This document shows, one piece after another, positions 1 to 64,000 of a DNA stretch of 64,000 nt. This DNA is from Deltaproteobacteria bacterium (GTDB lineage Bacteria; Myxococcota_A; UBA9160; SZUA-336), in assembly GCA_016875225.1 (NCBI GenBank), contig VGRW01000010.1, positions 1-64,000 on the forward strand, read 5' to 3'. Numbering within the stretch: the first letter of the stretch is position 1; each line of letters begins with the position of its first letter. The notes beneath the pieces are model-generated. The model had not been told where the DNA came from and ran no database searches. It saw only the letters and a program-made list of their open reading frames with translations. The position numbers and the translations under genes were made by a program.

Positions 1-13
1 GGCTGACCCCCGG

Positions 14-1561
14 CTAATGCGCGAACGAGGCGGCGGCGTCGCTGGCGAGCTGGAGCACGTTCACGTCGGCCATCTGCAGCAGGGCGGAGAGGCCGGGGAG
101 CGCGTCGTGCGGGAGCAGGCCGAGCAGGAGCACGGCGGCGGCGCAGGCGCACAGGGCCAGGCCCTCGAAGAAGGTGGCCTTGCCGGGCTGGGCGTCGTCG
201 CGCGGCGGGTAGAAGTACATGGTGGCGGGGATGCGCAGGTAGTAGCCGAGCGAGATGGCGGAGTTCAGCACCGCGATCACGACCAGCCAGACCAGCGACG
301 AGCTTCCGGTGGCCAGGCCGCTCTGCACCGCGGCGCTGAAGACCAGGAACTTGCCGATGAAGCCGGCGGTGCCGGGCATGCCGAGCAGCGAGAACATGCA
401 GATCGACATGGCGGCCGCGAGCGCGGGGCGGGTCTGCGCCAGGCCCGAGAGATCGTCGATGCGATCGAGCTCCGCGCCGTCGCGCGTCAGCACCGAGACC
501 ACCGTGAACGCGCCGATCGTCATGAACGTGTAGGTCAGCAGGTAGACCAGCACGGACTGCACGCCCGGCTCGCCGCCCGCGATCACGCCCACCAGCAGGT
601 AGCCGGCGTGCGCGATGCTCGAGTACGCGAGCATGCGCTTGGTGTTGCGCTGGATCAGCGCCATCACGTTCCCGACCGTCATCGAGAGCGCGGCGAGCAC
701 CCAGAGCACGCCGTAGACCGACTCGGAGACGGGCGCGAGCCCGACGTTCAGCACGCGGAGCAGCGCGCCGAACGCGGCGACCTTGACGGCCGTCGCCATG
801 AAGGCGGAGACCGTCGTGGGCGCGCCCTCGTAGGTGTCGGGCGCCCACTGGTGGAACGGCACCGACGAGATCTTGAAGCCGAGCCCGATCAGCACCAGGC
901 CCGCGCCGACCAGGTCGAGCGCGTTCTCGGGATCGAAGCTGGTGGCGATCTCGGAAAGCTCCAGCGACCCCGTCGCGCCGTAGAGCAGCGACGAGCCGTA
1001 GAGCAGGATGCCGGACGCGAACGAGCCTATCAGGAAGTACTTCACCGCCGATTCGTTCGAGCGCAGCGACGCGCGCCGGAAGCCGGCGAGCGCGTAGACC
1101 GGAATGCTCATCAGCTCGAGCGCCAGGAACAGCATGATCAGGTCGCTGGCCGCGACCAGGAACATCATCCCCGTCACCGACGAGAGCACGAGCACGTAGA
1201 ACTCGCCCCAGTTGGAGTGGATGTGCTCGAGGTACCGCGCGGATGCGAGCACCGTGAGCATGCCGCCGATCAGCACGATCGACATCAGGAACAGCGCCAC
1301 GCCGTCCATCTTCACCATCTCGAAGTCGGGATTGAAGACGCGCGGCGGAGCCGAGAAGGCGTTCAGCGTGAGCAGGAGCGACGCGGCCAGGAACAGGACG
1401 CTCGCGCTGGCCAGGTAGGTGCCGCGGCGCGCGGCCGAGACGCGCTGGCCGAGCAGCTCGGGCGTGGCGCGGAGCGCGGTGTCGAGCATGGGAAGGCAGA
1501 GCACGCCCAGCGCCACCGGGATCATCGGCGCGACGGCGGCAACGTCGATCGCGGGAATCAT
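14..1561 (-). CDS. nuoN: NADH-quinone oxidoreductase subunit N
   Basis: A 515-residue membrane subunit of respiratory complex I, one of the three antiporter-like proton-pumping subunits in the inner membrane. The protein is almost entirely hydrophobic helices. The conserved pumping residues are visible: Glu149 in LALELMS, Lys230 in GLGFKISS and Lys260, plus the motif HQWAPDTYEGAPT at about 237-249. The ATG overlaps the nuoM stop as ATGA (1558-1561), which fixes the start and implies translational coupling. It is the last gene of the operon; only 13 bases of the window lie beyond its TAG. The family is certain and the length is normal. Confidence 0.97.
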   Translation of the reverse strand: MIPAIDVAAVAPMIPVALGVLCLPMLDTALRATPELLGQRVSAARRGTYLASASVLFLAASLLLTLNAFSAPPRVFNPDFEMVKMDGVALFLMSIVLIGGMLTVLASARYLEHIHSNWGEFYVLVLSSVTGMMFLVAASDLIMLFLALELMSIPVYALAGFRRASLRSNESAVKYFLIGSFASGILLYGSSLLYGATGSLELSEIATSFDPENALDLVGAGLVLIGLGFKISSVPFHQWAPDTYEGAPTTVSAFMATAVKVAAFGALLRVLNVGLAPVSESVYGVLWVLAALSMTVGNVMALIQRNTKRMLAYSSIAHAGYLLVGVIAGGEPGVQSVLVYLLTYTFMTIGAFTVVSVLTRDGAELDRIDDLSGLAQTRPALAAAMSICMFSLLGMPGTAGFIGKFLVFSAAVQSGLATGSSSLVWLVVIAVLNSAISLGYYLRIPATMYFYPPRDDAQPGKATFFEGLALCACAAAVLLLGLLPHDALPGLSALLQMADVNVLQLASDAAASFAH

Positions 1562-3195
1562 CGCGACGTCTCCAGCTCGGCTTCGGCCGCGAGTCTCGGC
1601 TCGTCGGCCGCGTCCCTGCCCTGCCACGCCGCCAGGTCCGCGCCGCGCCGGGTCATGGTCTCGAGCAGCTCGGTCACCGCGCGGTCCATCGGGTTGGTGA
1701 ACGTGGACGGGTGCACGCCGATCCAGATCATCGGGATCACCAGCGCCACCGCGACCAGCTTCTCGCGCAGGCCCAGGTCGACCAGCGTCTTGTTCGCCTC
1801 GTTCGCGAGCGGCCCGAAGAAGACGCGGCGCATCGCCCAGAGCATGTAGACCGCGGAGAGGATCACGCCCGAGGTCGCGATCACCGTCGCGCCGGGCAGA
1901 GTCTGGAACGCGCCGAGCAGGATCAGGAACTCGCCGACGAATCCGTTCAGGCCGGGAAGCCCGACCGAGCTGAACGTGGCGATCGCGAAGAACGCTGCAA
2001 AGACCGGCATCGCCTGCGCCAGGCCGCCGAACGCGTCGAGCTCGCGCACGTGGCGGCGCTCGTAGATCATTCCGACCAGGATGAAGAGCGCCCCGGTCGA
2101 GACGCCGTGGCTCACCATCTGCAGCACCGCGCCCGAGACGCCCTGCGGGTTCAACGCGAAGAGCCCGAGCACGATGAAGCCCATGTGCGAGACCGACGAG
2201 TACGCGACCAACTTCTTCAGGTCGCTCTGCACCCAGGCGACGAGCGCCCCGTACACGATGCCGATCACCGCGAGCCCCACGATCCAGGGCGCGAAGTCGA
2301 GCGCGGCCTGCGGGAAGAGCGGCAGCGCGTAGCGCACGAAGCCGAACGTGCCGAGCTTCAGCAGCACGCCCGCGAGCACCGCGGAGCCGGGCGTCGGAGC
2401 TTCGACGTGCGCGTCGGGTAGCCAGGTGTGGAACGGGAACATCGGCACCTTGATCGCGAACGCGAGTGCGAAGACGCCGAACAGGAAGCCCTGCCGCTGC
2501 CACCACGGACCGCCCGCGTTCGGGATCGACAGATCGAGGATGCCGGTGCCGCCGTTTGCGCCGTAGTACTCGAAGCTCGGCGAGCCGAACTGGCTCTGGT
2601 GCAGCCAGGCCAGCACGAGGATGCCGACCAGCATCAGCAGGCTGCCGACCATCGTGTAGATGAAGAACTTCAGCGTCGCGTAGATGCGCCGCGGCCCGCC
2701 CCAGATGCCGATCACGAAGTACATCGGGATCAGCATCAGCTCCCAGAACACGTAGAAGAGGAACAGGTTCAGCGCGAGGAACGCGCCGAGCATTCCGGTC
2801 TGCAGCGCGAGCATGAAGAACAGGTACGACTTCACGCGCGCGTGGATGTCGGTCCACGAGGCGAGCAGCACGACCGGCAGCAGGAAGCTCGTGAGCGCGA
2901 CCAGGAGCAGCGCGATCCCGTCGATGCCGAGCGAGTAGTGGATGCCCCAGCTCGGGATCCACTCCGCGCGCTCCACCAGCTGCATTCCGCTCGACGCGGG
3001 GTCGAAGCGCTGCCAGAGCGCGAGCGCGAGCAACAGCCCCACCAGCGACGACGCGAGCGCCGTGTAGCGCCAGATCGTCTCCGGCAGGCGGAACAGGCCG
3101 TCGGCCAGCGCGAGCAGGAGCACCGTGGCCAGCGGCAGGAAGACGATCGCCGAGAGCAGGTGGTCGGCGAGAAGCGTGTCGAGGCTCGTCGCCAT
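1558..3195 (-). CDS. nuoM: NADH-quinone oxidoreductase subunit M
   Basis: A 545-residue antiporter-like proton-pumping subunit of complex I. Key residues of the family are present: Glu152 in FWELMLIP, Lys249 in FAIKVPMFPFHTWLPDAHVE, and a second buried Lys280. About 14 transmembrane helices are apparent. The start ATG at 3195 overlaps the nuoL stop in a TGATG arrangement, so the frame is read directly after nuoL. It follows nuoL and precedes nuoN, the usual order. Length is slightly above the common ~500 residues because of an insert around 200-230 that carries a Gly-rich, Trp-containing loop. Confidence 0.97.
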   Translation of the reverse strand: MATSLDTLLADHLLSAIVFLPLATVLLLALADGLFRLPETIWRYTALASSLVGLLLALALWQRFDPASSGMQLVERAEWIPSWGIHYSLGIDGIALLLVALTSFLLPVVLLASWTDIHARVKSYLFFMLALQTGMLGAFLALNLFLFYVFWELMLIPMYFVIGIWGGPRRIYATLKFFIYTMVGSLLMLVGILVLAWLHQSQFGSPSFEYYGANGGTGILDLSIPNAGGPWWQRQGFLFGVFALAFAIKVPMFPFHTWLPDAHVEAPTPGSAVLAGVLLKLGTFGFVRYALPLFPQAALDFAPWIVGLAVIGIVYGALVAWVQSDLKKLVAYSSVSHMGFIVLGLFALNPQGVSGAVLQMVSHGVSTGALFILVGMIYERRHVRELDAFGGLAQAMPVFAAFFAIATFSSVGLPGLNGFVGEFLILLGAFQTLPGATVIATSGVILSAVYMLWAMRRVFFGPLANEANKTLVDLGLREKLVAVALVIPMIWIGVHPSTFTNPMDRAVTELLETMTRRGADLAAWQGRDAADEPRLAAEAELETSR

Positions 3196-5243
3196 CAGCT
3201 TCCCCGCACCAGCCAGGCGACCAGAAGCACGCCGCCGAGAAGCATCGCGACCAGGTACGACTGCGCGAAGCCGCTCTGCAGGTACTTGAGCGCGCCGTCG
3301 GCGCTGGCGCGCACCAGCTTCGCGGTGCCGTTCACGGCCAGGCCGTCGATCAGGCCCTGGTCCACGCCGCGCGAGAGCAGGCTGCTCGAGAGCGCGCGCA
3401 GCGGGCGCACGATCGCGGCGTCGTAGAGCTCGTCGATGCGGTACTTGTCGCGCACCAGCGCGTAGAGCGGGCGGATCGCGGCGGCGAGCTTGGCCGCGAG
3501 GTCGCGGCGCCAGAAGTACATGACGGTCGCGAGCGCGATCCCGGCCAGGCCCACGCACGTGGTGAGCGCGGCGAGCCGGAACTCGGTCGCGTGCGAGATC
3601 TCGTGCTCGGCCGAGTGCACCACCGGCTGCAGGAAGTGGTGCAGGCTGTTCGAGCGCTGCACGCCGAACAGATCGCCGTACGCGTCGGGCAGGCCGAAGA
3701 AGCCGCCGATCACCGAGAAGAGCGCGAGCACGCAGAGCGGCACCAGCACCCACTTTCCCGACTCGTGGATGCTCGCCTGCGTGTGGTGATCGGCGCGGCT
3801 CTCTCCGCTCCACACCAGGAAGTAGAGCCGGAACATGTAGAACGCGGTCAGGAACGCGGTCGCCATGCCGATCGCCCAGAGCGCCTGGTGGCCCGGAATG
3901 GCGTGCGCCTGGTTCGCGGCGAGGAGGATCTCGTCCTTCGAGAAGAAGCCCGAGAACGGCGGCACGCCCGCGATCGCGATCACGCCGACCAGGAACGTCG
4001 CCCAGGTCACCGGCATGCGGCGGCGCAGCCCGCCCATCTTGGTGATGTCCTGCTGGTGGTGCATGCCGAGAATCACCGAGCCCGCGCCCAGGAAGAGCAG
4101 CGCCTTGAAGAACGCGTGCGTCATCACGTGGAAGATCGCCGCGCTGTAGGCCGCGACGCCGGCGGCCAGGAACATGTAGCCGAGCTGGCTCACGGTCGAG
4201 TACGCGAGCACCTTCTTGATGTCGGTCTGCGCGAGCCCGATCGTGGCGGCGAAGAACGCGGTGAGCGCGCCCGTCCACGCGACCGTCGCCTGCGCGCCGG
4301 GCGCGAGCGAATACGCGAACGACATGCGGCAGACCATGTACACGCCGGCCGTCACCATGGTCGCGGCGTGGATCAGCGCGGAGACGGGCGTCGGCCCGGC
4401 CATCGCGTCGGGAAGCCAGACGTAGAGGGGGATCTGCGCGGATTTTCCGCACGCGCCGACGAACAGGCACAGGCACGCGAGCGTGAGCAGCCCCCAGGTC
4501 GGGAAGCCCGGCAGGAACGAGAGCCAGCCGGGAAGCGCGACCGTGCGCTCCGCGAGCAGGCCGACGTTCGCAGACATCTCGCGGAACTCGACCGTGGGCA
4601 GGCCCGCCTGCGCGAAGGACCAGAACAGCAGGAAGATGCCGAGCAGGAAGCCGAAGTCGCCGATCCGGTTCACCACGAACGCCTTCTGGCCGGCGGCGGC
4701 ATTCGCGTCGTCCAGGTACCAGAACCCGATCAGAAGATAGGAGCAGACGCCGACGCCCTCCCAGCCGACGAACATGACCAGCAGGTTGTCGCCGAGGATC
4801 AGCATCAGCATCGAGAACGTGAACAGGTTCAAGTAGGCGAAGAAGCGCTGGAAGCCGCGGTCCTCGCGGTGGTCGTCGTCCATGTAGCCGACCGAGTAGA
4901 TGTGGATCAGCGAGCCGACGCCCGTGACGACAAGCACCATCACGGCCGAGAGCGGGTCGAGCAGGAACGCGAGCTCCGCGTGGAAGTCGCCCGCGGAGAT
5001 CCACGTGTACAGGTTGTCGCTGTAGTACGGGGCGTCGGGCGGCAGCGCGGTCTCGAGCGCGAGCTTGAAGACCTGCACCACCGCGATCGCGAACGACGCG
5101 ATCGGCGCGCCGCAGGCCAGCGCGATCACCGCCACGCGCGGCAGCGCGCGCCGGCCGAAGACGAGCCAGGCCCCGGAGAGCGCCGCCGCGATCAGCGGCA
5201 GCAGCGGGATCCAGCGAAGCGCGGTGTTCTCGTGCTCGGTCAC
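3195..5243 (-). CDS. nuoL: NADH-quinone oxidoreductase subunit L
   Basis: A 682-residue subunit, the distal proton pump of complex I, which also carries the long lateral helix at its C-terminus. The family core is plain: Glu162 in GWEGVGVCSYLLI, Lys267 in GKSAQIPLYVWLPDAM, and the conserved His292 region IHAATMVTAG. The start is a GTG at 5243, seven bases after the nuoK TAG; no better in-frame start exists upstream. The C-terminal 150 residues include an amphipathic stretch and a final hydrophobic anchor, as expected for the lateral helix. Co-transcribed with the rest of nuo. Confidence 0.96.
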   Translation of the reverse strand: MTEHENTALRWIPLLPLIAAALSGAWLVFGRRALPRVAVIALACGAPIASFAIAVVQVFKLALETALPPDAPYYSDNLYTWISAGDFHAELAFLLDPLSAVMVLVVTGVGSLIHIYSVGYMDDDHREDRGFQRFFAYLNLFTFSMLMLILGDNLLVMFVGWEGVGVCSYLLIGFWYLDDANAAAGQKAFVVNRIGDFGFLLGIFLLFWSFAQAGLPTVEFREMSANVGLLAERTVALPGWLSFLPGFPTWGLLTLACLCLFVGACGKSAQIPLYVWLPDAMAGPTPVSALIHAATMVTAGVYMVCRMSFAYSLAPGAQATVAWTGALTAFFAATIGLAQTDIKKVLAYSTVSQLGYMFLAAGVAAYSAAIFHVMTHAFFKALLFLGAGSVILGMHHQQDITKMGGLRRRMPVTWATFLVGVIAIAGVPPFSGFFSKDEILLAANQAHAIPGHQALWAIGMATAFLTAFYMFRLYFLVWSGESRADHHTQASIHESGKWVLVPLCVLALFSVIGGFFGLPDAYGDLFGVQRSNSLHHFLQPVVHSAEHEISHATEFRLAALTTCVGLAGIALATVMYFWRRDLAAKLAAAIRPLYALVRDKYRIDELYDAAIVRPLRALSSSLLSRGVDQGLIDGLAVNGTAKLVRASADGALKYLQSGFAQSYLVAMLLGGVLLVAWLVRGS

Positions 5244-5250
5244 GTCTTCC

Positions 5251-5559
5251 CTACCACTTCATCTGGCTGGTGTCTTCGATGTTCACGGTGTCGCGGTTGC
5301 GCACCAGGCTGATGATGATGGCCAGCCCCACGGCGACCTCGACGGCCGCCACCACCATGACGATGAACGCCAGGATCTGCCCCTGGTCGTTGCCGATCTC
5401 GCGGCTGAACGCGACCAGCGACAGGTTCGCGGCGTTCAGCATCAGCTCGATCGACATGAACATCACGATCATGTTCCGGCGCAGCATCACGCCGAGCGCG
5501 CCGATCGCGAAGATCAGCGCGGCGACGACCTGGAAGTGGAACGGCAGCACGTCGCCCAT
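5251..5559 (-). CDS. nuoK: NADH-quinone oxidoreductase subunit K
   Basis: A 102-residue, three-helix membrane subunit of complex I, homologous to ND4L and MrpC. The two conserved membrane glutamates needed for proton transfer are at Glu38 ([12 protein letters not shown]) and Glu74 ([11 protein letters not shown]). Length matches the family. The ATG overlaps the nuoJ stop as TGATG (5557-5561), indicating coupled translation with nuoJ. Confidence 0.97.
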
Positions 5560-6059
5560 CAGTCGATCTTCTTCTTGGCCAGCACGACCGCGGCGATGAT
5601 CCCCGCCAGAAGCAGCACGCCGGCGACCTGGACCGAGAGCACGTAGTCGGTGTAGAGCGCCTCGCCGATCGCGCGCGTCGTGCCGTAGGTCGGGTCGACC
5701 TCGGGCCAGGGCGCGCGGCTCGCGGCCAGCCGGCGCACGAGCCAGAGCACCGCCCCGACGGCGACGACCGCGCCCGCGGCCTTTCCGATCGGACGGCTCT
5801 CCGCGCTGCCCGCGCCGCTGCCGCGCAGGTTCAGCAGCATGATCACGAACAGGAACAGAACGACGATCGCGCCGGCGTAGACCATCACCTGGATCAGCCC
5901 GACGAACTGCGCTTCGAGCAGCACGTACAGGCCGGCGAGCGCGAGCATCGACAGGACCAGCGACAGCGCCGAGTTGATCGGGCTGCGCAGGCTGCCGACC
6001 ACGCCGAGCGCCGAGCCGACCGCCATGACCGAGAAGATCCAGAACAGCGCCGTGCGCAT
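5559..6059 (-). CDS. nuoJ: NADH-quinone oxidoreductase subunit J
   Basis: A 166-residue membrane subunit of complex I (ND6 family) with about five helices, including the flexible third helix region with [20 protein letters not shown]. The start ATG at 6059 overlaps the nuoH stop (TGATG). In most bacteria nuoI lies between nuoH and nuoJ; here nuoJ follows nuoH directly, so nuoI is absent from this position rather than merely displaced by a small gap. Confidence 0.95.
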
Positions 6060-7216
6060 CAGCGCGTGACCTCCTGCACGATCAGGATCCCGAACGCGGT
6101 GATCACGATGTTCGCCAGCGACAGCGGCAGCAGGATCTTCCAGCCCAGGTTCATGACCTGGTCGTAGCGGAAGCGCGGCATGCTCCAGCGGATCAGCATC
6201 TGGAACCAGATCAGGGCGACGACCTTGATCAGGAACACGTGCACCGCGAGCACCATCGCGATCAGGTTCGCCATGTTCTCGCCGAACGACGGAGTGAGCG
6301 CCGAGATCATCCCGCTCTCGGAGACCCACGGCAGCGACCAGCCGCCCAGGAACATCGCCGTGAGCAGCGCCGAGATGACCACGACCTCGATCCACTCGCC
6401 CATCATGTACAGGCCGAACTTCATGCCCGAGTACTCGATGAAGTAGCCGGCCACGATCTCCGACTCGCCCTCGGGCGTGTCGAACGGCGCGCGCTTGTTC
6501 TCGGCCATGAGCGCGGTCAGGAACATGAAGAAGGGCAGCGGCTGCAGCACGATCCCCCACATCGGGATCCGGATCCACTCGAGCCACGCGGTTCCGGCGG
6601 AGACCAGATCCAGGTGCTCGAGGAAGCCGAACAGCCGGAACGTCTCCTGCTGCATCACGCCGATCTCGGTCAGCCGCAGCGTGCCGAAGATCATGAACAG
6701 CCCGACGACGGTGATGCCCAGCGCGACCTCGTACGAGATCATCTGCGCCGAGACGCGGATCGAGCCGAGCATTCCAAAGTTGTTGTTGCCGGCCCAGCCG
6801 GCCAGCATGGAGCCATAGGTCGCGATCGAGCCGATCGCGAACACGTACAACACGCCGTAGTCCAGGTCCGCGACGCAGAGCGAGACGTTCGCGCCCCACA
6901 TCTGGTACGTGCCGCCGTACGGGATCACCGCGAAGCTGATGATCGCGGGCACCACGGCGATGAACGGGCTCACCAGGTGCAGGAAGCGGTGCGCGCCCGT
7001 CGGCACCATGTCTTCCTTCATGATCATCTTGATCGCGTCGGCGAGCGGGTGGATCAGGCCGAGCGCCTTGATCCCGAACACCTCGGCGCGGTTCGCGCCG
7101 ATGCGGTTCTGCATCAGCGCGCTCTGCTTGCGCTCGACCCAGGTCATGATCGGCGAGAAGACCAGCAGCACGAGCACGAACAGGAACAGCGCGACGAAGA
7201 CGGTGGAGGTCTCCAT
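6059..7216 (-). CDS. nuoH: NADH-quinone oxidoreductase subunit H
   Basis: A 385-residue membrane subunit (ND1 family) at the junction between the hydrophilic and membrane arms, lining the quinone chamber. The family signature [16 protein letters not shown] is at about 28-43, followed by [17 protein letters not shown]. About eight hydrophobic helices are visible. The start codon immediately abuts the nuoG TAG (7217-7219). The quinone-site partners NuoB and NuoD are not encoded in this operon, although this subunit needs them. Confidence 0.96.
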
Positions 7217-8620
7217 CTACGCGATCCCCGCGGCCGCGGCGATCTGCGCCAGAGCGTCGGACTCGGACCAGGCCTCGATCGTGGGCTCGACGACGGCCGA
7301 GAACGACTGAACCAGCCCGCGGCTGTTCGTGAACGCGCCCGACTTCTCGAGGAACGTGCGCGCGGGCAGCGCCACCGTCGCGCGCGCCGAGAGCGCGGAC
7401 TCGTGCGTGTCGATCAGCACGATGTTTCGCACGTCGCCGAAGACCTCGGCGGTGAGCGTGTGCCCGAGCACCAGCGCCAGGTCCGCGCGGCCGAGCTGCT
7501 CGTTCGACTCGACCATGCCCAGCGCGCGACAGCCGGCGGCGTTCGGCGCCTTCTCGGCCTCGATCAGGATCGCGTCCGACTCCCCGCGCGGCACCGAGAA
7601 GCGCGCCGGCCCCGCGCCGAGCGCCGCGAGCAGATCGCGAAACGCCGCGAGGTCCGCGTTCGACGCGAACGGAGACGCCACGCCGACGATCTTTCCCTTC
7701 GCATCGAGCGCCGCGCGCACGAGCTCTCCGGCGCGCTTCACCGCGTCGGTGTAGCTCGCCTCGCGCCCGTCGGCGCGCGGGGCGGTGAGGCGCCCGGTCG
7801 AGTTCTTCTTGTACGACATGCGCCCGTGGTCGCAGATCCAGGTGTCGTTCACTGCGTCGTTCCGGCGCGGCAGGAAGCGGTAGACCTTGTTGTTCGAGCG
7901 CGACGCCAGGATGTTGCAGCCGCGCGAGCACTGGTTGCAGACGCTCTCGACGTCGTCCGTGAACCAGACGCGGATCTTGAAGCGGAAGTCGCGCGTGGTG
8001 AGCGCACCCACCGGGCAGATGTCGGCCACGTTCATCGAGTAGGGGTTGTCGAGCTCGCTTCCCGGAAAGAGCTCGAGCAGCGACTCGTCGCCGCGGTTCA
8101 CGACGCCTAGCTCGCCCGTCTTGGGAATCTCGCGGCAGAAGCGCACGCAGCGCCGGCACAGGATGCAGCGCTCCTGGTCGAAGACGATCGTCGGACCCAG
8201 GTCCACCGCCTTCTTCGCCGGGCGGCGCGGCTCGGTCGTGCGCGCGGCCGGCACGCCCCAGTCGAAGGCGTGGTCCTGCAGCTTGCACTCGCCGGCCTGG
8301 TCGCAGATCGGGCAGTCGAGCGGGTGGTTGATGAGCAGCAGCTCCATCACACCGCGACGCGCAGCGATCACGCGGTCGCTCTTGGTGTGGACCTTCATGC
8401 CGTTCGCGACCGGCGTGTTGCAGGCGATCTGCAGCTTCGGCACGCCCTCGATCTCGACCTGACAGAGCCGGCAGGAGCCGTCGACGCTGAGCTTGGGGTG
8501 CCAGCAGTAGTGCGGAACCTCGACGCCGTTCCCGAGCAGGCCCAGATCGTCCAGCACCTGCAGGATCGTGCGGCCCTCCGGCACCTCGTACTCGACCGAG
8601 TCGATCGCGATCTTCGGCAT
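7217..8620 (-). CDS. nuoG: NADH-quinone oxidoreductase subunit G, short form
   Basis: Iron-sulfur electron-transfer subunit of complex I, only 467 residues. The N-terminal binding sites are complete: [2Fe-2S] Cys39, 50, 53 and 67; a His-Cys3 [4Fe-4S] site at His99, Cys103, 106 and 112; a CxxCxxCxxxC site at Cys152-162 with a later Cys202. An extra CNQCSRGC plus Cys263 (228-263) matches the N7-type cluster at the head of the molybdopterin-like domain. The remainder, about 200 residues, is a cut-down version of that domain, which in many homologues runs to 780-900 residues in total. The ATG at 8620 lies two bases past the nuoF stop. Confidence 0.93.
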   Translation of the reverse strand: MPKIAIDSVEYEVPEGRTILQVLDDLGLLGNGVEVPHYCWHPKLSVDGSCRLCQVEIEGVPKLQIACNTPVANGMKVHTKSDRVIAARRGVMELLLINHPLDCPICDQAGECKLQDHAFDWGVPAARTTEPRRPAKKAVDLGPTIVFDQERCILCRRCVRFCREIPKTGELGVVNRGDESLLELFPGSELDNPYSMNVADICPVGALTTRDFRFKIRVWFTDDVESVCNQCSRGCNILASRSNNKVYRFLPRRNDAVNDTWICDHGRMSYKKNSTGRLTAPRADGREASYTDAVKRAGELVRAALDAKGKIVGVASPFASNADLAAFRDLLAALGAGPARFSVPRGESDAILIEAEKAPNAAGCRALGMVESNEQLGRADLALVLGHTLTAEVFGDVRNIVLIDTHESALSARATVALPARTFLEKSGAFTNSRGLVQSFSAVVEPTIEAWSESDALAQIAAAAGIA

Positions 8621-8622
8621 GG

Positions 8623-9915
8623 CTAGAGCTCGAAGCTTTCGGGGAACGGGCACTTCTGCTCGCGCAGGTGCGCTTCGAAGTCGTCCCGGAAGTGCCTCAG
8701 CAGGCCCTGGATCGGCCAGGCCGCGGCGTCGGCGAAGGCGCAGATCGTCTGGCCCTCCATGAGCTTGGGCACGTCGGAGAGCAGCGCGAGGTCCGCGTCG
8801 CTCGCGCGGCCGCGCTCGATCTTCTGGCAGAGCTTGTGCACCCAGGCGGTGCCCTCGCGGCACTGCGTGCACTGGCCGCAGGACTCGTCGCGGAAGAAGT
8901 ACGAGACCACCGTCGCCACGCGCACCATGCAGACGCTCTCGTCCATGACCATGACGCCGCCGGTGCCCAGATGCGTTCCGCGCTGCGACAGGAACTCCTC
9001 CGCCATGGGCACCTCGAGCTCGCTCGGCGGCAGCACCGGCATCGAGAGCCCGCCCGGCATCACGCCCTTCAGTCTGCGGCCGCCGCGAACGCCGCCCGCG
9101 TGCCCGAGCACCTCGCGCAGCGGCGTGCCGAGCGGCAGCTCGAACAGGCCCGGCCGCTCGACGTGGCCGCTCACACCGAAGAGTGTCGTGCCGGGGCTCT
9201 TCTCGGTGCCGCGGCTCTTGAACCACTCGACCCCGCGATCGAGGATGAACGGCACGTGCGCGAACGTCTCGATGTTGTTCACCGTCGTCGGCAGACCGAA
9301 CGCGCCGTGCTGCGCCGGGAACGGCGGCTTCTTGCGCGGCTGGCCCTTCTTTCCCTCGAGCGATTCGAGCAGGCCCGTCTCTTCGCCGCAGATGTACGCG
9401 CCGGCGCCGGAGTGGACCACGATGTCGAGGTCGAAGCCCTTCACGCCGAAGGTGCTCTTGCCCAGGCGCTTCTTGCCGTAGAGCTCCTTCACCGCGGCTT
9501 CGAGCGTGCGGATCGCCCTGGTGTACTCGCCGCGCACGTAGATGTACGCGCGTTGCGCGCCCATCGCCCACGCGCCGATGATGATCCCCTCGAGCACCTC
9601 GAAGGGGCCGCGCTCCATGATCATGCGGTCCTTGAACGAGCCCGGCTCGGACTCGTCGCCGTTCACGACGATCACCTTCATGCGCTCGTTCGTCTTGGGC
9701 ATGAAGCTCCACTTCAGCCCGGTGGCGAAGCCGGCTCCGCCGCGGCCGCGCAGACCCGACGCCTTCACGATCTCGACCACCTGCTCGGGCGTCTGCGCCA
9801 GCGCCTTGCGCAGCCCCGCAAAGCCCCCCTTCGCCTCGTAGCCGGCGAGCGTCTGGAACGAATCGTCGCCGTAGTGCTCCGACAGGTAGTTCTTCACGTA
9901 CGGCTCGACGTTCAC
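8623..9915 (-). CDS. nuoF: NADH-quinone oxidoreductase subunit F
   Basis: A 430-residue flavoprotein that takes electrons from NADH and passes them from FMN to the first iron-sulfur cluster. The glycine-rich nucleotide-binding motif GLRGRGGAGFATGLKW is at 54-69, and the ICGEETGLLESLEG region at about 175-188. The [4Fe-4S] ligands are Cys346, 349 and 352 (ESCGQCTQCREG) with Cys392. Length is typical. It sits between nuoE and nuoG, forming the complete E-F-G dehydrogenase module. Confidence 0.97.
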   Translation of the reverse strand: MNVEPYVKNYLSEHYGDDSFQTLAGYEAKGGFAGLRKALAQTPEQVVEIVKASGLRGRGGAGFATGLKWSFMPKTNERMKVIVVNGDESEPGSFKDRMIMERGPFEVLEGIIIGAWAMGAQRAYIYVRGEYTRAIRTLEAAVKELYGKKRLGKSTFGVKGFDLDIVVHSGAGAYICGEETGLLESLEGKKGQPRKKPPFPAQHGAFGLPTTVNNIETFAHVPFILDRGVEWFKSRGTEKSPGTTLFGVSGHVERPGLFELPLGTPLREVLGHAGGVRGGRRLKGVMPGGLSMPVLPPSELEVPMAEEFLSQRGTHLGTGGVMVMDESVCMVRVATVVSYFFRDESCGQCTQCREGTAWVHKLCQKIERGRASDADLALLSDVPKLMEGQTICAFADAAAWPIQGLLRHFRDDFEAHLREQKCPFPESFEL

Positions 9916-9918
9916 GAC

Positions 9919-10380
9919 CTACTCCAGCCCGTCGATGATGCGCCGCGCGGCTTCGAAATCGAGATTCTCGTGGTACGTGCCGTCGACGCTCATCATCGGC
10001 GCGGTTCCGCAGGAGCCCAGACACTCCTCGTGGCAGATCGTGACCCGACCGTCCGCGGTCGTTCCGCCGCCGTGCACGCCCAGGTGCGCCTCGAGCTGCC
10101 TCAGCAGAGTGCGCGAGCCGCGCAGGCTGCAGGGCAGGTTCGTGCACACGTAGACGTGATGACGACCCTGCGGCTCGGTGTAGAACATGTTGTAGAAGGA
10201 CAGCACCTCCAGGACCTGGATCGGCTGCAGCTCGAAGAGCGCCGCGAGCTCGCGCGTGCCTTCGGCGTCGACGTGCCCCTTCTCTCGCTGCAACAGGTAG
10301 ATCGCGGGAAGCAGCGCGCCGCGCTTCTGCGGATAGCGCTCGAAGAGCGACTCGATCTCGGCGCGGGTCTCGGCCTTCAT
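9919..10380 (-). CDS. nuoE: NADH-quinone oxidoreductase subunit E
   Basis: A 153-residue thioredoxin-fold subunit of the NADH dehydrogenase module, carrying the off-path [2Fe-2S] cluster. The four ligands are Cys79 and Cys84 (CTNLPC) and Cys120 and Cys124 (CLGSC). It overlaps nothing: three bases separate it from nuoF and four from nuoA. NuoB, C and D, which normally lie between nuoA and nuoE, are missing. Confidence 0.96.
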   Translation of the reverse strand: MKAETRAEIESLFERYPQKRGALLPAIYLLQREKGHVDAEGTRELAALFELQPIQVLEVLSFYNMFYTEPQGRHHVYVCTNLPCSLRGSRTLLRQLEAHLGVHGGGTTADGRVTICHEECLGSCGTAPMMSVDGTYHENLDFEAARRIIDGLE

Positions 10381-10384
10381 CTCG

Positions 10385-10738
10385 CTAGTCCCACTCGAGG
10401 CCGCCGCGCAGCCACTCGTAGGCGAGCCCGACCACCAGGATTGCGAGGAACGGCGTCATCACCGCGAGCCCGTACCAGCCCAGATCCTTGAACACCACCG
10501 CCCACGGAAACAGGAACACCAGCTCGACGTCGAAGATGATGAAAGAGACGGCCACCATGTAGAACTTCACGCTGAAGCGCTGGTTCGGTGACACGAGCTG
10601 GTGTTCACCGCACTCGAACGGCTCCTGCTTCTCCGCGAAGACGAGCTTCGGTCCCAGCAGCGTCGTCGCTGCCAGGAACCCGATCACGGCCAGCGAGCCG
10701 AGCAGGGCGAAGAGCCCGAGACCGGCGTATTCCCCCAT
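10385..10738 (-). CDS. nuoA: NADH-quinone oxidoreductase subunit A
   Basis: A 117-residue, three-helix membrane subunit (ND3 family) of complex I, first gene of the operon. The conserved loop EPFECG is at about 39-44 and the second helix carries FYMVAVSFIIFDVELVFLFP. I chose the ATG at 10738, preceded by a G-rich ribosome-binding stretch (GGGGGG about four bases upstream), because it gives the family length. A TTG further upstream would add 23 non-conserved residues. Confidence 0.95.
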   Translation of the reverse strand: MGEYAGLGLFALLGSLAVIGFLAATTLLGPKLVFAEKQEPFECGEHQLVSPNQRFSVKFYMVAVSFIIFDVELVFLFPWAVVFKDLGWYGLAVMTPFLAILVVGLAYEWLRGGLEWD

Positions 10739-10806
10739 CGGACCCCCCGAGACTCCCCCGCGAATTCCCTCGAAACTACCCGAATTTCCTGGTAAAAGGC
10801 GGCGCA

Positions 10807-10835
10807 AGCGTAGAAGGCGGCCCGCGCACTGTCAA
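10807..10835 (-). promoter_or_regulatory. Promoter of the nuo operon
   Basis: Reading leftwards there is a consensus -35 TTGACA (10835-10830), a 17-base spacer and a -10-like TACGCT (10812-10807). The predicted start near 10800 leaves a leader of about 60 bases before nuoA, which has a G-rich ribosome-binding site. The best sigma70-like promoter seen in the window. Confidence 0.6.
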
Positions 10836-10858
10836 CCGGATGAAGGCGCGTCTATGCT
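10829..10858 (+). promoter_or_regulatory. Promoter of gpsA, probably leaderless
   Basis: A -35-like CTGTCA (10829-10834), an 18-base spacer and TATGCT (10853-10858) lie only six bases before the gpsA ATG. Transcription would begin at or next to the start codon. The -35 element is the opposite face of the nuo -35, so the two divergent promoters overlap. No Shine-Dalgarno sequence is visible. Confidence 0.45.
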
Positions 10859-10864
10859 TGGCGA

Positions 10865-11884
10865 ATGAGCGTCGAGAACCCGGTCCGCTGTGCAGTCCTC
10901 GGCGCGGGCAGCTTCGGCACCTGCCTTGCGATCCTGCTCGCCGAGAAAGGTCACCAGGTCGACCTCTGGGCGCGCGACGCCCAGCTGGTCGACGCGATCG
11001 AGAAGGCGCGGCGCAATCCGCGCTACCTGACCGACTTCACGTTGCCTGATGCGATTCGCCCCACTACGTCGCTGTCGCAGGCGCTCGACGACAAGGAGCT
11101 CGTGATCTCGGTCGTGCCGAGCCACGCGGTGCGCGAGGTCTGGGGAAAGGGGCGCGAGCTGGTCCGCCCCGACGCCCTGATCGTCTCCGCGTCGAAGGGA
11201 ATCGAGGTCGGGTCGGGCAAGCTCGTCTCCGAGATCCTGATGGAGACGCTGCCGCGCGAGATGCACGACCGGCTCTGCTTCCTGTCCGGGCCGAGCTTCG
11301 CCAAGGAGATCGCCGAGCGTCGGCCGACCGCGGTTTCGCTGGCGGCGCGAAACGAGACCTACGCGATCGCGGCCCAGACTCTGATCTCGTCGCCGGAGTT
11401 CCGCTGCTACACGACCGGCGACGTGGTCGGCGTGGAGCTCGGCGGGGCGCTGAAGAACGTGATCGCGATCGCGATCGGCGTGGCCGACGGCCTGGAGGCC
11501 GGTCTGAACTCGCGCGCCGCGCTGATCACCCGCGGCCTGGCCGAGATCACCCGGCTCGGTGTGGCGATGGGCGCCAATCCGGTGACCTTTCTCGGTCTCT
11601 CTGGAGTCGGCGACTTGGTGCTCACCTGCACGGGGGATCTGTCGCGAAATCGCCGCGTCGGCCTGGAGATCGGGCGCGGCAAGACCGTCGACGAGGTCCT
11701 CGGCGGACTCACCCAGGTGGCCGAGGGCGTGCGCACCGCGCGCTCCGCCTACGAGCTGGCGCAGAAGCTCGGCGTCGACATGCCGATCACCACCGGGGTG
11801 TACCTGCTGCTCTTCGAGGGCAAGAACCCGGTCGAGGCGGGGATCGAGCTGCGCTCGCGCCAGCTGAAGAGCGAATACGAGTAG
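10865..11884 (+). CDS. gpsA: Glycerol-3-phosphate dehydrogenase [NAD(P)+]
   Basis: A 339-residue cytosolic enzyme that reduces dihydroxyacetone phosphate to sn-glycerol-3-phosphate for phospholipid synthesis. The Rossmann motif GAGSFG is at 13-18. The family signatures SASKGIE, LSGPSFAKE and GGALKNVIAIAIG, with the active-site lysine in the last, are in order, followed by GLSGVGDLVLTC. Length is typical. It heads a four-gene run: its TAG shares its G with the GTG of the downstream lipoprotein gene, and that gene is coupled to two more by ATGA overlaps. Expression likely starts at the leaderless-type promoter just upstream. Confidence 0.96.
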   Translation: MSVENPVRCAVLGAGSFGTCLAILLAEKGHQVDLWARDAQLVDAIEKARRNPRYLTDFTLPDAIRPTTSLSQALDDKELVISVVPSHAVREVWGKGRELVRPDALIVSASKGIEVGSGKLVSEILMETLPREMHDRLCFLSGPSFAKEIAERRPTAVSLAARNETYAIAAQTLISSPEFRCYTTGDVVGVELGGALKNVIAIAIGVADGLEAGLNSRAALITRGLAEITRLGVAMGANPVTFLGLSGVGDLVLTCTGDLSRNRRVGLEIGRGKTVDEVLGGLTQVAEGVRTARSAYELAQKLGVDMPITTGVYLLLFEGKNPVEAGIELRSRQLKSEYE

Positions 11885-12759
11885 TGCGGATGACGACCCG
11901 GCCCGCGCGGCTCTGCCTGGCTCTGCTCGCGCTGGTCGCGCTCGCGGGCTGCGGGCCGAAGTTCGTGCGCGAGCGCGTCTACGACAAGCCGAACATGCGC
12001 GTCGAGCTGCGTCATCAGAAGTCGGGCGACGCGCCGGTCGCGCGCGGCTACTCCCACCCGGTCACGATCGCCGACGTGCGCATCGCGCACATCCTCGCGA
12101 GCCTGTCCTACGAGGACGACGAGGGCAACCGCAAGCCCGCGATCCGCTCGCAGTTCGTCTACGAGCTCGGCGACGCGATCTCGGCCGCGCTCGCGAAGGC
12201 CGGGCCGGACGACGAGGTCGCCGCCGCGGTCTTCCCCGAGGACCGCAGGCTGCAGATCTTCACCGACACGCGCGTCACCGCGTTCCGCCTCTTCGTGCAG
12301 GGCGAGCAGATGCGCGTCGAGTTCTACGCGCTCGAGCAGGCGCTGGAGCCCGACGCGCGGCGCGCCGGCCCGCGCGAGTACGAGATCCCGACCGCGCTGC
12401 CGACACTGGAGCCGCGCTTCAAGCTCAGCATCGGACAGGCGCAGCGGAAGCTCGGCCCGCGCGGGATCGAGGTCGCCTGGCGCGACGCGTACTTCCGAAG
12501 ACCGGTGAGCCTGTCGTTCCGCCAGGGAGAGGCGCGGCGCCGCACGGTGCTGATGGAGCTTCCGCCGGAGGCGGATCCCGCCGCGTCGCCCGACGCGCCG
12601 CTCCCGGGGAATCTGTCCGACGCGCAGCTGCGCGCCCTGGACGAGCTCGACTCCAGCCGCCGCAGCGGGCTGATCACCGAGTCCGAATACCAGCGCCGCC
12701 GCAAGCTCGTGCTCGAGAACGCGCTCGACGAGGCCGGCTACGGAAGCCAGCCGAGATGA
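11884..12759 (+). CDS. Lipoprotein with SHOCT-like C-terminal segment
   Basis: A 291-residue protein I do not recognise by name. It begins with a bacterial lipoprotein signal: a basic start, a hydrophobic run and the lipobox LAGC with Cys23, so it is probably membrane-anchored in the envelope. The middle is a mixed alpha/beta domain with no motif I can assign. The last 50 residues (LRALDELDSSRRSGLITESEY onwards) look like a short helical SHOCT-type module. The start is a GTG overlapping the gpsA stop by one base; an in-frame ATG two codons later is an alternative. Its stop overlaps the next gene as ATGA, so the two are probably co-translated. Confidence 0.8.
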   Translation: MRMTTRPARLCLALLALVALAGCGPKFVRERVYDKPNMRVELRHQKSGDAPVARGYSHPVTIADVRIAHILASLSYEDDEGNRKPAIRSQFVYELGDAISAALAKAGPDDEVAAAVFPEDRRLQIFTDTRVTAFRLFVQGEQMRVEFYALEQALEPDARRAGPREYEIPTALPTLEPRFKLSIGQAQRKLGPRGIEVAWRDAYFRRPVSLSFRQGEARRRTVLMELPPEADPAASPDAPLPGNLSDAQLRALDELDSSRRSGLITESEYQRRRKLVLENALDEAGYGSQPR

Positions 12760-13679
12760 GCGAGCGCTTCGACTTCCATACTCATACCGTCGCGTCGGAT
12801 GGAGCGCTCTCACCGACCGAGCTGGTGCGCCGTGCTGCCGCGAATCGCGTCACGGCCTTCGCGCTCACCGATCACGATACGATCGAAGGCATCGCCGAGG
12901 CGCAGCAGGAAGGGCTGCGGCTCGGCGTCGAAGTGATCGCCGGGATCGAGCTCTCCGTGAACGACCGCGACGGCACGCGCTCGCTGCACGTGCTCGGATT
13001 GGGGATCTCGCCCGACGACGAGCGACTGCGCGCACGGCTCGACCTGGCGCGTCATGGCCGGCAGAGCCGCGCGGCGCGAATGGTCGCCCGGCTGCGCGCG
13101 ATCGGGATCGGAATCGAGTACGCGCGCGTGGACGAGATCGCCACCGGCGGCTCGGTCGGCCGGCCACACGTCGCACGCGCGCTGGTCGAGCTCGGAGTCT
13201 GCGCCGACGCGGACGAGGCGTTCGTGAAGTACCTGCGGCGCGGCCGTCCGGGCTACGAGCCGAACGACGCGCTCTCCGCGGACGAGGCGATCGATCTCGT
13301 GCACGGCGCGGGCGGAGTCGCGGTGCTCGCGCACCCGCCGCTCTCGGGCGGCGTGGATCGGCCGGGCGGGATCGAGGCCTTCGTCGAGCGCCTCCTCCCC
13401 GACGGTCTCGACGGTCTCGAGATCTGGCATCCGGGTCACCGGCCGGGTCAGATCAAGCGACTGCGCCGTCTCGCACGCGAGCATCAGCTGCTCGAGACCG
13501 GCGGCAGTGACTTCCACGGCGACGAGCGGCCCGCCATCGAGATAGGCCGGGGACGTGCCGGCGGCCTGCACATCGGCCGCCCCTTCTACGACGCCCTGAT
13601 GGCTCGGCTCGAGACGAGGCGAGGCGCTCGCGAATTGAACTTCCCCGGAGCCGAGAGTAACCTCGGCCGCCCCTCATGA
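12756..13679 (+). CDS. PHP-domain metal-dependent phosphoesterase
   Basis: A 307-residue member of the PHP family, close in layout to the TrpH/RnaseAM (YciV) group, whose characterised member is a 5'-3' exoribonuclease and 3',5'-bisphosphate nucleotidase. Metal-binding motifs are visible: FDFHTH with His8 and His10, LTDHDT at about 37-42, VLAHPP in the middle and GGSDFHGD near the C-terminus. The ATG overlaps the lipoprotein stop (ATGA), and its own stop overlaps the following PLP gene the same way. Substrate cannot be told from sequence. Confidence 0.88.
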   Translation: MSERFDFHTHTVASDGALSPTELVRRAAANRVTAFALTDHDTIEGIAEAQQEGLRLGVEVIAGIELSVNDRDGTRSLHVLGLGISPDDERLRARLDLARHGRQSRAARMVARLRAIGIGIEYARVDEIATGGSVGRPHVARALVELGVCADADEAFVKYLRRGRPGYEPNDALSADEAIDLVHGAGGVAVLAHPPLSGGVDRPGGIEAFVERLLPDGLDGLEIWHPGHRPGQIKRLRRLAREHQLLETGGSDFHGDERPAIEIGRGRAGGLHIGRPFYDALMARLETRRGARELNFPGAESNLGRPS

Positions 13680-14869
13680 GCAGTGAGCGCGACAAGACCG
13701 GGCAGTCCACGCGCGCGGTCCACGCGGGTGAGCGCGGTCCGCGGCCACGCGTCGGCGATTCGATCACGGTTCCGATCGTGCAGAGCGCGACCTACTGGTT
13801 CCGCGACACCCAGGAGGTGATCGCCTACCAGGAAGGCCGGCACGCGAGCTTCGAGTACGGGCGCTACGGCAATCCCACCACGCGCGCGCTCGAGGAGAAG
13901 CTGGCCGGGCTCGAGGGCGGCGAGGACTGCGTCGTCTCGGCGTCGGGGATGAACTCCGTCACGACGCTCCTGCTCGCGCTGATGCCGCAGAACGGCCACC
14001 TCGTGACGACCCACGACTGCTACCGGCGCACGCGTCAATTCATGCAGACGCTGCTGCCGAAGATGGGCATCCGCACCACCGTCGTGGACCCGTCCGACCT
14101 GGCCGGGATCGAGCGCGCGCTCGACGCGGGCGCCACGCTGTTCTTCTCCGAGTCCCCGACCAATCCCTACCTGCGCGTCGTCGACATCCCGCGCGTGGCC
14201 GAGCTGTGTCGCGATCGCGGCGCGATCAGCGTGATCGACTCCACGTTCGCCACGCCGGTGAACCAGCAGGCGCTCTCGTTCGGCGCGGATCTGGTGCTGC
14301 ACTCCGCGACGAAGTACCTCGGCGGGCACAACGACGTGCTCGGGGGCGCGCTGGTCGGACGCGCCGATCTGATCCGGACCATCCGCGACCTGCACGGCGT
14401 GCTCGGCGGCGTGATCGACCCGCACACGTCCTATCTGATCCTGCGCGGCGTCAAGACGTTGGCGCTCCGCGTCGAGCGCGCGAACCGCAATGCGGAAGCC
14501 ATCTCGCGCTTTCTCGAGCAGCACCGCCGGGGGGAGCGCGTCCACTACCCGGGCCTCGAGAGCCACCGCGACCACGCGGTCGCGAAGCGCCTGATGAAGG
14601 GCTTCGGCGGCGTGATCAGCTTCGAGGTGCGCGGGTCGCTGGAGACCGCGTCGAAGTTCATCGACGCGCTGCGCATTCCGTACATCGCGCCGAGCCTGGG
14701 CGGGGTCGAGTCGCTGGTCGAGCAGCCGACGGTGGTGTCGTACTGGGACAAGACGGTGGAGGAACGCGCCGCGCTCGGCATCCGCGACAACCTGGTTCGC
14801 TACTCCTGCGGAGTCGAAGACACCGACGACCTGATCCGCGACATCGAGCAGGCGCTCGACCGCGCTTAG
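13676..14869 (+). CDS. Cys/Met-metabolism PLP-dependent enzyme (cystathionine gamma-synthase type)
   Basis: A 397-residue fold-type I PLP enzyme of the family containing cystathionine gamma-synthase, O-acetylhomoserine sulfhydrylase and the gamma- and beta-lyases. The PLP lysine is Lys213 in HSATKYLGGHND and the cofactor-ring aspartate is Asp188. The substrate-loop motif YGRYGNPTTR lies at 61-70. The C-terminal motif GVESLVEQPT is typical of synthases. Overlap with the PHP gene (ATGA) places it at the end of the gpsA operon. A gamma-synthase role is most likely, but assigning the exact reaction needs phylogeny, so I give no gene symbol. Confidence 0.9.
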   Translation: MSSERDKTGQSTRAVHAGERGPRPRVGDSITVPIVQSATYWFRDTQEVIAYQEGRHASFEYGRYGNPTTRALEEKLAGLEGGEDCVVSASGMNSVTTLLLALMPQNGHLVTTHDCYRRTRQFMQTLLPKMGIRTTVVDPSDLAGIERALDAGATLFFSESPTNPYLRVVDIPRVAELCRDRGAISVIDSTFATPVNQQALSFGADLVLHSATKYLGGHNDVLGGALVGRADLIRTIRDLHGVLGGVIDPHTSYLILRGVKTLALRVERANRNAEAISRFLEQHRRGERVHYPGLESHRDHAVAKRLMKGFGGVISFEVRGSLETASKFIDALRIPYIAPSLGGVESLVEQPTVVSYWDKTVEERAALGIRDNLVRYSCGVEDTDDLIRDIEQALDRA

Positions 14870-14872
14870 GAT

Positions 14873-15394
14873 CTAGAGCAGCACGCCGGTGGAGGCGCGC
14901 TCGAGCGCGAGCAGCCGACGCTTCACGTCGAGTCCGCCCGAGAATCCGCCGAGGCGTCCCTGCGCGGCAATGACGCGGTGGCACGGGACGAGGATCGGCA
15001 CGGGATTGTTCCCGGTCGCGGTACCGACGGCGCGGACCGCGCGCGGCCGACCGGCAGCGTCGGCGATTCCTCCGTAGGTGCGCATCTCGCCGTACGGGAT
15101 CGCCGCGATCTCGCGCCAGACCGAGAGCTGGAATTCGGTTCCGTGCAGATCGAGCGGCACTTCGAATTCGCGACGGCGTCCGCCGAAGTACTCGATCAGC
15201 TCCTGCGAGAGCTTGTCGAGCAGCGGCAGCCAGGGCACGCGCTCGGCATCCGCGAAGGAGCTGCGCAGCCAGCCGGCGAAGCCGGGACCGCTCGAGCGCG
15301 GCAGTCCGATCCGCGCGACACCGGCTTCCGACACCGCCAGACGCAGAGCGCCGATCGGCGTCTCGACCACCGCGGTCGCGAGCTTCACCCCCAT
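14873..15394 (-). CDS. ogt: Methylated-DNA--protein-cysteine S-methyltransferase
   Basis: A 173-residue suicide repair enzyme that removes alkyl groups from O6-alkylguanine and transfers them to its own cysteine. The active-site motif PCHRV sits in a normal context (PILVPCHRVIAAQG), and the helix-turn-helix region with the RAVGTA motif precedes it. I start at the ATG at 15394; a TTG 21 bases further upstream would add seven residues. It converges with the PLP gene, the two stops being three bases apart. Being a free-standing domain without an Ada N-terminus, it is constitutive-type. Confidence 0.93.
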   Translation of the reverse strand: MGVKLATAVVETPIGALRLAVSEAGVARIGLPRSSGPGFAGWLRSSFADAERVPWLPLLDKLSQELIEYFGGRRREFEVPLDLHGTEFQLSVWREIAAIPYGEMRTYGGIADAAGRPRAVRAVGTATGNNPVPILVPCHRVIAAQGRLGGFSGGLDVKRRLLALERASTGVLL

Positions 15395-15457
15395 CGCCGT
15401 CGAGCCTATCACCAACCGCGCGCGCCCCGCAGCTGTATTCGTCGCCCAGAAACAGGC

Positions 15458-15485
15458 CTGGGGGACAGCTCGCGCTGCCCCCCAG
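15458..15485. terminator. Strong GC-rich hairpin between the H1-like gene and ogt
   Basis: A 12-bp stem (CTGGGGGACAGC with GCTGCCCCCCAG, one mismatch) closed by TCGC. It lies 38 bases past the stop of the H1-like gene, reading leftwards. Only a weak T-containing tract follows, so it may be a poor intrinsic terminator or an RNA-stabilising hairpin. Confidence 0.4.
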
Positions 15486-15522
15486 CCTTTACGTCCAACC
15501 TCTGGACCGAGAAACGACTTCG

Positions 15523-15903
15523 CTAGCCGCGGCGGCGCGTGGTGCGACCCGCCTTCTTGCGAGCCGTCGCTCCGCGGCGGGTCGACTTCTTCGCGCGCGC
15601 CGTCGTCTTGCGCGCCGTGCTCCGTCGCCGGGGAGCCGCGCGTCGCGCGGTCTTCTTGCGGCGACCGGCTCCGCCTCGCCGCGCCATCTTCGTGCGGCAG
15701 ACATCGCCCTTCTTGTCGATGAAGTAGAGGAAGCCGTCCTCTCGCTTCACGCCGGCCTTTGCGACTTTCTCGGGCTTGTTGCGCGCCTGGCGTCCACCGC
15801 CGCGCGCCATGGCGACGCGAGAAACGTCACCCTGCTTGTCGAGATAGTAGAGAAAGCCGGCTTCACGCTTCACGCCGACCGTTGCCACTTTGCTTGCTGC
15901 CAT
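15523..15903 (-). CDS. Histone H1-like basic protein with duplicated N-terminal motif
   Basis: A 126-residue, very basic protein. Residues 1-70 contain two copies of a ~25-residue unit with the pattern GVKREx-GFLY[YF][LI]DK[QK]GDV, each followed by MAR and glycines. Residues ~75-126 form a Lys/Arg/Ala/Thr tail rich in RRK, ARK and KKS repeats, like eukaryotic H1 tails and bacterial HU/AlgP-type tails. It is likely to bind nucleic acid and compact or regulate DNA, but this is inference. The ATG at 15903 has a GGGGGG ribosome-binding tract; a GTG four codons upstream is less likely. Its own promoter and a 5' inverted repeat precede it. Confidence 0.78.
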   Translation of the reverse strand: MAASKVATVGVKREAGFLYYLDKQGDVSRVAMARGGGRQARNKPEKVAKAGVKREDGFLYFIDKKGDVCRTKMARRGGAGRRKKTARRAAPRRRSTARKTTARAKKSTRRGATARKKAGRTTRRRG

Positions 15904-15916
15904 CGTTCCCCCCACA

Positions 15917-15934
15917 CGTTCCGGTTACGGAACG
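15917..15934. repeat. Perfect inverted repeat in the H1-like gene leader
   Basis: CGTTCCG, GTTA, CGGAACG: a perfect 7-bp inverted repeat with a 4-base spacer. It lies between the putative transcription start and the ribosome-binding site of the H1-like gene. It could be an operator or an mRNA hairpin close to the 5' end. Confidence 0.5.
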
Positions 15935-15939
15935 GCGCA

Positions 15940-15969
15940 AGGGTATGGAACGAAATCCGAGCTTGTAAA
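15940..15969 (-). promoter_or_regulatory. Putative promoter of the H1-like gene
   Basis: Reading leftwards, TTTACA (15969-15964; five of six match the -35 consensus), an 18-base spacer and TACCCT (15945-15940). The start would fall near 15933, next to the inverted repeat. Confidence 0.4.
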
Positions 15970-16013
15970 GGCCTGAAGGCCGGAATTTGCGCTTTTTCTC
16001 GTCGCTGAGCGCT

Positions 16014-16988
16014 TCACGCGAGGCGGAGATTCCGACGGATTCGAGCGAGTGGCTCGTCGGTGGAGGGCACGAACTCGCGGCCGGTGATGCGCTCGAAGGT
16101 CTCGATGTAGCGGCGCGCCGCTTCGCAGCGCACGTCGTCGGGCAGCGTCGGTGGCGGACCCTCGCCGCGGTACCCCTTTTCGACGAGCCAGCGGCGCACG
16201 TACTCCTTGTCGAGAGACTTCGGATCCTCGCCGCGATCGAACGCCTCGGTGTAGCCGTCGGCGTACCAGTAGCGCGACGAGTCGGGGGTGTGGATCTCGT
16301 CGATCACCACGAGCCGGCCGTCGGAATCCAGACCCAGCTCGTACTTGGTGTCGACGAGGATCAGCCCGCGCGTCGCCGCCCAGGCTTGACCGGCCGCGAA
16401 GAGCGTGGCCGCGATCCGCGCGCCCTCGTCGTAGTGAGCCTCCGAGATCACCCCGGAGGCGATCAGCTCCTCGCGGGACGTGAGCGCGTCGTGCTCGCCG
16501 TGCTCGGCCTTCGTCGTCGGCGTCAGCAGGGCCTCGGGCAGCCGCTGGTGCTTGCGCAGCCCGTCGGGCAGGCGGTGTCCGCAGTAGAGCCGCTCACCCG
16601 CCTCGTATGCGCGCCAGATCGACGTGCTCGACACGCCGGTCAGGTAGCCGCGGTAGACGAACTCGACCGGCAGCGGGCGACACTCCCTGGCGACGGTCAC
16701 GCACGGGTCGGGCACCGAGAGGACGTGGTTGGGCGCGACCGACGCCGTCTTCTCGAACCAGAACTCGGCGATCTGGTTCAGCACCTGCCCCTTGAACGGG
16801 ATCGTGCCGACGACCACGTCGAAGCAGCTGATCCGGTCGCTCGCAACCAGCGTGCGGCGGCCGGCTTCGACGTAGCAGTCGCGGACCTTGCCCTCGATGC
16901 GTCGGCCGAGCCCGACGAAGTCGGTCCGGCCGAGGGTGTGCTTGCACTGCCGGGCCAGAACGACCGGATCGATTCCCATGCGCTTCAT
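16014..16988 (-). CDS. purC: Phosphoribosylaminoimidazole-succinocarboxamide synthase
   Basis: A 324-residue enzyme of purine synthesis that joins CAIR and aspartate using ATP to give SAICAR. It has the GKVRDCY nucleotide-binding motif at about 33-39, [10 protein letters not shown], the GYLTGVS motif, and the acidic signature LVDTKYELG followed by [14 protein letters not shown]. Length is of the longer type (about 300-330 residues) seen in many bacteria and yeast. Its ATG overlaps the gshB stop (ATGA), so the two are co-translated, an unusual pairing of purine and glutathione synthesis. Confidence 0.96.
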
Positions 16989-17935
16989 CCCCCGAGAGCG
17001 CGATGACGGCGCTCCACTGCGTCTAGAACCTGCCGCTCCAGCACCACGCCGTCGAGGCGGTTGATCTCCTGGATTCCCGTGGGGCTGGTGACGTTGACCT
17101 CGGTCAGCCAGCGCCCGATCACGTCGATTCCCGCGAAGACGATCCCGAACTCGCGCAGCATCGGTCCGATCCGCGCGCAGATCTCGCGGTCGCGCGGCGT
17201 GAGCGCCGACTTCACCGCCGTTCCGCCGACATGGAAGTTCGCGCGCGTCTCCCAGTGCAGCGGCGTGCGCAGCACCGCACCGACCGGCTCGCCCTCGACC
17301 ACGATGATGCGCTTGTCGCCGTCGCGGATCTCGGGCACGTAGGCCTGCGCGATCTGGAACGTGCTCCCGTGCCGGGTGCCGAGCTCGAGGATGGCCGTGA
17401 CGTTGCGGTCCTCCGCGGTCAGGTGGAAGACACCCTCGCCACCGCAGCCGTCCAGCGGCTTGATCACCATCTCGCCGCCGAGCTTGCGCCGGAACTCGAG
17501 CAGCTCGGGAATGCTCCGGCTCACCAGGCTCTCGGGGCAGAGCTCGGGAAAGCGCAGGATGAACAGCTTCTCGGTCACCTCGCGCAGCCCTCGCGGCGCG
17601 TTCACGACCAGGGTGGTCGGCGGGACGAGGTCGAGTATGTGAGTGACGAAGAAGTAGTTCAGGTCGTACGGCGGGTCCTTGCGCATCCAGACCACGTCGA
17701 ACTCGCCGAGCTCGCCCGCGCCGGGAGCGCCGAGCTCGAACCAGTCGCGACCCTCGCGAACGCGCGTCTCGACCCAGCGCGCGCGCGCCCCGCCGCCGGG
17801 TCCGATCGACAGCTCCGCCACGCCGCAGGTGGCGAGCGCGTGTCCGCGCCGCGACGCCTCGCGCATGAAGGCGACGCTGGTGTCCGCGTCGGGGTTCAAA
17901 CCGGGCACCGGATCGACGATAAAGAGGTGCCGCAT
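16985..17935 (-). CDS. gshB: Glutathione synthase
   Basis: A 316-residue ATP-grasp ligase that adds glycine to gamma-glutamylcysteine. The N-terminal domain begins [10 protein letters not shown]; the ATP-grasp core carries [14 protein letters not shown] and the C-terminal metal- and ATP-binding segment includes [17 protein letters not shown]. Length fits the bacterial GshB family. No Shine-Dalgarno is visible, and the -10-like TAGCAT is only seven bases before the ATG, so the transcript is probably leaderless. No gshA gene is seen in the window. Confidence 0.95.
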
Positions 17936-17942
17936 GCGGCGG

Positions 17943-17972
17943 ATGCTAGGGTGGTCCGTCGCGCACTGTCAA
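17943..17972 (-). promoter_or_regulatory. Promoter of gshB-purC, probably leaderless
   Basis: A perfect -35 TTGACA (17972-17967), an 18-base spacer and TAGCAT (17948-17943) end seven bases before the gshB ATG. The first 13 bases from the -35 (TTGACAGTGCGCG) are identical to those of the nuo promoter. Confidence 0.6.
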
Positions 17973-18040
17973 AGGAACGACCTCTGCGGTAGGTTCGGCT
18001 CCCGGCGCCGCGGCCTTCCGATTCGAATCGAGGAGCGCGC

Positions 18041-20524
18041 TTGAGACGCCTCGCAAAGCTGATCCTGGCACTCGGCATCCTCGCCGCGCTCGGAGTCGCC
18101 GCGGGAGCCCTGGCATTCTGGCTCTTGATCCTGCGCGATCTGCCCGAGATCAAGAGCCTGCGCGACTACCAGCCGAAGCTGATCACGCGCGTGCTCGACG
18201 TGGACGGCAACGAGGTCGCGAGCTTCGCCACCGAGCGGCGCATCATCATCCCGATCGAAGAGGTGCCGCGCCCCGTCGTCGACGCGTTCGTCGCCGCGGA
18301 AGACGCGGAGTTCTACGAGCACCAGGGTCTGGACTACCCCGGCATCGCCCGCGCCGCGTTCAAGAACCTGGTGCAGGGCCGCAAGGCACAGGGCGCGAGC
18401 ACGATCACGCAGCAGGTCGCGAAGACCTTCCTGCTCAGCTCCGAGCGCAGCTACACGCGAAAGCTCAAGGACATGGTGCTCGCGCGCCGGATCGAGAAGT
18501 CGCTCTCGAAGAACGACATCCTGTACCTGTACCTGAACCAGATCTACTTCGGCGCGGGCGCCTACGGCCTCGAGGCCGCGGCGCAGACGTACTTCGGGAA
18601 GTCGGCGCGCGAGCTGCAGATCCACGAGGCGGCGGTGATCGCGGGGGTCGTGCCGCGCCCGGCCGAGTGGAATCCGCACGTCTCGCCCGAGACCGCCCGG
18701 CGCAAGCAGCTGCTCGTGCTGGAGCGGATGGCGGAGAACGGCTTCATAGACGCAGCCGCCGCCGAATCCTGGGCGGCGCAGCCGCTGGTCTACACGCACG
18801 CGACCTGGCAGGAGCGCGAGTCGGCGAGCGCCTTCTTCGTCGAGGAGGTGCGCCGCTACCTGATGACCCGGTTCGGCGGCGAGCAGGTGCTGACCGGCGG
18901 ACTGACGGTGCACACGAGCCTCGACCTCGACGATCAGATCGCCGCCTGGCGCGCGCTGCGGAAGGGCCTCCGCGACCACGACCGCCGGATGGGCTACCGC
19001 GGGCCGATCCGGAACGTGCCGAAGGGCGAATGGCCCGCGGTTCTCGCCGAGATCGCCGCGAGCAACGCCGCGATCGCGCCCGCCGAGGACGCGCTGGTCC
19101 AAGGACTCGTGATCGAGGTCGACGACGACGCGCAGAAGCTCACGCTCGCGCTCGGACCCGACGAGCGCGCTTCACTCGGAATCGCCGACGTCGATTGGGC
19201 GGGGCCGCTGAACCCGGCGCGCGACGGGGTGGTCGCGCGCGTCTCGCGCGTGGGACAGGCGCTCCACGCGGGCGACCTGGTCTACCTGGAGCGCGTCGAG
19301 CCCGAAGGCGAGGCGGCACAGTTTGCGCTCTACCAGCGACCGCTGGCCGAGGGCTCGCTGATCGCGGTCGATCTCGAGAAGGCCCAGCTCAAGGCGATCG
19401 TGGGCGGCTACAGCTTCGCGCAGAGCGAGTTCAACCGAGCGCTGCAGTCGCGCCGCCAGCCCGGGTCGGCGTTCAAGCCGATCGTCTACGCGGCCGCGCT
19501 CGCGCGCGGCTACACGCCCGCGACGATCGTGCAGGACACCGCGATCGTCTACGAGGACTACTCGCGCGGCTTCGCCTGGAAGCCCGAGAACTACTCCGAG
19601 GATTTTCTCGGGCCGATCACGATGCGCACCGCGCTGGCAAAGTCGCGCAACGCCGCGACGATCCGGATCCTCTCGGACATCGGGCTGGCCCCGGTTCGCG
19701 ACATGACGCGCGCGCTGGGCATCGCCTCGAAGATGGAGATGAACCTGGGGCTCGCGCTCGGCAACAGCGAGGTGACGCTCGCCGAGCTGGTTCGCGCGTA
19801 CACGGCCTTCGCTTCGGGCGGGAAGCTGATCGACCCGGTGTTCATCCTCGAGGTGCGCGACCGCAGCGGGCGAGTGATCGCGCAGAACGTGCCGCTCCTG
19901 GCCAACCTCGACGGCGCCGAGGCGCCTGGCGTCGGCCAGGGGCCCGACGACGCGGCCGGCGCGGAGGAGAGCGGCGACTCGCTCGAGCGAATCATGGAGA
20001 AGATCCGCAGCGAGACCGAGGCGAAGCAGGGCGAGGAGCTTCCCTCCGACTACCAGCTCGATCCGGTGAGCGCCTACCTGATGACCGAGATGCTTCGCGC
20101 GGTCGTGCAGGAGGGCACGGGCGTGCGCGTGAAGGCGCTCGGCCGGCCGATCGCGGGCAAGACCGGCACGACGAACAACCTCCACGACGCCTGGTTCATC
20201 GGCTACTCGCCGGAGATCGCGACCGGAGTCTGGGTCGGCTACGACAGCGCGCACAGCCTGGGCACGAACGAGACCGGCGGGCGCACGTCGGCGCCGATCT
20301 TCATCGACTACATGCGCCACGCGCTTCGCGACCGGCCGGTCCAGGACTTCCCGGTGCCCGAGGGAGTGGTCTTCGCGCGCGTCGATCGCGCGTCCGGCCT
20401 GCTCGCGCGGCCCGACAGCGCGGACACGCTCTTCCTGCCGTTCCGCGAGGGAACGGCGCCGCTCGAGCTGAGCCCCGAGGCCGGCGCGCCGGGCGGCGCC
20501 CTGCGTCCGCTGCGAGTCGACTAG
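18041..20524 (+). CDS. Class A penicillin-binding protein 1A
   Basis: An 827-residue bifunctional peptidoglycan synthase in the inner membrane, facing the periplasm. A single N-terminal transmembrane helix (about 5-31) is followed by the GT51 glycosyltransferase domain with Glu87 in AAEDAEFYEHQG and GASTITQQVAK. The transpeptidase domain has the SxxK motif QPGSAFKP at about 475-482, KSRN at about 547 and KTGTT at about 707. Between them is a ~100-residue OB-like insert typical of PBP1a. The start is a TTG with a clear AGGAG five bases upstream; no ATG in frame lies nearby. A charged loop around 630-680 near the KTG motif is low in conservation. MtgA at 50 kb provides extra glycosyltransferase activity. 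Confidence 0.95.
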   Translation: MRRLAKLILALGILAALGVAAGALAFWLLILRDLPEIKSLRDYQPKLITRVLDVDGNEVASFATERRIIIPIEEVPRPVVDAFVAAEDAEFYEHQGLDYPGIARAAFKNLVQGRKAQGASTITQQVAKTFLLSSERSYTRKLKDMVLARRIEKSLSKNDILYLYLNQIYFGAGAYGLEAAAQTYFGKSARELQIHEAAVIAGVVPRPAEWNPHVSPETARRKQLLVLERMAENGFIDAAAAESWAAQPLVYTHATWQERESASAFFVEEVRRYLMTRFGGEQVLTGGLTVHTSLDLDDQIAAWRALRKGLRDHDRRMGYRGPIRNVPKGEWPAVLAEIAASNAAIAPAEDALVQGLVIEVDDDAQKLTLALGPDERASLGIADVDWAGPLNPARDGVVARVSRVGQALHAGDLVYLERVEPEGEAAQFALYQRPLAEGSLIAVDLEKAQLKAIVGGYSFAQSEFNRALQSRRQPGSAFKPIVYAAALARGYTPATIVQDTAIVYEDYSRGFAWKPENYSEDFLGPITMRTALAKSRNAATIRILSDIGLAPVRDMTRALGIASKMEMNLGLALGNSEVTLAELVRAYTAFASGGKLIDPVFILEVRDRSGRVIAQNVPLLANLDGAEAPGVGQGPDDAAGAEESGDSLERIMEKIRSETEAKQGEELPSDYQLDPVSAYLMTEMLRAVVQEGTGVRVKALGRPIAGKTGTTNNLHDAWFIGYSPEIATGVWVGYDSAHSLGTNETGGRTSAPIFIDYMRHALRDRPVQDFPVPEGVVFARVDRASGLLARPDSADTLFLPFREGTAPLELSPEAGAPGGALRPLRVD

Positions 20525-20551
20525 GGCGAGCGTGACGAGTCCGCGCGCCGA

Positions 20552-22123
20552 ATGACACGTCGGGTGCTGATCGTCGGCGGCGGACACAACGGGCTGGTCT
20601 GCGCCGCGTATCTCTCGCGCGCGGGTCTTGCGGTCACTCTCCTCGAGCGGCGCGAGCTGCTCGGCGGTGCGTGCGTGACCGAGACGCTCTGGCCAGGCTA
20701 CCGAGTGTCTCGCGCGGCCTACGTGCTGTCGCTGTTCCGACCCGCGATCTCGCGCGAGCTCGAGCTCGAGCGGCACGGGCTGCGGCTGCTGCCGCGAACG
20801 CCCGCATCGGTCACGCCGCTTGCCGACGGTCGAGCGCTGGTGCTCGGCGCGGGCACCGCGCGCGACGTCGAGCAGATCGCGCGATTCTCGCGCCGAGACG
20901 CCGAGCGCTGGCCCGAATTCGAGCGCCGGCTCGAGCGCGTCGCGGCCGCGGTCGAGCCGCTTCTCGACCATGCTCCGCCTGCGTTCGCGCGCCTCGGTCC
21001 CGCGAACCTCGCGCGCTGGGCGCGGCTCGGCCGGGCCGCGCTCCGGCTCGGCGGCTGCATTCCCGAAGCGCTCGCGCTCCTGCTCGGTCCGGCGCGCGCG
21101 GTCCTCGAGGAGTACTTCGAGAGCGAGCCGCTTCGCGCGACGCTCGCGACCGACGCGATCATCGGCGCGTTCGCCGCGCCCTCGATGCCAGGCACTGGCT
21201 ACGTGCTCTTCCACCACGTGATGGGGACACTCGGCGGAAGGCGCGGCACCTGGGCCTACGTCGCGGGCGGAATGGGCGCGCTCTCCGAGGCGCTCGCGAG
21301 CGCCGCGCGCGCGGCGGGAGCAGAGCTGCGCACGAACGCGGAGGTGGTCGCGATCCGCTCTCGCGCGGGTCGAGCGAGCGGCGTCGCACTCGCGAGCGGC
21401 GAGACGCTCGACGCCGATCTCGTCGTCTCGGGGATGGACCTGCCGCGCACCGCGGCGCTGATGGACGACGCGGCGCTCGCGCGCGCGTTCCCCCGCTCGG
21501 ACTCGCGCAGCCCGGTCGTGAAGCTGAACCTCGCGCTCGGCGCGCTGCCGCGGTTCGGCGCGCGGGAGGGCGAGGCGACGCCGCTCTCCGGCACGATCCA
21601 CATCGGTCCGATCGACCTGGACGGGATCGAGCGCGCGTATGGCGACGCCGCGTCCGGCCGCGTCTCGGAGCTCCCCGTGGTGGAGCTGACGTTGCCGTCG
21701 ACGCTCGACCCGTCGCTCGCGCCGGCGGGAAAGCACGTGGCGTCGATCTTCGCGCAGTACGCGCCGGTGCTGCCGCCCGGCGATGCGCGCTGGCCGGGCC
21801 TGCGCGACGCGATGCGCGATCGCGTGCTCGCAGCGGTGGAGAGCCTGGCGCCCGGGTTCACGGCCTCGATCGAGCAGCTCGAGGTGCTCGCGGCTCCCGA
21901 CCTCGAGCGCATCTTCGGGCTCAGCGGCGGGAACATCTTCCACGGCGCGATGACGCCCGATCGCCTGCTGTTCATGCGGCCGAGCGCGGCGCTCCTGCCC
22001 TACCGCTCGCCGCTCGAGGGTCTCTGGCTCTGCGGATCCGCGACACATCCCGGTGGCGGCGTGATGGGAGCGCCGGGACGCAATGCCGCGCGCGAGATCC
22101 TGCGCTCGCTCGGCCGCACTTAG
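20552..22123 (+). CDS. FAD-dependent oxidoreductase, PYROXD2/phytoene desaturase-like
   Basis: A 523-residue flavoprotein. The FAD-binding Rossmann motif VLIVGGGHNGLVCAAYLSRAG is near the N-terminus (5-25), followed by LLERRELLGGACVTE. The C-terminal GSATHPGGGVMGAPGRNAA closes the FAD site. This layout matches the carotenoid desaturase-like family that includes human PYROXD2, not classical CrtI, since no carotenoid genes are nearby. Substrate unknown. It follows the PBP gene by 27 bases on the same strand, and its stop overlaps that of the convergent M20 gene (cTTAG at 22119-22123). Confidence 0.87.
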   Translation: MTRRVLIVGGGHNGLVCAAYLSRAGLAVTLLERRELLGGACVTETLWPGYRVSRAAYVLSLFRPAISRELELERHGLRLLPRTPASVTPLADGRALVLGAGTARDVEQIARFSRRDAERWPEFERRLERVAAAVEPLLDHAPPAFARLGPANLARWARLGRAALRLGGCIPEALALLLGPARAVLEEYFESEPLRATLATDAIIGAFAAPSMPGTGYVLFHHVMGTLGGRRGTWAYVAGGMGALSEALASAARAAGAELRTNAEVVAIRSRAGRASGVALASGETLDADLVVSGMDLPRTAALMDDAALARAFPRSDSRSPVVKLNLALGALPRFGAREGEATPLSGTIHIGPIDLDGIERAYGDAASGRVSELPVVELTLPSTLDPSLAPAGKHVASIFAQYAPVLPPGDARWPGLRDAMRDRVLAAVESLAPGFTASIEQLEVLAAPDLERIFGLSGGNIFHGAMTPDRLLFMRPSAALLPYRSPLEGLWLCGSATHPGGGVMGAPGRNAAREILRSLGRT

Positions 22124-23307
22124 CGAAGCCCTGATCGGCTCGCCGCGAACGCAGCCTCGACTTCGGCGCGGAGCTCGGCGTCGCAGAAGAAGTCGAGCGC
22201 GGTCATCGCCAGCGCCTTCGCGCCGTCGAGCACCGCGCGATCGCCCGATTCGGAGCCAGCGAAGCGCGCGAACTCCGCGTTGTGGATCGCCACGTGCGGC
22301 GGCGAGACGGCGATCATCGGGTGGATCGACGGCACGCGGTGGCTGACGTTGCCCATGTCGGTGCTGCCCTGCACGCCGGGCGGCAGCTTCTCGTAGGGGA
22401 AGAAGCGCAGGCCCAGCGACTCCGCATTCGCCTGGTAGCTGCGCGCGAGCGGCCACGAGGTGTTGAGATCCAGGTAGTCGACGTCGCCCCAGACCAGCTC
22501 GAGCGAGGCGCCGGTCGCCTCGGCCCCGGCGCGGAAGCAGCCCTCGACGCGGGGCTTCAGCTCGGCGAGCTCGGGAGCGTTGGCAGCGCGCACGTAGAAC
22601 AGACCGGCGGCGCGCTCCGGCACGATGTTGGGCGCCTGGCCGCCGTCGGTGATGATCCCGTGCAGGCGCTCGGTCGGACGGATGTGCTGGCGCAGCGCCG
22701 CGATCGCCTGATACGCGATCACCAGCGCGTCGAGCGCGTTCACGCCCCGCTCCGGCATGGCCGAGGCGTGCGAGGCCACACCGCGATAGCGGACCTCGAG
22801 CTCGGCGATCGCGATGCACGGCATGGTCGCCAGGTTCACGCCCGACGGATGCACCATCAGCGCGGCGTCGACGCCCTCGAAGGCGCCGTTTCGCGCCATG
22901 ATCTCCTTGCCGCCGCCGCGCTCCTCGGCCGGCGTTCCGAGCCAGCGCACCCGACCCGGGAGCCGCGCGCCGAGCGACGCGAGACCGAGCGCCGCGCCGA
23001 GCGCGCTTGTCGCGATGATGTTGTGCCCGCAGGCGTGACCGATTCCCGGCAGCGCGTCGTACTCCGAGAGCAGCGCGACGGTCGGCGAGGCGGCCCCGAT
23101 CTCGGCCAGGATCGCGGTCTCGAGCCCGAACGCGCCGAGCTCCGCGTCGAGTCCGGCCTTTCGCGCCGTGTCGGCGAGCAGGCGCGACGCTCTGTGCTCC
23201 TCGAACGCGAGCTCGGGGTACGCGTGGATCTCGCGCGAGACCGAGAGCAGCTCGAGCGCCAGCGCGTCGATCGCGTCGCGAACCTGGGCCTTCAGGCGTT
23301 CCAGCAT
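22120..23307 (-). CDS. M20 family amidohydrolase
   Basis: A 395-residue zinc-dependent amidohydrolase of the M20D group, which hydrolyses N-acyl amino acids, aminobenzoyl-glutamate or similar amides. The metal-binding motif GHACGHN is at about 90-96, the catalytic pair TPAEERGGGK at about 125-134 and a further ligand region VHPSGV. The dimerisation domain lies in the middle (170-290). The start ATG at 23307 is preceded by TATACT six bases upstream, suggesting a leaderless transcript. The exact substrate cannot be read from sequence. Confidence 0.9.
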   Translation of the reverse strand: MLERLKAQVRDAIDALALELLSVSREIHAYPELAFEEHRASRLLADTARKAGLDAELGAFGLETAILAEIGAASPTVALLSEYDALPGIGHACGHNIIATSALGAALGLASLGARLPGRVRWLGTPAEERGGGKEIMARNGAFEGVDAALMVHPSGVNLATMPCIAIAELEVRYRGVASHASAMPERGVNALDALVIAYQAIAALRQHIRPTERLHGIITDGGQAPNIVPERAAGLFYVRAANAPELAELKPRVEGCFRAGAEATGASLELVWGDVDYLDLNTSWPLARSYQANAESLGLRFFPYEKLPPGVQGSTDMGNVSHRVPSIHPMIAVSPPHVAIHNAEFARFAGSESGDRAVLDGAKALAMTALDFFCDAELRAEVEAAFAASRSGLR

Positions 23308-23313
23308 CGAGGC

Positions 23314-23319
23314 AGTATA
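23314..23319 (-). promoter_or_regulatory. -10 element six bases before the M20 start
   Basis: TATACT (five of six match the consensus) ends six bases before the ATG at 23307. No ribosome-binding site is seen; transcription would start at the ATG. No good -35. Confidence 0.4.
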
Positions 23320-23334
23320 CGCGGCAAACGCCGC

Positions 23335-24105
23335 TCAGCGGCGCACTCCTTCGATCAGCGCGACCGGCATCGTGAAGTCGTACCCGGTCGCATCCGAGAG
23401 CTCGAGCGCCTCGCGCACCTCGCGCGGCGCGGCGTCCAGGAGCGAGCGGATTCCCTCGGCGGGCGTACGCGGCGTGCCGATCCGCGCGAGCCAGGGCTCG
23501 AACTCGAGCCGAAGCCTCCACTGCGCGACCTTCTCGGCGGCGAGACCGGCCGCGGCGAAGCTCGAAAGCCACTGCGAGACGGACGCGTCGCGCACGTGCG
23601 ACGGATCGCGAAGCAGCTCGAGCGCGTTCAAGTAGCTGTCCTGCACCGGGTCCTCGAGCGCGACGGAGTCCACGAGCAGGTAGCGTCCGCCCGCTCGCAG
23701 GACGCGCGCAGCCTCGCGGGTCGCGCGCGCGGGATCCGCGTAGTGGTGCGCGCAGAACCGCGACGTGACGAGGTCGAAGGCGCCGTCCGCGAAGGGCAGC
23801 TCCTCGGCGAAGCCGAGTCGGAACGAGACGTTCGCGAGCCCGCGCGCTGCGGCGAGCCGATCCGCCTCGTCGAGCATCTCGCGCGTCATGTCGAGCGCGA
23901 CCACTCGAGCGACGTGGGGCGCGAAGGCGATCGCCGTGTGGCCCGCGCCGCAGCCGACGTCGAGTACGCGCACGTCGCCGCGCAGGGCCGCGCGCTCGGG
24001 CATCGCGTCCAGGTTCGGCCCGCCGGAGTGCACGCCGCTCGCGGCGTAGTTCGCGGCCGCCGCGCCGAACTGCTGCCTGATAGACTCGCCGAGATCCAGG
24101 CTCAT
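23335..24105 (-). CDS. Class I SAM-dependent methyltransferase
   Basis: A 256-residue methyltransferase of the Ubi/MenG-like (Methyltransf_11) type. The SAM-binding motif VLDVGCGAGH is at about 46-55, followed by VALDMT and the post-motif VTSRFCAHH. The start at 24105 is chosen because GGAGG lies five bases upstream; an ATG nine codons earlier has no such site. It diverges from a MarR-type regulator across a 41-base gap containing an operator-like palindrome, a layout suggesting that the regulator controls it. Substrate unknown, possibly a small hydrophobic or xenobiotic molecule. Confidence 0.88.
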   Translation of the reverse strand: MSLDLGESIRQQFGAAAANYAASGVHSGGPNLDAMPERAALRGDVRVLDVGCGAGHTAIAFAPHVARVVALDMTREMLDEADRLAAARGLANVSFRLGFAEELPFADGAFDLVTSRFCAHHYADPARATREAARVLRAGGRYLLVDSVALEDPVQDSYLNALELLRDPSHVRDASVSQWLSSFAAAGLAAEKVAQWRLRLEFEPWLARIGTPRTPAEGIRSLLDAAPREVREALELSDATGYDFTMPVALIEGVRR

Positions 24106-24124
24106 AATTTCCTCCAGGTTATAG

Positions 24125-24138
24125 TTGACCATGGTTAA
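24125..24138. promoter_or_regulatory. Operator-like palindrome between methyltransferase and marR
   Basis: TTGACCATGGTTAA: 12 of 14 positions are symmetric around the central CATG. It sits 19 bases before the methyltransferase start and eight bases before the MarR start, where a MarR dimer bound to it could block both genes. Confidence 0.5.
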
Positions 24139-24146
24139 TATCTGAG

Positions 24147-24668
24147 ATGGCCCGGAAGCACAAGAAAGAAGATCCGCTTCATGCCGCGCTCGAGGCGCTG
24201 AAACGCGTGTCGGAGGCCTTCGCGCGCCGGCGTGCTCAGCTCGCGCGAGGCGCGGGACTCACCGAGGCCCAGTGGCGAGTGCTCGAGCAGATCGCGGCCG
24301 AGGACTTCATGCCGTCGCTCTTCGCGCGCCGACAGGAACAGACGCCGGCCGCGATCTCGAAGCTGATCCGGCAGCTCCTCGAACGGGGGCTGGTCGAGGT
24401 CTCGATCGCGACGGGCGACGCGCGCCAGCGCCGCTACGCGCTGAGCGCCGCGGGCCGCCAGGCGATGGAGATCGTGCGCAAGGATCGGCAGCGCGCGATC
24501 GATCGCATCTGGTCCGGGCTCGATCCGCGCGATCTGGCCACCTTCTCGGCCTTTGCCGCAGATCTGGCCGAGCGGATGGAGCGCTACGAGAAGTCCGAAA
24601 CGAGAAGAAAAAGCGAAAATTCGCGGCCAGAAAAAACCCACCGAGGCGGGGCAGGTGTTCGAAAGTGA
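24147..24668 (+). CDS. MarR-family transcriptional regulator
   Basis: A 173-residue winged-helix regulator. The N-terminal helices and HTH core run from LTEAQWRVLEQIAAED through TPAAISKLIRQLLERGLVE, and the wing GDARQRRYALSAAGR follows, which is the family hallmark. The C-terminal dimerisation helix ends near 150; the last 25 residues are a charged, low-complexity tail whose codons overlap a terminator for the opposite strand. It is divergent from the methyltransferase gene and probably represses it and itself. Confidence 0.9.
   Translation: MARKHKKEDPLHAALEALKRVSEAFARRRAQLARGAGLTEAQWRVLEQIAAEDFMPSLFARRQEQTPAAISKLIRQLLERGLVEVSIATGDARQRRYALSAAGRQAMEIVRKDRQRAIDRIWSGLDPRDLATFSAFAADLAERMERYEKSETRRKSENSRPEKTHRGGAGVRK
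24631..24650 (-). terminator. Intrinsic terminator for the histidine phosphatase gene, inside marR codons
   Basis: Reading leftwards, CCCGCCTCGGTGGG can pair arm to arm and is followed by TTTTTT. It lies about 150 bases past the phosphatase stop, within the last 40 bases of marR coding sequence. Confidence 0.55.
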
Positions 24669-24797
24669 TCGGGATTTTCTCACGGACCCGCCTCGAGCGT
24701 CAAGCGTTTTCTCGGCGTTTCGCTCCATCTCGATGAAATGGCGACGAACGGCTGAAAAACCGCCCGGAACTCCGACTTTGCGGGGCCGAACTGCCGT

Positions 24798-25412
24798 TCA
24801 GACGGCGCCGGACGGGGCGCCCGGCGGCGGCGCCAGCCCGGCCAGATGCGCGCTGCAGTTCAGCAGCGCGATCTCGTGCGGCGGGCGCGCGCCGATCACG
24901 GTGAGCGAGGTGTTCTCCCAGACCTCGGGGACGGCCACGCCTTCCGGCCGCACGACCAGCCGTTCGACCACGGAGCGGCAGACCAGGCCGTGGCTGATCA
25001 CCGCGAGGTCGCCTTCCAGGCTCGCCGCGCGATCGCGGAGCTTCTCGAAGGCGCGCGCGACCCGCGCGTGGAACTCCGGCCAGGTCTCGCCCCCGGGTGG
25101 AGCGAAGTCCGGCGCGAAGATGTCTACGCCGATCTCCGCGTAGGACCGACCGCGAAGCTCGCCGAAGTTCCGCTCGCGCAGCTCCGGCCAGATCTCGAGC
25201 GGCGCGTTCGTGGCGGCCCGAACCTGCTCCGCGGTGTCGAGCGCGCGCGCGTAGTCGCTCGCCACGATCTGCGCGACGTCGAGCTTCGAAAGCCGGGCGG
25301 CCAGTAGCGCGGCCTGCGCTCGCCCGCGCTCCGAGAGCGGCGCATCCGGAACCTGCACCACGCGCGCGGCGTTCGAGGGCGTCTCTCCGTGTCGAACCAG
25401 CAGGATCGCCAT
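24798..25412 (-). CDS. Histidine phosphatase family protein
   Basis: A 204-residue phosphoglycerate-mutase-like phosphatase. The catalytic RHGET is at 7-11, and the second histidine lies in VISHGLV near 140. The [11 protein letters not shown] motif at about 78-88 supplies further catalytic residues. Members act on phosphosugars, alpha-ribazole phosphate (CobC) or other small phosphates; the substrate here is unknown. A -10-like TAGGTT is seven bases before its ATG. It diverges from thyA, 37 bases away. Confidence 0.88.
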
Positions 25413-25419
25413 CGCCCGA

Positions 25420-25425
25420 AACCTA
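25420..25425 (-). promoter_or_regulatory. -10-like element before the histidine phosphatase
   Basis: TAGGTT ends seven bases before the ATG at 25412. Weak on its own (three of six), but it fits the spacing seen at a dozen other starts here. Confidence 0.28.
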
Positions 25426-25449
25426 GCAGAGGTGGTAGCTTCTGCGTCG

Positions 25450-26244
25450 ATGCAGGCCTACCTCGAGCTGCTCCGCCACGTCCGCAGCCACGGCTTGCGC
25501 AAGCAGGACCGCACCGGCACGGGGACGCTCAGCGTCTTCGGCTGGCAGTCCCGCTACGACCTGCGCCGGGGCTTCCCCGCCGTCACCACGAAGCGGCTGC
25601 ACCTGCGCTCGATCTTCCACGAGCTGCTCTGGTTCCTGCGCGGCGACACGAACGTGCGTTACCTGCACGAGAATGGCGTCTCGATCTGGGACGAGTGGGC
25701 CGACCGCGACGGAGAGCTCGGCCCGATCTACGGCGCGCAGTGGCGCGCCTGGCGCACCGCCGACGGCCGCGTGATCGACCAGCTCGCGAACGTCGAGGAG
25801 CAGATCCGACGCGATCCGGATTCGCGGCGCCTGATCGTCTCGGCCTGGAACGTGGGCGAGCTGGAGCGGATGGCGCTGCCGCCCTGCCACCTGCTGTTCC
25901 AGTTCTACGTCGCCGACGGCCGGCTCTCCTGCCAGCTCTACCAGCGCAGCGCCGACATCTTCCTCGGCGTCCCGTTCAACGTCGCGTCGTACGCGTTGCT
26001 GACGCAGATGATGGCGCAGGTGACGGGGCTCGAGCCCGGGGAGTTCGTGCACACGCTCGGCGACGCCCACCTGTACCTGAACCATCTCGAGCAGGCGGAT
26101 CTGCAGCTCTCGCGCGTTCCCTACGAGCTGCCGCGGCTGGAGCTGCGGCCGGACGTGAAGTCGATCGCCGACTTCAGCTACCCCGACATCCGACTGGTCG
26201 ACTATCGTGCGCACCCGGCGATCGCCGCGCCGATCGCGGTCTAG
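25450..26244 (+). CDS. thyA: Thymidylate synthase
   Basis: A 264-residue enzyme that methylates dUMP to dTMP using methylenetetrahydrofolate. Signatures include [13 protein letters not shown] near the start, the catalytic cysteine in [12 protein letters not shown], the phosphate-binding [14 protein letters not shown] motif and [16 protein letters not shown]. The ATG at 25450 gives exactly the E. coli length; an upstream GTG would add six residues without support. The product dihydrofolate is recycled by folA, which starts ten bases downstream. Confidence 0.98.
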
Positions 26245-26253
26245 GCGCACGCC

Positions 26254-26757
26254 GTGCTCTCGCTGATCGTCGCCGTCGCCGAGAACCGGGTGATCGGAAC
26301 GCGCGGCGGGCTGCCGTGGCGGCTCCCCGACGAGCTCGCGCATTTCAAGCGGACGACGCTCGGTAAGCCGGTGCTGATGGGCCGGCGCACCTGGGAATCC
26401 CTCGGCCGGCCGCTGCCGGGCCGCGCGAACGTGGTGCTGTCCCGCGACCCCGGGTTCACGGCGCGCGGCGCGCTGATCGCGCGCGACCTCGACGAGGCGA
26501 TCGGAATGCACGCGGCCGCGCCCGAGCAGTTCGTGATCGGCGGCGCCGCGCTCTACGCCGAGGCCCTGCCGCGCGCCGAGCGGATCTACCTGACGCGCGT
26601 GCACGCGCGGCCCGCGGGCGACGTGTTCTTTCCCGAGCTCGAGAGCGGCGAGTGGGGCGAGTCGCTGCTCTCGGAGCACCCCGCCGATTCGCGCCACGCG
26701 CACGGCTTCTCGATCCATCTGCTGATGCGTCGCGGCCGGGTTCAGAGAAGCGCGTAG
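26254..26757 (+). CDS. folA: Dihydrofolate reductase
   Basis: A 167-residue enzyme that regenerates tetrahydrofolate with NADPH. It shows the N-terminal IVAVAENRVIG, the substrate loop GLPWRLPDELAHFK (with the active-site acidic residue), MGRRTWESLG for NADPH, and GGAALYAEAL. The start is a GTG placed ten bases after thyA; the pair forms the usual thymidylate cycle. Its last 16 bases overlap the convergent Crp-type gene. Confidence 0.96.
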   Translation: MLSLIVAVAENRVIGTRGGLPWRLPDELAHFKRTTLGKPVLMGRRTWESLGRPLPGRANVVLSRDPGFTARGALIARDLDEAIGMHAAAPEQFVIGGAALYAEALPRAERIYLTRVHARPAGDVFFPELESGEWGESLLSEHPADSRHAHGFSIHLLMRRGRVQRSA

Positions 26758-27449
26758 CCGGCGGCGGAGGCGAGCGCCTCCTGGTCGATCAGGGTGATGA
26801 TCCCGCGCTCCGCGCGCAGCACCCCGGCCCGGGTCCAGATGCGCATGTGCTTGTTCACGCTCTCGCGCGTCGCGCCGACGAGCTCGCCGAGCGCGTGCTG
26901 GGGGAGCCGAAGATCGATGCGCGTGCCTCCGGCCACGGGCTTGCCGTGATCCTGCGCGAGCGAGAGCAGCTTCTTCGCGAGCCGCCCCGAGATCGAGAGC
27001 AGCATCGCGTCCTCCATCGCGTCCGAGAGCGTGCGCACGCGCTGCGCGAGCGCGGTCGCGAGCTGGATCGCCACCTTCGGGTGCTGCTCCAGAAACGGCA
27101 GCAGGTCGCGACGGTGCAGGGTCAGAAGCTCCACCGGCTCGAGTGCCGCGATCGTCGCGGAGCGGGGCTGCGAGTCGAGCAGGGCGATCTCGCCGAAAAC
27201 CTCTCCCGGCTCCAGGAACCTGAAGATGACCTCCTTGGAATCCGCGCCCGAAAAAACGCGCAGCCGCCCGCGCAGAACGCCGTACAGCGTCGCGCCCTCG
27301 TCTCCCTTGCGAAACAGCACTTCGCGCGAGCGCAATCGGCGCGTTCCGGTGATGGCGTAGAGCAGGTCGAAATCCCGCCGGCCGAGCCCCGCGAACACCG
27401 GAATGCGTTCGATCAGGGCACGCCCGTCGATCGCGGTGGAGAGCGCCAT
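26742..27449 (-). CDS. Crp/Fnr-family transcriptional regulator
   Basis: A 235-residue regulator with an N-terminal cyclic-nucleotide-binding beta-roll (about 14-130, including FLEPGEVFGEIALLD and QPRSATIAALEP) and a C-terminal Crp-type winged helix whose recognition segment reads LGELVGATRESVNKH. The effector loop FGEIALLD...RSAT matches the cAMP-type pattern, so cAMP or a related nucleotide is plausible. I start at the ATG at 27449; a further upstream GTG or TTG would add an unconserved leader. A TATCCT lies seven bases before the start and a Crp-type site lies about 60 bases upstream, so it may control its own gene. Confidence 0.9.
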   Translation of the reverse strand: MALSTAIDGRALIERIPVFAGLGRRDFDLLYAITGTRRLRSREVLFRKGDEGATLYGVLRGRLRVFSGADSKEVIFRFLEPGEVFGEIALLDSQPRSATIAALEPVELLTLHRRDLLPFLEQHPKVAIQLATALAQRVRTLSDAMEDAMLLSISGRLAKKLLSLAQDHGKPVAGGTRIDLRLPQHALGELVGATRESVNKHMRIWTRAGVLRAERGIITLIDQEALASAAGYALL

Positions 27450-27456
27450 GAGCCGC

Positions 27457-27462
27457 AGGATA
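27457..27462 (-). promoter_or_regulatory. -10-like element before the Crp-type gene
   Basis: TATCCT (four of six) ends seven bases before the ATG at 27449, again suggesting a leaderless message. Confidence 0.35.
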
Positions 27463-27508
27463 GTCCAGACCCACGGTCCGACACCGGCCGCGAAAATCTC
27501 GCTCTCGG

Positions 27509-27524
27509 AGTGAAACGCTTCACA
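27509..27524. promoter_or_regulatory. Crp-like binding site
   Basis: AGTGA, six bases, TCACA: nine of the ten conserved positions of the TGTGA-N6-TCACA consensus. It lies about 60 bases upstream of the Crp-type gene and 70-80 bases upstream of the small reading frame on the other strand, so could serve either direction. Confidence 0.5.
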
Positions 27525-27562
27525 GTCCGTTCGCAGCGCCCGAGCCACTCTGTCGGTGTAGC

Positions 27563-27579
27563 GAGAGCGGAACGCTCTC
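27563..27579. repeat. Perfect stem-loop before a ribosome-binding site
   Basis: GAGAGCG, GAA, CGCTCTC: a 7-bp stem with a three-base loop, directly upstream of GGAGGAAGGGA and the ATG at 27593. It could be an operator half-site pair or an RNA hairpin at the start of a short leader. Confidence 0.4.
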
Positions 27580-27592
27580 TCGGAGGAAGGGA

Positions 27593-27805
27593 ATGACGCG
27601 GATCGGCCTCGACGGCGAGCGGACTTCCTCCGGAATGTCGCAGAACGGTTCGAGAGCGGGCGCAGGTCACGAGGTCGAGCAGCCTACCCCGCCCCCGGTC
27701 GTGGCCACCGACGGCGTAGACACGGACCCCCTCCCCGTCTACCTGCCGCCGCGTCGAGCCACGCCGAGGGCGACGGTGAGCGGAGGTTGGCGCGCAACGC
27801 GCTGA
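27593..27805 (+). CDS. Possible small protein of unknown function
   Basis: A 70-residue reading frame starting ATG with an unusually strong GGAGGAAGGGA just upstream, better than most genes in the window. Third codon positions are mostly G or C, as in neighbouring genes. The sequence is low in hydrophobic residues, rich in Gly, Pro and Arg, and matches nothing I recognise. It could equally be a leader or a chance frame in GC-rich DNA. Confidence 0.35.
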   Translation: MTRIGLDGERTSSGMSQNGSRAGAGHEVEQPTPPPVVATDGVDTDPLPVYLPPRRATPRATVSGGWRATR

Positions 27806-27900
27806 GCTTCGAAGCCGCTCGACCTCGTGCCTGCGCTCGTCGCTCCCCGCGGCGAGCGAAGGGCGCTGACCCGGCCGCCGGATTGAGCGAGAATCCGCCC

Positions 27901-28851
27901 ATGCCCGTGCAGCTCGGCGCGCACCTCGGTCAGCAGAATCTCCCGATCGCCGAGATCCGCGCGCTCTGGCGCCGTTTCGATTCGGCGGGCCTGGACTGGA
28001 TCTCGATCTGGGACCACTTCTACGAGGCCCCGCCCGCGGGCGGCACGCAGCCGCACTTCGAGGCCGTCTCGCTTCTCGGCGCGCTCGCGGTCGAGACCAC
28101 GCGCGCGAGGATCGGCTGCCTGGTCTTCTACCCGGGCTACCGGAACCCGGCGTCGCTCGCGAAAGCCGCGACGACGCTCGACCACCTCTCGGGCGGCCGC
28201 TTCGTGCTCGGGCTCGGCGGCGGCTGGCACGAGTGGGAGGCGCGCGCCTACGGCTACGAATTCCCGCCGATCGCGACGCGGCTCTCGATGCTCGAGGAGG
28301 CGTGCCAGATCGTGCGCGGCCTGCTCACGCGACAGCGCACGACCTTCAGCGGTAAACACTTCCGTGTCGAAGATGCGTCCTGTCTGCCGGCGCCCGTACA
28401 GGCGCGGCTGCCGATCTGGATCGGCGGCGTCGGCGAGAAGCGCACCCTTCGGATCGCCTCACGCCACGCCGACGGCTGGAACGCCGCGTACGTCTCACCG
28501 TCCGAGTTCGCGCGGCTCTCGGGCGTGCTCGACGACTGGTGCGCGAAGGCGGGACGCGACCCGGCGGAGATCGCGCGGACGGTGAACCTCTCGTTCCACC
28601 TCTCGGTCGACGAGAAGACCGCCGCGCACGAGGCAGCGCGCCTGCGCTCGACCTGGGGCGCGGCCGCCGAGCGCATGCTCTCGGGCGCGCTGATCGGAAC
28701 GCCCGAACGCGCGATCGAGACGCTCGAGGCCTACGCCGACGCGGGAGCGCAGGGCATCAACATCGCGCTTCGCGCGCCCTGGGACCGCGAAGCGCTCGAC
28801 GCGTACCTCGAACGGGTCGTGCCCGCGCTTCGCCGGCGGACGACGGGATGA
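27901..28851 (+). CDS. LLM-class flavin/F420-dependent oxidoreductase
   Basis: A 316-residue luciferase-like TIM-barrel enzyme. Typical features: a beta-strand start (PVQLGAHLGQQN), the WISIWDHFYE motif, the cofactor-binding GRFVLGLGGGWHEWE and the IWIGGVGEKRTLRIASRHADGWN segment. Such enzymes use FMN or, in many environmental lineages, coenzyme F420. The ATG at 27901 is chosen over an upstream start because homology-type sequence begins there. Its stop overlaps the next gene as ATGA, so the pair is co-translated. Substrate unknown. Confidence 0.86.
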   Translation: MPVQLGAHLGQQNLPIAEIRALWRRFDSAGLDWISIWDHFYEAPPAGGTQPHFEAVSLLGALAVETTRARIGCLVFYPGYRNPASLAKAATTLDHLSGGRFVLGLGGGWHEWEARAYGYEFPPIATRLSMLEEACQIVRGLLTRQRTTFSGKHFRVEDASCLPAPVQARLPIWIGGVGEKRTLRIASRHADGWNAAYVSPSEFARLSGVLDDWCAKAGRDPAEIARTVNLSFHLSVDEKTAAHEAARLRSTWGAAAERMLSGALIGTPERAIETLEAYADAGAQGINIALRAPWDREALDAYLERVVPALRRRTTG

Positions 28852-29309
28852 CGGCGCCGCGATTTCGCGCGCTGTCGGGCGTGCTCGGCGCGCTGCTGCT
28901 GCTCGGAGCGACGCCGGAGCCGAACGTGTGCTCGGCTCCAGAGGTTCCGCCGCTCCGGAGCCCGGCGAGCGAGCGCGATCGCGAGGACCAGAAGATCCGG
29001 CACCAGCTTCGCGCCAAGCAGTGCGAGCTCGAGGCGCGGCGGCGCGCCGATCCCGGCGGCATGCAGAGCTGCTACTTCGGCCCGGAGTTCGTGCGCATCT
29101 CGAACGAGCGCTACGAGGAGATCCGCCAGGCGCACAAGGCCGATCCCGTCGAGCTCTGGCACGCGATCCTCTCCGAGCCCGAGGATCCGAACCTGCCCGC
29201 GCTCGAGATCGTCGTCACCTCGAAGAGCGGGCCCAACTGCAAGAACGACTACGAGCGCCAGCTCGAGGCCGAGATCGAGGCGCTCGCGAAGCAGCTCAAC
29301 GTCCGCTGA
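28848..29309 (+). CDS. Small exported protein of unknown function
   Basis: A 153-residue protein. Residues 1-23 look like a signal peptide with a hydrophobic core (GVLGALLLLGATP) and the mature part is charged and probably helical, with four cysteines (about residues 28, 59, 76 and 130) that could form disulfides in the periplasm. The start overlaps the LLM stop as ATGA, so the two are co-translated. No family recognised. It ends adjacent to the convergent acyl-CoA ligase stop, with no spacer. Confidence 0.7.
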   Translation: MTAPRFRALSGVLGALLLLGATPEPNVCSAPEVPPLRSPASERDREDQKIRHQLRAKQCELEARRRADPGGMQSCYFGPEFVRISNERYEEIRQAHKADPVELWHAILSEPEDPNLPALEIVVTSKSGPNCKNDYERQLEAEIEALAKQLNVR

Positions 29310-30929
29310 TCAAGGCTCTCGAGCGACCCCCGTCGCCACCGCCTTCGCCCAGCGATAGTCGGGCTTGCCCGACGGCGAGCGCTCGACCTTCGCGACCAGA
29401 TGGAGCTCGCGCGGCACCTTGTAGCCGGCGATTCGCGTTCTGCAGTGCGCCTGGATCGAATCGAGCGTGGGCGCGCGACCCTCGCGCGCCTGCACGACGG
29501 CCGCCACGCGCGAGCCGAAGCGCTCGTCCGGAACCCCGACGACGATCGCGTCCCAGCAGTCGGGGTGGGACTTGATCGCGGACTCGACCTCCTCCGGGTA
29601 GATCTTCTCACCGCCCGAGTTGATCGACACCGATCCGCGACCGAGGAGCGTGATCGAGCCGTCGGGCTCCACGGTCGCGAAGTCGCCCGGGATCGAGTAG
29701 CGCCGGCCGCGCGTGTCGGTGACGAAGGTCTGCCGGGTCTTCTCCGGGTCCTTGTAGTACTCCAGCGGTATGTTGCCGCCGCAGGCGACCCGTCCGACGA
29801 CGCCGGAGCCCGGCTGCACCGGCTCGAGATTCTCGTCGAGCACCACCGTCTCGGCGACCGCCCGCACCGTCGGGCCGCCGCCCCTCATCGCGGTGCTGCC
29901 CTTCTTCACCATCAGGATGCCGTTGGTGCCCGACTCCGAGGCTCCGACCGCGTCGGTCATGATCAGGTTCGGGAAGTGCCGGAAGAAGTCGTCCTTCAGC
30001 GACGGCGAGAACACCGCGGCGCTCGACGAGAGCACGACCAGCGACGAGAGGTCGTAAGACGCGCCCGGCTCGTCGAGCGCTTCGATCAGCGGCCGCGCCA
30101 TCGCGTCGCCCGTGATCATCAGGCCGTTCACGCGCTCCTGCTCGACCAGACGCCAGACCCGCTTGGGGTCGAACTTCGCGACGAGCACGTTCCTGCGGCC
30201 GATGAAGCTGCCGCCCATCACCGCCCACTGGGTCGCGCCGTGCATGAGCGGCGCGATCGGCAGGAACGTCACGCCGCCGGCCTTGCCGCGTTCGGCCATC
30301 TCCTCCGGCCGCTCGGCGCGCTTGCCCGTGAGCGGGTCGACGCCTCCGCCGAGCGCGAAGAACACGTCTTCGTGTCGCCAGACGACGCCCTTGGGAAGGC
30401 CGGTCGTCCCGCCCGTGTACAGGATGTACCGGTCGCCGCCGGAGCGCTTGGCGAAGTCGCGCTCCTTCGCGCCGGAAGCGAGCGCGGGCTCGTACTCCTG
30501 GGATCCGAGTGAAGCGCAGTCCGCTCCGCTCCCGTCCTCGATCACGAGCGAGAAGCGCAGCTTCGGCAGCGCGTCGCGGACGCCCGCGATCCGCGGCGCG
30601 AATTCGCGCGCGTAGATCAGCCCGACCAGGTCGGCGTTGTCGAACAGGTAGCGGAGCTCGTCCTCGACGTAGCGGTAGTTGATGTTGATCCAGACCGCGC
30701 GCAGCTTGAAGATCGCCCAGAGCGCCTCGACCCATTCGACCGAGTTGTAGGCGTAGATCCCGACGTGGTCGCCGGGACGTACGCCCTGCGCCCGCAGGTG
30801 ATGCGCGAGCCGGTTCGCGCGCTCGTCCATCTGCGCGTAGGTGCGGCGCTTGCCCTCGGCGACCAGATACTCGCGGTCCGGAAACGCGTCGACCGAGCTC
30901 TCGAAGAGATCTGCGAGGTTGAACTCCAC
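29310..30929 (-). CDS. Acyl-CoA synthetase (AMP-forming)
   Basis: A 539-residue ANL-superfamily ligase that activates a carboxylic acid to its acyl-AMP and then the CoA thioester. The P-loop motif YTGGTTGLPKG is at about 168-178 and the A8-type hinge region IPGDFATVEPDGS...GRGSVSINSGGEKIYP is present. The C-terminal KVPRELHLV...RSPSGKPDYRWAK carries the conserved lysine. The overall pattern resembles FadD3/steroid or fatty-acid ligases. The start is a GTG with TAGACT six bases before it (leaderless). Near an SDR and a crotonase elsewhere in the window, consistent with acyl-CoA catabolism. Confidence 0.92.
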   Translation of the reverse strand: MEFNLADLFESSVDAFPDREYLVAEGKRRTYAQMDERANRLAHHLRAQGVRPGDHVGIYAYNSVEWVEALWAIFKLRAVWININYRYVEDELRYLFDNADLVGLIYAREFAPRIAGVRDALPKLRFSLVIEDGSGADCASLGSQEYEPALASGAKERDFAKRSGGDRYILYTGGTTGLPKGVVWRHEDVFFALGGGVDPLTGKRAERPEEMAERGKAGGVTFLPIAPLMHGATQWAVMGGSFIGRRNVLVAKFDPKRVWRLVEQERVNGLMITGDAMARPLIEALDEPGASYDLSSLVVLSSSAAVFSPSLKDDFFRHFPNLIMTDAVGASESGTNGILMVKKGSTAMRGGGPTVRAVAETVVLDENLEPVQPGSGVVGRVACGGNIPLEYYKDPEKTRQTFVTDTRGRRYSIPGDFATVEPDGSITLLGRGSVSINSGGEKIYPEEVESAIKSHPDCWDAIVVGVPDERFGSRVAAVVQAREGRAPTLDSIQAHCRTRIAGYKVPRELHLVAKVERSPSGKPDYRWAKAVATGVAREP

Positions 30930-30935
30930 GGCTCG

Positions 30936-30965
30936 AGTCTACACGCGCGGGCACTGTCGTGTGCA
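30936..30965 (-). promoter_or_regulatory. Promoter of acyl-CoA synthetase, leaderless type
   Basis: TGCACA (30965-30960), an 18-base spacer and TAGACT (30941-30936), which ends six bases before the GTG start. Each hexamer matches the consensus at four positions. Confidence 0.4.
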
Positions 30966-31076
30966 GGCTGCATTGACGACGCCCGGATGCGGAGCCACGA
31001 TCGCAGGAGCGCGAGGCATTTCGCCCGCGCGTATGCCCCGCGGGGAGCGAATCCGCCCCCGCGAGAGGAGTTGGAA

Positions 31077-31580
31077 ATGCACCGACGACACCATTGGCAC
31101 GCCCGGCGGCGCTTCGGCTGCTGGGATCTCGCGCCCGCGTTCGCTTGGGCCGGCGCGGACGGAGAGAGCGGCCCGCGCGGCGCCGACCTCTCGTTCGCTT
31201 CCCGACACGGCGACGGCGACGAGGACGCGCTCGGCTCGGCCGGCCTCGGCGTGCGCCGGCCGCTGCGCTTCCTGGCCTGGAAGCTCGGCCTCTCGAGCGA
31301 TCAGGTCGCCTCGGTCGCGCGAACCCTCGAGCGCCTGAAGATCGAGCGCGCCCAGGCCGAGGTCGAGCAGCGGCGGGTCGCCGCCGCGCTCGCCGACGCG
31401 CTGGAAGGCGAGGTCTTCGACGCGGCGGCGGCCTCGGTCGCGGCCGACCACCGCAGTGACTCGGCGCGCTCCGTGCAGCAGGCCGTGGCCAGGGCGCTGG
31501 CCGAGCTGCACGCGGCGCTCGAGGCGGATCAGCGCCGCAAGCTCGCGACGCTGATCCGGACCCGCGCGATCGCGTTCTGA
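31077..31580 (+). CDS. Spy/CpxP-like helical protein with His-rich N-terminus
   Basis: A 167-residue protein. A strong GAGAGGAG six bases upstream fixes the ATG. The N-terminus is rich in His, Arg and Trp (MHRRHHWHARRRFGC), with a cysteine close by, suggesting metal binding. The rest is a helical bundle with the arrangement LGLSSDQVASVARTLERLKIERAQ and AALEADQRRKLATLI, like the LTxxQ repeats of the Spy/CpxP/zinc-resistance family. There is no clear signal peptide, unlike periplasmic Spy, so it may be cytosolic. Function unknown; metal sensing or chaperone activity are guesses from the family. Confidence 0.65.
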   Translation: MHRRHHWHARRRFGCWDLAPAFAWAGADGESGPRGADLSFASRHGDGDEDALGSAGLGVRRPLRFLAWKLGLSSDQVASVARTLERLKIERAQAEVEQRRVAAALADALEGEVFDAAAASVAADHRSDSARSVQQAVARALAELHAALEADQRRKLATLIRTRAIAF

Positions 31581-31593
31581 TCGCCGACGGCGA

Positions 31594-32421
31594 CTACGCG
31601 AGATCCCAGTCCTGGAATGCGGCGTCGAGCCGCTCGGCTCGGCGCCGCAGGATCTCGCGCTGCTCGGGGTGCGTGAGGATGTAGAGATCGCCGCGCTCGA
31701 TCGCGCGGACGACGCGGCGCGCCAGCTCCTCGGGCTGGATCGTGCTTCCGACCATCGCGGGCGCGTCGCCTCCCGTCGCGGGGGGATCGGCTGCGCCGGC
31801 ATTGCGCAGCGCCGCGGGGCGCATGCGCTGCGAGTTCTCGTTGATCTGCGTCTGCACGATCATCGGACACAGCACCGAGACGCCGATGCCCTGCGGGCGA
31901 AGCTCGCGCTGCAGAGACTCGGAGAGCCCCACGACCGCGAACTTCGACGCGCAGTACACGCCGAGCCAGCTCATGCCGGTGAGGCCGGCCATCGAGGCCG
32001 TGTTCACGACGTGACCGCCTTGTCTTTGGGCGATCAGACGCGGCACGAACGACTGAACCCCGTGGACGACGCCCCAGAAGTTCACGTTCATGGTGAACTC
32101 CCAGTCCTTCGCGGTCGAGGTGGCGATCGGGCCGAAGGTCGCCACGCCCGCGTTGTTGCAGACCACGTGCGCGGCGCCGAACCGGGACAGCGTCGCCTCG
32201 GCCAGCGCCTCGACGCTCTCCGGCTTCGTGACGTCGGTCGGCACGCCGAGCACGCGCGCGCCATCGGCCTCGAGCCGTCGTGCGACGACGTCGAGGTTCG
32301 CCGCGTCGAGATCCGCGAGCACGATCTTCGCGCCGCGCGCGGCGAACGCGCGCGCGAGCGCCGAGCCGATCCCGCCCGCTCCTCCAGTCACCACCGCCAC
32401 CCGGTCGTTGAAGGCATCCAT
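31594..32421 (-). CDS. Short-chain dehydrogenase/reductase
   Basis: A 275-residue classical SDR. The cofactor motif TGGAGGIGSA is at about 13-22, NNAG at about 90 and the catalytic triad runs Ser in NTASMAG, YxxxK in YCASKFA (Tyr about 157). An acidic residue after the second strand (LADLD) suggests NAD rather than NADP. It starts seven bases after gluQRS ends on the same strand, with TATGAT six bases before its ATG. Substrate not predictable; an alcohol or hydroxyacyl compound is likely. Confidence 0.9.
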   Translation of the reverse strand: MDAFNDRVAVVTGGAGGIGSALARAFAARGAKIVLADLDAANLDVVARRLEADGARVLGVPTDVTKPESVEALAEATLSRFGAAHVVCNNAGVATFGPIATSTAKDWEFTMNVNFWGVVHGVQSFVPRLIAQRQGGHVVNTASMAGLTGMSWLGVYCASKFAVVGLSESLQRELRPQGIGVSVLCPMIVQTQINENSQRMRPAALRNAGAADPPATGGDAPAMVGSTIQPEELARRVVRAIERGDLYILTHPEQREILRRRAERLDAAFQDWDLA

Positions 32422-32427
32422 GCCGCG

Positions 32428-32433
32428 ATCATA
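32428..32433 (-). promoter_or_regulatory. -10 element before the SDR
   Basis: TATGAT (five of six) ends six bases before the ATG at 32421 and overlaps the stop of gluQRS. No clear -35. Confidence 0.35.
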
Positions 32434-33331
32434 CCGCCGGATGGCGGAACACGACGTCGTCGCTTCGGACTCGTTCCCATGCGAAATCGGCCAGCAGCTC
32501 GCGCGGGGTCGCGGGCCGGGCGTTCGCGCGCAGGCCCGAAATCTGCGCGAGGCGCCCGCAGAACCCGGGACCGTCGCTTCTCGAAGCGATCTCGCGCCAG
32601 CCGACGGAGCCGTGCAGCTTCGCGAGCTTTCCGCCGCTCTCCTCGAGCAGCAGGAAGTGATGGCGGTAGCTCGGCGTCGGCACGCCGAGCGCGCGTTGCA
32701 GCACGACGTGGATCGCGGTCGAGCTCGCGAGGTCGCGGCCGCGCACGATCCGGGTGACTTCCGAAGCCGCGTCGTCCACGACCACCGCAAGGTGGTAGGC
32801 GATGGCACCGTCGCGTCTGCGCAGCACCGGGTCGCCCATCTCGCGCAGCGGGTCCTGCGACAGATCGAGACCCGATTCGTCCCGCAGCTCGACTCGTCCT
32901 TCCGGCAGGCGCAGCCGCAGCGCGCCGTCCGCCTCGCGCCAGCCGCCAGGAGGAAGCGCGCGCGCGCGACAGCGTCCGGTGTAGCGCCAGCCGCCGTCCG
33001 CTGCGTGCAGGCCGTTCCGCGCGACCTCGCTTCGAGAGCACGTGCAGGGATAGAGCAGGCCCGATGCCGCGAGCCGGTCCAGAGCCGCCTCGTGCGCTTC
33101 GCGCCTCTCGCTCTGCAGAGAGTCCACGTCCCAGTCCAGCCCGAGCCAGCCGAGCGCCGCTCGCATCTCGCGCGCGTGCTCGGGCGTGCAGCGCTCGGGG
33201 TCGACGTCCTCCAGCCGGAGCTCGAAGCGAGCCCCACGGCTGCGCGCGTCGAGCCAGGCCAGAAGGCCCGCGACGAGCGTGCCCGGGTGCGCGGGCCCGG
33301 ACGTCGTCGGTGCGAAGCGCGAGCGGTCCAC
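32429..33331 (-). CDS. gluQRS: Glutamyl-Q tRNA(Asp) synthetase
   Basis: A 300-residue truncated glutamyl-tRNA synthetase relative that attaches glutamate to queuosine in tRNA(Asp). It has the signature start [22 protein letters not shown] (HIGH-like), [10 protein letters not shown], a zinc-binding CTCS at about 97-100, and KLAKLHG in place of KMSKS. The anticodon-binding domain is absent, as in the family. I start at a GTG just before this motif; a TTG 36 bases upstream would add 12 unconserved residues. It is divergent from parE. Confidence 0.92.
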
Positions 33332-33396
33332 CGGGGCGCATCTTGACCTATCGAACGGATTCCTCAACCTCGGGATCTCCCCCCCGGGAGAAGCGA

Positions 33397-35247
33397 ATGG
33401 CCGCGGACCCGTCCGCCCGAAAGAGCTCCGATCGCAAGCCGGTCGCCTACGACGAGAGCACGATCCAGACCCTGGACGCGCTGGAGCACATCCGCCTGCG
33501 CACCGGCATGTACATCGGCCGGATCGGCGACGGCACGCACCCGCTCGACGGCGTCTACGTGATGCTGAAGGAGGTGATCGACAACGCCGTCGACGAGTTC
33601 ATCATGGGACACGGCCGGAAGATCGAGATCTCGCGCGACGGCAACGAGCTCACCGTGCGCGACTTCGGCCGCGGCATCCCGCTGGGCAAGGTGGTCGAGT
33701 GCGTGTCGCAGATCAACACCGGCGGCAAGTACAACGACGACGTCTTCCAGTTCTCGGTCGGCCTGAACGGCGTAGGCACCAAGGCGGTGAACGCGCTCTC
33801 GTCGGCGTTCGAGGTGATCTCGTACCGCGAGGGCAAGTTCCGCCGCGCCACGTTCGCTCAGGGCAAGCTCCTCTCCGACAAGCAGGGCAAGGACGCGACC
33901 GAGCCGGACGGAACCCGGGTCCGCTTCACGCCCGACCCCGCGATCTTCAAGACCTGGTCGTGGAACGAGGAGTTCATCGCGCACCGGCTCTGGTACTACG
34001 CGTACCTGAACGCTGGCCTGTCGCTGGTCTACGACGGCAAGAGCTTCCACAGCAAGGGGGGGCTCTCCGACCTGCTCGTGAAGGAGATCGGCGACGAGCC
34101 GCCGCTGTACGAGATCGTGCACGGAAAGCTCGATCGGCTCGAGTTCGCCTTCACCCACACGCACCAGTACGGCGAGACGTACTTCAGCTTCGTGAACGGC
34201 CAGTTCACCAACGACGGCGGCACGCACCAGGCGGCGTTCCGCGAGGGGCTGCTGCGCGGGGTGAACGAGTTCTCGAGCAAGGACTTCGCGGGCGAGGACG
34301 TGCGCGACGGAATCGTCGGCGCGGTCGCGGTCAAGATCCAGGATCCCGTCTTCGAGAGCCAGACCAAGAACAAGCTCGGCTCCACCGACGTGAAGCCGTG
34401 GATCACCAAGGAAGTGAAGGAGCAGGTGATCCTCTGGCTGCACCGCAACCCCGAGGCGGCCGAGGCGCTGCTCGAGAAGGTGCGCACCAACGAACGCATC
34501 CGCAAAGAGCTCGCGTCGATCAAGAAGCAGGCGCGCGAGCGAGCGAAGACGGTCGCGATCCGGATCCCGAAGCTGATCGACTGCAAGGTGCACTACGACG
34601 AGATCGCGGACCTGCGCCGCGACGAGACCACCATCTTCCTCACCGAGGGAAACTCCGCCGGCGGCGCGATGATCAAGTCTCGCGACGTGTTCACGCAGGC
34701 GATCTACACGCTGAAGGGAAAGCCGCTGAACTGCTACGGCCTGCAGCGCGACGCGGTCTACAAGAACGAGGAGCTCTACAACATCATGCGGGCGCTCGGC
34801 ATCGAGGACGGCCTCGACGGCCTGCGCTACGGCCGCGTCGTGATCGCCACCGACGCCGACGTGGACGGAATGCACATCCGCAACCTCCTGCTCACCTACT
34901 TCCTGCGCTACTTCGAGGAGCTCGTGCTGAAGGGCCACCTGTACATCCTGGAGACGCCGCTGTTCCGGGTGCGAAACAAGAAGCAGACGCGCTACTGCTA
35001 CAGCGAGCGGGAGCGCGACGAGGCGATCGCGGAGCTTTCCGGCAAGCCCGAGATCACGCGCTTCAAGGGGCTGGGCGAGATCTCGCCCGACGAGTTCGGG
35101 CAGTTCATCGGCGCCGACATCCGCCTGGTCCCCGTGTCGCTGGGAACGCTCGGCGAGGCGTCGGCGAGCCTGGAGTTCTGCATGGGCAAGAACACTCCCG
35201 CCCGGCGCGAGTTCATCGTCGACAACCTGATCTACGACGTGACCTAG
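33397..35247 (+). CDS. parE: DNA topoisomerase IV subunit B
   Basis: A 616-residue ATPase subunit of a type IIA topoisomerase. The GHKL ATP-binding domain has [11 protein letters not shown] and [13 protein letters not shown]; the TOPRIM domain has [11 protein letters not shown] and [15 protein letters not shown]; the C-terminus ends RREFIVDN. Length and the TOPRIM details ([18 protein letters not shown]) resemble the ParE found in Bacteroidetes and several environmental lineages. The ATG follows GGGAG with six bases between. parC begins one base after its stop. Confidence 0.94.
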
Positions 35248-35248
35248 C

Positions 35249-37162
35249 ATGGCGAACCTCGAGCCGCTGATGCGGCGCAACTTCCTGGAGTACGCGAGCT
35301 ACACGATCCTCGATCGCGCGCTCCCGGACCTGCGCGACGGCTGCAAGCCGGTGCAGCGGCGGCTTCTGCACACGCTCTTCACGATGGACGACGGCCTGTT
35401 CCACAAGGTCGCCAACGTGATCGGCGAGACGATGAAGCTGCACCCGCACGGCGACGTATCGATCGGCGACGCGCTGGTGGTGCTCGCGAACAAGGACTAC
35501 TTCGTCGAGCGGCAGGGAAACTTCGGGAATCCCGTCACCGGCCATCCGGCTGCGGCCGCGCGCTACATCGAGTGCCGGCTCACGCCGCTCGCGCGCGAGA
35601 CGCTCTTCAATCCGAACCTGACCGAGTTCGCGCCGAGCTACGACGGGCGCAGGCTCGAGCCGGTGTTCCTGCCCGCGAAGCTGCCGGTCACGCTCCTGCT
35701 CGGCATCGAAGGCATCGCCGTGGGCATGGCCACGCGCATCCTGCCGCACAACTTCGTCGAGCTGCTGCGCGGGCAGATCGCGATCCTGTCTGGCGAGAAA
35801 TACAAGCTCGTGCCCGACTTTCCGACCGGCGGCCTGATGGACGTCTCCGAGTACGACAAGGGCCGCGGCAAGGTGAAGGTGCGCGCGAGGATCGAGGCGC
35901 GCGGCGAGAAGACCGTCGTGATCCGCGAGATTCCGTTCGGCACCACGACCGAATCGCTGATCGCCTCGATCGAGGACGCGTCGCAGAAGGGCCGAGTGAA
36001 GATCACCGGCATCGACGACTTCACCACCGACAAGGTCGAGATCGAGCTCTCGCTTTCGCGCGGGGTCTACGCCGAGGAGGTGATCCCGCAGCTCTACGCG
36101 TACACCGAGTGCGAGGTCTCGCTCTCGTCCTCGCTGCTCGCGATCCGCGGGCAGAAACCCGTCGAGCTGACCGTGAACGAGGTGCTCGAGGACGCGACCG
36201 CGCGCCTGCGCGAGCAGATCAAGGCCGAGCTCGAGTGGGACGAGAGCCGACTCGTCGATCGCCAGCACTGGATGACGCTCGAGCGCGTCTTCATCGAGAA
36301 CCGCGTCTACAAGAAGATCGAGACCGCGAAGACCGAGGAGAAGGTCTTCGAGGCGGTCCACAAGGGCATGGCCGAGTTCCGCGCCGACTTCGTGCGCGAG
36401 ATGAACGACGACGACGTGAAGCGCCTGCTCGAAATCCGCATCCGCCGCATCTCCGCCTACGACATCGAGAAGCACGCAAGCGAGCTCGAAGCCGTGCTCT
36501 CCGAGCTGACGGAGGTGCGCAGAAAGCTCAAGCACCTGACCAAGACGGTGATCGCCTGGCTCGAGGGCCTGATCGAGAAGTACGGCGAGAAGTACAAGCG
36601 CCGCACCAAGGTCACGTCGATCGACGAGATCGACAAGAAGGCGGTGGCGACCGCGAATCTGCGCCTCTCCTACGACGACGAGACCGGCTTCTTCGGCTCC
36701 GACGTGCGCGGCTCCGAGTTCGCGCTCGCCGTCTCGGAGTACGACCGCGTGCTGGCGGTCTCGAGCGACGGCACCTACCGCGTCATGCAGGCGCCGAAGA
36801 AGGTGCTGCTGCCGCGCAAGGTGCTCTGGGTCGGCGTCTTCGATCCGGAGCAGGGGAAGGACTTCACGCTGGTCTGGCGCGACGCCGAACGCAACGCCTT
36901 CGGCAAGCGCGTGCACATCTCGAGCTACATCCGCGACAAGGAGTACCGCTTCTTCAAGGACGAGCAGGGCAAGCTCGACCTGCTGCTCGAGGACGACTTG
37001 CGGCCCGGGCGCGTGCACCTGCAGTTCGTGGCCGCGAAGCGGCAGCGCCAGAAGGAGTGCGATTTCGATCTGGGCGAGCTCGAGTTCGCCGGCCTCACCG
37101 CGCGCGGGCAGCGCCTGGCGCCGAAACCGGTCGCGCGCGTAAAACACGTTCCCGTGAAGTGA
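35249..37162 (+). CDS. parC: DNA topoisomerase IV subunit A, compact form
   Basis: A 637-residue breakage-reunion subunit, about 100 residues shorter than E. coli ParC because the C-terminal beta-pinwheel is reduced. The catalytic tyrosine is Tyr106 in AAAARYIECRL, with the adjacent arginine conserved. The helix carrying the quinolone-resistance determinants reads LHPHGDVSIGDALVV: the site of the usual drug-contact serine is Val70 and the glutamate is Asp74. It is coupled to parE (stop and start separated by one base). Confidence 0.93.
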   Translation: MANLEPLMRRNFLEYASYTILDRALPDLRDGCKPVQRRLLHTLFTMDDGLFHKVANVIGETMKLHPHGDVSIGDALVVLANKDYFVERQGNFGNPVTGHPAAAARYIECRLTPLARETLFNPNLTEFAPSYDGRRLEPVFLPAKLPVTLLLGIEGIAVGMATRILPHNFVELLRGQIAILSGEKYKLVPDFPTGGLMDVSEYDKGRGKVKVRARIEARGEKTVVIREIPFGTTTESLIASIEDASQKGRVKITGIDDFTTDKVEIELSLSRGVYAEEVIPQLYAYTECEVSLSSSLLAIRGQKPVELTVNEVLEDATARLREQIKAELEWDESRLVDRQHWMTLERVFIENRVYKKIETAKTEEKVFEAVHKGMAEFRADFVREMNDDDVKRLLEIRIRRISAYDIEKHASELEAVLSELTEVRRKLKHLTKTVIAWLEGLIEKYGEKYKRRTKVTSIDEIDKKAVATANLRLSYDDETGFFGSDVRGSEFALAVSEYDRVLAVSSDGTYRVMQAPKKVLLPRKVLWVGVFDPEQGKDFTLVWRDAERNAFGKRVHISSYIRDKEYRFFKDEQGKLDLLLEDDLRPGRVHLQFVAAKRQRQKECDFDLGELEFAGLTARGQRLAPKPVARVKHVPVK

Positions 37163-37187
37163 AGCGGGGAGTACACTTCACCGCATC

Positions 37188-38156
37188 ATGGGGCGAAGAC
37201 TCGGATTCGCGCTCGGAGCCCTGTTCGGCCTCGCATTCCTCGCCGTCGCCTACGTCTCGGTAGGTCTGTTTCTCGCGCATCGGCAGATTCGCAATCTCGA
37301 CCCGGAGCTTCCCGAGGTGGACGCGATCCTGGCGTTCGACCCCGCCGCGGATCTGCCGGTGAGCCTGTCGTGGCTGAACACTGCGAGTCAGAAGATGCCA
37401 CGCTCCGCGGTGCTCGAGCCGTCCCTGGATCCGACGCCTGACGCGTCCTACACGATGGCCCATGCCTCTTTCGTGCTCGAGTGGTCGGACGGGAGGATCT
37501 TCCTGGTCGACGCGGGAATGGATCGCGACGCCGCGCTCGATTTCGGAAAGCCGCTCGAGCTCCTGGCCGGCGCCGAACCGATGGTTCCGCTCGGCTCGAT
37601 CGCCGAGAAGCTCGGAGCTTCGCTGCAGCGTGTCGAGGCGATCGCCTTCACGCACGAGCACGCCGACCACACCCAGGGCGTCGCCGCACTGTGTCGCCTG
37701 CACACGAAGCCGCTGCGGCTGATCCAGAATCGGCTGCAGTTCGAGCAGTCGAACTACACGACGCGCGGGGCGCAGAAGCAGATCGCGGAAGCGCCGTGCC
37801 TCGAGCGCGAGGTCGCCGAAGGCGGCCCGCTATTCGCCGTGCGCGGGTTCCCGGGGCTCGCCTTCTTCGCGGCGGCGGGCCACACCCCCGGCTCGCAGGT
37901 CTTCGTTGCGCACGTGCGGGGAAGCGCGGGCGTGCGGACCTACCTGCTCACGGGGGACGTCGTGAACCAGATCGACGGCGTGCGCGGGAACATCCCCAAG
38001 CCCCGGCTCTACGAGATGCTGGTCGTGCCGGAAGCGCCCGAGCGCCTCGACGCGCTGCGCCGGCTGCTCGCCGAGCTCGAGCGCGATCACGGCGCCTCGC
38101 TGCTCGTCTCGCACGATCAGCTCTCGCTCGAGGCGAGCGGCGTTCGCGGCGAGTAG
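37188..38156 (+). CDS. Metallo-beta-lactamase-fold hydrolase, membrane-anchored
   Basis: A 322-residue protein. An N-terminal hydrophobic helix (about 8-30) likely anchors it in the membrane or acts as a signal. The MBL domain has the zinc-binding HEHADH (His156, His158, Asp160, His161), a later GHTPGSQ and the LLTGDVVNQ aspartate. Function unknown; the family includes lipases, glyoxalase-like and nuclease enzymes. It follows parC after 25 bases. Confidence 0.86.
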   Translation: MGRRLGFALGALFGLAFLAVAYVSVGLFLAHRQIRNLDPELPEVDAILAFDPAADLPVSLSWLNTASQKMPRSAVLEPSLDPTPDASYTMAHASFVLEWSDGRIFLVDAGMDRDAALDFGKPLELLAGAEPMVPLGSIAEKLGASLQRVEAIAFTHEHADHTQGVAALCRLHTKPLRLIQNRLQFEQSNYTTRGAQKQIAEAPCLEREVAEGGPLFAVRGFPGLAFFAAAGHTPGSQVFVAHVRGSAGVRTYLLTGDVVNQIDGVRGNIPKPRLYEMLVVPEAPERLDALRRLLAELERDHGASLLVSHDQLSLEASGVRGE

Positions 38157-38163
38157 CACGCGG

Positions 38164-38169
38164 TATCCT
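38164..38169 (+). promoter_or_regulatory. -10-like element before the DMT transporter
   Basis: TATCCT (four of six) lies eight bases before the ATG at 38178. Confidence 0.3.
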
Positions 38170-38177
38170 GCGCGCGA

Positions 38178-39056
38178 ATGTCGATCCAGGTGCTTCTCGT
38201 GGCGCTGCTCGCCCAGACCTGCGGGGGGCTCGCGCCGATCCTGACCAAGCTCGCGCTCGCGGGGATGGGGCCGTGGACCATGGTCGCCGCGCGTCAGATC
38301 CTCGGCGTGCTCGTACTGATCGCGATCGACCGGGCGACGCAGGGCGGCACGCGGAAGCGCGAGGCGTTCACGCGGCGCGACTGGGGCCTGCTGCTGCTGC
38401 TCTCCTGGGCCGGGTTCGCGCTGCCGCAGATCCTGCTCGCGAGCGGCATCGCGCTCTCGACGGGGACGAGCGGCGCCCTGCTCTCGCCGCTCGAGCCGAT
38501 CGGCATCCTCGCCGGCGGCTGGCTCTTCCTGCGCGAGCGGCTCTCTCCGCTTCGCATCGCGTCGGTCGTGATCGGGGCGATCGGCGCGCTGCTGATCATC
38601 CTGCAGGGAGCCGTCCGGCCCGAGCTCGGCGACCCGCTCGGAGACGGCCTGATCGCGCTCGGACACGTGGCCTGGGCGATCTACACCCTCGCGGCGAAGC
38701 CGCTGCTCGCGCGCCACGACGCGATGCGCGTCTCGCTCGCAGCGGTGCTGCTCTCGATTCCGCCGCTGCTTCTGCTCGCGCTCGGCGAGGACTTCTCGCT
38801 CGAGCGCGCGCTGCCGGCGCTCGTCTGGGTCGTCGCGCTGGCGCTACTGGCGACCGCGCTGGGCTCGTGGTCGTGGAACTGGGCGCTCGGTCGGATGAGC
38901 GCTGGAACCATGGCGGCGTTCATCTTCGTGCAGCCTGTCGTCGGCCTCGCGGCCGGTCACTTCGCGCTGGGCGAGCCGGTCGGCGCGCTCGCGCTGGTGG
39001 GGGCCGCCGTGATCCTCGGCGGTGTCACGCTCGAGGCTGCACGCGGGGGCGCCTGA
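38178..39056 (+). CDS. EamA/DMT-superfamily transporter
   Basis: A 292-residue inner-membrane exporter with two tandem EamA domains of five helices each, the second ending in WNWALGRMSAGTMAAFIFVQPVVG, the typical DMT hinge. Substrates in the family are amino acids, drugs or nucleotide-like metabolites; none can be named here. It is convergent with the 1352-residue gene and overlaps its 3' end by 32 bases. Confidence 0.9.
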   Translation: MSIQVLLVALLAQTCGGLAPILTKLALAGMGPWTMVAARQILGVLVLIAIDRATQGGTRKREAFTRRDWGLLLLLSWAGFALPQILLASGIALSTGTSGALLSPLEPIGILAGGWLFLRERLSPLRIASVVIGAIGALLIILQGAVRPELGDPLGDGLIALGHVAWAIYTLAAKPLLARHDAMRVSLAAVLLSIPPLLLLALGEDFSLERALPALVWVVALALLATALGSWSWNWALGRMSAGTMAAFIFVQPVVGLAAGHFALGEPVGALALVGAAVILGGVTLEAARGGA

Positions 39057-42000
39057 GCGCGCCGCGGCGCCACAGACCGCCGGTCCCGAAGGACTCCCAG
39101 CCGAAGCGCAGCCAGCCGAGCAGCGCGTGCGCGAGCCAGAGCGCCCAGGCCAGCATCGCGAGCCGGTACACGAAGAGCGGCACCGAGAGCGCGAACGCGC
39201 CCGGAAGCTCGGCCGCGGAGCGGTCCTGGTACCAGCGCAGCAGCTCGCGCGTCGACCCGTTGCCGCGGATCTGCATCTCTGGCGAGCCGAGCAGCCCCTG
39301 CTGGATCGCGAAGATCAGGCCCCCGAGCGCGAGGAGCGTCCAGCCGACGAGCGCGACCTGAAGCGTGACGAAGGCGACGTCGCCGTGAGGCGGGTGCGCG
39401 CGACGCCAGCCGAGCAGAAGCAGCCAGCCGACGATCGCGAGCGCGAGCCACACCTCCACCTGCGTGAGTCCGACGAGGAGCAGGATCCAGCTCGTGACTC
39501 CGAGCGGCGTGAGCTTCGTTTGCGCCAGGCCGAGCGCCAGCAGCAGCGCGACCGCGAGCATGCTCCAGAACAGAACCGCGGGACCCAGACGGGGCCCGCC
39601 GAGCACGAGCACCCAGCGGTCGAGCGGAAGCTCGAGCTCGAGCTCGACGTTCACGGCGTGCGATCCGACACCGACCGGTGGCATGCGCCAGAGAAAGGAG
39701 ATTCCCATGGGCGTTCGCCAGGCGAGCTCCGCCGCGTGCGCGCCGGGCCGGATCGGCAGCACCACCCGGCTCCCGAGCTGGCGCAGCGGCTGTACCTCGC
39801 CGTCGATCGTCACGCTCGAAAGCTCCGCGCCCTCCGGCAGGGTGACTTCGTGCTGCGCGCCGCGGCTCGCGCGCACGCTGAGCGCGAGCTTCGCGTCGCT
39901 CGCGCGCAGACCGGGCGTCACGCGCAGCGCCGCGCGGTCGATCGTGAGCGTCGGCCCGGGCACGGCCTCGGGCCGCGTCACTCGTAGCTCGATCGCCTCG
40001 CCGGGCCAGGGCCGGAACTCGCGCGCGCGCGGCGCGGCCAAGCCCTCGCCTTGGATCGCCGGAATTCCCGTTGCATCGACGTGCCAGATCGGCGAGGCGT
40101 CCACGCGCCACACCTCGAGCCAGAGATCGCTCTCGGGCGCCGCGAGCGCGATCCGATCCGTCTGCGCGAGCGAGGAGCCGAAGACGACCTCGGCTGCGTC
40201 GGGCGCGAAGCTCACCTGGGCGCGGCCGTCGACCACCCGCACGCCCGCGCTCGTCACGGACTCGCCCGCGAGAAGCGGAACTTCCAGGAACAGGGCCTTC
40301 CCTGCGGGGGTCAGGCGCGCGACGCGCGTCTCGACCTGCCAGACGATCCCGAGCGAGAGCTCGCGCTCGATGCGAACGAAATTCGGGAGCTCTCCGGGCT
40401 CGAGCGCCTTCGGTCCCTCGCCTGCGGCGCGCGCGATCCGCGCCAGCTGCAGGCTCGAATCCGCGCGGCCATCGTCGTGAAGGCCGTGCACACGCCAGCC
40501 CGAGACCTGGACCTCGACCCGGTGCGGGCGCAGCGGCAGCGGCAGCTCGACCGCCTCGCGGTCGGGAAGCGGACCCTCCAACACCACTTGGTGGACCCCA
40601 GGCTCGAGTCCGAGCCAGAGCACACCGTCGGCATCGCGCGCGAGTGCGCTCGCGGGCGCGCCGTCCACGCTCACGAGCTCAGGCGTCCAATCGGCCGCCC
40701 CGCCCGGAAGCGGCACGGCCGTGCGCGCTGCCGCCGCGATCTCGATTCGCGCGCGCATCCGCAGCGCGTCGATCTCGAGCCGCATTCGCGGGCTCTCGGC
40801 ACAGGTCGGCGCGCAGGAGGGAAGCTCGAGCAGTCGGGCTCGGAGCTGCTCGAGCAGATCGGCCGGCGGGAACTCGCTCGCGCGCGCGGCGCCCGTCGGC
40901 GCGAGCAGGAACGCCAGCGCCGCGAGCGAAGCGGCTGCCGCTCCGCGCCGTGCGCGCAGCCACGCGCCGAGGCGGTCGTCGAAGTCGCTCGCAGCCGCGA
41001 AGAGCGCGATCAGAAGCGCCACCCGCAGCCAGCCGAGCGCGAAGTTCAGAGCGGGCGGAACGAGCCAGAGCCGAAGCTCCTGCATGCGCTCCACCGGTCC
41101 GTTCCAGCCGAGCCGGACGCTGCGCCAGGTCCACGAGGGCAGGCCCGGCCCCGTCGAGACGAGCGCGCCGGGCTCGGGCGCGTAGTAGCTCGAGCGCGCG
41201 CGCTTTCGCGCCGCCTCGCGCGGCCTTCTCTCGTAGGCCCGGCCCTCGTCCGCTTCGCTCGTGGCGAGCGGCTGCTCGGCAAGCTCCCCTTTCGCGAGAA
41301 CGGCGGACGCCGGCGCAAGCGACGCCGGAAACGCGAGCGCGTCGGGCTGCTCGAGCGCGGGGTACACCGCCATGCGTAGCTGGCCGATCGCGAACGGCAC
41401 CGCGATCGCGACCAGGAGCACGAAGGCCGCGAGCCGCAGTCCGAGAAGCAGCGTGCGGAGCCGGCCCTCGGCCAGCAGGCGCACGAGCGCTTGTGCGGCC
41501 AGGAGCAGGAGCCACGCGTAGCGCGGCGCGCCGGATTCGGGCCAGATCAGCGCGAGCGCGACGGCCGCGACCGCACCCCAAGCGCGCGAGCGCAGCCGCG
41601 AGATCGCGAGCGCGATCACGAGCACCAGGAACAGGTCGAGCAAAGTCCAGGAACGGATCCACGTCTCGGAGACCGAATCCACGCCGCTGGCGTGGAGGAT
41701 GCGCCAGCCCGGCGGCAGCTGCAGCGTTGCCGCTACGCTCGCGAAGTCGTGGTCCCAGCCGACCGCGGGAAGCGCGCGAAGCACGCCGTCGAAGCGGCCG
41801 TCGGCCTCGATCGCCGCGCTGCCCTGGCGAAGCTCGACGCCCGGGGCCGAGCCCTCGCCGACGCGCCCGATCAGCTGATCTACGCCGTCGACCGAGACGC
41901 GGCCGAGCTGGGACGGCTGCGGCATGTCGAGCCGCCAGCTGCGCGAGAGCCTTCCCGAGATGCGATCGTGGAAGGTGTAGCCGGTGCCGGCGAAATCGAG

Positions 42001-43083
42001 CCAGAGCGTTCGCTCGAGCGCGAGCTCGTCGGCCGCTGGATCGGCGTCGCCGCGGTGCTTCTCCGCGAGCGTCATCGCGCTCTCCTGCACGACGGCATAC
42101 GCCGGAAGGTGTCGCCACTCGGCGGGAAGCGTGGTCTGCTGCGGATCGACCGCCGGCACGCCCTGGACCTCGACGGCGCGAAGTCTCGGCTCGGCCTCGA
42201 ACGCCCAGATCTCCGTTTCCGGCCAGGGCGGCGCGGCGGCCGCCGGCCCGAGCGACGACACGGGCGCGACGCTGCGCGCGCGCACGCTCACCAGCCAGTC
42301 CCCGGGGCTCACCTGCACGCGAAGAAGGCCGTCGCTCTCGAGCCGCGCCGGAAGCGCGCTCTCGAGCTCGAGCGGGACCAGCCCGGCCGGGAGCACCGGC
42401 CCGAGCGAGACCTCGCGGGCCGTCCCCGAGACCCGCAGCTCGATTCGCGTCTCGAGCTCGAGCGGGATCGAGTCGCGCACTAGCCGGTTCACGACGAGAT
42501 CGATCCGACTCTCGGCGGTGTCGGGAGTCGACCTCTCGCGCAGCCAGACGCGTCCGTCCGGATCGCGTCGCGGACGTTCGATCCCAGCGCCCGCGACGCG
42601 CAGCGAGAGCAGCGCCGTGTCGGGCGGGACCACGATCCCTTCGGGCAGCGTCGAATAGCCGAAGGCTCCCGTCGCGACGTGGCGACCGGCTTCGAGCCAG
42701 ACCGAGGGCGAGCCTTCGCGCAGCAGGACGCTCGCGGGCGCCCCGTCGACCTCGACGTCCTGCGGCCAGAGCGCGGCGTCGCCGGGCAGGCGCAGCCACG
42801 CCGCTACGTCGAGCCGAACCTCGCTTCGAAAGCGCCCGGCGAGCGCCCCCATGTCGAGCTCGACGCGCGCCGGAAATGAACACAGTCGAGTGTCGGTCCT
42901 GCCGAGCACCAGCGCGCAGCCCGCGTCCTCCGAGCCGCGCAGCACCCAGTCGATCCATGGTGCCAGCGGCTCCGGCACCTGCGAGCGCAGCAGCGGCTCG
43001 CCCGCGGAGAGCATCGGAATCGAAACGAGACTCGAGCCCACCAAGAGCCAGAGCCGAAGGCTCCGGCGAATCACGCCTCGCAT
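39025..43083 (-). CDS. Large membrane protein with internally duplicated envelope module
   Basis: A 1352-residue protein of unknown function. A signal or anchor helix is at about 8-24. Residues ~55-460 and ~750-1150 are two diverged copies of one beta-rich module: each has a CxxxxxCxx... start, an EVDGAPAS / SVDGAPAS strand with ~30 following residues aligned, and an inner GVPAVD / GIPAIQ segment before a Trp-Arg-Pro-rich stretch. The parts between and after contain about ten hydrophobic helices (roughly 475-570, 675-735 and 1165-1260, 1295-1325). It may display two envelope domains from a multi-helix scaffold. TAGACT lies seven bases before the ATG. Confidence 0.75.
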   Translation of the reverse strand: MRGVIRRSLRLWLLVGSSLVSIPMLSAGEPLLRSQVPEPLAPWIDWVLRGSEDAGCALVLGRTDTRLCSFPARVELDMGALAGRFRSEVRLDVAAWLRLPGDAALWPQDVEVDGAPASVLLREGSPSVWLEAGRHVATGAFGYSTLPEGIVVPPDTALLSLRVAGAGIERPRRDPDGRVWLRERSTPDTAESRIDLVVNRLVRDSIPLELETRIELRVSGTAREVSLGPVLPAGLVPLELESALPARLESDGLLRVQVSPGDWLVSVRARSVAPVSSLGPAAAAPPWPETEIWAFEAEPRLRAVEVQGVPAVDPQQTTLPAEWRHLPAYAVVQESAMTLAEKHRGDADPAADELALERTLWLDFAGTGYTFHDRISGRLSRSWRLDMPQPSQLGRVSVDGVDQLIGRVGEGSAPGVELRQGSAAIEADGRFDGVLRALPAVGWDHDFASVAATLQLPPGWRILHASGVDSVSETWIRSWTLLDLFLVLVIALAISRLRSRAWGAVAAVALALIWPESGAPRYAWLLLLAAQALVRLLAEGRLRTLLLGLRLAAFVLLVAIAVPFAIGQLRMAVYPALEQPDALAFPASLAPASAVLAKGELAEQPLATSEADEGRAYERRPREAARKRARSSYYAPEPGALVSTGPGLPSWTWRSVRLGWNGPVERMQELRLWLVPPALNFALGWLRVALLIALFAAASDFDDRLGAWLRARRGAAAASLAALAFLLAPTGAARASEFPPADLLEQLRARLLELPSCAPTCAESPRMRLEIDALRMRARIEIAAAARTAVPLPGGAADWTPELVSVDGAPASALARDADGVLWLGLEPGVHQVVLEGPLPDREAVELPLPLRPHRVEVQVSGWRVHGLHDDGRADSSLQLARIARAAGEGPKALEPGELPNFVRIERELSLGIVWQVETRVARLTPAGKALFLEVPLLAGESVTSAGVRVVDGRAQVSFAPDAAEVVFGSSLAQTDRIALAAPESDLWLEVWRVDASPIWHVDATGIPAIQGEGLAAPRAREFRPWPGEAIELRVTRPEAVPGPTLTIDRAALRVTPGLRASDAKLALSVRASRGAQHEVTLPEGAELSSVTIDGEVQPLRQLGSRVVLPIRPGAHAAELAWRTPMGISFLWRMPPVGVGSHAVNVELELELPLDRWVLVLGGPRLGPAVLFWSMLAVALLLALGLAQTKLTPLGVTSWILLLVGLTQVEVWLALAIVGWLLLLGWRRAHPPHGDVAFVTLQVALVGWTLLALGGLIFAIQQGLLGSPEMQIRGNGSTRELLRWYQDRSAAELPGAFALSVPLFVYRLAMLAWALWLAHALLGWLRFGWESFGTGGLWRRGALRRPRVQPRA

Positions 43084-43090
43084 TCGACTC

Positions 43091-43096
43091 AGTCTA
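43091..43096 (-). promoter_or_regulatory. -10-like element before the 1352-residue gene
   Basis: TAGACT ends seven bases before the ATG at 43083. It is the same hexamer as at 30936 and 50159. Confidence 0.35.
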
Positions 43097-43104
43097 GCGG
43101 GCTT

Positions 43105-43998
43105 TCAGGCTCTCGCGTCCCGCCACGAGTCCAGGCTGTACAGGCCGACCGCGATCCAGATGCAGGCGAACGCGAAGGCGCGCAGGCGCGTGAACGGCTC
43201 GCCATACACGAGCACCGCGAGCAGGAACGAGAGCGTAGGCGAGAGATACTGGAAGATCCCCAGCGCCGAGAAGCTGAGCCGCCGGGCGGCGCTCGCGAAC
43301 CAGATCAGCGGCAGCGCGGTCACCACGCCGGAGAAGACCAGCAGCGAGCTGGTCCGCAGGTCGGCGGTTCCCAGATGACCCTCGCCGGTGTCGCCCAGGA
43401 CGAGGATGTACCCGAGCGCGAGCGGCGAGAGCAGCGCGGTCTCGAGGGCGAGCCCGGCGAGCGACGAGACCGGGGTCAGCTTCCGCACCAGCCCGTAAAG
43501 CCCGAAGGTCGCGGCGAGCGAGAGCGGCAGCCAGGGCGCCGCGCCCGAGCCGAAGCCGAGCGCGAGGACGCCGAGCGCAGCCACGCCGATCGCGATCCGC
43601 TGCACGCGGGAGAGGCGCTCGCCGAGCAGGAGCACGCCAAGCCCCACGTTCACCAGCGGGTTCAGGTAGTAGCCGAAGCTCGCCTCGACCAGGCGGCCGA
43701 CCGAGACCGACCAGATGAAGATCCCCCAGTTGATCGCGATCAGGCTGCCGCTCGCGAGCAGCGCGAGCCGGTGGCGCGGCGAGCGCAGCGCCGCGCGAAG
43801 CTCCTGGCTGCGGCCGAGCGCGGCCACGAGCGCCAGCGTGAAGAGCAGCGACCAGACCACGCGGTGCGCGAGGATCTCCGCGGGCGTGACGTTTCCGAGC
43901 GCCTTCCAGTACGCGGGAAGCACGCCCCAGAGCGAATACGCCGCGAGCGCGAAGCCCGCGCCAGCTAGCCCCAGATCGCGGGTTTCTTCGCGCGCCAC
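43105..43998 (-). CDS. rarD: EamA-family transporter RarD
   Basis: A 297-residue inner-membrane transporter of the DMT superfamily, RarD type, close to the E. coli length of 296. Motifs include GVLPAYWKAL near the N-terminus, HRVVWSLLF, INWGIFIWSVSVGRLVEASFG and QYLSPTLSFLLAVLVYGEP, all standard. I start at a GTG at 43998; its reading begins 34 bases inside the upstream amidase gene, the overlap consistent with a shared operon. Substrate not established for the family. Confidence 0.88.
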   Translation of the reverse strand: MAREETRDLGLAGAGFALAAYSLWGVLPAYWKALGNVTPAEILAHRVVWSLLFTLALVAALGRSQELRAALRSPRHRLALLASGSLIAINWGIFIWSVSVGRLVEASFGYYLNPLVNVGLGVLLLGERLSRVQRIAIGVAALGVLALGFGSGAAPWLPLSLAATFGLYGLVRKLTPVSSLAGLALETALLSPLALGYILVLGDTGEGHLGTADLRTSSLLVFSGVVTALPLIWFASAARRLSFSALGIFQYLSPTLSFLLAVLVYGEPFTRLRAFAFACIWIAVGLYSLDSWRDARA

Positions 43999-45395
43999 GG
44001 CCGAGCCGCCTCGAGCTGTGCCGCGACACGGAAGAGCGTCGCCTCGTCGCCGTAGCGACCGGCGAACTGCATGCCGATCGGGAGTCCCGTCGCAGACCAG
44101 TGCAGCGGAACCGACATGGCCGGCTGTCCGGTGAAGTTGAACGGCGGCGTGAACGGGAACGCGGCCGACTGGCGCTGGCCGACCTCGCGAGGGGTGAGCC
44201 GGACCGGATCGATGTGTCCGACCCGGGGTGGGGGCGTCCCCATCACCGGCGTCAGGTACACGTCCCAGCTCTCGAAGAACCCGAGCAGCTCGTGCGTCAT
44301 TCGGCGCAGATCGCGGAGCGCGCGCATCACCGCCTCGCCGGAGAGCTTGCGGCCGGCGCGGATTCCCGCCCAGGTGAGCGGCTCGAGCTCGTCCTCTTCC
44401 GGCTCGCGGCCACGCCGCTCGGTCTTCTCCGCGATTCCCGCCGCGGAGCTCGCCGCGCCGAGCACGCCCTGGACGCGGTAGAGCGCGCGGTAGTCGATTC
44501 CCAGTCCCTGCTCGTGCACGTCGTGGCCGAGCTCCACCAGGAGCTTCGCGGCGTCCTCGAGCGCGCTTCGCACCTCGGGGTCGATCGGGCGGCCGCTCGG
44601 CGTCTCCGACGAGAACGCGACGCGAAGCCGTCCCGGCGGCACGCGAAGCTCCGCGAGGTACGACTTCGACCGCTGCGGTGCGGCGAACGGCATCGCCGCC
44701 TCCGGGTGACTCGTGGCGTCGAGCATCGCCGCGCTGTCGCGCACGCTGCGCGACACCACGTGACTCACCCCGAACCCGAGCACGTTCGCGCCGACGTCGA
44801 GCCCGCCGGGGTTCCGGTCGCGCGTGACCTTCAGGCCGAAGAGACCGCAGCAGGCGGCGGGGATTCGGATCGATCCCAGGCCGTCGCTCGCGTGCGCGAG
44901 CGGCACGATTCCGGCGGCGACGGCCGCGGCCGATCCGCCGCTCGATCCGCCCGAGATGTGCTCGGGGTTCCAGGGATTCCGGCACGGCCCGAGCCGGCGC
45001 GACTCGGTCGTGCCGGTGATGCCGAACTCGGGCGTGTTGGTCTTGCCCAGGATCACGAGCCCAGCCGCGCGCTGGCGTTTCACGAGCTCGCTGTCCTGGC
45101 CGGACACTTCGTCGGGCGCGAAGTGGCTGCCGTCGCTCATCGGCAGCCCTGCGACCTCCATGTACAGATCCTTCACCAGGAAGGGGACGCCGCGGAACGG
45201 CCCGTCGGGAAGCCCGCCGCGCGCCTCGCGGCGCGCCTGCTCGTAGGCCTTGGTGACCACCGCGTTCAACACCGGGTTGTGACGCTCGATCCGCAGGATC
45301 GCCTCTTCGACCAGCTCCGCCGCCGAGACCTCGCCGCGGCGCACGAGCTCCGCCAGTCCCAGCCCGTCGTACTCGCTGTACTCCGCGAACGCCAT
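43965..45395 (-). CDS. Amidase (amidase-signature family)
   Basis: A 476-residue serine amidase with the Ser-cisSer-Lys triad. The lysine lies in PFLVKDLYM (about 75), and the signature GGSSGGSAAAVAAGIVPLAH with GLGSIRIPAA supplies the two serines. In most members the last motif is GGSIRIPA, so the middle Gly is a mild deviation. The ATG follows GGAGGG five bases away. Substrates range from carboxamides to nylon-type amides. It is divergent from the CurA-type reductase by 29 bases. Confidence 0.92.
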   Translation of the reverse strand: MAFAEYSEYDGLGLAELVRRGEVSAAELVEEAILRIERHNPVLNAVVTKAYEQARREARGGLPDGPFRGVPFLVKDLYMEVAGLPMSDGSHFAPDEVSGQDSELVKRQRAAGLVILGKTNTPEFGITGTTESRRLGPCRNPWNPEHISGGSSGGSAAAVAAGIVPLAHASDGLGSIRIPAACCGLFGLKVTRDRNPGGLDVGANVLGFGVSHVVSRSVRDSAAMLDATSHPEAAMPFAAPQRSKSYLAELRVPPGRLRVAFSSETPSGRPIDPEVRSALEDAAKLLVELGHDVHEQGLGIDYRALYRVQGVLGAASSAAGIAEKTERRGREPEEDELEPLTWAGIRAGRKLSGEAVMRALRDLRRMTHELLGFFESWDVYLTPVMGTPPPRVGHIDPVRLTPREVGQRQSAAFPFTPPFNFTGQPAMSVPLHWSATGLPIGMQFAGRYGDEATLFRVAAQLEAARPWRAKKPAIWG

Positions 45396-45412
45396 TGCCG
45401 CCCTCCTTGGCG

Positions 45413-45418
45413 TATTCT
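45413..45418 (+). promoter_or_regulatory. -10 element before the CurA-type reductase
   Basis: TATTCT (five of six) lies six bases before the ATG at 45425, inside the 29-base gap to the amidase start. Confidence 0.4.
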
Positions 45419-45424
45419 ATGCGC

Positions 45425-46453
45425 ATGGCAGATCAGAATCGTCAGTGGCTGTTGCGCGCGCGGCCGTCGGGAATGGTGAAGCCTGGCGACTTCGAGCTGC
45501 GCGAAGCGCCGCTGCGGGCGCTCGCCGACGGCGAGGCGCGCGTTCGCGTGCTCTACCTGTCGTTCGATCCGGCCATGCGCGGCTGGATGGAGGACCGCCC
45601 GAGCTACATCCCGCCGGTCCAGATCGGCGAGGTCATGCGCGCGGGAGCCGTAGGCCAGGTCGTCGAGTCGCGCAGCCCCGACTACGAGGTCGGCGACTTC
45701 CTGCAGGGGACGTTCGGCTGGCAGGACTACGCGATCGTCGCGCGCGGCGGGGTCATGCCCGCCGCGGTTCTGCCGAAGGGAGTCCCGCTCACCTGGCCGC
45801 TCGGCGTCTGCGGCATCACGGGGCTCACGGCGTACTTCGGCCTGCTCGACCTGGGCAAGCCCAAGGCCGGCGAGACCGTCGTGGTCTCGGGCGCGGCCGG
45901 CGCGACCGGCTCCGTCGCGGGCCAGATCGCGAAGCTGAATGGCTGCCGCGTGATCGGCATCGCCGGCGGCGCGGAGAAGTGCGGCTGGCTCACCGGAACG
46001 GCGCACTTCGACGCCGCGATCGACTACAAGCGCGAGAACGTCGCGCGCCGCCTGCACGAGCTCTGCCCGAAGGGCCTCGACGTGTACTTCGACAACGTCG
46101 GCGGCGAGATCCTCGACGCCGCGCTCGGCAATCTCGCCCAGCGCGCGCGCGTGGTGCTCTGCGGCGGGATCTCGGCCTACAACGAGGCCGCGCCCCCGCC
46201 CGGCCCGCGCAACCTGATGAACCTGGTGATCACGCGCTCGCGAATGGAGGGCTTCATCGTGATCGACTACCTCGCGCGCTTCGGCGAGGCCGCGGCGCAG
46301 CTCGCGAAGTGGGTCGCGGAGGGGAAGATCGCGCACGCCGAGGACATCCAGCACGGGCTCGAGAACGCGCCGCAGACCTTCCTTCGCCTGTTCCAGGGCA
46401 AGAATCTCGGCAAGCAGCTCCTGAAGGTCGCCGACCCGCCGATCGCGGGCTGA
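45425..46453 (+). CDS. NADP-dependent oxidoreductase, CurA/prostaglandin reductase type
   Basis: A 342-residue zinc-free member of the MDR superfamily that reduces alpha,beta-unsaturated ketones or aldehydes. Features: the N-terminal substrate pocket YLSFDPAMRGWM, the nucleotide motif VVVSGAAGATGSVAGQIAKL at about 150-169 and YFDNVGGEILDAAL. The ATG at 45425 is preferred over one ten codons upstream because conserved sequence begins there. A pocket substrate cannot be named. It ends 94 bases before the next gene. Confidence 0.92.
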   Translation: MADQNRQWLLRARPSGMVKPGDFELREAPLRALADGEARVRVLYLSFDPAMRGWMEDRPSYIPPVQIGEVMRAGAVGQVVESRSPDYEVGDFLQGTFGWQDYAIVARGGVMPAAVLPKGVPLTWPLGVCGITGLTAYFGLLDLGKPKAGETVVVSGAAGATGSVAGQIAKLNGCRVIGIAGGAEKCGWLTGTAHFDAAIDYKRENVARRLHELCPKGLDVYFDNVGGEILDAALGNLAQRARVVLCGGISAYNEAAPPPGPRNLMNLVITRSRMEGFIVIDYLARFGEAAAQLAKWVAEGKIAHAEDIQHGLENAPQTFLRLFQGKNLGKQLLKVADPPIAG

Positions 46454-46547
46454 GCGCGCGCGTGAGTTTGGAGTTGCAAGCGAAGCGCGCAGCGAGGCGC
46501 AGCCGAGCGAAGGCGGGTGGCGCGCGGCCGCCCGCGCGCCGGGTCCC
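46454..46547. other. Short GC-rich spacer
   Basis: 94 bases with partly repetitive GCGAGCGAAG-like tracts between the reductase and the LLM gene. No promoter or terminator pattern I would call. Confidence 0.4.
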
Positions 46548-47315
46548 GTGAGAACCGATGTCCTGCTGATTCCGTTCGGCGCGAGCTGGCCCATGCTTCG
46601 CGTCGCCGCGCTCCGCGCCGAGGACGCCGGCTACGACGGCGTCTGGCTCTGGGATCATCTTCGCGGCGGGGGCGAGACCGGCCCCGCTCCGGTGCCAGAG
46701 TGCTGGACAGTGCTCTCGGCGCTCGCGGCGGTGACCTCGCGCGTCATGCTCGGTCCGCTGGTGCTGAACGCCGCGAACCGAAATCCCGGCGTGCTCGCGA
46801 ACATGGCCGCGACGCTGCAAGAGGTCTCGGGCGGGCGGCTGCTGCTCGGGATCGGCGCGGGCGGCAGCCGCGCCACGCCGTACGCCGCAGAGCAGGACGC
46901 GATCGGCCTGCCCCCGGGCACCGACACCGAACGGCGTAAACGGGTAATCGACGTGATCGCGGCGCTTCGCCGGATCTGGTCCGGCGATCCGCCCGGCTTC
47001 CTGCGCCCTGCCCCGCCCCCGCCGATCATCGTCGGCGGCTTCGGCCCGCGCATGGCGCAGGTCGCGGGCCGCTACGGCGACGGCTTCAACTGCGCAGCCG
47101 GCCACCCGATGCTCCCCGAGCTGGTCCGCGACGCGCGCCAGGCGCACCGCGACTCGGGCCGCACGACACCGTTCCACGTCACCGCCTTCGGCGGCTTCCC
47201 GGGCACCGAAGCCAGCCGCAAGCGCCTCGCGGGCCTGGGCGTCGAGAGGCTGATCCTGCTCTTCGCCCCGCCTTACGCGGAGCTCGCGCTTCCGGGGCAC
47301 TCCGCCCGGACGTAG
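46548..47315 (+). CDS. LLM-class flavin/F420-dependent oxidoreductase
   Basis: A 255-residue luciferase-like monooxygenase, shorter than the first in the window. Sequence landmarks: VWLWDHLRGG, the cofactor segment GGRLLLGIGAGG and IIVGGFGPRMAQVAGRYGDGFN. Lengths near 250-290 occur in F420-dependent subgroups. The start is a GTG; an ATG ten bases on is out of frame. It ends 43 bases inside the convergent methyltransferase gene. Substrate unknown. Confidence 0.85.
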   Translation: MRTDVLLIPFGASWPMLRVAALRAEDAGYDGVWLWDHLRGGGETGPAPVPECWTVLSALAAVTSRVMLGPLVLNAANRNPGVLANMAATLQEVSGGRLLLGIGAGGSRATPYAAEQDAIGLPPGTDTERRKRVIDVIAALRRIWSGDPPGFLRPAPPPPIIVGGFGPRMAQVAGRYGDGFNCAAGHPMLPELVRDARQAHRDSGRTTPFHVTAFGGFPGTEASRKRLAGLGVERLILLFAPPYAELALPGHSART

Positions 47316-47869
47316 ACCAGGCTGGCGATCCAGAAGCGGCGCTGCTCGACCGTCTCGGCCCGGGCGAAGCCGGCGTCGCGCATCTGCGCGGTGAGCGCGT
47401 GGCTCGGGCCGCCGAAATCGAGCAGGTGCAGGCGCCCGCCCGGCCGGAGCACGCGCAGCAGCTCGCGCAGCACCGCGGGCTTCTGCTCGAGCGGCAAGTG
47501 GTGGAACATGAAGGAGGAGAGCGCGCGGTCGAAGCTGGCGTCGGCGAACGGCAGCGCGTCGCCGAAGCCCTGCTCGAACGCGATGTGGAGCCCGGCGCGC
47601 GCGGCCTTGGCGCGCGCACGCGCGAGCGCCTTCGCGTCGGGATCGAGGCCGACGATCTCGCAGCCGGGCTGCGCGCGCCTGGCCTCGAGCGCGAGCGCCC
47701 CCGTGCCGCAGCCGAGGTCGAGCACCCGCTGGCCGGGCGCGAGCTCGGCCTGCTCGAGCAGCCTTCGCAGCGCGGAGGGCGCGCCGAGCAGCCGCGTGAG
47801 CGGATCGTAGAGCGGCAGAAGCCAGTGAGCGCCGGCGGCGGGAAGGAAGTGGTGATGTGACTCGGCCAT
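47273..47869 (-). CDS. Class I SAM-dependent methyltransferase
   Basis: A 198-residue methyltransferase with the SAM motif VLDLGCGTGALALEA at about 49-63, then GLDPDAKALARA and SFMFHHLP. The ATG at 47869 has a GGAG eight bases upstream; a GTG nine bases earlier overlaps the upstream stop as GTGA and is an alternative. It belongs to the Methyltransf_11/25 type; substrate unknown. It lies directly after the phosphotransferase, with which it is probably co-transcribed. Confidence 0.85.
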   Translation of the reverse strand: MAESHHHFLPAAGAHWLLPLYDPLTRLLGAPSALRRLLEQAELAPGQRVLDLGCGTGALALEARRAQPGCEIVGLDPDAKALARARAKAARAGLHIAFEQGFGDALPFADASFDRALSSFMFHHLPLEQKPAVLRELLRVLRPGGRLHLLDFGGPSHALTAQMRDAGFARAETVEQRRFWIASLVYVRAECPGSASSA

Positions 47870-47874
47870 TCGTC

Positions 47875-48960
47875 TCACTCCGGCGCGGCCAGGCCCAGAT
47901 CCTTCGCCAGAAGCCGCGTCACCATGTTGTCGGTCTCGAACTTCGAGTCCGCGGGAAGCACGCCGTAGTGCACCATCTGCTGCGCGATCCGGCTCATGAT
48001 CACCGCGAACCGGTAGCCCGCGAAGATGCCGTAGAACTCCTGGTGCTTCGCCGCGCGGCCGGAGAGCTCCTCGTAGCGCGCGATCGTCTCCGGGTAGCTC
48101 GGAAAGCCCGGCAACCTCGGCACGCCGAGGCCCTCGCTGTGGTGGCGGTCGACGAAGATCGCCCAGGCCAGGTCCTGCTCGCCGTTTCCGTGCGTGGCCA
48201 TCTCCCAGTCGAGGACCGCGAGCGGCTCGGCTCCGTCTGCGGAGAAGATGACGTTCCCGATCCGCGCGTCGCCCCAGACCAGCGAGTCACTCTCGTCGGC
48301 GGGCTGGTTCCGCACCAGCCACTGCCAGGCGGCCTCGATGGTCGGCTGCGGCCGCCCGCGCGCGACCCAGCGCATGTAGCGCTCCCAGTAGCGCATCTGC
48401 TGCTCGAGCCCGGTGCGGCCGAGCTCCGGCCGGTCCAGAAATCCCAGGCCCAGCCGGCGCCAGTCGAGCGAGTGGATCTGCGCCATCGACTCGATCCCGC
48501 CCCACCAGATCCGCGCCTGGCTCTCGGGCGCAAGCTCCTTCAGCCAGCCCTCGAGCGGGTACGGCGGCCGGTCGGACGGAACGCGTCCGTCGACGCGGCC
48601 CATCACGTAGAACTTCGCGCCGAAGACGCCCTCGTCCTCCGTCTCGAGCCAGTAGACGCGGGGCACCGGGACGCCGGCCGGCGCGAGAAGCCGCATGCAC
48701 TCGAACTGAAGCGTCAGGTCGTACTCGGGAAAGACCGCGAAGCCGGTCGGCGCGATGCGCGCCACGAGCGACGCCGTGCGGTGTCGGCCCGCCTCGGTCC
48801 AGGCCAGGTCGAAGAGCAGCGTCTCGTTCGAGAAGCCCGAGCTCTGCGGCGCGACGAGCCGCGAGACCTCCACCTCCGTCGCGTTCGGGAGCTTGCCGCG
48901 CAGCCAGCGGGTCAGGCTCGCGCGGGCGGAATCGAGATCGCGCTCCCAGGCGGTGGGCAC
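47875..48960 (-). CDS. Aminoglycoside-phosphotransferase-fold kinase (ACAD10/11-type)
   Basis: A 361-residue protein with the APH/choline-kinase fold. The catalytic motif is LVWGDARIGNVIF (Asp present, the usual His replaced by Trp) and the metal-binding aspartate is in AVLDWEMA. The ATP loop near the N-terminus reads SSGFSNETLLF. The neighbouring acyl-CoA dehydrogenase matches the second half of mammalian ACAD10/ACAD11, which phosphorylate and dehydrate 4-hydroxyacyl-CoA; here the two halves are separate, adjacent genes. A GTG start has AAGGAG about five bases upstream. Confidence 0.87.
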   Translation of the reverse strand: MPTAWERDLDSARASLTRWLRGKLPNATEVEVSRLVAPQSSGFSNETLLFDLAWTEAGRHRTASLVARIAPTGFAVFPEYDLTLQFECMRLLAPAGVPVPRVYWLETEDEGVFGAKFYVMGRVDGRVPSDRPPYPLEGWLKELAPESQARIWWGGIESMAQIHSLDWRRLGLGFLDRPELGRTGLEQQMRYWERYMRWVARGRPQPTIEAAWQWLVRNQPADESDSLVWGDARIGNVIFSADGAEPLAVLDWEMATHGNGEQDLAWAIFVDRHHSEGLGVPRLPGFPSYPETIARYEELSGRAAKHQEFYGIFAGYRFAVIMSRIAQQMVHYGVLPADSKFETDNMVTRLLAKDLGLAAPE

Positions 48961-48973
48961 CCGGCTCCTTCGT

Positions 48974-50152
48974 CTAGCGCCGCGGCAGTCCCAGCACGCG
49001 CTCGGAGATGATGTTGCGCTGGATCTCGCTCGTGCCTGCGAAGATCATCGGCCCGCGGCTCTGCAGCAGCCGCTGCGCCCAGCGGCCCGCCTCGGGCGAG
49101 CGGTACGACTTGCGCTCGAGCTGGCCGAACGCGCCTTCCTGATCGCAGCCGAGCTTCGCCAGCCGGTGGCCCATCTCGGAGTAGTAGAGCTTCTGCAGCG
49201 ACGACTCCGGCCCCGGCTTCACGCCCTGCGCGAGCGCCGTGAGCGAGCGCAGCGAGTTCAGGCGCAGCACCTCGAGCTCGATCGCCGCCTGCGCGACGCG
49301 CTGTCGGTACACGCCGTCGCGATTGCGCCGCGTGCGGCGCGAGTCGTCGACGAGCTGCTCGAACTCGCGCCGGTAGCCGGCGTAGCGCGAGAGCGTGGAT
49401 GCGCCGCGCTCGTAACCCAGAACGGTGTTGGCGATCTGCCAGCCCTGTGTCGGCGCGCCGACCAGATTTGCGACCGGCACCTCGACGTCCTTGAAGAAGC
49501 ACTGCGAGAAGCCGCGCCCGCCGGTGATCTGCACCAGCGGCGCGACCTCGATCCCGGGCGTCTTCATGTCGATCAAGAGGAACCCGATGCCCTCGTGCTT
49601 GTCCGCCTTCGGGTCGGTCCGCACCAGGCAGAAGATCCAGTCCGCGCGGTGCGCGAGCGACGTCCAGATCTTCTGTCCGTTCACGATCCAGCGGTCGCCG
49701 CGCAGCTCCGCGGTGGTGCGCAGGTTCGCCAGGTCCGAGCCCGCGCCGGGCTCCGAGTAGCCCTGGCACCACATCTCCTCCGCGCGAAGCATCGGGCGCA
49801 GGAAGCGCTTCTTCTGCGCCTCGCTGCCGTGGTGGATGATCGCCGGCCCGCAGAGCCCGATGCCCAGACCGTTCGTCACGGGCGGCGCGTCCTGCACCAC
49901 GAGCTCCTCCTGCAGGAGCGCGTTCTCGACGTGGCCGCGGCCCTGTCCGCCGTACTCGACCGGCCAGGTCACGCCGACGTAGCCCGCGTCGTAGAGGTCC
50001 TGGTGCCAGCGGCGGACGCCCTCGAACATCGCGTCCTCTTCGTCGAACTCGTGCGCGTCCGCGTCGCGCCACCACGCGGGAACGTGCTCCCGGATCCACG
50101 CCCGCGCCTTCTCCCGGTACGCCTGCTCTGCATCGCTGAAGGTGAAGTCCAT
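48974..50152 (-). CDS. Acyl-CoA dehydrogenase
   Basis: A 392-residue FAD enzyme that introduces a 2,3-double bond into acyl-CoA. It has YSEPGAGSDLANL at about 133-145 (FAD and substrate contacts), an FSQCFFKDVEVP strand and the C-terminal FAGTSEIQRNII. Length is typical. TAGACT six bases before the ATG suggests a leaderless message. The phosphotransferase gene starts 13 bases past its stop. Together they resemble the fused ACAD10/11 proteins used on 4-hydroxy acids. Confidence 0.93.
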   Translation of the reverse strand: MDFTFSDAEQAYREKARAWIREHVPAWWRDADAHEFDEEDAMFEGVRRWHQDLYDAGYVGVTWPVEYGGQGRGHVENALLQEELVVQDAPPVTNGLGIGLCGPAIIHHGSEAQKKRFLRPMLRAEEMWCQGYSEPGAGSDLANLRTTAELRGDRWIVNGQKIWTSLAHRADWIFCLVRTDPKADKHEGIGFLLIDMKTPGIEVAPLVQITGGRGFSQCFFKDVEVPVANLVGAPTQGWQIANTVLGYERGASTLSRYAGYRREFEQLVDDSRRTRRNRDGVYRQRVAQAAIELEVLRLNSLRSLTALAQGVKPGPESSLQKLYYSEMGHRLAKLGCDQEGAFGQLERKSYRSPEAGRWAQRLLQSRGPMIFAGTSEIQRNIISERVLGLPRR

Positions 50153-50158
50153 GGCGCC

Positions 50159-50164
50159 AGTCTA
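50159..50164 (-). promoter_or_regulatory. -10-like element before the acyl-CoA dehydrogenase
   Basis: TAGACT ends six bases before the ATG at 50152. Confidence 0.38.
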
Positions 50165-50175
50165 CACGAGCCCGG

Positions 50176-50901
50176 TCACATCGAGCGCAAGTACCCCGAT
50201 CCGCCGAGCCGGGCGATCGCGCGCTCGATCCGCGCGGTGCGGGTGCGCAGGTAGGCCGACGGGCGGTCGGCGTGCAGGAGGCGCGGCGCGGGAAGCACCG
50301 CGGCGAGCCGCGCCGCCTCTTCGCGGTCGAGGGCTCGCGCGGGCTTGCCGAAGTACCGCGCGCTGGCCGCGCCCGCACCAAACACACCGGGGCCGAACTC
50401 GGCGACGTTCAGATACACCTCGAGGATGCGCCGCTTGGGCCAGAGCGACTCGAGCAGCACCGTGAAGTACGCCTCGATCCCCTTCCGAGCGAAGCTCCGG
50501 CCCGGCCAGAGGAACAGGTTCTTGGCCACCTGCTGCGTGATCGTGCTCGCGCCGCGCATCGGCTCGCCATCCGCGGAATCCTCGAGCGCGTCGGCGATCT
50601 CTGCGAAGTCGAAGCCTGCGTGCTTCGGGAACCGCTGGTCCTCCGACGCCACGACGGCGATCGCGAGCTCCGGCGAGATCTGCTCGTAGTCGACCCAGCG
50701 ATAGTCGGTGCGGTAGCCGCGCTCGCCGCGCGCCGCCGCCGCGATCCGAGACTCGATCATGAACGCGCTCGTCCACGGATCGACCCAGCGCATCAGCGCG
50801 ACCGCGGCGACCGACACGGCGACGAAGACCGCGAGCGCCCGCGCAGACAGGACGAGCCCGCGCCGCGCGAGCGGGGCGAGGCTCCGCGCCTTTCGCGACA
50901 C
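50176..50901 (-). CDS. mtgA: Monofunctional biosynthetic peptidoglycan transglycosylase
   Basis: A 241-residue inner-membrane glycosyltransferase (GT51) that polymerises lipid II. A single transmembrane helix lies at about 17-36; the catalytic glutamate is in AVVASEDQRFPKHAG, and GASTITQQVAKNLFLW is the second conserved motif. I use the GTG at 50901, which gives the E. coli length of 242; no ATG is in frame. A basic N-terminus (VSRKARSLAPLARRG) precedes the helix. It complements the bifunctional PBP at 18 kb. Confidence 0.92.
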   Translation of the reverse strand: MSRKARSLAPLARRGLVLSARALAVFVAVSVAAVALMRWVDPWTSAFMIESRIAAAARGERGYRTDYRWVDYEQISPELAIAVVASEDQRFPKHAGFDFAEIADALEDSADGEPMRGASTITQQVAKNLFLWPGRSFARKGIEAYFTVLLESLWPKRRILEVYLNVAEFGPGVFGAGAASARYFGKPARALDREEAARLAAVLPAPRLLHADRPSAYLRTRTARIERAIARLGGSGYLRSM

Positions 50902-51047
50902 GCGCCGGTTCCCGCGCGATCTCCGCCTGTTCCTCGACTTCGAGCGCAAAGGACCGGCGATCGTATCGGAGATCCCCGTTCGCTCCAGTGCCCTCGGTTC
51001 GCGCGGTCCGCTGCGTCGGGGGTCGGAGGAAAGGCGCGGGCCGTGCG

Positions 51048-51566
51048 TCAGTCGCTCCGACCGAAGCCGATCCGCCGCTTCGGGCTCGCCTCCGCGATCA
51101 TCAGCTGCCGGATCGCGGTGAACACGGTGCCGAACTGCGCATCGTACTTGCGCTCCAGGACGTCGAGCTTTCGAGCGAGCTGCTCGTGGCTGGCGAGCAG
51201 TCTTCGCAGCCGGACGAAGGCGCGCATGATCTCCACGTTCACGCGCACGGCGCGTCGACTGCGAAGCACGCTGGAGAGCATCGCGACCCCCTCTTCGGTG
51301 AACGCATAGGGCCGGTGTCGTCGACCGCCGCTTCCGTTTGAGATCACAAACTGTGATCTCAAACGAGTGAACTCGGCCGTCGAGAGCTGGAACATGAAAT
51401 CCGCGGGGAAACGTGCCGGATTGCGCTTCACCGCCTGGATCAGCACGCGCGTCTCCACCGCGTAGAGAGAGGCGAGATCCTCGTCGATGATCACGCGATG
51501 GCCACGGATCCAGAAGATCGCCTCCGCGATCCTCCGGCTCGGGACGACGCTGCGCTTCTCTGCCAC
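51048..51566 (-). CDS. ORF6N-domain DNA-associated protein
   Basis: A 172-residue protein with an N-terminal ORF6N domain, a phage- and mobile-element-associated DNA-binding fold related to KilA-N/BRO proteins. Recognisable landmarks are [25 protein letters not shown], then [10 protein letters not shown] and [12 protein letters not shown]. The second half is a helical tail. Codons 68-78 contain a perfect 14-bp inverted repeat made of codons rare in this genome (AGA, TCA, TTG). Such genes are often isolated relics of mobile elements; no phage genes lie nearby. Probably autoregulated, by inference. Confidence 0.85.
51335..51365. repeat. Perfect 14-bp inverted repeat inside the ORF6N gene
   Basis: CGTTTGAGATCACA, spacer AAC, TGTGATCTCAAACG. 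All 14 positions of each arm are complementary, the longest perfect inverted repeat I noticed. It is AT-rich against a ~70% GC background. The coding reading is LRSQFVISN in the ORF6N protein. It could be a binding site for the encoded protein, a recombination site or an mRNA hairpin. Confidence 0.75.
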
Positions 51567-51663
51567 GGGTCACTCCCCGCGGGACCGAAGCGAATCGATA
51601 CCGCAGAGATCACCCGCGGAAAAGACGGTGAACCGCGAGTCACATCGGAGACCGCCGCGCAGC

Positions 51664-52479
51664 CTACCGACCGGTGAACTTCGCCTTCTTCTTGCCGAGG
51701 AACGCGGCGGTTCCCGCGCGGAAGTCCTCGCTGCGGCCGGTGTACATCATGGCCTCGGCTTCCAGGTCGAGCACGTCGCGCAGGTTGCCGTGCTCGGCCA
51801 GGTTCAGGTGGCGCTTCATGTAGCGGTACGAGAGCGGAGGGCCTTCGGCCAGGCGATCGGCGAGCACGTCGACCTCCTTGCGGAAGACGTCCGGCGCGAA
51901 CACGCGGTAGAGCAGACCGATGCGCAGCGCCTCGGCCGCGTCGAAGCGATCGCCGAGCAGGTACAGCTCGCGCGCCTTCGCGGCGCCCAGAAGCTTGGTC
52001 GCGAAGTACGAGCCGCCGAAGTCGCCCGAGAAGCCGATGCGCGCGAACGCGGTCGTGAACACCGCCCCGTCGACGGCGACGCGCAGATCGCACGCCATCG
52101 ACATCGAGAGCGACGCGCCCGCCGCAGCGCCGTTGATCGCGGCGATGGTCGGCTTGGGCATCGTGTGCAGCAGGAACGACGACTCCTGCATGCGCTTCAA
52201 CCCGTCGAACGATTCCTCGAGCGTCTGCCGCCCGCTCGCGTGCCGCTCGGCCGGGCCCGGCGCGCCCGGCGGCGCCAGGTCCGCGCCCGCCGAGAACGCG
52301 CGCTCCCCCGCGCCGGTGAGCACCACCACGCGCACCGACGAGTCGTCGGCGACCTCGCGAAGCTTCTCGGCGAGAAGCGCGAGCAGCTCGCCGGTGAGCG
52401 AGTTCATTCGATCGGGCCGATTCATGGTGACGGTGGCGACGCCGTTGACTCTGCGCTCGACGAGGATGGGCTGGGTCAT
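51664..52479 (-). CDS. Crotonase-family protein, PaaG-like
   Basis: A 271-residue enoyl-CoA hydratase/isomerase-family protein. The oxyanion-hole residues are in FSAGADL and GAAAGASLSMSMACD. The two catalytic glutamates of enoyl-CoA hydratase are absent: Ser or Ala stand at those positions. Instead GFSGDFGGSYF carries an aspartate, as in PaaG and Delta3-Delta2 enoyl-CoA isomerases. So an isomerase or other crotonase reaction is more likely than hydration. TAGGAT is six bases before the ATG. Confidence 0.88.
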   Translation of the reverse strand: MTQPILVERRVNGVATVTMNRPDRMNSLTGELLALLAEKLREVADDSSVRVVVLTGAGERAFSAGADLAPPGAPGPAERHASGRQTLEESFDGLKRMQESSFLLHTMPKPTIAAINGAAAGASLSMSMACDLRVAVDGAVFTTAFARIGFSGDFGGSYFATKLLGAAKARELYLLGDRFDAAEALRIGLLYRVFAPDVFRKEVDVLADRLAEGPPLSYRYMKRHLNLAEHGNLRDVLDLEAEAMMYTGRSEDFRAGTAAFLGKKKAKFTGR

Positions 52480-52485
52480 GTCGCG

Positions 52486-52491
52486 ATCCTA
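52486..52491 (-). promoter_or_regulatory. -10-like element before the crotonase
   Basis: TAGGAT ends six bases before the ATG at 52479. Confidence 0.35.
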
Positions 52492-52499
52492 CACCGCGC

Positions 52500-52982
52500 C
52501 TAGTCGCGCTGCGCGTTCCGCCGCGCGCTGCGGAGCGCGCCGATCGCGGCCTCCCACGCGCCCTCCCGGCAGAGCCCGCGCATGGACGCGTCCTCGTACT
52601 CCGTGAGCAGAGCCTCGAAGCGCACGAAGAGCTCACGCTCCTCGAAGCGGACGTGCCGCTCGAGAAGCGCCGCGAACTCGGCCAGCACCGGCGCGCTCGC
52701 CGCGTCACGGACCAGCTCGCGAAGCCGCGCGTGATCCGCGCGCGTGCGCTCCACAAGCCGGGTCTCGCCCGACTCCTCGAGCCGCGGCAACATCCAGCGC
52801 TCCTCGGTCGCGAAGTGCGGCTCGAGCTCGGCGGCAAACGCCCGGACCACGTCCCGCCACTGCGCGTCGAGCGCGCCCGCGTCGTCACCGCCGCGCTCCG
52901 CCGCTCGCCGCGTGCGGCGCGCGAGCACGAGCGCCGTGTGGTGATCCTCCGAGAGCGGCCGCAGGTCCGGGTGCCGCTTCAC
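52500..52982 (-). CDS. Hemerythrin-domain protein
   Basis: A 160-residue four-helix-bundle protein with an HHE/hemerythrin arrangement: EDHHTALV near the start, ELEPHFATEERWMLP, RADHARLREL and LERHVRFEERELF. These would coordinate a di-iron site for oxygen or nitric-oxide sensing or iron storage; exact role unknown. The GTG start has GGGAG six or seven bases upstream. It overlaps a 32-residue upstream frame by GTGA. Confidence 0.85.
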   Translation of the reverse strand: MKRHPDLRPLSEDHHTALVLARRTRRAAERGGDDAGALDAQWRDVVRAFAAELEPHFATEERWMLPRLEESGETRLVERTRADHARLRELVRDAASAPVLAEFAALLERHVRFEERELFVRFEALLTEYEDASMRGLCREGAWEAAIGALRSARRNAQRD

Positions 52983-53077
52983 TTCGCGCTCCCGGCCCCG
53001 CCGACCTCGTAGCGCCCGATCTCCGCCCCGCCTGTCTCGGTACACCCGAACTCGGCGCGAATCAGGAATGGAGTCAT
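52979..53077 (-). CDS. Possible 32-residue upstream peptide
   Basis: A short frame beginning MTPFLIRAEFGC and ending in a TGA that overlaps the hemerythrin GTG (GTGA). It has an ATG but no clear ribosome-binding site. If real it may couple translation of the hemerythrin gene, or be the remnant of a longer N-terminus. Low confidence. Confidence 0.28.
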   Translation of the reverse strand: MTPFLIRAEFGCTETGGAEIGRYEVGGAGSAK

Positions 53078-53109
53078 GCAGCCCGCACTATACCGCCGTC
53101 GGGCAACCT

Positions 53110-54864
53110 CTATCCGGGCTTTGCCAGGAATCCTGCCAGCTGCTGCAGCAGCGCTTCGCGGCGGATCGGCTTGCTCGCGTAGTCGTCGCAGCCGATCGCG
53201 AGGCAGCGCTCGCGGTCGCCGGACATCGCATGTGCGGTGAGCGCGAGGATGGCGCCGCGGTATCCGGCGCTGCGAAGGCGCTTCACGGCGGCGTAGCCGT
53301 CGAGCACGGGCATCTGCATGTCCATCAGGATCACGTCGTAGGAATCGCCGCAGGCGAGCGAGTGCAGCGCGAGCTCGCAGCCCGCGGCGCCGTCGGAGGC
53401 GAGCTCGACCTCGAGCCCGGCGCGGCGCAGGATCGCGCTGATCAGGCGCTGGTTGTCTGGCCCGTCCTCGACGAGCAGAACACGGCCGGAGAGCCGCGTC
53501 GTGGTCGGCGCGACGGGCGCGCGCTCGAGCACCGCGAACTCTCCGACGCTCGCGGCCGGAAGCACGCGGACACTCGCGAGGTCGCCGCAGGGAACGCGCA
53601 GGCTGAAGCGGCTGCCGAGGCCGAGCTCGCTCGAGACGTCGACGTCGCCGCCGAGCATTCGCGCGAGCTTGCGCGACAGGCCGAGCCCCAGACCCGTACC
53701 CTGGTGCGCGCGCGTGACCGAGCCGTGCACCTGCGTGAACATCTCGAAGACGCGCTCGATCTGATCCGGCGCGATTCCGCAGCCGCTGTCGACGATCGCG
53801 AACTCGAGCCCGTCTTCGACCAGGCCGACCTCGATCCGAACGCGTCCCTGCGCGGTGAACTTGATCGCGTTTCCGACCAGGTTGATCAGGATCTGGCGCA
53901 GACGCGTGCGGTCGCTCTCGATCTCTTCCGGGATCCGGCCGACCGCGACCGCCTCGAGCGCCAGCCCCTTCTCGTTCGCCTGCACGCCGAGCAGGCTCGC
54001 GACCTCCGCGACGATGGCGATCGGCGAGAACCGCTCGCGCACGACTTCGAGCTTGCCCGCCTCGATCTTCGAGAGGTCGAGAATCCCGTTGATCAGCGAG
54101 ATCAGGTGCGCGCCGTTGCGGCGGACCGTCGAGAGCGCGGCGCGGATCCTCGGGCTCGCGTAGGCGCTCTCCAGCTCGAGCTCCACCTCTTCGGCGAAGC
54201 CGAGGATCGCGGTCATCGGCGTTCGGATCTCGTGGCTCATGTTGGTCAGGAACTCGGATTTGAGCCGAGCCGACTCGAGTGCGCGTTCGCGCGCGTCGCC
54301 CAGATCCGCCAGCAGTCGCAGCTGGTCGCGCGCGAGCGTCGCGCCGAGCCACGCCATCGCCAGGCACATCACGCCGAAGCTGAATACGTCGACTGCGCGG
54401 TCGCTGGGCACGAGCCAGAGCGAGAGCGCGTAGAGCGCGGCCGTGGCCCCAGCGAGCGCGTAGGTGAGCCGAGGCCGCACCGGCGCGAGCGACGCGAAGG
54501 CGAGCGGCGTCATGGGAGCGAGCAGCGCATACGGCTTGTAGTCGAGCAGAAGGTGCGAGGGAGAGAAGATCACGCCGCCGCTGGCGAGAAGCGTCGCGGT
54601 GAACATCACAGGCTCCGGCCAGAGCTCGCCCGTGCGCCCGCGCGCGAGCCACCACAGCGCGACGAACCCGGACTCCAGGATCGCGAGATACAGAAGCGAC
54701 GGCTCGAGCGGCGCGATTCCCGTCGCGACCGGAACCACGCAGAGCGGCGGCACGATGATCGCGAGAATTCGGGTGACGCTGCGCGCGCTGCGCACGAGCA
54801 GCTCGTAGACGCTCGCGCTCGCGGGGCTTGCGGACGACGTCGTCTCTTCCACACGCAACGACAA
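53110..54864 (-). CDS. Hybrid sensor histidine kinase
   Basis: A ~584-residue membrane kinase. About five or six transmembrane helices span residues 25-180, forming a sensor with no recognised extracytoplasmic domain. Then come the HisKA domain with the phosphorylated His211 (SHEIRTP), the ATPase domain with NLVGNAIKFT and GTGLGLGLS, and a C-terminal receiver with Asp in DVILMDMQMP (about 514) and the conserved Lys in YASKPI. No start ATG exists; a TTG at 54864, 12 bases after AGGAGG, or the GTG at 54852 are the best choices. No partner response regulator is next to it. Confidence 0.88.
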   Translation of the reverse strand: MSLRVEETTSSASPASASVYELLVRSARSVTRILAIIVPPLCVVPVATGIAPLEPSLLYLAILESGFVALWWLARGRTGELWPEPVMFTATLLASGGVIFSPSHLLLDYKPYALLAPMTPLAFASLAPVRPRLTYALAGATAALYALSLWLVPSDRAVDVFSFGVMCLAMAWLGATLARDQLRLLADLGDARERALESARLKSEFLTNMSHEIRTPMTAILGFAEEVELELESAYASPRIRAALSTVRRNGAHLISLINGILDLSKIEAGKLEVVRERFSPIAIVAEVASLLGVQANEKGLALEAVAVGRIPEEIESDRTRLRQILINLVGNAIKFTAQGRVRIEVGLVEDGLEFAIVDSGCGIAPDQIERVFEMFTQVHGSVTRAHQGTGLGLGLSRKLARMLGGDVDVSSELGLGSRFSLRVPCGDLASVRVLPAASVGEFAVLERAPVAPTTTRLSGRVLLVEDGPDNQRLISAILRRAGLEVELASDGAAGCELALHSLACGDSYDVILMDMQMPVLDGYAAVKRLRSAGYRGAILALTAHAMSGDRERCLAIGCDDYASKPIRREALLQQLAGFLAKPG

Positions 54865-54926
54865 CTCGTTCGCCCGCCTCCTGATACGAAATCGGATCCC
54901 GGGCAACGGAACTTGCGGTGGGGGAG

Positions 54927-55391
54927 CTAGCCGCGGGGCTCCACGCGCCAGTAGCGGGTCGACGGCACGGCGGTAGAGCTCGGTGTCTCGGGAAGCGCGT
55001 ACTTTGCGGTGTAGGCCGCCCGCAGGCGCTCGAGCGTCGCCGCGTCGTCGAGCGGCACGAGCCGAACCTCGTAGACGTTCTCGCCGATTCCGACCCGCAC
55101 CTCGGGATCGCGGTCGGCCCACGCCGGCCAGCGCTTGCTAAGCGGGTCGCGCGCGCCCAGATAGAGCACTCCATCCAGCGATGCACACCAGACGGTGACG
55201 GAATGCGGAATCAGGTACGGCGTGCGGACCTCGACCGCGATCTCGGCGTGCGCGTCGCTGAACGTCCAGTCCGACGGCAGCTCCGACACGACGTTCCCGC
55301 CGAGCCGCGTGCCGGGTCGGCGGTCCGAGGGGTCGATGCATGCCGCGAGCGCGGCGACGAGGATCGAAACGCTGGCCAGGGCTGTCCGCAT
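54927..55391 (-). CDS. Lipoprotein with a split-barrel-like domain
   Basis: A 154-residue protein. The N-terminus is a lipoprotein signal, with the lipobox LAAC at Cys18. The mature part ([22 protein letters not shown] and onwards) looks like the beta-barrel of FMN/F420-binding pyridoxamine-oxidase-type proteins such as DUF2255 or the deazaflavin-dependent nitroreductases, though lipid anchoring of that fold is unusual. I cannot identify the cofactor. It precedes, divergently, the DUF3604 gene. Confidence 0.65.
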
Positions 55392-55462
55392 CGTGGCATC
55401 GTGGCAACTCGAGGACGGCCCGTCTACGGTTGCGCGCCGTCGTCCAGCACAGAGGGGGCTCC

Positions 55463-57363
55463 ATGAGCGATCGAATCCGAACTGCCATCCTGGCCGCGGC
55501 GCTCGGCCTGGCCTTCGCAGCGCCCGCGCGGGCTGCGGATCCGAAGCCCGAGGCGTCCGCCGACTACTCGCCCTACACCGGGCGCAGCCTGCCGACGCGC
55601 CCGCTCTTCGGCGACACCCACCTGCACACCTCGTTCTCGATGGACGCGGGCGCGTTCGGCGCGCGGCTCGGGCCGAGCGACGCCTACCGCTTTGCGCGCG
55701 GCGAGGAGGTCGTCTCGTCGAGCAAGCAGAAGGTCCGGCTGCAGCGGCCGCTCGACTTCCTGGTCGTCGCCGACCACTCCGACAACATGGGTTTCTTCCC
55801 GGATCTGTTCGCCGGCAAGCCGGAGCTGCTCGCGGATCCGACCGGCCGCAAGTGGTACGACATGATCCGGTCCGGCCGGGGCGCGGATGCCGCGATGGAG
55901 ATCATCGTCGCCTTCTCGCAGGGGACCTTCCCGCAGACCCTGATGTACCGGCCGGGATCGCCCGCGTACCGCGGGGCCTGGCAGGAGACGATCGCCGCGG
56001 CCGAGCAGTACAACGAGCCGGGCCGCTTCACCGCCTTCATCGGCTACGAGTGGACCTCGAACACCAGCGGCAACAACCTGCACCGGAACGTGATCTTCCG
56101 CGACGCCGCCGACAAGGCGAGCCAGGTCGAGCCGCTCACGGTGTACCCGCCGGTGGGCAGCGACAACCCGCGCGATCTGTGGAAGTGGATGGCCGCGTAC
56201 GAGAAGAAGACCGGCGGGCAGGTGCTCGCGATCGCGCACAACGGGAACCTGAGCAACGGGCGCATGTTCCCGATCATCGAGTCGTTCACCGGCAAGCCGA
56301 TCGACCGCGAGTACGCCGAAGAGCGCGCGAGGTGGGAGCGCCTGTACGAGGCCAGCCAGACCAAGGGCGACGGCGAGACGCATCCGTTCCTGTCGCCCAA
56401 CGACGAGTTCGCGAACTTCGAGCGCTGGGACGCGGGCAACCTGGACGGCAGCGTCGCGAAGACCAAGGACATGCTCGAGTTCGAGTACGCGCGCTCGGCC
56501 TACAAGAACGGTCTCGCGCTGGAGGCGAAGCTCGGCGTGAACCCATACAAGTTCGGCCTCGCCGGCGGCAGCGACGCGCACACCGGTCTCACCGCCATGG
56601 AGGAGGACAACTTCTTCGGCAAGACCGTGCCGCAGGAGCCGGGCCCGAAGCGCATGACCAGCGCCTTCATGTCCAACGAGAAGTCCGGCGTCCGGGTCAT
56701 GGAGTGGCAGGTCTCGTCGTCGAGCTACTGCGCGGTCTGGGCCAGCGAGAACACGCGCGAGGCGATCTGGGACGCCATGGAGCGCAAGGAGACCTACGCA
56801 CCACGGGCCCGCGCATGGCGCTGCGCTTCTTCGGCGGCTGGGACTTCGCCGGCTCCGACGCCGCGGCTCCGAACCCGGCGCTGGCGGGCTACGCCAAGGG
56901 CGTGCCGATGGGCGGCGACCTGAGCCGCGCGCCTTCCGGCAAGGCGCCCACGTTCCTGGTCGGCGCGCTGAAGGACCCGATCGGCGCCAACCTCGACCGC
57001 GTGCAGATCGTGAAGGGCTGGCTCGACGCGAAGGGCGAGCTTCACGAAAAAGTGTACGACGTCGCCTGGAGCGGCGCGCGCAAGCCGGGCGCGGACGGAA
57101 GGCTTCCCTCGGTCGGAAGCACGGTCGACCTTTCGACGGCGACCTGGACCAACACGATCGGCGCGGCCGAGCTCGTCACCGTCTGGAAGGATCCGGACTT
57201 CGACGCCGGGGAGCGCGCGTTCTACTACGCGCGCGTGATCGAGATCCCCACGCCGCGCTGGACCGCCTACGACGTGGTCCGTCTCGGCGTGACTCCGCTG
57301 CCGGGCACGGCGATGACGCTCACCGAGCGGGCCTACTCCTCGCCGATCTGGTACACGCCGTGA
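55463..57363 (+). pseudogene. DUF3604 protein with a single-base frameshift
   Basis: A secreted protein (signal peptide 1-24, [15 protein letters not shown]) of the DUF3604 family, which is related to PHP-type hydrolases: [18 protein letters not shown] and GGSDAHTGL carry its metal motifs. At 56798-56801 the frame breaks. The sequence reads TACGCACCACGGG where a normal member has the equivalent of TACGCNACCACGGG; restoring one base rejoins ETYATTGPRM and the reading resumes for ~185 residues to a normal end (PIWYTP). With the base restored it would be about 633 residues. The gene starts after AGAGGGGG and its stop overlaps the next start (GTGA). Sequencing error or a recent mutation. Confidence 0.8.
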
Positions 57364-58205
57364 ACGCGCGGCGGCTCGCCGGCGAGCCGCTGCTCCACTT
57401 CCTGCTGCTCGGCGCGGCGCTCTTCGGGCTGCACCGATGGGTGTCAGCGCCGGCGCGAGAGCCGGCGTCCGAGATCGTCGTGAGCCGCGGGCGCATCGAC
57501 AATCTGAAGCAGACCTTCACGCAGACCTGGCAGCGCGCGCCGACGGAGTCGGAGCTCGAGGGGCTCGTCGAGGATCACATCCGCGACGAGGCCCTGTACC
57601 GCGAGGCCGTCGCGCTCGGGCTCGATCGCGACGACACGGTGGTGCGCAGGCGGCTGCGCCAGAAGCTCGAGTTCCTGTTCGAGGACCCGAGCCTGGCGGG
57701 GGAGCCGACGGAGCCCGAGCTCGAGCGGTATCTCGAGGAGAACGCGGCCGAGTACCGCGTCGAGTCACGGCTCAGCTTCTCGCAAGTGTTTCTCGATCCC
57801 GGCAAGCGCGGCCCGGAGCTAGAGGCCGACGCTGCGCGGCTGCTCGCCGAGCTGCGCGCGCAGCCGGACGGCGCCGATCCGGTCAGCGGCGGCGACAGCC
57901 TGATGCTCTCGCCGCGCTACGAGAACGCGAGCGCCTCCGAGCTCGTGCGGCTGTTCGGCGCCGAGTTCGAGACCGCGCTGCGCGGCGCGCCGGTCGGGGA
58001 GTGGTTCGGGCCGGTGACGTCGGGCTACGGCGCGCACCTGGTGCGGGTCGAGTCCCGCGAGGCCGAGCGAACGCCCGAGCTCGCGGAGGTGCGCGATGCG
58101 GTCGCCCGCGACCTCGAAGCGCGCCGACGCCAGGAGGGGCTCGACGCGCAGTACCAGGCGCTGCGCGAGCGCTACCTGATCCGCGTCGAGCGCGCCGACC
58201 CGTGA
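57360..58205 (+). CDS. PpiC-type peptidyl-prolyl isomerase
   Basis: A 281-residue protein with an N-terminal membrane anchor or signal (about 12-28). The rest resembles the SurA/PpiC (parvulin) family: a helical N-domain, [24 protein letters not shown], then a parvulin-like core ([17 protein letters not shown] ... [15 protein letters not shown]). Starts at a GTG overlapping the DUF3604 stop and ends overlapping the HupE start, both as GTGA, so the three are coupled. It is likely to help fold an exported partner. Confidence 0.85.
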
Positions 58206-59185
58206 GCGCGCTCGTCGCGCTCTGGCTCGCGCTGGGTCTTGCGACCAGTGCAGGCGCGCACGAGGTTCGTCCCGCGTATCTCGAGATCGTAGAGACCGGT
58301 GAGGAGACCTACGACGTCCTCTTCAAGGTTCCCGCCGCCGGCGAGAGCCTGCGCTTCGGCCTGGTTCTGGAGCTCCCCGCGGACGTCGAGCGGATCGGGG
58401 CGCCGCGGAGCAGCTTCTCCGGGCGCGCGCACGTCGAGCGAACGCGGATTCTCCGCGCGGGCGGACTCGACGGCGCGCGAATCGCCGTGGAGGGGCTTTC
58501 GGCAACGCTCACCGACGTGCTCGTGCGCATCGAGCGACTCGACGGACACACACAGGTCCTGCGACTCACTCCGGATTCGCCGTCGTTCACGGTCGAGGCG
58601 ACGGCGGGATCCGGAGCGGTCGCGCGCACCTACCTGTGGCTCGGCGTCGAGCACATCCTGCTGGGCGTCGATCACCTGATCTTCGTGCTCGCGCTGGTGA
58701 TCCTGATCGGCGCCACGCGCCCGCTGCTCTGGACCATCACCGCCTTCACGATCGCGCACAGCCTGACGCTCGCGGCGGCGACGTTCGGCTGGATCACCGT
58801 CTCGCCGCCGCCGGTCGAGGCCGTGATCGCGCTCAGCATCGTCTTCGTCGCGAGCGAGATCGCGCAGTCGCGCCGGGGCCGGTCGAGCCTGTCCGCGCGA
58901 AGGCCCTGGCTGGTCGCGTTCGCCTTCGGCCTGCTGCACGGCTTCGGCTTCGCGGGCGCGCTGGCCGAGATCGGCTTCCCGGCGCAGCAGATCCCGCTCG
59001 CGCTGCTCTGCTTCAACCTGGGCGTCGAGGCCGGTCAGCTCGCCTTCGTCGCCGCGCTGCTCCTGCTCGGCCGATTGCCGGCGCTGCTGCGCGTCGAAGC
59101 GCCCCGAGGCTGGCCGACGGCCGCGGCGTACGGGATCGGCGCGCTGGCGTCGTACTGGCTGATCGAGCGGCTGCTCGCGTTCTGA
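58202..59185 (+). CDS. HupE/UreJ-family membrane protein
   Basis: A 327-residue protein. After a signal helix, the mature N-terminus begins with the hallmark HEVRPAYLEI, a ~130-residue periplasmic beta domain follows, then LGVEHILLGVDHLIFVLAL, the signature of the HupE/UreJ family, and five or six more helices. HupE and UreJ are metal (nickel) transport-related proteins; the long periplasmic domain marks a different subgroup. It is the third gene of the DUF3604-PpiC-HupE set, with a GTG overlapping the PpiC stop. Confidence 0.88.
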   Translation: MSALVALWLALGLATSAGAHEVRPAYLEIVETGEETYDVLFKVPAAGESLRFGLVLELPADVERIGAPRSSFSGRAHVERTRILRAGGLDGARIAVEGLSATLTDVLVRIERLDGHTQVLRLTPDSPSFTVEATAGSGAVARTYLWLGVEHILLGVDHLIFVLALVILIGATRPLLWTITAFTIAHSLTLAAATFGWITVSPPPVEAVIALSIVFVASEIAQSRRGRSSLSARRPWLVAFAFGLLHGFGFAGALAEIGFPAQQIPLALLCFNLGVEAGQLAFVAALLLLGRLPALLRVEAPRGWPTAAAYGIGALASYWLIERLLAF

Positions 59186-59276
59186 TCGCCGCGCGCGGGC
59201 CTCGGCGCGCGTGTCCACTCGCGTCGCGGGTGTCTTGCGCGCCTCGCGGACGAGCGGCGTCCCTCTCAGGATTTCC

Positions 59277-61976
59277 ATGGGCGAATTCGACCACTGGACG
59301 GTGAGCATGTCTCCGACGCGTGAGCCGAGCTTTGCCGGGCGCGAACGCGAGCTCGCCTGGCTGGCCAACGAGCTCGACGAGGCGCGTCTCGGCCGCGGCG
59401 GCGCTTTGCTCGTGAGCGGCGCGGGTGGGATCGGCAAGACCGCGCTGGTGCGCGAGCTCGCGGCGCGAAGCGAATCGGTGCTCTTCGTCTGGAGTCGCTG
59501 CGATCAGGGCCGGGCCGAGCAGCCGCTCGCGCCGTGGCTCGAGGTGCTGGCGAAGCTTTGCGAGGGCTCGCACGAGCGCGAGGAGCTCGACGCGCTTCGG
59601 GTCGAGCTGCAGACGCCATTCGATCGGCGCGGAGCCGAGCGGCTCGATCCCGAGACCGCCCGCCACCTGCTGCTGCAGCGGCTCGCGCGCGGTCTCGAGC
59701 GCGAGGCCGAGAGCCGCGCGCTCGCGATCGTGCTCGACGACCTGCACCTGGCCGATCTGGCGTCGGCGGGCTTCGCGGCGCGGCTCGGCGACACGCCGTA
59801 CGCGACGCGCGTGCTCGTGATCGCGATCGCGCGCGAGCTCGAGGCCGACGCGGATCCCGCGCTGACGGACTGCCTGCGGCGAATCGCTCCGGCGAAGCGG
59901 CGGCTCGAGATCGGCGCGCTGTCCGCGGACGAAATCGCGTCCTTTCTTGCGCGATCGGGGAAGGAGCCGCCGTCGCGGAGCGAGATCGAGACACTCCAGC
60001 GGCGAAGCGGCGGGCACCCGCTCTTCCTGCGCGAGCTGCTGCGCAGCGCCGAAGGCGCCGACGCGGAGCAACGCGTGCCGAGGACGCTCGCGCACCTGAT
60101 CGACGCGCGGCTGCGGGCGCTCGCGAGCGACGATCGCGAGCGGGTCGAGTGTGCGGCGGTGATCGGGCGCGAGGCGCAGCTCTCCGTTCTCGCGCTTGCG
60201 GCGGCCGTGGAGCGCAGGGACGCGCTTGCGCAGATCGACCGCGCCGCCGCGCTCGGCATTCTCGCTCGAAACGACGCCGATCCCGACCGGATCGAGTTCA
60301 GCCACGAGGTCGTGCGCGAGGCGATCTACGCCAACCTCCCGCTGGTGCGCCGCGCGAACCTGCACGGCGCGGTGGCGCGCGCGCTCGAGGCCCTGGCCGC
60401 GGATCCGTCGACCACGCCCTGGCTCGGGCTCGCGCACCACTTCGGCGAATCCGATCGCCCCGACGGCGCGGTTCGCGCGGCGGAGTGCGCCGAGGCGGCC
60501 GCGAAACGGGCGTTCAACCTGCTCGCCTTCGAGGACGCGGCGCGGGAGCTCGGCGCCGCGCTGCACTGGCTCGAGTTCGGCCCGGCGGTCGCGCCCGATC
60601 GCGAGGCGCGACTCCTGATCGAGCTCGGGCGCGCGCACCTGTTCGCGGGCGATCCCGCGCGGGCCGAGAGCGACTTCGAGCGCGCGGCGGGCGTCGCGCA
60701 CGGGGCGGACGCGATCGACGCGCTCGCGATCGCGCTCGTTGCGCTCGAAGCGATCCGCCCCGCGACGGCGGGCGGCGATCCGCTCGCGCGCGTCGCGCGG
60801 GTCGAAGAGGTGCTGCTGCAGCTCCCGTCCGATCGCGCCGCGCTTCGCGCCGAGCTGCAGATCGCGCTCGCACGCGATCTGGTTTCGAGCGACCCGCAGC
60901 GCGCGCGCGCGACGAGCGACGCGGCGATCGCCGCCGCGCGCAGGCTGCGCGATCCGAAGCTGCTGCTTCGCGCGGTCTCGAGCCGCGCAGGCCTTCTGCT
61001 CTACCCGAACGATCCGCGCGAGCGCGAGGCGTTCGCGCGCGAAGAGGTCGCGCTCGCACGAAGCGCGCGCGATCGCGGCGCCGAGGTCCTGGCGCAGCAG
61101 CGCCTTTTCGCCAGCGCCCTCGCGCGCGGCGACCGCGCGGCGGTGGACGAGGCCGCGAGCGCCTGCGAGCAGTCGGCGGCGGCGCTCGGCCACCCGATGC
61201 ACCGCGGCCACGCGGCGGCCGCGCTCGCCGCACGAGCGCTCTGGCTCGGCGATCTGGTCCTGGCCGAGGCGCTCTCGGACGAGGCCGCGCGAACGCTTGC
61301 CGACCACCGCTCGGCCGAGCTCGCGTTCGGCGTCGCGACCTCGCAGCGCTTCGCGCTGCGGCGCTTCCAGGGCCGGCTCGCCGAGCTCGAGCCGCATCTC
61401 GAAGCCGTGCTTCGCGAGCGGCCCGAGCGGCTCGAGCTCGAGTGCATGCTCGCGCTGTTCTGCGCGTCGACCGGGCGCTTTGCTGCCGCGCGCGAGCGGC
61501 TCGCCGGGATCGTCGAGCGCTGCCGCGAGGGCCGGTTGATCCGACTTCCCGCCGACGAGAGCCGCTCGCTTTCCGCGGCGCTGCTGGCCGAGACCTGCGC
61601 CTGCCTGCGCGATTCCGAGACCGCCGCGCGACTCGAGCTCGAGCTCGAAATCGCCGGCGACGGAAACCTGTGTCTGGGCGCGCTGGTCTGCGCAGGCTCC
61701 GTGCAGCGCTACCGCGGGCTTCTGGCCCACGCGCGCGGCGACCAGGACGAGGCGGTCGCGTTCCTCGAAGACGCGATCGAGTGGGAGCGGCACGCCGGCG
61801 CGCGCCCGCTCGAGGCGCTCGCCGTGCTCGACTGCGCGCGCGCCGCGCTCGCGCGCGGCGAGCCCGGCGACGACGAGCGGGTGCAAACGCACGCGGCGCG
61901 CGCGCTGCAGCTCGCGGCCGAGATGAACATGCCCACGATCCTCGCGGCCGCGCGAGAGCTGGCCTACGCACGCTAG
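59277..61976 (+). CDS. STAND-type AAA ATPase with repeat-like C-terminus
   Basis: A 899-residue protein. The P-loop GAGGIGKT is at 48-55 and the Walker B ALAIVLDDLHLADL at about 155. A LuxR/MalT-like winged-helix region follows, with SGGHPLFLRELLR and the sensor-like RIEFSHEVVREAIYANL. The long C-terminal half is all-helical and Ala/Leu/Glu-rich, of tetratricopeptide type. Unlike MalT or adenylyl-cyclase relatives, I see no DNA-binding or catalytic output domain. The ATG at 59277 is chosen; a GTG 66 bases upstream and an ATG ten codons downstream are alternatives. Confidence 0.8.
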   Translation: MGEFDHWTVSMSPTREPSFAGRERELAWLANELDEARLGRGGALLVSGAGGIGKTALVRELAARSESVLFVWSRCDQGRAEQPLAPWLEVLAKLCEGSHEREELDALRVELQTPFDRRGAERLDPETARHLLLQRLARGLEREAESRALAIVLDDLHLADLASAGFAARLGDTPYATRVLVIAIARELEADADPALTDCLRRIAPAKRRLEIGALSADEIASFLARSGKEPPSRSEIETLQRRSGGHPLFLRELLRSAEGADAEQRVPRTLAHLIDARLRALASDDRERVECAAVIGREAQLSVLALAAAVERRDALAQIDRAAALGILARNDADPDRIEFSHEVVREAIYANLPLVRRANLHGAVARALEALAADPSTTPWLGLAHHFGESDRPDGAVRAAECAEAAAKRAFNLLAFEDAARELGAALHWLEFGPAVAPDREARLLIELGRAHLFAGDPARAESDFERAAGVAHGADAIDALAIALVALEAIRPATAGGDPLARVARVEEVLLQLPSDRAALRAELQIALARDLVSSDPQRARATSDAAIAAARRLRDPKLLLRAVSSRAGLLLYPNDPREREAFAREEVALARSARDRGAEVLAQQRLFASALARGDRAAVDEAASACEQSAAALGHPMHRGHAAAALAARALWLGDLVLAEALSDEAARTLADHRSAELAFGVATSQRFALRRFQGRLAELEPHLEAVLRERPERLELECMLALFCASTGRFAAARERLAGIVERCREGRLIRLPADESRSLSAALLAETCACLRDSETAARLELELEIAGDGNLCLGALVCAGSVQRYRGLLAHARGDQDEAVAFLEDAIEWERHAGARPLEALAVLDCARAALARGEPGDDERVQTHAARALQLAAEMNMPTILAAARELAYAR

Positions 61977-61987
61977 CGATCCTGTCC

Positions 61988-61993
61988 TACCAT
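61988..61993 (+). promoter_or_regulatory. -10-like element before the thioredoxin-fold gene
   Basis: TACCAT (four of six) lies six bases before the ATG at 62000. Confidence 0.35.
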
Positions 61994-61999
61994 CGGGCC

Positions 62000-62473
62000 A
62001 TGCGAACCCTCCTTGCCTCCCTGTTGGTCCTCGTCGCTTCGACCGCCTTCGCCGAGCCTTACGCGGTCGGGAGCACCCTTCCCCCCATCGAGCTGCCCGA
62101 TCAGCACGGCGAGCTACGCAAGCTCGACGAATCCGTGCGCGCGATCGTCTTCACCCGCGACATGAAGGCGGGCGACGTGGCGAAGGCGGCCGTCGAGAAG
62201 GCCGGCCCCGACCTGTTCGAGCGGAACTCCGCGGTGTACATCGTCGACGTGAAGGGAATGCCATCGCTGGTGAAGATGCTCTTCGCGCGGCCGGCCATGA
62301 AGCGCCGCCCGTACCGCTTGCTCGTCGACGACGCGGGCGACAAGACGGCCGACATCCCCGGGGGCGCGACCTATCCCACCGTCCTCGTCCTCGACAAGCT
62401 GCGGGTCACGGGAATCGAGAACCCGACCAGCGTCGAGGCGCTGATCGCGGCGCTCGAGAAGCCGGCGAAGTAG
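62000..62473 (+). CDS. Exported thioredoxin-fold protein lacking catalytic cysteines
   Basis: A 157-residue protein with a signal peptide (SLLVLVASTAFA, cleavage near 18). The mature part, GSTLPPIELPDQHGELRKL, has the start typical of AhpC/TlpA-type proteins, and PTVLVLDKLRVTG the typical end strand, but the CxxC or peroxidatic cysteine is missing: no cysteine is present at all. It may be a structural or binding relative, similar to YtfJ-like proteins. It is convergent with the VWA gene. Confidence 0.7.
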   Translation: MRTLLASLLVLVASTAFAEPYAVGSTLPPIELPDQHGELRKLDESVRAIVFTRDMKAGDVAKAAVEKAGPDLFERNSAVYIVDVKGMPSLVKMLFARPAMKRRPYRLLVDDAGDKTADIPGGATYPTVLVLDKLRVTGIENPTSVEALIAALEKPAK

Positions 62474-62476
62474 CGG

Positions 62477-63802
62477 CTAGCGGGGCGCCCCGCCGAGCAG
62501 CTTCACCGCCGAGGCGATGTCGTCGACGCGGCGGATCGCGTGGCGGCGCGCGAGCGCGTGGCAGCGCTGGCGCAGCCGCGTCGAGACCTGGTCACCGATT
62601 CCCGTGACTTTGCCGTCCGAGATCCACAGCCGCGGCGCGTGCTGGCGCGAGAGCCAGCGCAGCGCGGGCAGGTCGATCACGTTGCCGCTGCCGTAGCGCG
62701 TGAGCTCGTCGCCCTCGGCGCGGCGGCCCGAATCCGCCACGATGCGGAGCTGGCCCTGGGCTCCCTCGCCCGAGTAGATCGCCACGCGCGTTCCCTCTCC
62801 GGTCGCGCGCAGCAGCCGCTCGAGGTCCGGCGCGTCGAGCCGCATGCTTCCGCTCACGTCGAGAAGCACGGTGCCCCGACCGCGCACGCCGCGCCTGCGG
62901 AAGATCTTGCGGTCGATCGACCAGCGGTGCGCGTGTCGGATCACGCTCCCCTCGACGGACGAGCCCCAGGCGCGCAGCCCCGTGCGCGCCGAGAGCCGCC
63001 GCGTGAGCCGCGCGCGCACGACGCTCATCACGCCGGGCGCGAGGTCCGGAACGTCCTCGCGGACGTTTCGCAGGCGGCGCATCTCGTCTTCCGCCTCGGG
63101 CACGGCGTGGTGGGCGTGCTTCAGCGAGCAGTCCATCACGAGCTCGCTCTGCGAGAACCCGTTCTCGTCGAGCAGGCCGTGCAGGCGCAGAAGCTCCGCG
63201 AGCTTGCGCGCCAGAATCCGGCCGCTGCGCTCGGGCGCGTCGGGGCGGCCGTAGCGGATTCGCGCCTTCTCGAGCACGTCGCGCGCGCGCCGGACGACCT
63301 CGCGCACCACGCCCGCCCCCGTGCGCGGGTCGAGCCGCTCGAGCTGCTCGCAGAGCCGCGGCTCGACGCTGGTGCCGATCGACGCCACGCTGCGCACGAA
63401 GAGCGCGAACCCGTCGCCGCGCTTCGCGTCCAGGGCCAGCAGCCAGCTCACGTAGAGCTCGCCCGTCTCGCCGAGCTCGACCGGACGTCCGGACGCGCAG
63501 AGCGCGAGGTTCACGCGCGCGTCCTCGACCGCGGCCGCGACCCGCGGGTCGAAGGCGACCTTCGGCGGCACGAGCGGCGAGTAGAGCACGTGGCCGTACT
63601 CGTGCAGGACCACGCCGCGCCCGTCGGGATCGAGCGGAACGGCGAGCCGCCGCGCCACCTTGTCGACGGCGCCGGCCAGCTCGCGTCCCGAGGTCTTCAC
63701 CGAATCGACGATCAGGTACGGCGCGCAATCGCCCGCGCCGCGCTTTTCAATGAGCTCGGGGTACGGAAGGAAGCGCTCGCGATGGGACTCGAATGCGCGC
63801 AT
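62477..63802 (-). CDS. Zinc-protease-like and VWA domain protein
   Basis: A 441-residue protein combining two domains. The first has the gluzincin motif HEYGH (His67, His71) with a following VEDARVN (Glu93), which would bind zinc. The second is a von Willebrand A domain beginning TVLLDVSGSMRL, with the DxSGS metal-ion site intact. The middle is basic and Leu-rich. This pairing resembles CobT-type and vWA_CoxE-like proteins that work with a MoxR-type ATPase. Upstream, two bases away, ends another gene, cut off by the window. Confidence 0.78.
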   Translation of the reverse strand: MRAFESHRERFLPYPELIEKRGAGDCAPYLIVDSVKTSGRELAGAVDKVARRLAVPLDPDGRGVVLHEYGHVLYSPLVPPKVAFDPRVAAAVEDARVNLALCASGRPVELGETGELYVSWLLALDAKRGDGFALFVRSVASIGTSVEPRLCEQLERLDPRTGAGVVREVVRRARDVLEKARIRYGRPDAPERSGRILARKLAELLRLHGLLDENGFSQSELVMDCSLKHAHHAVPEAEDEMRRLRNVREDVPDLAPGVMSVVRARLTRRLSARTGLRAWGSSVEGSVIRHAHRWSIDRKIFRRRGVRGRGTVLLDVSGSMRLDAPDLERLLRATGEGTRVAIYSGEGAQGQLRIVADSGRRAEGDELTRYGSGNVIDLPALRWLSRQHAPRLWISDGKVTGIGDQVSTRLRQRCHALARRHAIRRVDDIASAVKLLGGAPR

Positions 63803-63804
63803 GA

Positions 63805-64000
63805 CTAGCGAACTCCCGCGAGCAGGGCGGCGTCGTAGAACAGCGCGCCGCGCGCGGCGCCGAGCACGACCAGGCACGCATCGCGCAGCCCGAGCACGAG
63901 CTTCGCGCGCTCGATCGCGAGCAGCGCGCGCACGGAGAGGCGCCGATCTTCGTCGAGCCCGACCCCACGCCGCGCGACCTCGCGCATCGGCTCGGAGAGC
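63805..64000 (-). CDS. Partial gene (3' end only) upstream of the VWA gene
   Basis: The last 64 codons of a gene entering from the right edge. The visible part is helical and Leu/Ala/Arg-rich (SVRALLAIERAKLVLGLRD). It ends two bases before the VWA start, so the two are probably one operon. Family cannot be determined; a MoxR-type ATPase would be the expected partner, but the residues seen do not show it. Confidence 0.6.
   Translation of the reverse strand, partial: LSEPMREVARRGVGLDEDRRLSVRALLAIERAKLVLGLRDACLVVLGAARGALFYDAALLAGVR

Follow-up and report, generated by a model that had tools for sequence, protein, structure and literature searches.

Several described systems share part of the plan of the protein analyzed in this work. 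In Bradyrhizobium, FbcH is encoded by one ORF for cytochrome b/c1, and the resulting polyprotein is cut at an internal signal peptide. CreD (PF06123), an inner-membrane protein, shows an N-terminal hydrophobic segment, a periplasmic domain, and several transmembrane (TM) helices at the C-terminal end. The M1 aminopeptidases and LTA4H have an N-terminal domain with a beta fold that precedes the catalytic domain. In the eukaryotic oligosaccharyltransferase, the non-catalytic subunit Ost1, also known as ribophorin I, carries tandem luminal beta domains before a membrane anchor that is formed by one TM helix. The two luminal beta domains of Ost1 are similar to each other (PMC7226087).

In the window, that is, the whole stretch of 64,000 nucleotides that was analyzed, an intact ORF of 1352 residues is present on the minus strand; it starts with an ATG at 43083, and its GC content by codon position (0.78/0.54/0.88) is coding-like. 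The parts of the encoded precursor are listed in Table 1.

Table 1. Parts of the 1352-residue precursor and their positions in the window; a slash marks a predicted signal peptidase cut
Feature	Residues	Coordinates	Strand	Basis
Whole gene, 1352-residue precursor		39025..43083	-	ORF, sequence, AlphaFold2 models
Order of the precursor: signal peptide, beta module 1, four TM helices, loop, TM5, internal signal peptide, beta module 2, four TM helices, loop, TM5
N-terminal signal peptide, SIPMLSA/GEP	1-27	43003..43083	-	Sequence, hydropathy; A.A at the corresponding site in 32/40 homologues
Periplasmic beta module 1, invariant C56 and C68	29-475	41659..42999	-	AlphaFold2, invariant columns, Foldseek best match Ost1
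TM helices 1-4 of half 1	about 476-573	41365..41658	-	Hydropathy, AlphaFold2 helices
Half-1 loop, predicted periplasmic; start variable, later part conserved (TGPGLPSWTWRSVRLGWNGPV)	574-676	41056..41364	-	Conservation; AlphaFold2 strands near 654-659 and 669-675
TM5 of half 1	677-699	40987..41055	-	Hydropathy, AlphaFold2
Internal signal peptide: charged WLRARRG, hydrophobic core, AARA/SEFPP ending (APTGAARA/SEFPP)	701-735	40879..40983	-	A.A in 36/40 aligned homologues; gene split here in G415
Periplasmic beta module 2, invariant C757 and C761	736-1165	39589..40878	-	AlphaFold2; Foldseek Ost1; hhalign to module 1
TM helices 1-4 of half 2	about 1166-1265	39289..39588	-	Hydropathy, AlphaFold2
Half-2 conserved loop, SPEMQIRGNGSTRELLRWYQDR, predicted periplasmic	about 1266-1302	39178..39288	-	Conservation, AlphaFold2 hairpin
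TM5 of half 2	about 1303-1333	39085..39177	-	Hydropathy, AlphaFold2

The initial annotation described this protein as built from a duplicated envelope module, and the agreement of the two halves in sequence, in profile and in structure model bears this out: the ORF is a genuine duplication. The motif pairs mentioned there are present in both halves, i.e. EVDGAPAS (residues 111-118) with SVDGAPAS (805-812), GVPAVD (308-313) with GIPAIQ (1006-1011), and the Trp-rich stretches of the W..E.W type near residues 287-293 and 988-992. The self-alignment proposed as a check pairs residues 68-457 with 761-1153 at a local score of 175, far above the values obtained with shuffled sequences (best of 500, 92; mean 52.6, SD 9.1), and BLASTP of one half against the other gives an E-value of 2e-6. 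Using hhalign, beta module 1 aligns with module 2 over 376 columns (E 4.9e-13), and the alignment of the whole halves (E 1.1e-15, 492 columns) extends from the module into the membrane part. The claim that the modules are separated by membrane helices was correct, but the duplication is not confined to the module and includes a five-TM bundle and a loop: in each copy the periplasmic beta module is followed by four TM helices, then by a conserved loop in the periplasm, and finally by TM5.

The halves were also modeled separately with AlphaFold2 (half 1, m463813a567a1, mean pLDDT 77; half 2, m20dbf3a4f348, mean pLDDT 82). Both models show, in this order, a long beta-rich module, four helices, a loop with two strands, and the last helix; in the beta-rich modules most of the blocks have a pLDDT of 80-95. 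Unrelated folds were not found, given that the order of strands and helices is equal in the two halves and the top match in the PDB is identical. This match, obtained with Foldseek, is Ost1/ribophorin I (E 6e-7 and 3e-9), and a second group of matches, common to both halves, includes the N-terminal beta domains of the M1 family and LTA4H, with about 150-230 aligned columns. The global TM-scores are only 0.14-0.30, therefore the likeness to Ost1 and to the M1 proteins is to be read at the level of domains and not of the whole protein. As in Ost1, each module seems to contain a domain repeat: its first and last domains align to each other with hhalign E-values of 2e-6 in half 2 and 7e-4 in half 1, these being single-pair values. 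In contrast with Ost1, each half has five TM helices instead of one, the protein has two modules instead of one, and sequence similarity is absent; a profile search of the PDB sequences with either half recovered no Ost1 and nothing else of relevance. The window protein is a membrane protein that, unlike the M1 enzymes, is devoid of the catalytic domain; an M1 metallopeptidase was rejected because the HExxH zinc motif and the GxMEN motif are both absent.

The protein contains only four cysteines, one invariant pair in each module, and each pair probably forms a structural disulphide. The location of the beta modules and the conserved loops in the periplasm is deduced from the signal peptide, the hydrophobic segments, and the positive charges found in each half behind TM1 and TM3 and also at the C terminus. 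The homologue from Paraliomyxa miuraensis (L027:7965-13136) carries in its half-1 loop an inserted AgmX/PglI C-terminal (TonB-like) domain (residues 721-956), which also scores to GltG; this was the sole carrier among 17 members scanned. Such a domain is expected in the periplasm, which fits a periplasmic half-1 loop.

Immediately ahead of module 2, almost all homologues show a charged segment, then a hydrophobic core and an ending of the signal-peptidase type (for instance VPARA/D and KPAYA/D; GAARA/SEFPP in the window gene). From this sequence, signal peptidase I is predicted to cut between residues 735 and 736. A set of 40 non-redundant full-length homologues was used to count the A.A motif, which is found at the junction in 36 of them, against a mean of 26.9 in shuffles of the same segment. 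In comparison, the motif ends the N-terminal signal peptide in 32 of 40, a similar value, and where other TM helices are predicted to emerge into the periplasm it appears in only 1-11 of 40; it is also present in 24 of 40 at the end of TM1 of half 1, a helix that runs from out to in. Given that an Ala-rich composition raises the chance of finding A.A, which taken alone is weak evidence, the argument is carried by the position of the motif and its context. In 26 of the 40 homologues the motif is followed by an E, D or Q, and in 28 it lies 7-9 residues ahead of an aligned Leu. In a wider set, the loose -3/-1 motif [AVSTGIL].[AGS], a very permissive pattern, is found at the junction in 92 of 94 sequences, and in some members of the order to which the gammaproteobacterium G415 belongs the spacer is longer or the cut site is less clear. 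In-frame ATG, GTG or TTG codons are absent at residues 690-735 of the window gene, which makes internal initiation unlikely in this gene.

A hydrophobic segment ending in A.A may persist as an uncut TM helix. If this happened at the junction, the protein would be a single chain with 11 TM helices in all, in which the two beta modules are a covalently tied pseudo-dimer. The segment has the length and hydrophobicity required to cross the membrane, all the intact members but one are encoded by one fused ORF, and a fixed one-to-one pairing would explain why the fusion has been kept; we regard an uncut chain as less likely than not. Against it stands the signal-peptidase-type ending, which distinguishes the junction from the places where other TM helices emerge into the periplasm, and also the exception among the intact members. 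In G415 the two halves are separate genes, cleanly split exactly at the junction: half 1 is an ORF of 717 residues that stops right after TM5 and is followed by an unrelated ORF, and half 2 is an ORF of 691 residues that lies behind a complete unrelated ORF and has its own Met and a new signal peptide (MNFKRKFTYFHLCVWLVGNLFAALTYA/ES). This split was observed in one genome, a draft assembly in which the two halves lie on separate contigs. Half 1 of G415 and the fused gene of the related genome G704 share their upstream neighbour, which suggests that the split is probably derived. A second clean split at the junction was not found among the members examined; the short or split forms of G113, G206, G233, G302, G183, G225, G411, G615 and others were discarded since they correspond to contig ends or frame breaks. 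In G737 (L190:2003-7371), approximately 1 kb of extra DNA interrupts the gene at the start of the half-1 membrane part, and both parts are otherwise intact.

The internal signal peptide together with the two-gene version of G415 led us to read the precursor as cut into two subunits. We consider it somewhat more probable than its contrary (roughly 0.55) that signal peptidase I cuts the precursor into two related five-TM subunits, which pair up in a heterodimer whose periplasmic modules are non-enzymatic and serve in binding. According to this proposal, an ancient head-to-tail duplication would have involved a full secreted-membrane-protein unit, i.e. signal peptide, periplasmic beta module of about 430 residues with one Cys pair, four TM helices, loop, and fifth TM helix, and the second copy would have retained its signal peptide. 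The chain would be inserted into the inner membrane by Sec, and signal peptidase I would cut it twice, behind residues 27 and 735; the products, two subunits with five TM helices each and about 708 and 617 residues long, would remain paired as a heterodimer whose beta modules both lie in the periplasm. While cleavage and heterodimer formation are what we infer for the halves of the window protein, the role of the modules is a guess and the weakest step: the resemblance of their fold to the tandem beta domains of Ost1 and to M1 N-domains, and the lack of the M1 zinc motif, suggest that they could be non-enzymatic and act in binding or as a scaffold for envelope proteins or polymers. The initial annotation of a single protein of 1352 residues thus holds for the ORF, but as a description of the mature form it would need to be amended. 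Since all the other intact members are fused, the fusion itself may matter.

The proposed processing resembles that of FbcH, as both cases would involve one ORF, two membrane subunits and an internal signal peptide at the junction; in the family of the window protein, the features of an internally cut polyprotein are the signal-peptide-like segment at the junction and the separate genes for the halves in G415. The difference is that FbcH joins unrelated respiratory subunits, whereas the two parts of the window protein are paralogues and their cleavage is a prediction.

The presence of two homologous TM bundles with conserved and partly polar loops could also denote a transporter or a channel, in which the five-TM bundles form a pseudo-symmetric pore and the beta modules are periplasmic accessory domains. 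We judge this improbable, given that a transporter family was not matched in Pfam or NCBIfam, conservation is spread across the beta modules and the periplasmic loops, and some of the TM helices in the AlphaFold2 half models are just 11-14 residues long. That the protein could be a divergent Ost1-like accessory subunit of an oligosaccharyltransferase, working with an STT3-type enzyme, is suggested by the best PDB match of both halves and is nonetheless very improbable, being largely refuted by the phyletic pattern, since an STT3 match was not found in the window's own genome and STT3-type matches occur in 6 of the 15 genomes of the class that have the protein versus 50 of the 76 that do not, i.e. 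without a positive association, and the fold match is domain-level and lacks sequence similarity.

The statement that this plan belongs to no characterised family stands. With Pfam-A the window protein gave only Reg_prop (E 0.05, below its cut-off), NCBIfam gave no match, and the scan of 17 homologues against both collections revealed no family in common; a description of a two-module family was not found in a literature search. CreD, a first guess from the domain plan, was rejected because the hhalign comparison of CreD proteins of related genomes with either half gave a probability of 0.4-0.5%, and a Pfam match was absent. Among 60 relatives, CreD and the two-module protein do not overlap, numbers too small to reach a conclusion, with the exception of G019, a genome with CreD that also has a truncated remnant inside a contig (L115:2892-4013) comprising just the start of module 1.

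The search for homologues with one or two modules, which had been suggested as a check, revealed that two-module members are widespread and that distant one-module relatives exist. Of the 91 genomes of the window's class, 15 have the two-module protein; among the genomes sampled, it is present in 114 of 379 from the window's phylum and in 42 of 321 gammaproteobacteria (the class of Thiocapsa), and the order of G415 has it in 34 of 43 genomes. Matches include Nannocystis, Thiocapsa, Mizugakiibacter and others, and nearly always there is one copy per genome. The plasmid records contain one match, in an Azoarcus megaplasmid, which was the one annotated record found ('hypothetical protein'), and the phage records searched contain none. 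In a tree of the modules, the N modules group together (support 100/99) and so do the C modules (87/99); hence, the duplication is most simply explained as a single event older than the spread of the protein over these phyla. The one-module relatives, found in 6 of the 360 genomes sampled from the window's phylum (L107/L120-L125; L107:4134-6833), are a separate unannotated family that shares with the window protein the signal peptide, the CxxxC motif, the beta module, the TM helices, the loop and the last TM helix, and differs from it in having a single module. They are closer to half 2 (hhalign E 2.6e-17, 535 columns) than to half 1 (E 8e-5), and two of the genomes, G355 and G356, also carry the two-module protein.

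Regarding the gene neighbourhood, in the window the gene is located 21 bases behind a rarD-like gene and overlaps a convergent EamA-like gene by 32 bases; the rarD-like gene was not found beside the homologues that were fetched. A conserved neighbour was not found across 36 loci, nor in 18 further loci, mostly gammaproteobacterial, beyond generic kinases, regulators, ABC ATPases and the like, with the exceptions of mpl in two genomes and of one neighbour common to two relatives. In the gammaproteobacterial loci L156 and L161, the gene starts a few bases behind a same-strand ORF that, by eye, resembles the murein-recycling ligase gene mpl. Synteny names neither a partner nor a function. Elsewhere in the window (33064-37162, plus strand), there are tandem genes that by eye resemble those for the type II topoisomerase subunits ParE and ParC.

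A large protein that is present in roughly 30% of the sampled genomes of the phylum and in 13% of the sampled gammaproteobacteria has yet no family model, and the occurrence of an Ost1-like fold in a bacterial envelope protein merits attention. If the internal cut is real, for which the cleavage reading predicts a new N-terminus at residue 736, this would be a polyprotein with paralogous products, in which duplication and processing would yield a heterodimer from one gene. As a tentative and broader view, which we hold with less than even confidence, the family may represent a widespread unrecognised envelope machine in which an internal cut generates two paralogous five-TM subunits with Ost1-like modules; this pseudo-symmetric heterodimer could have a general role, not bound to an operon, in the biogenesis or quality control of the envelope.
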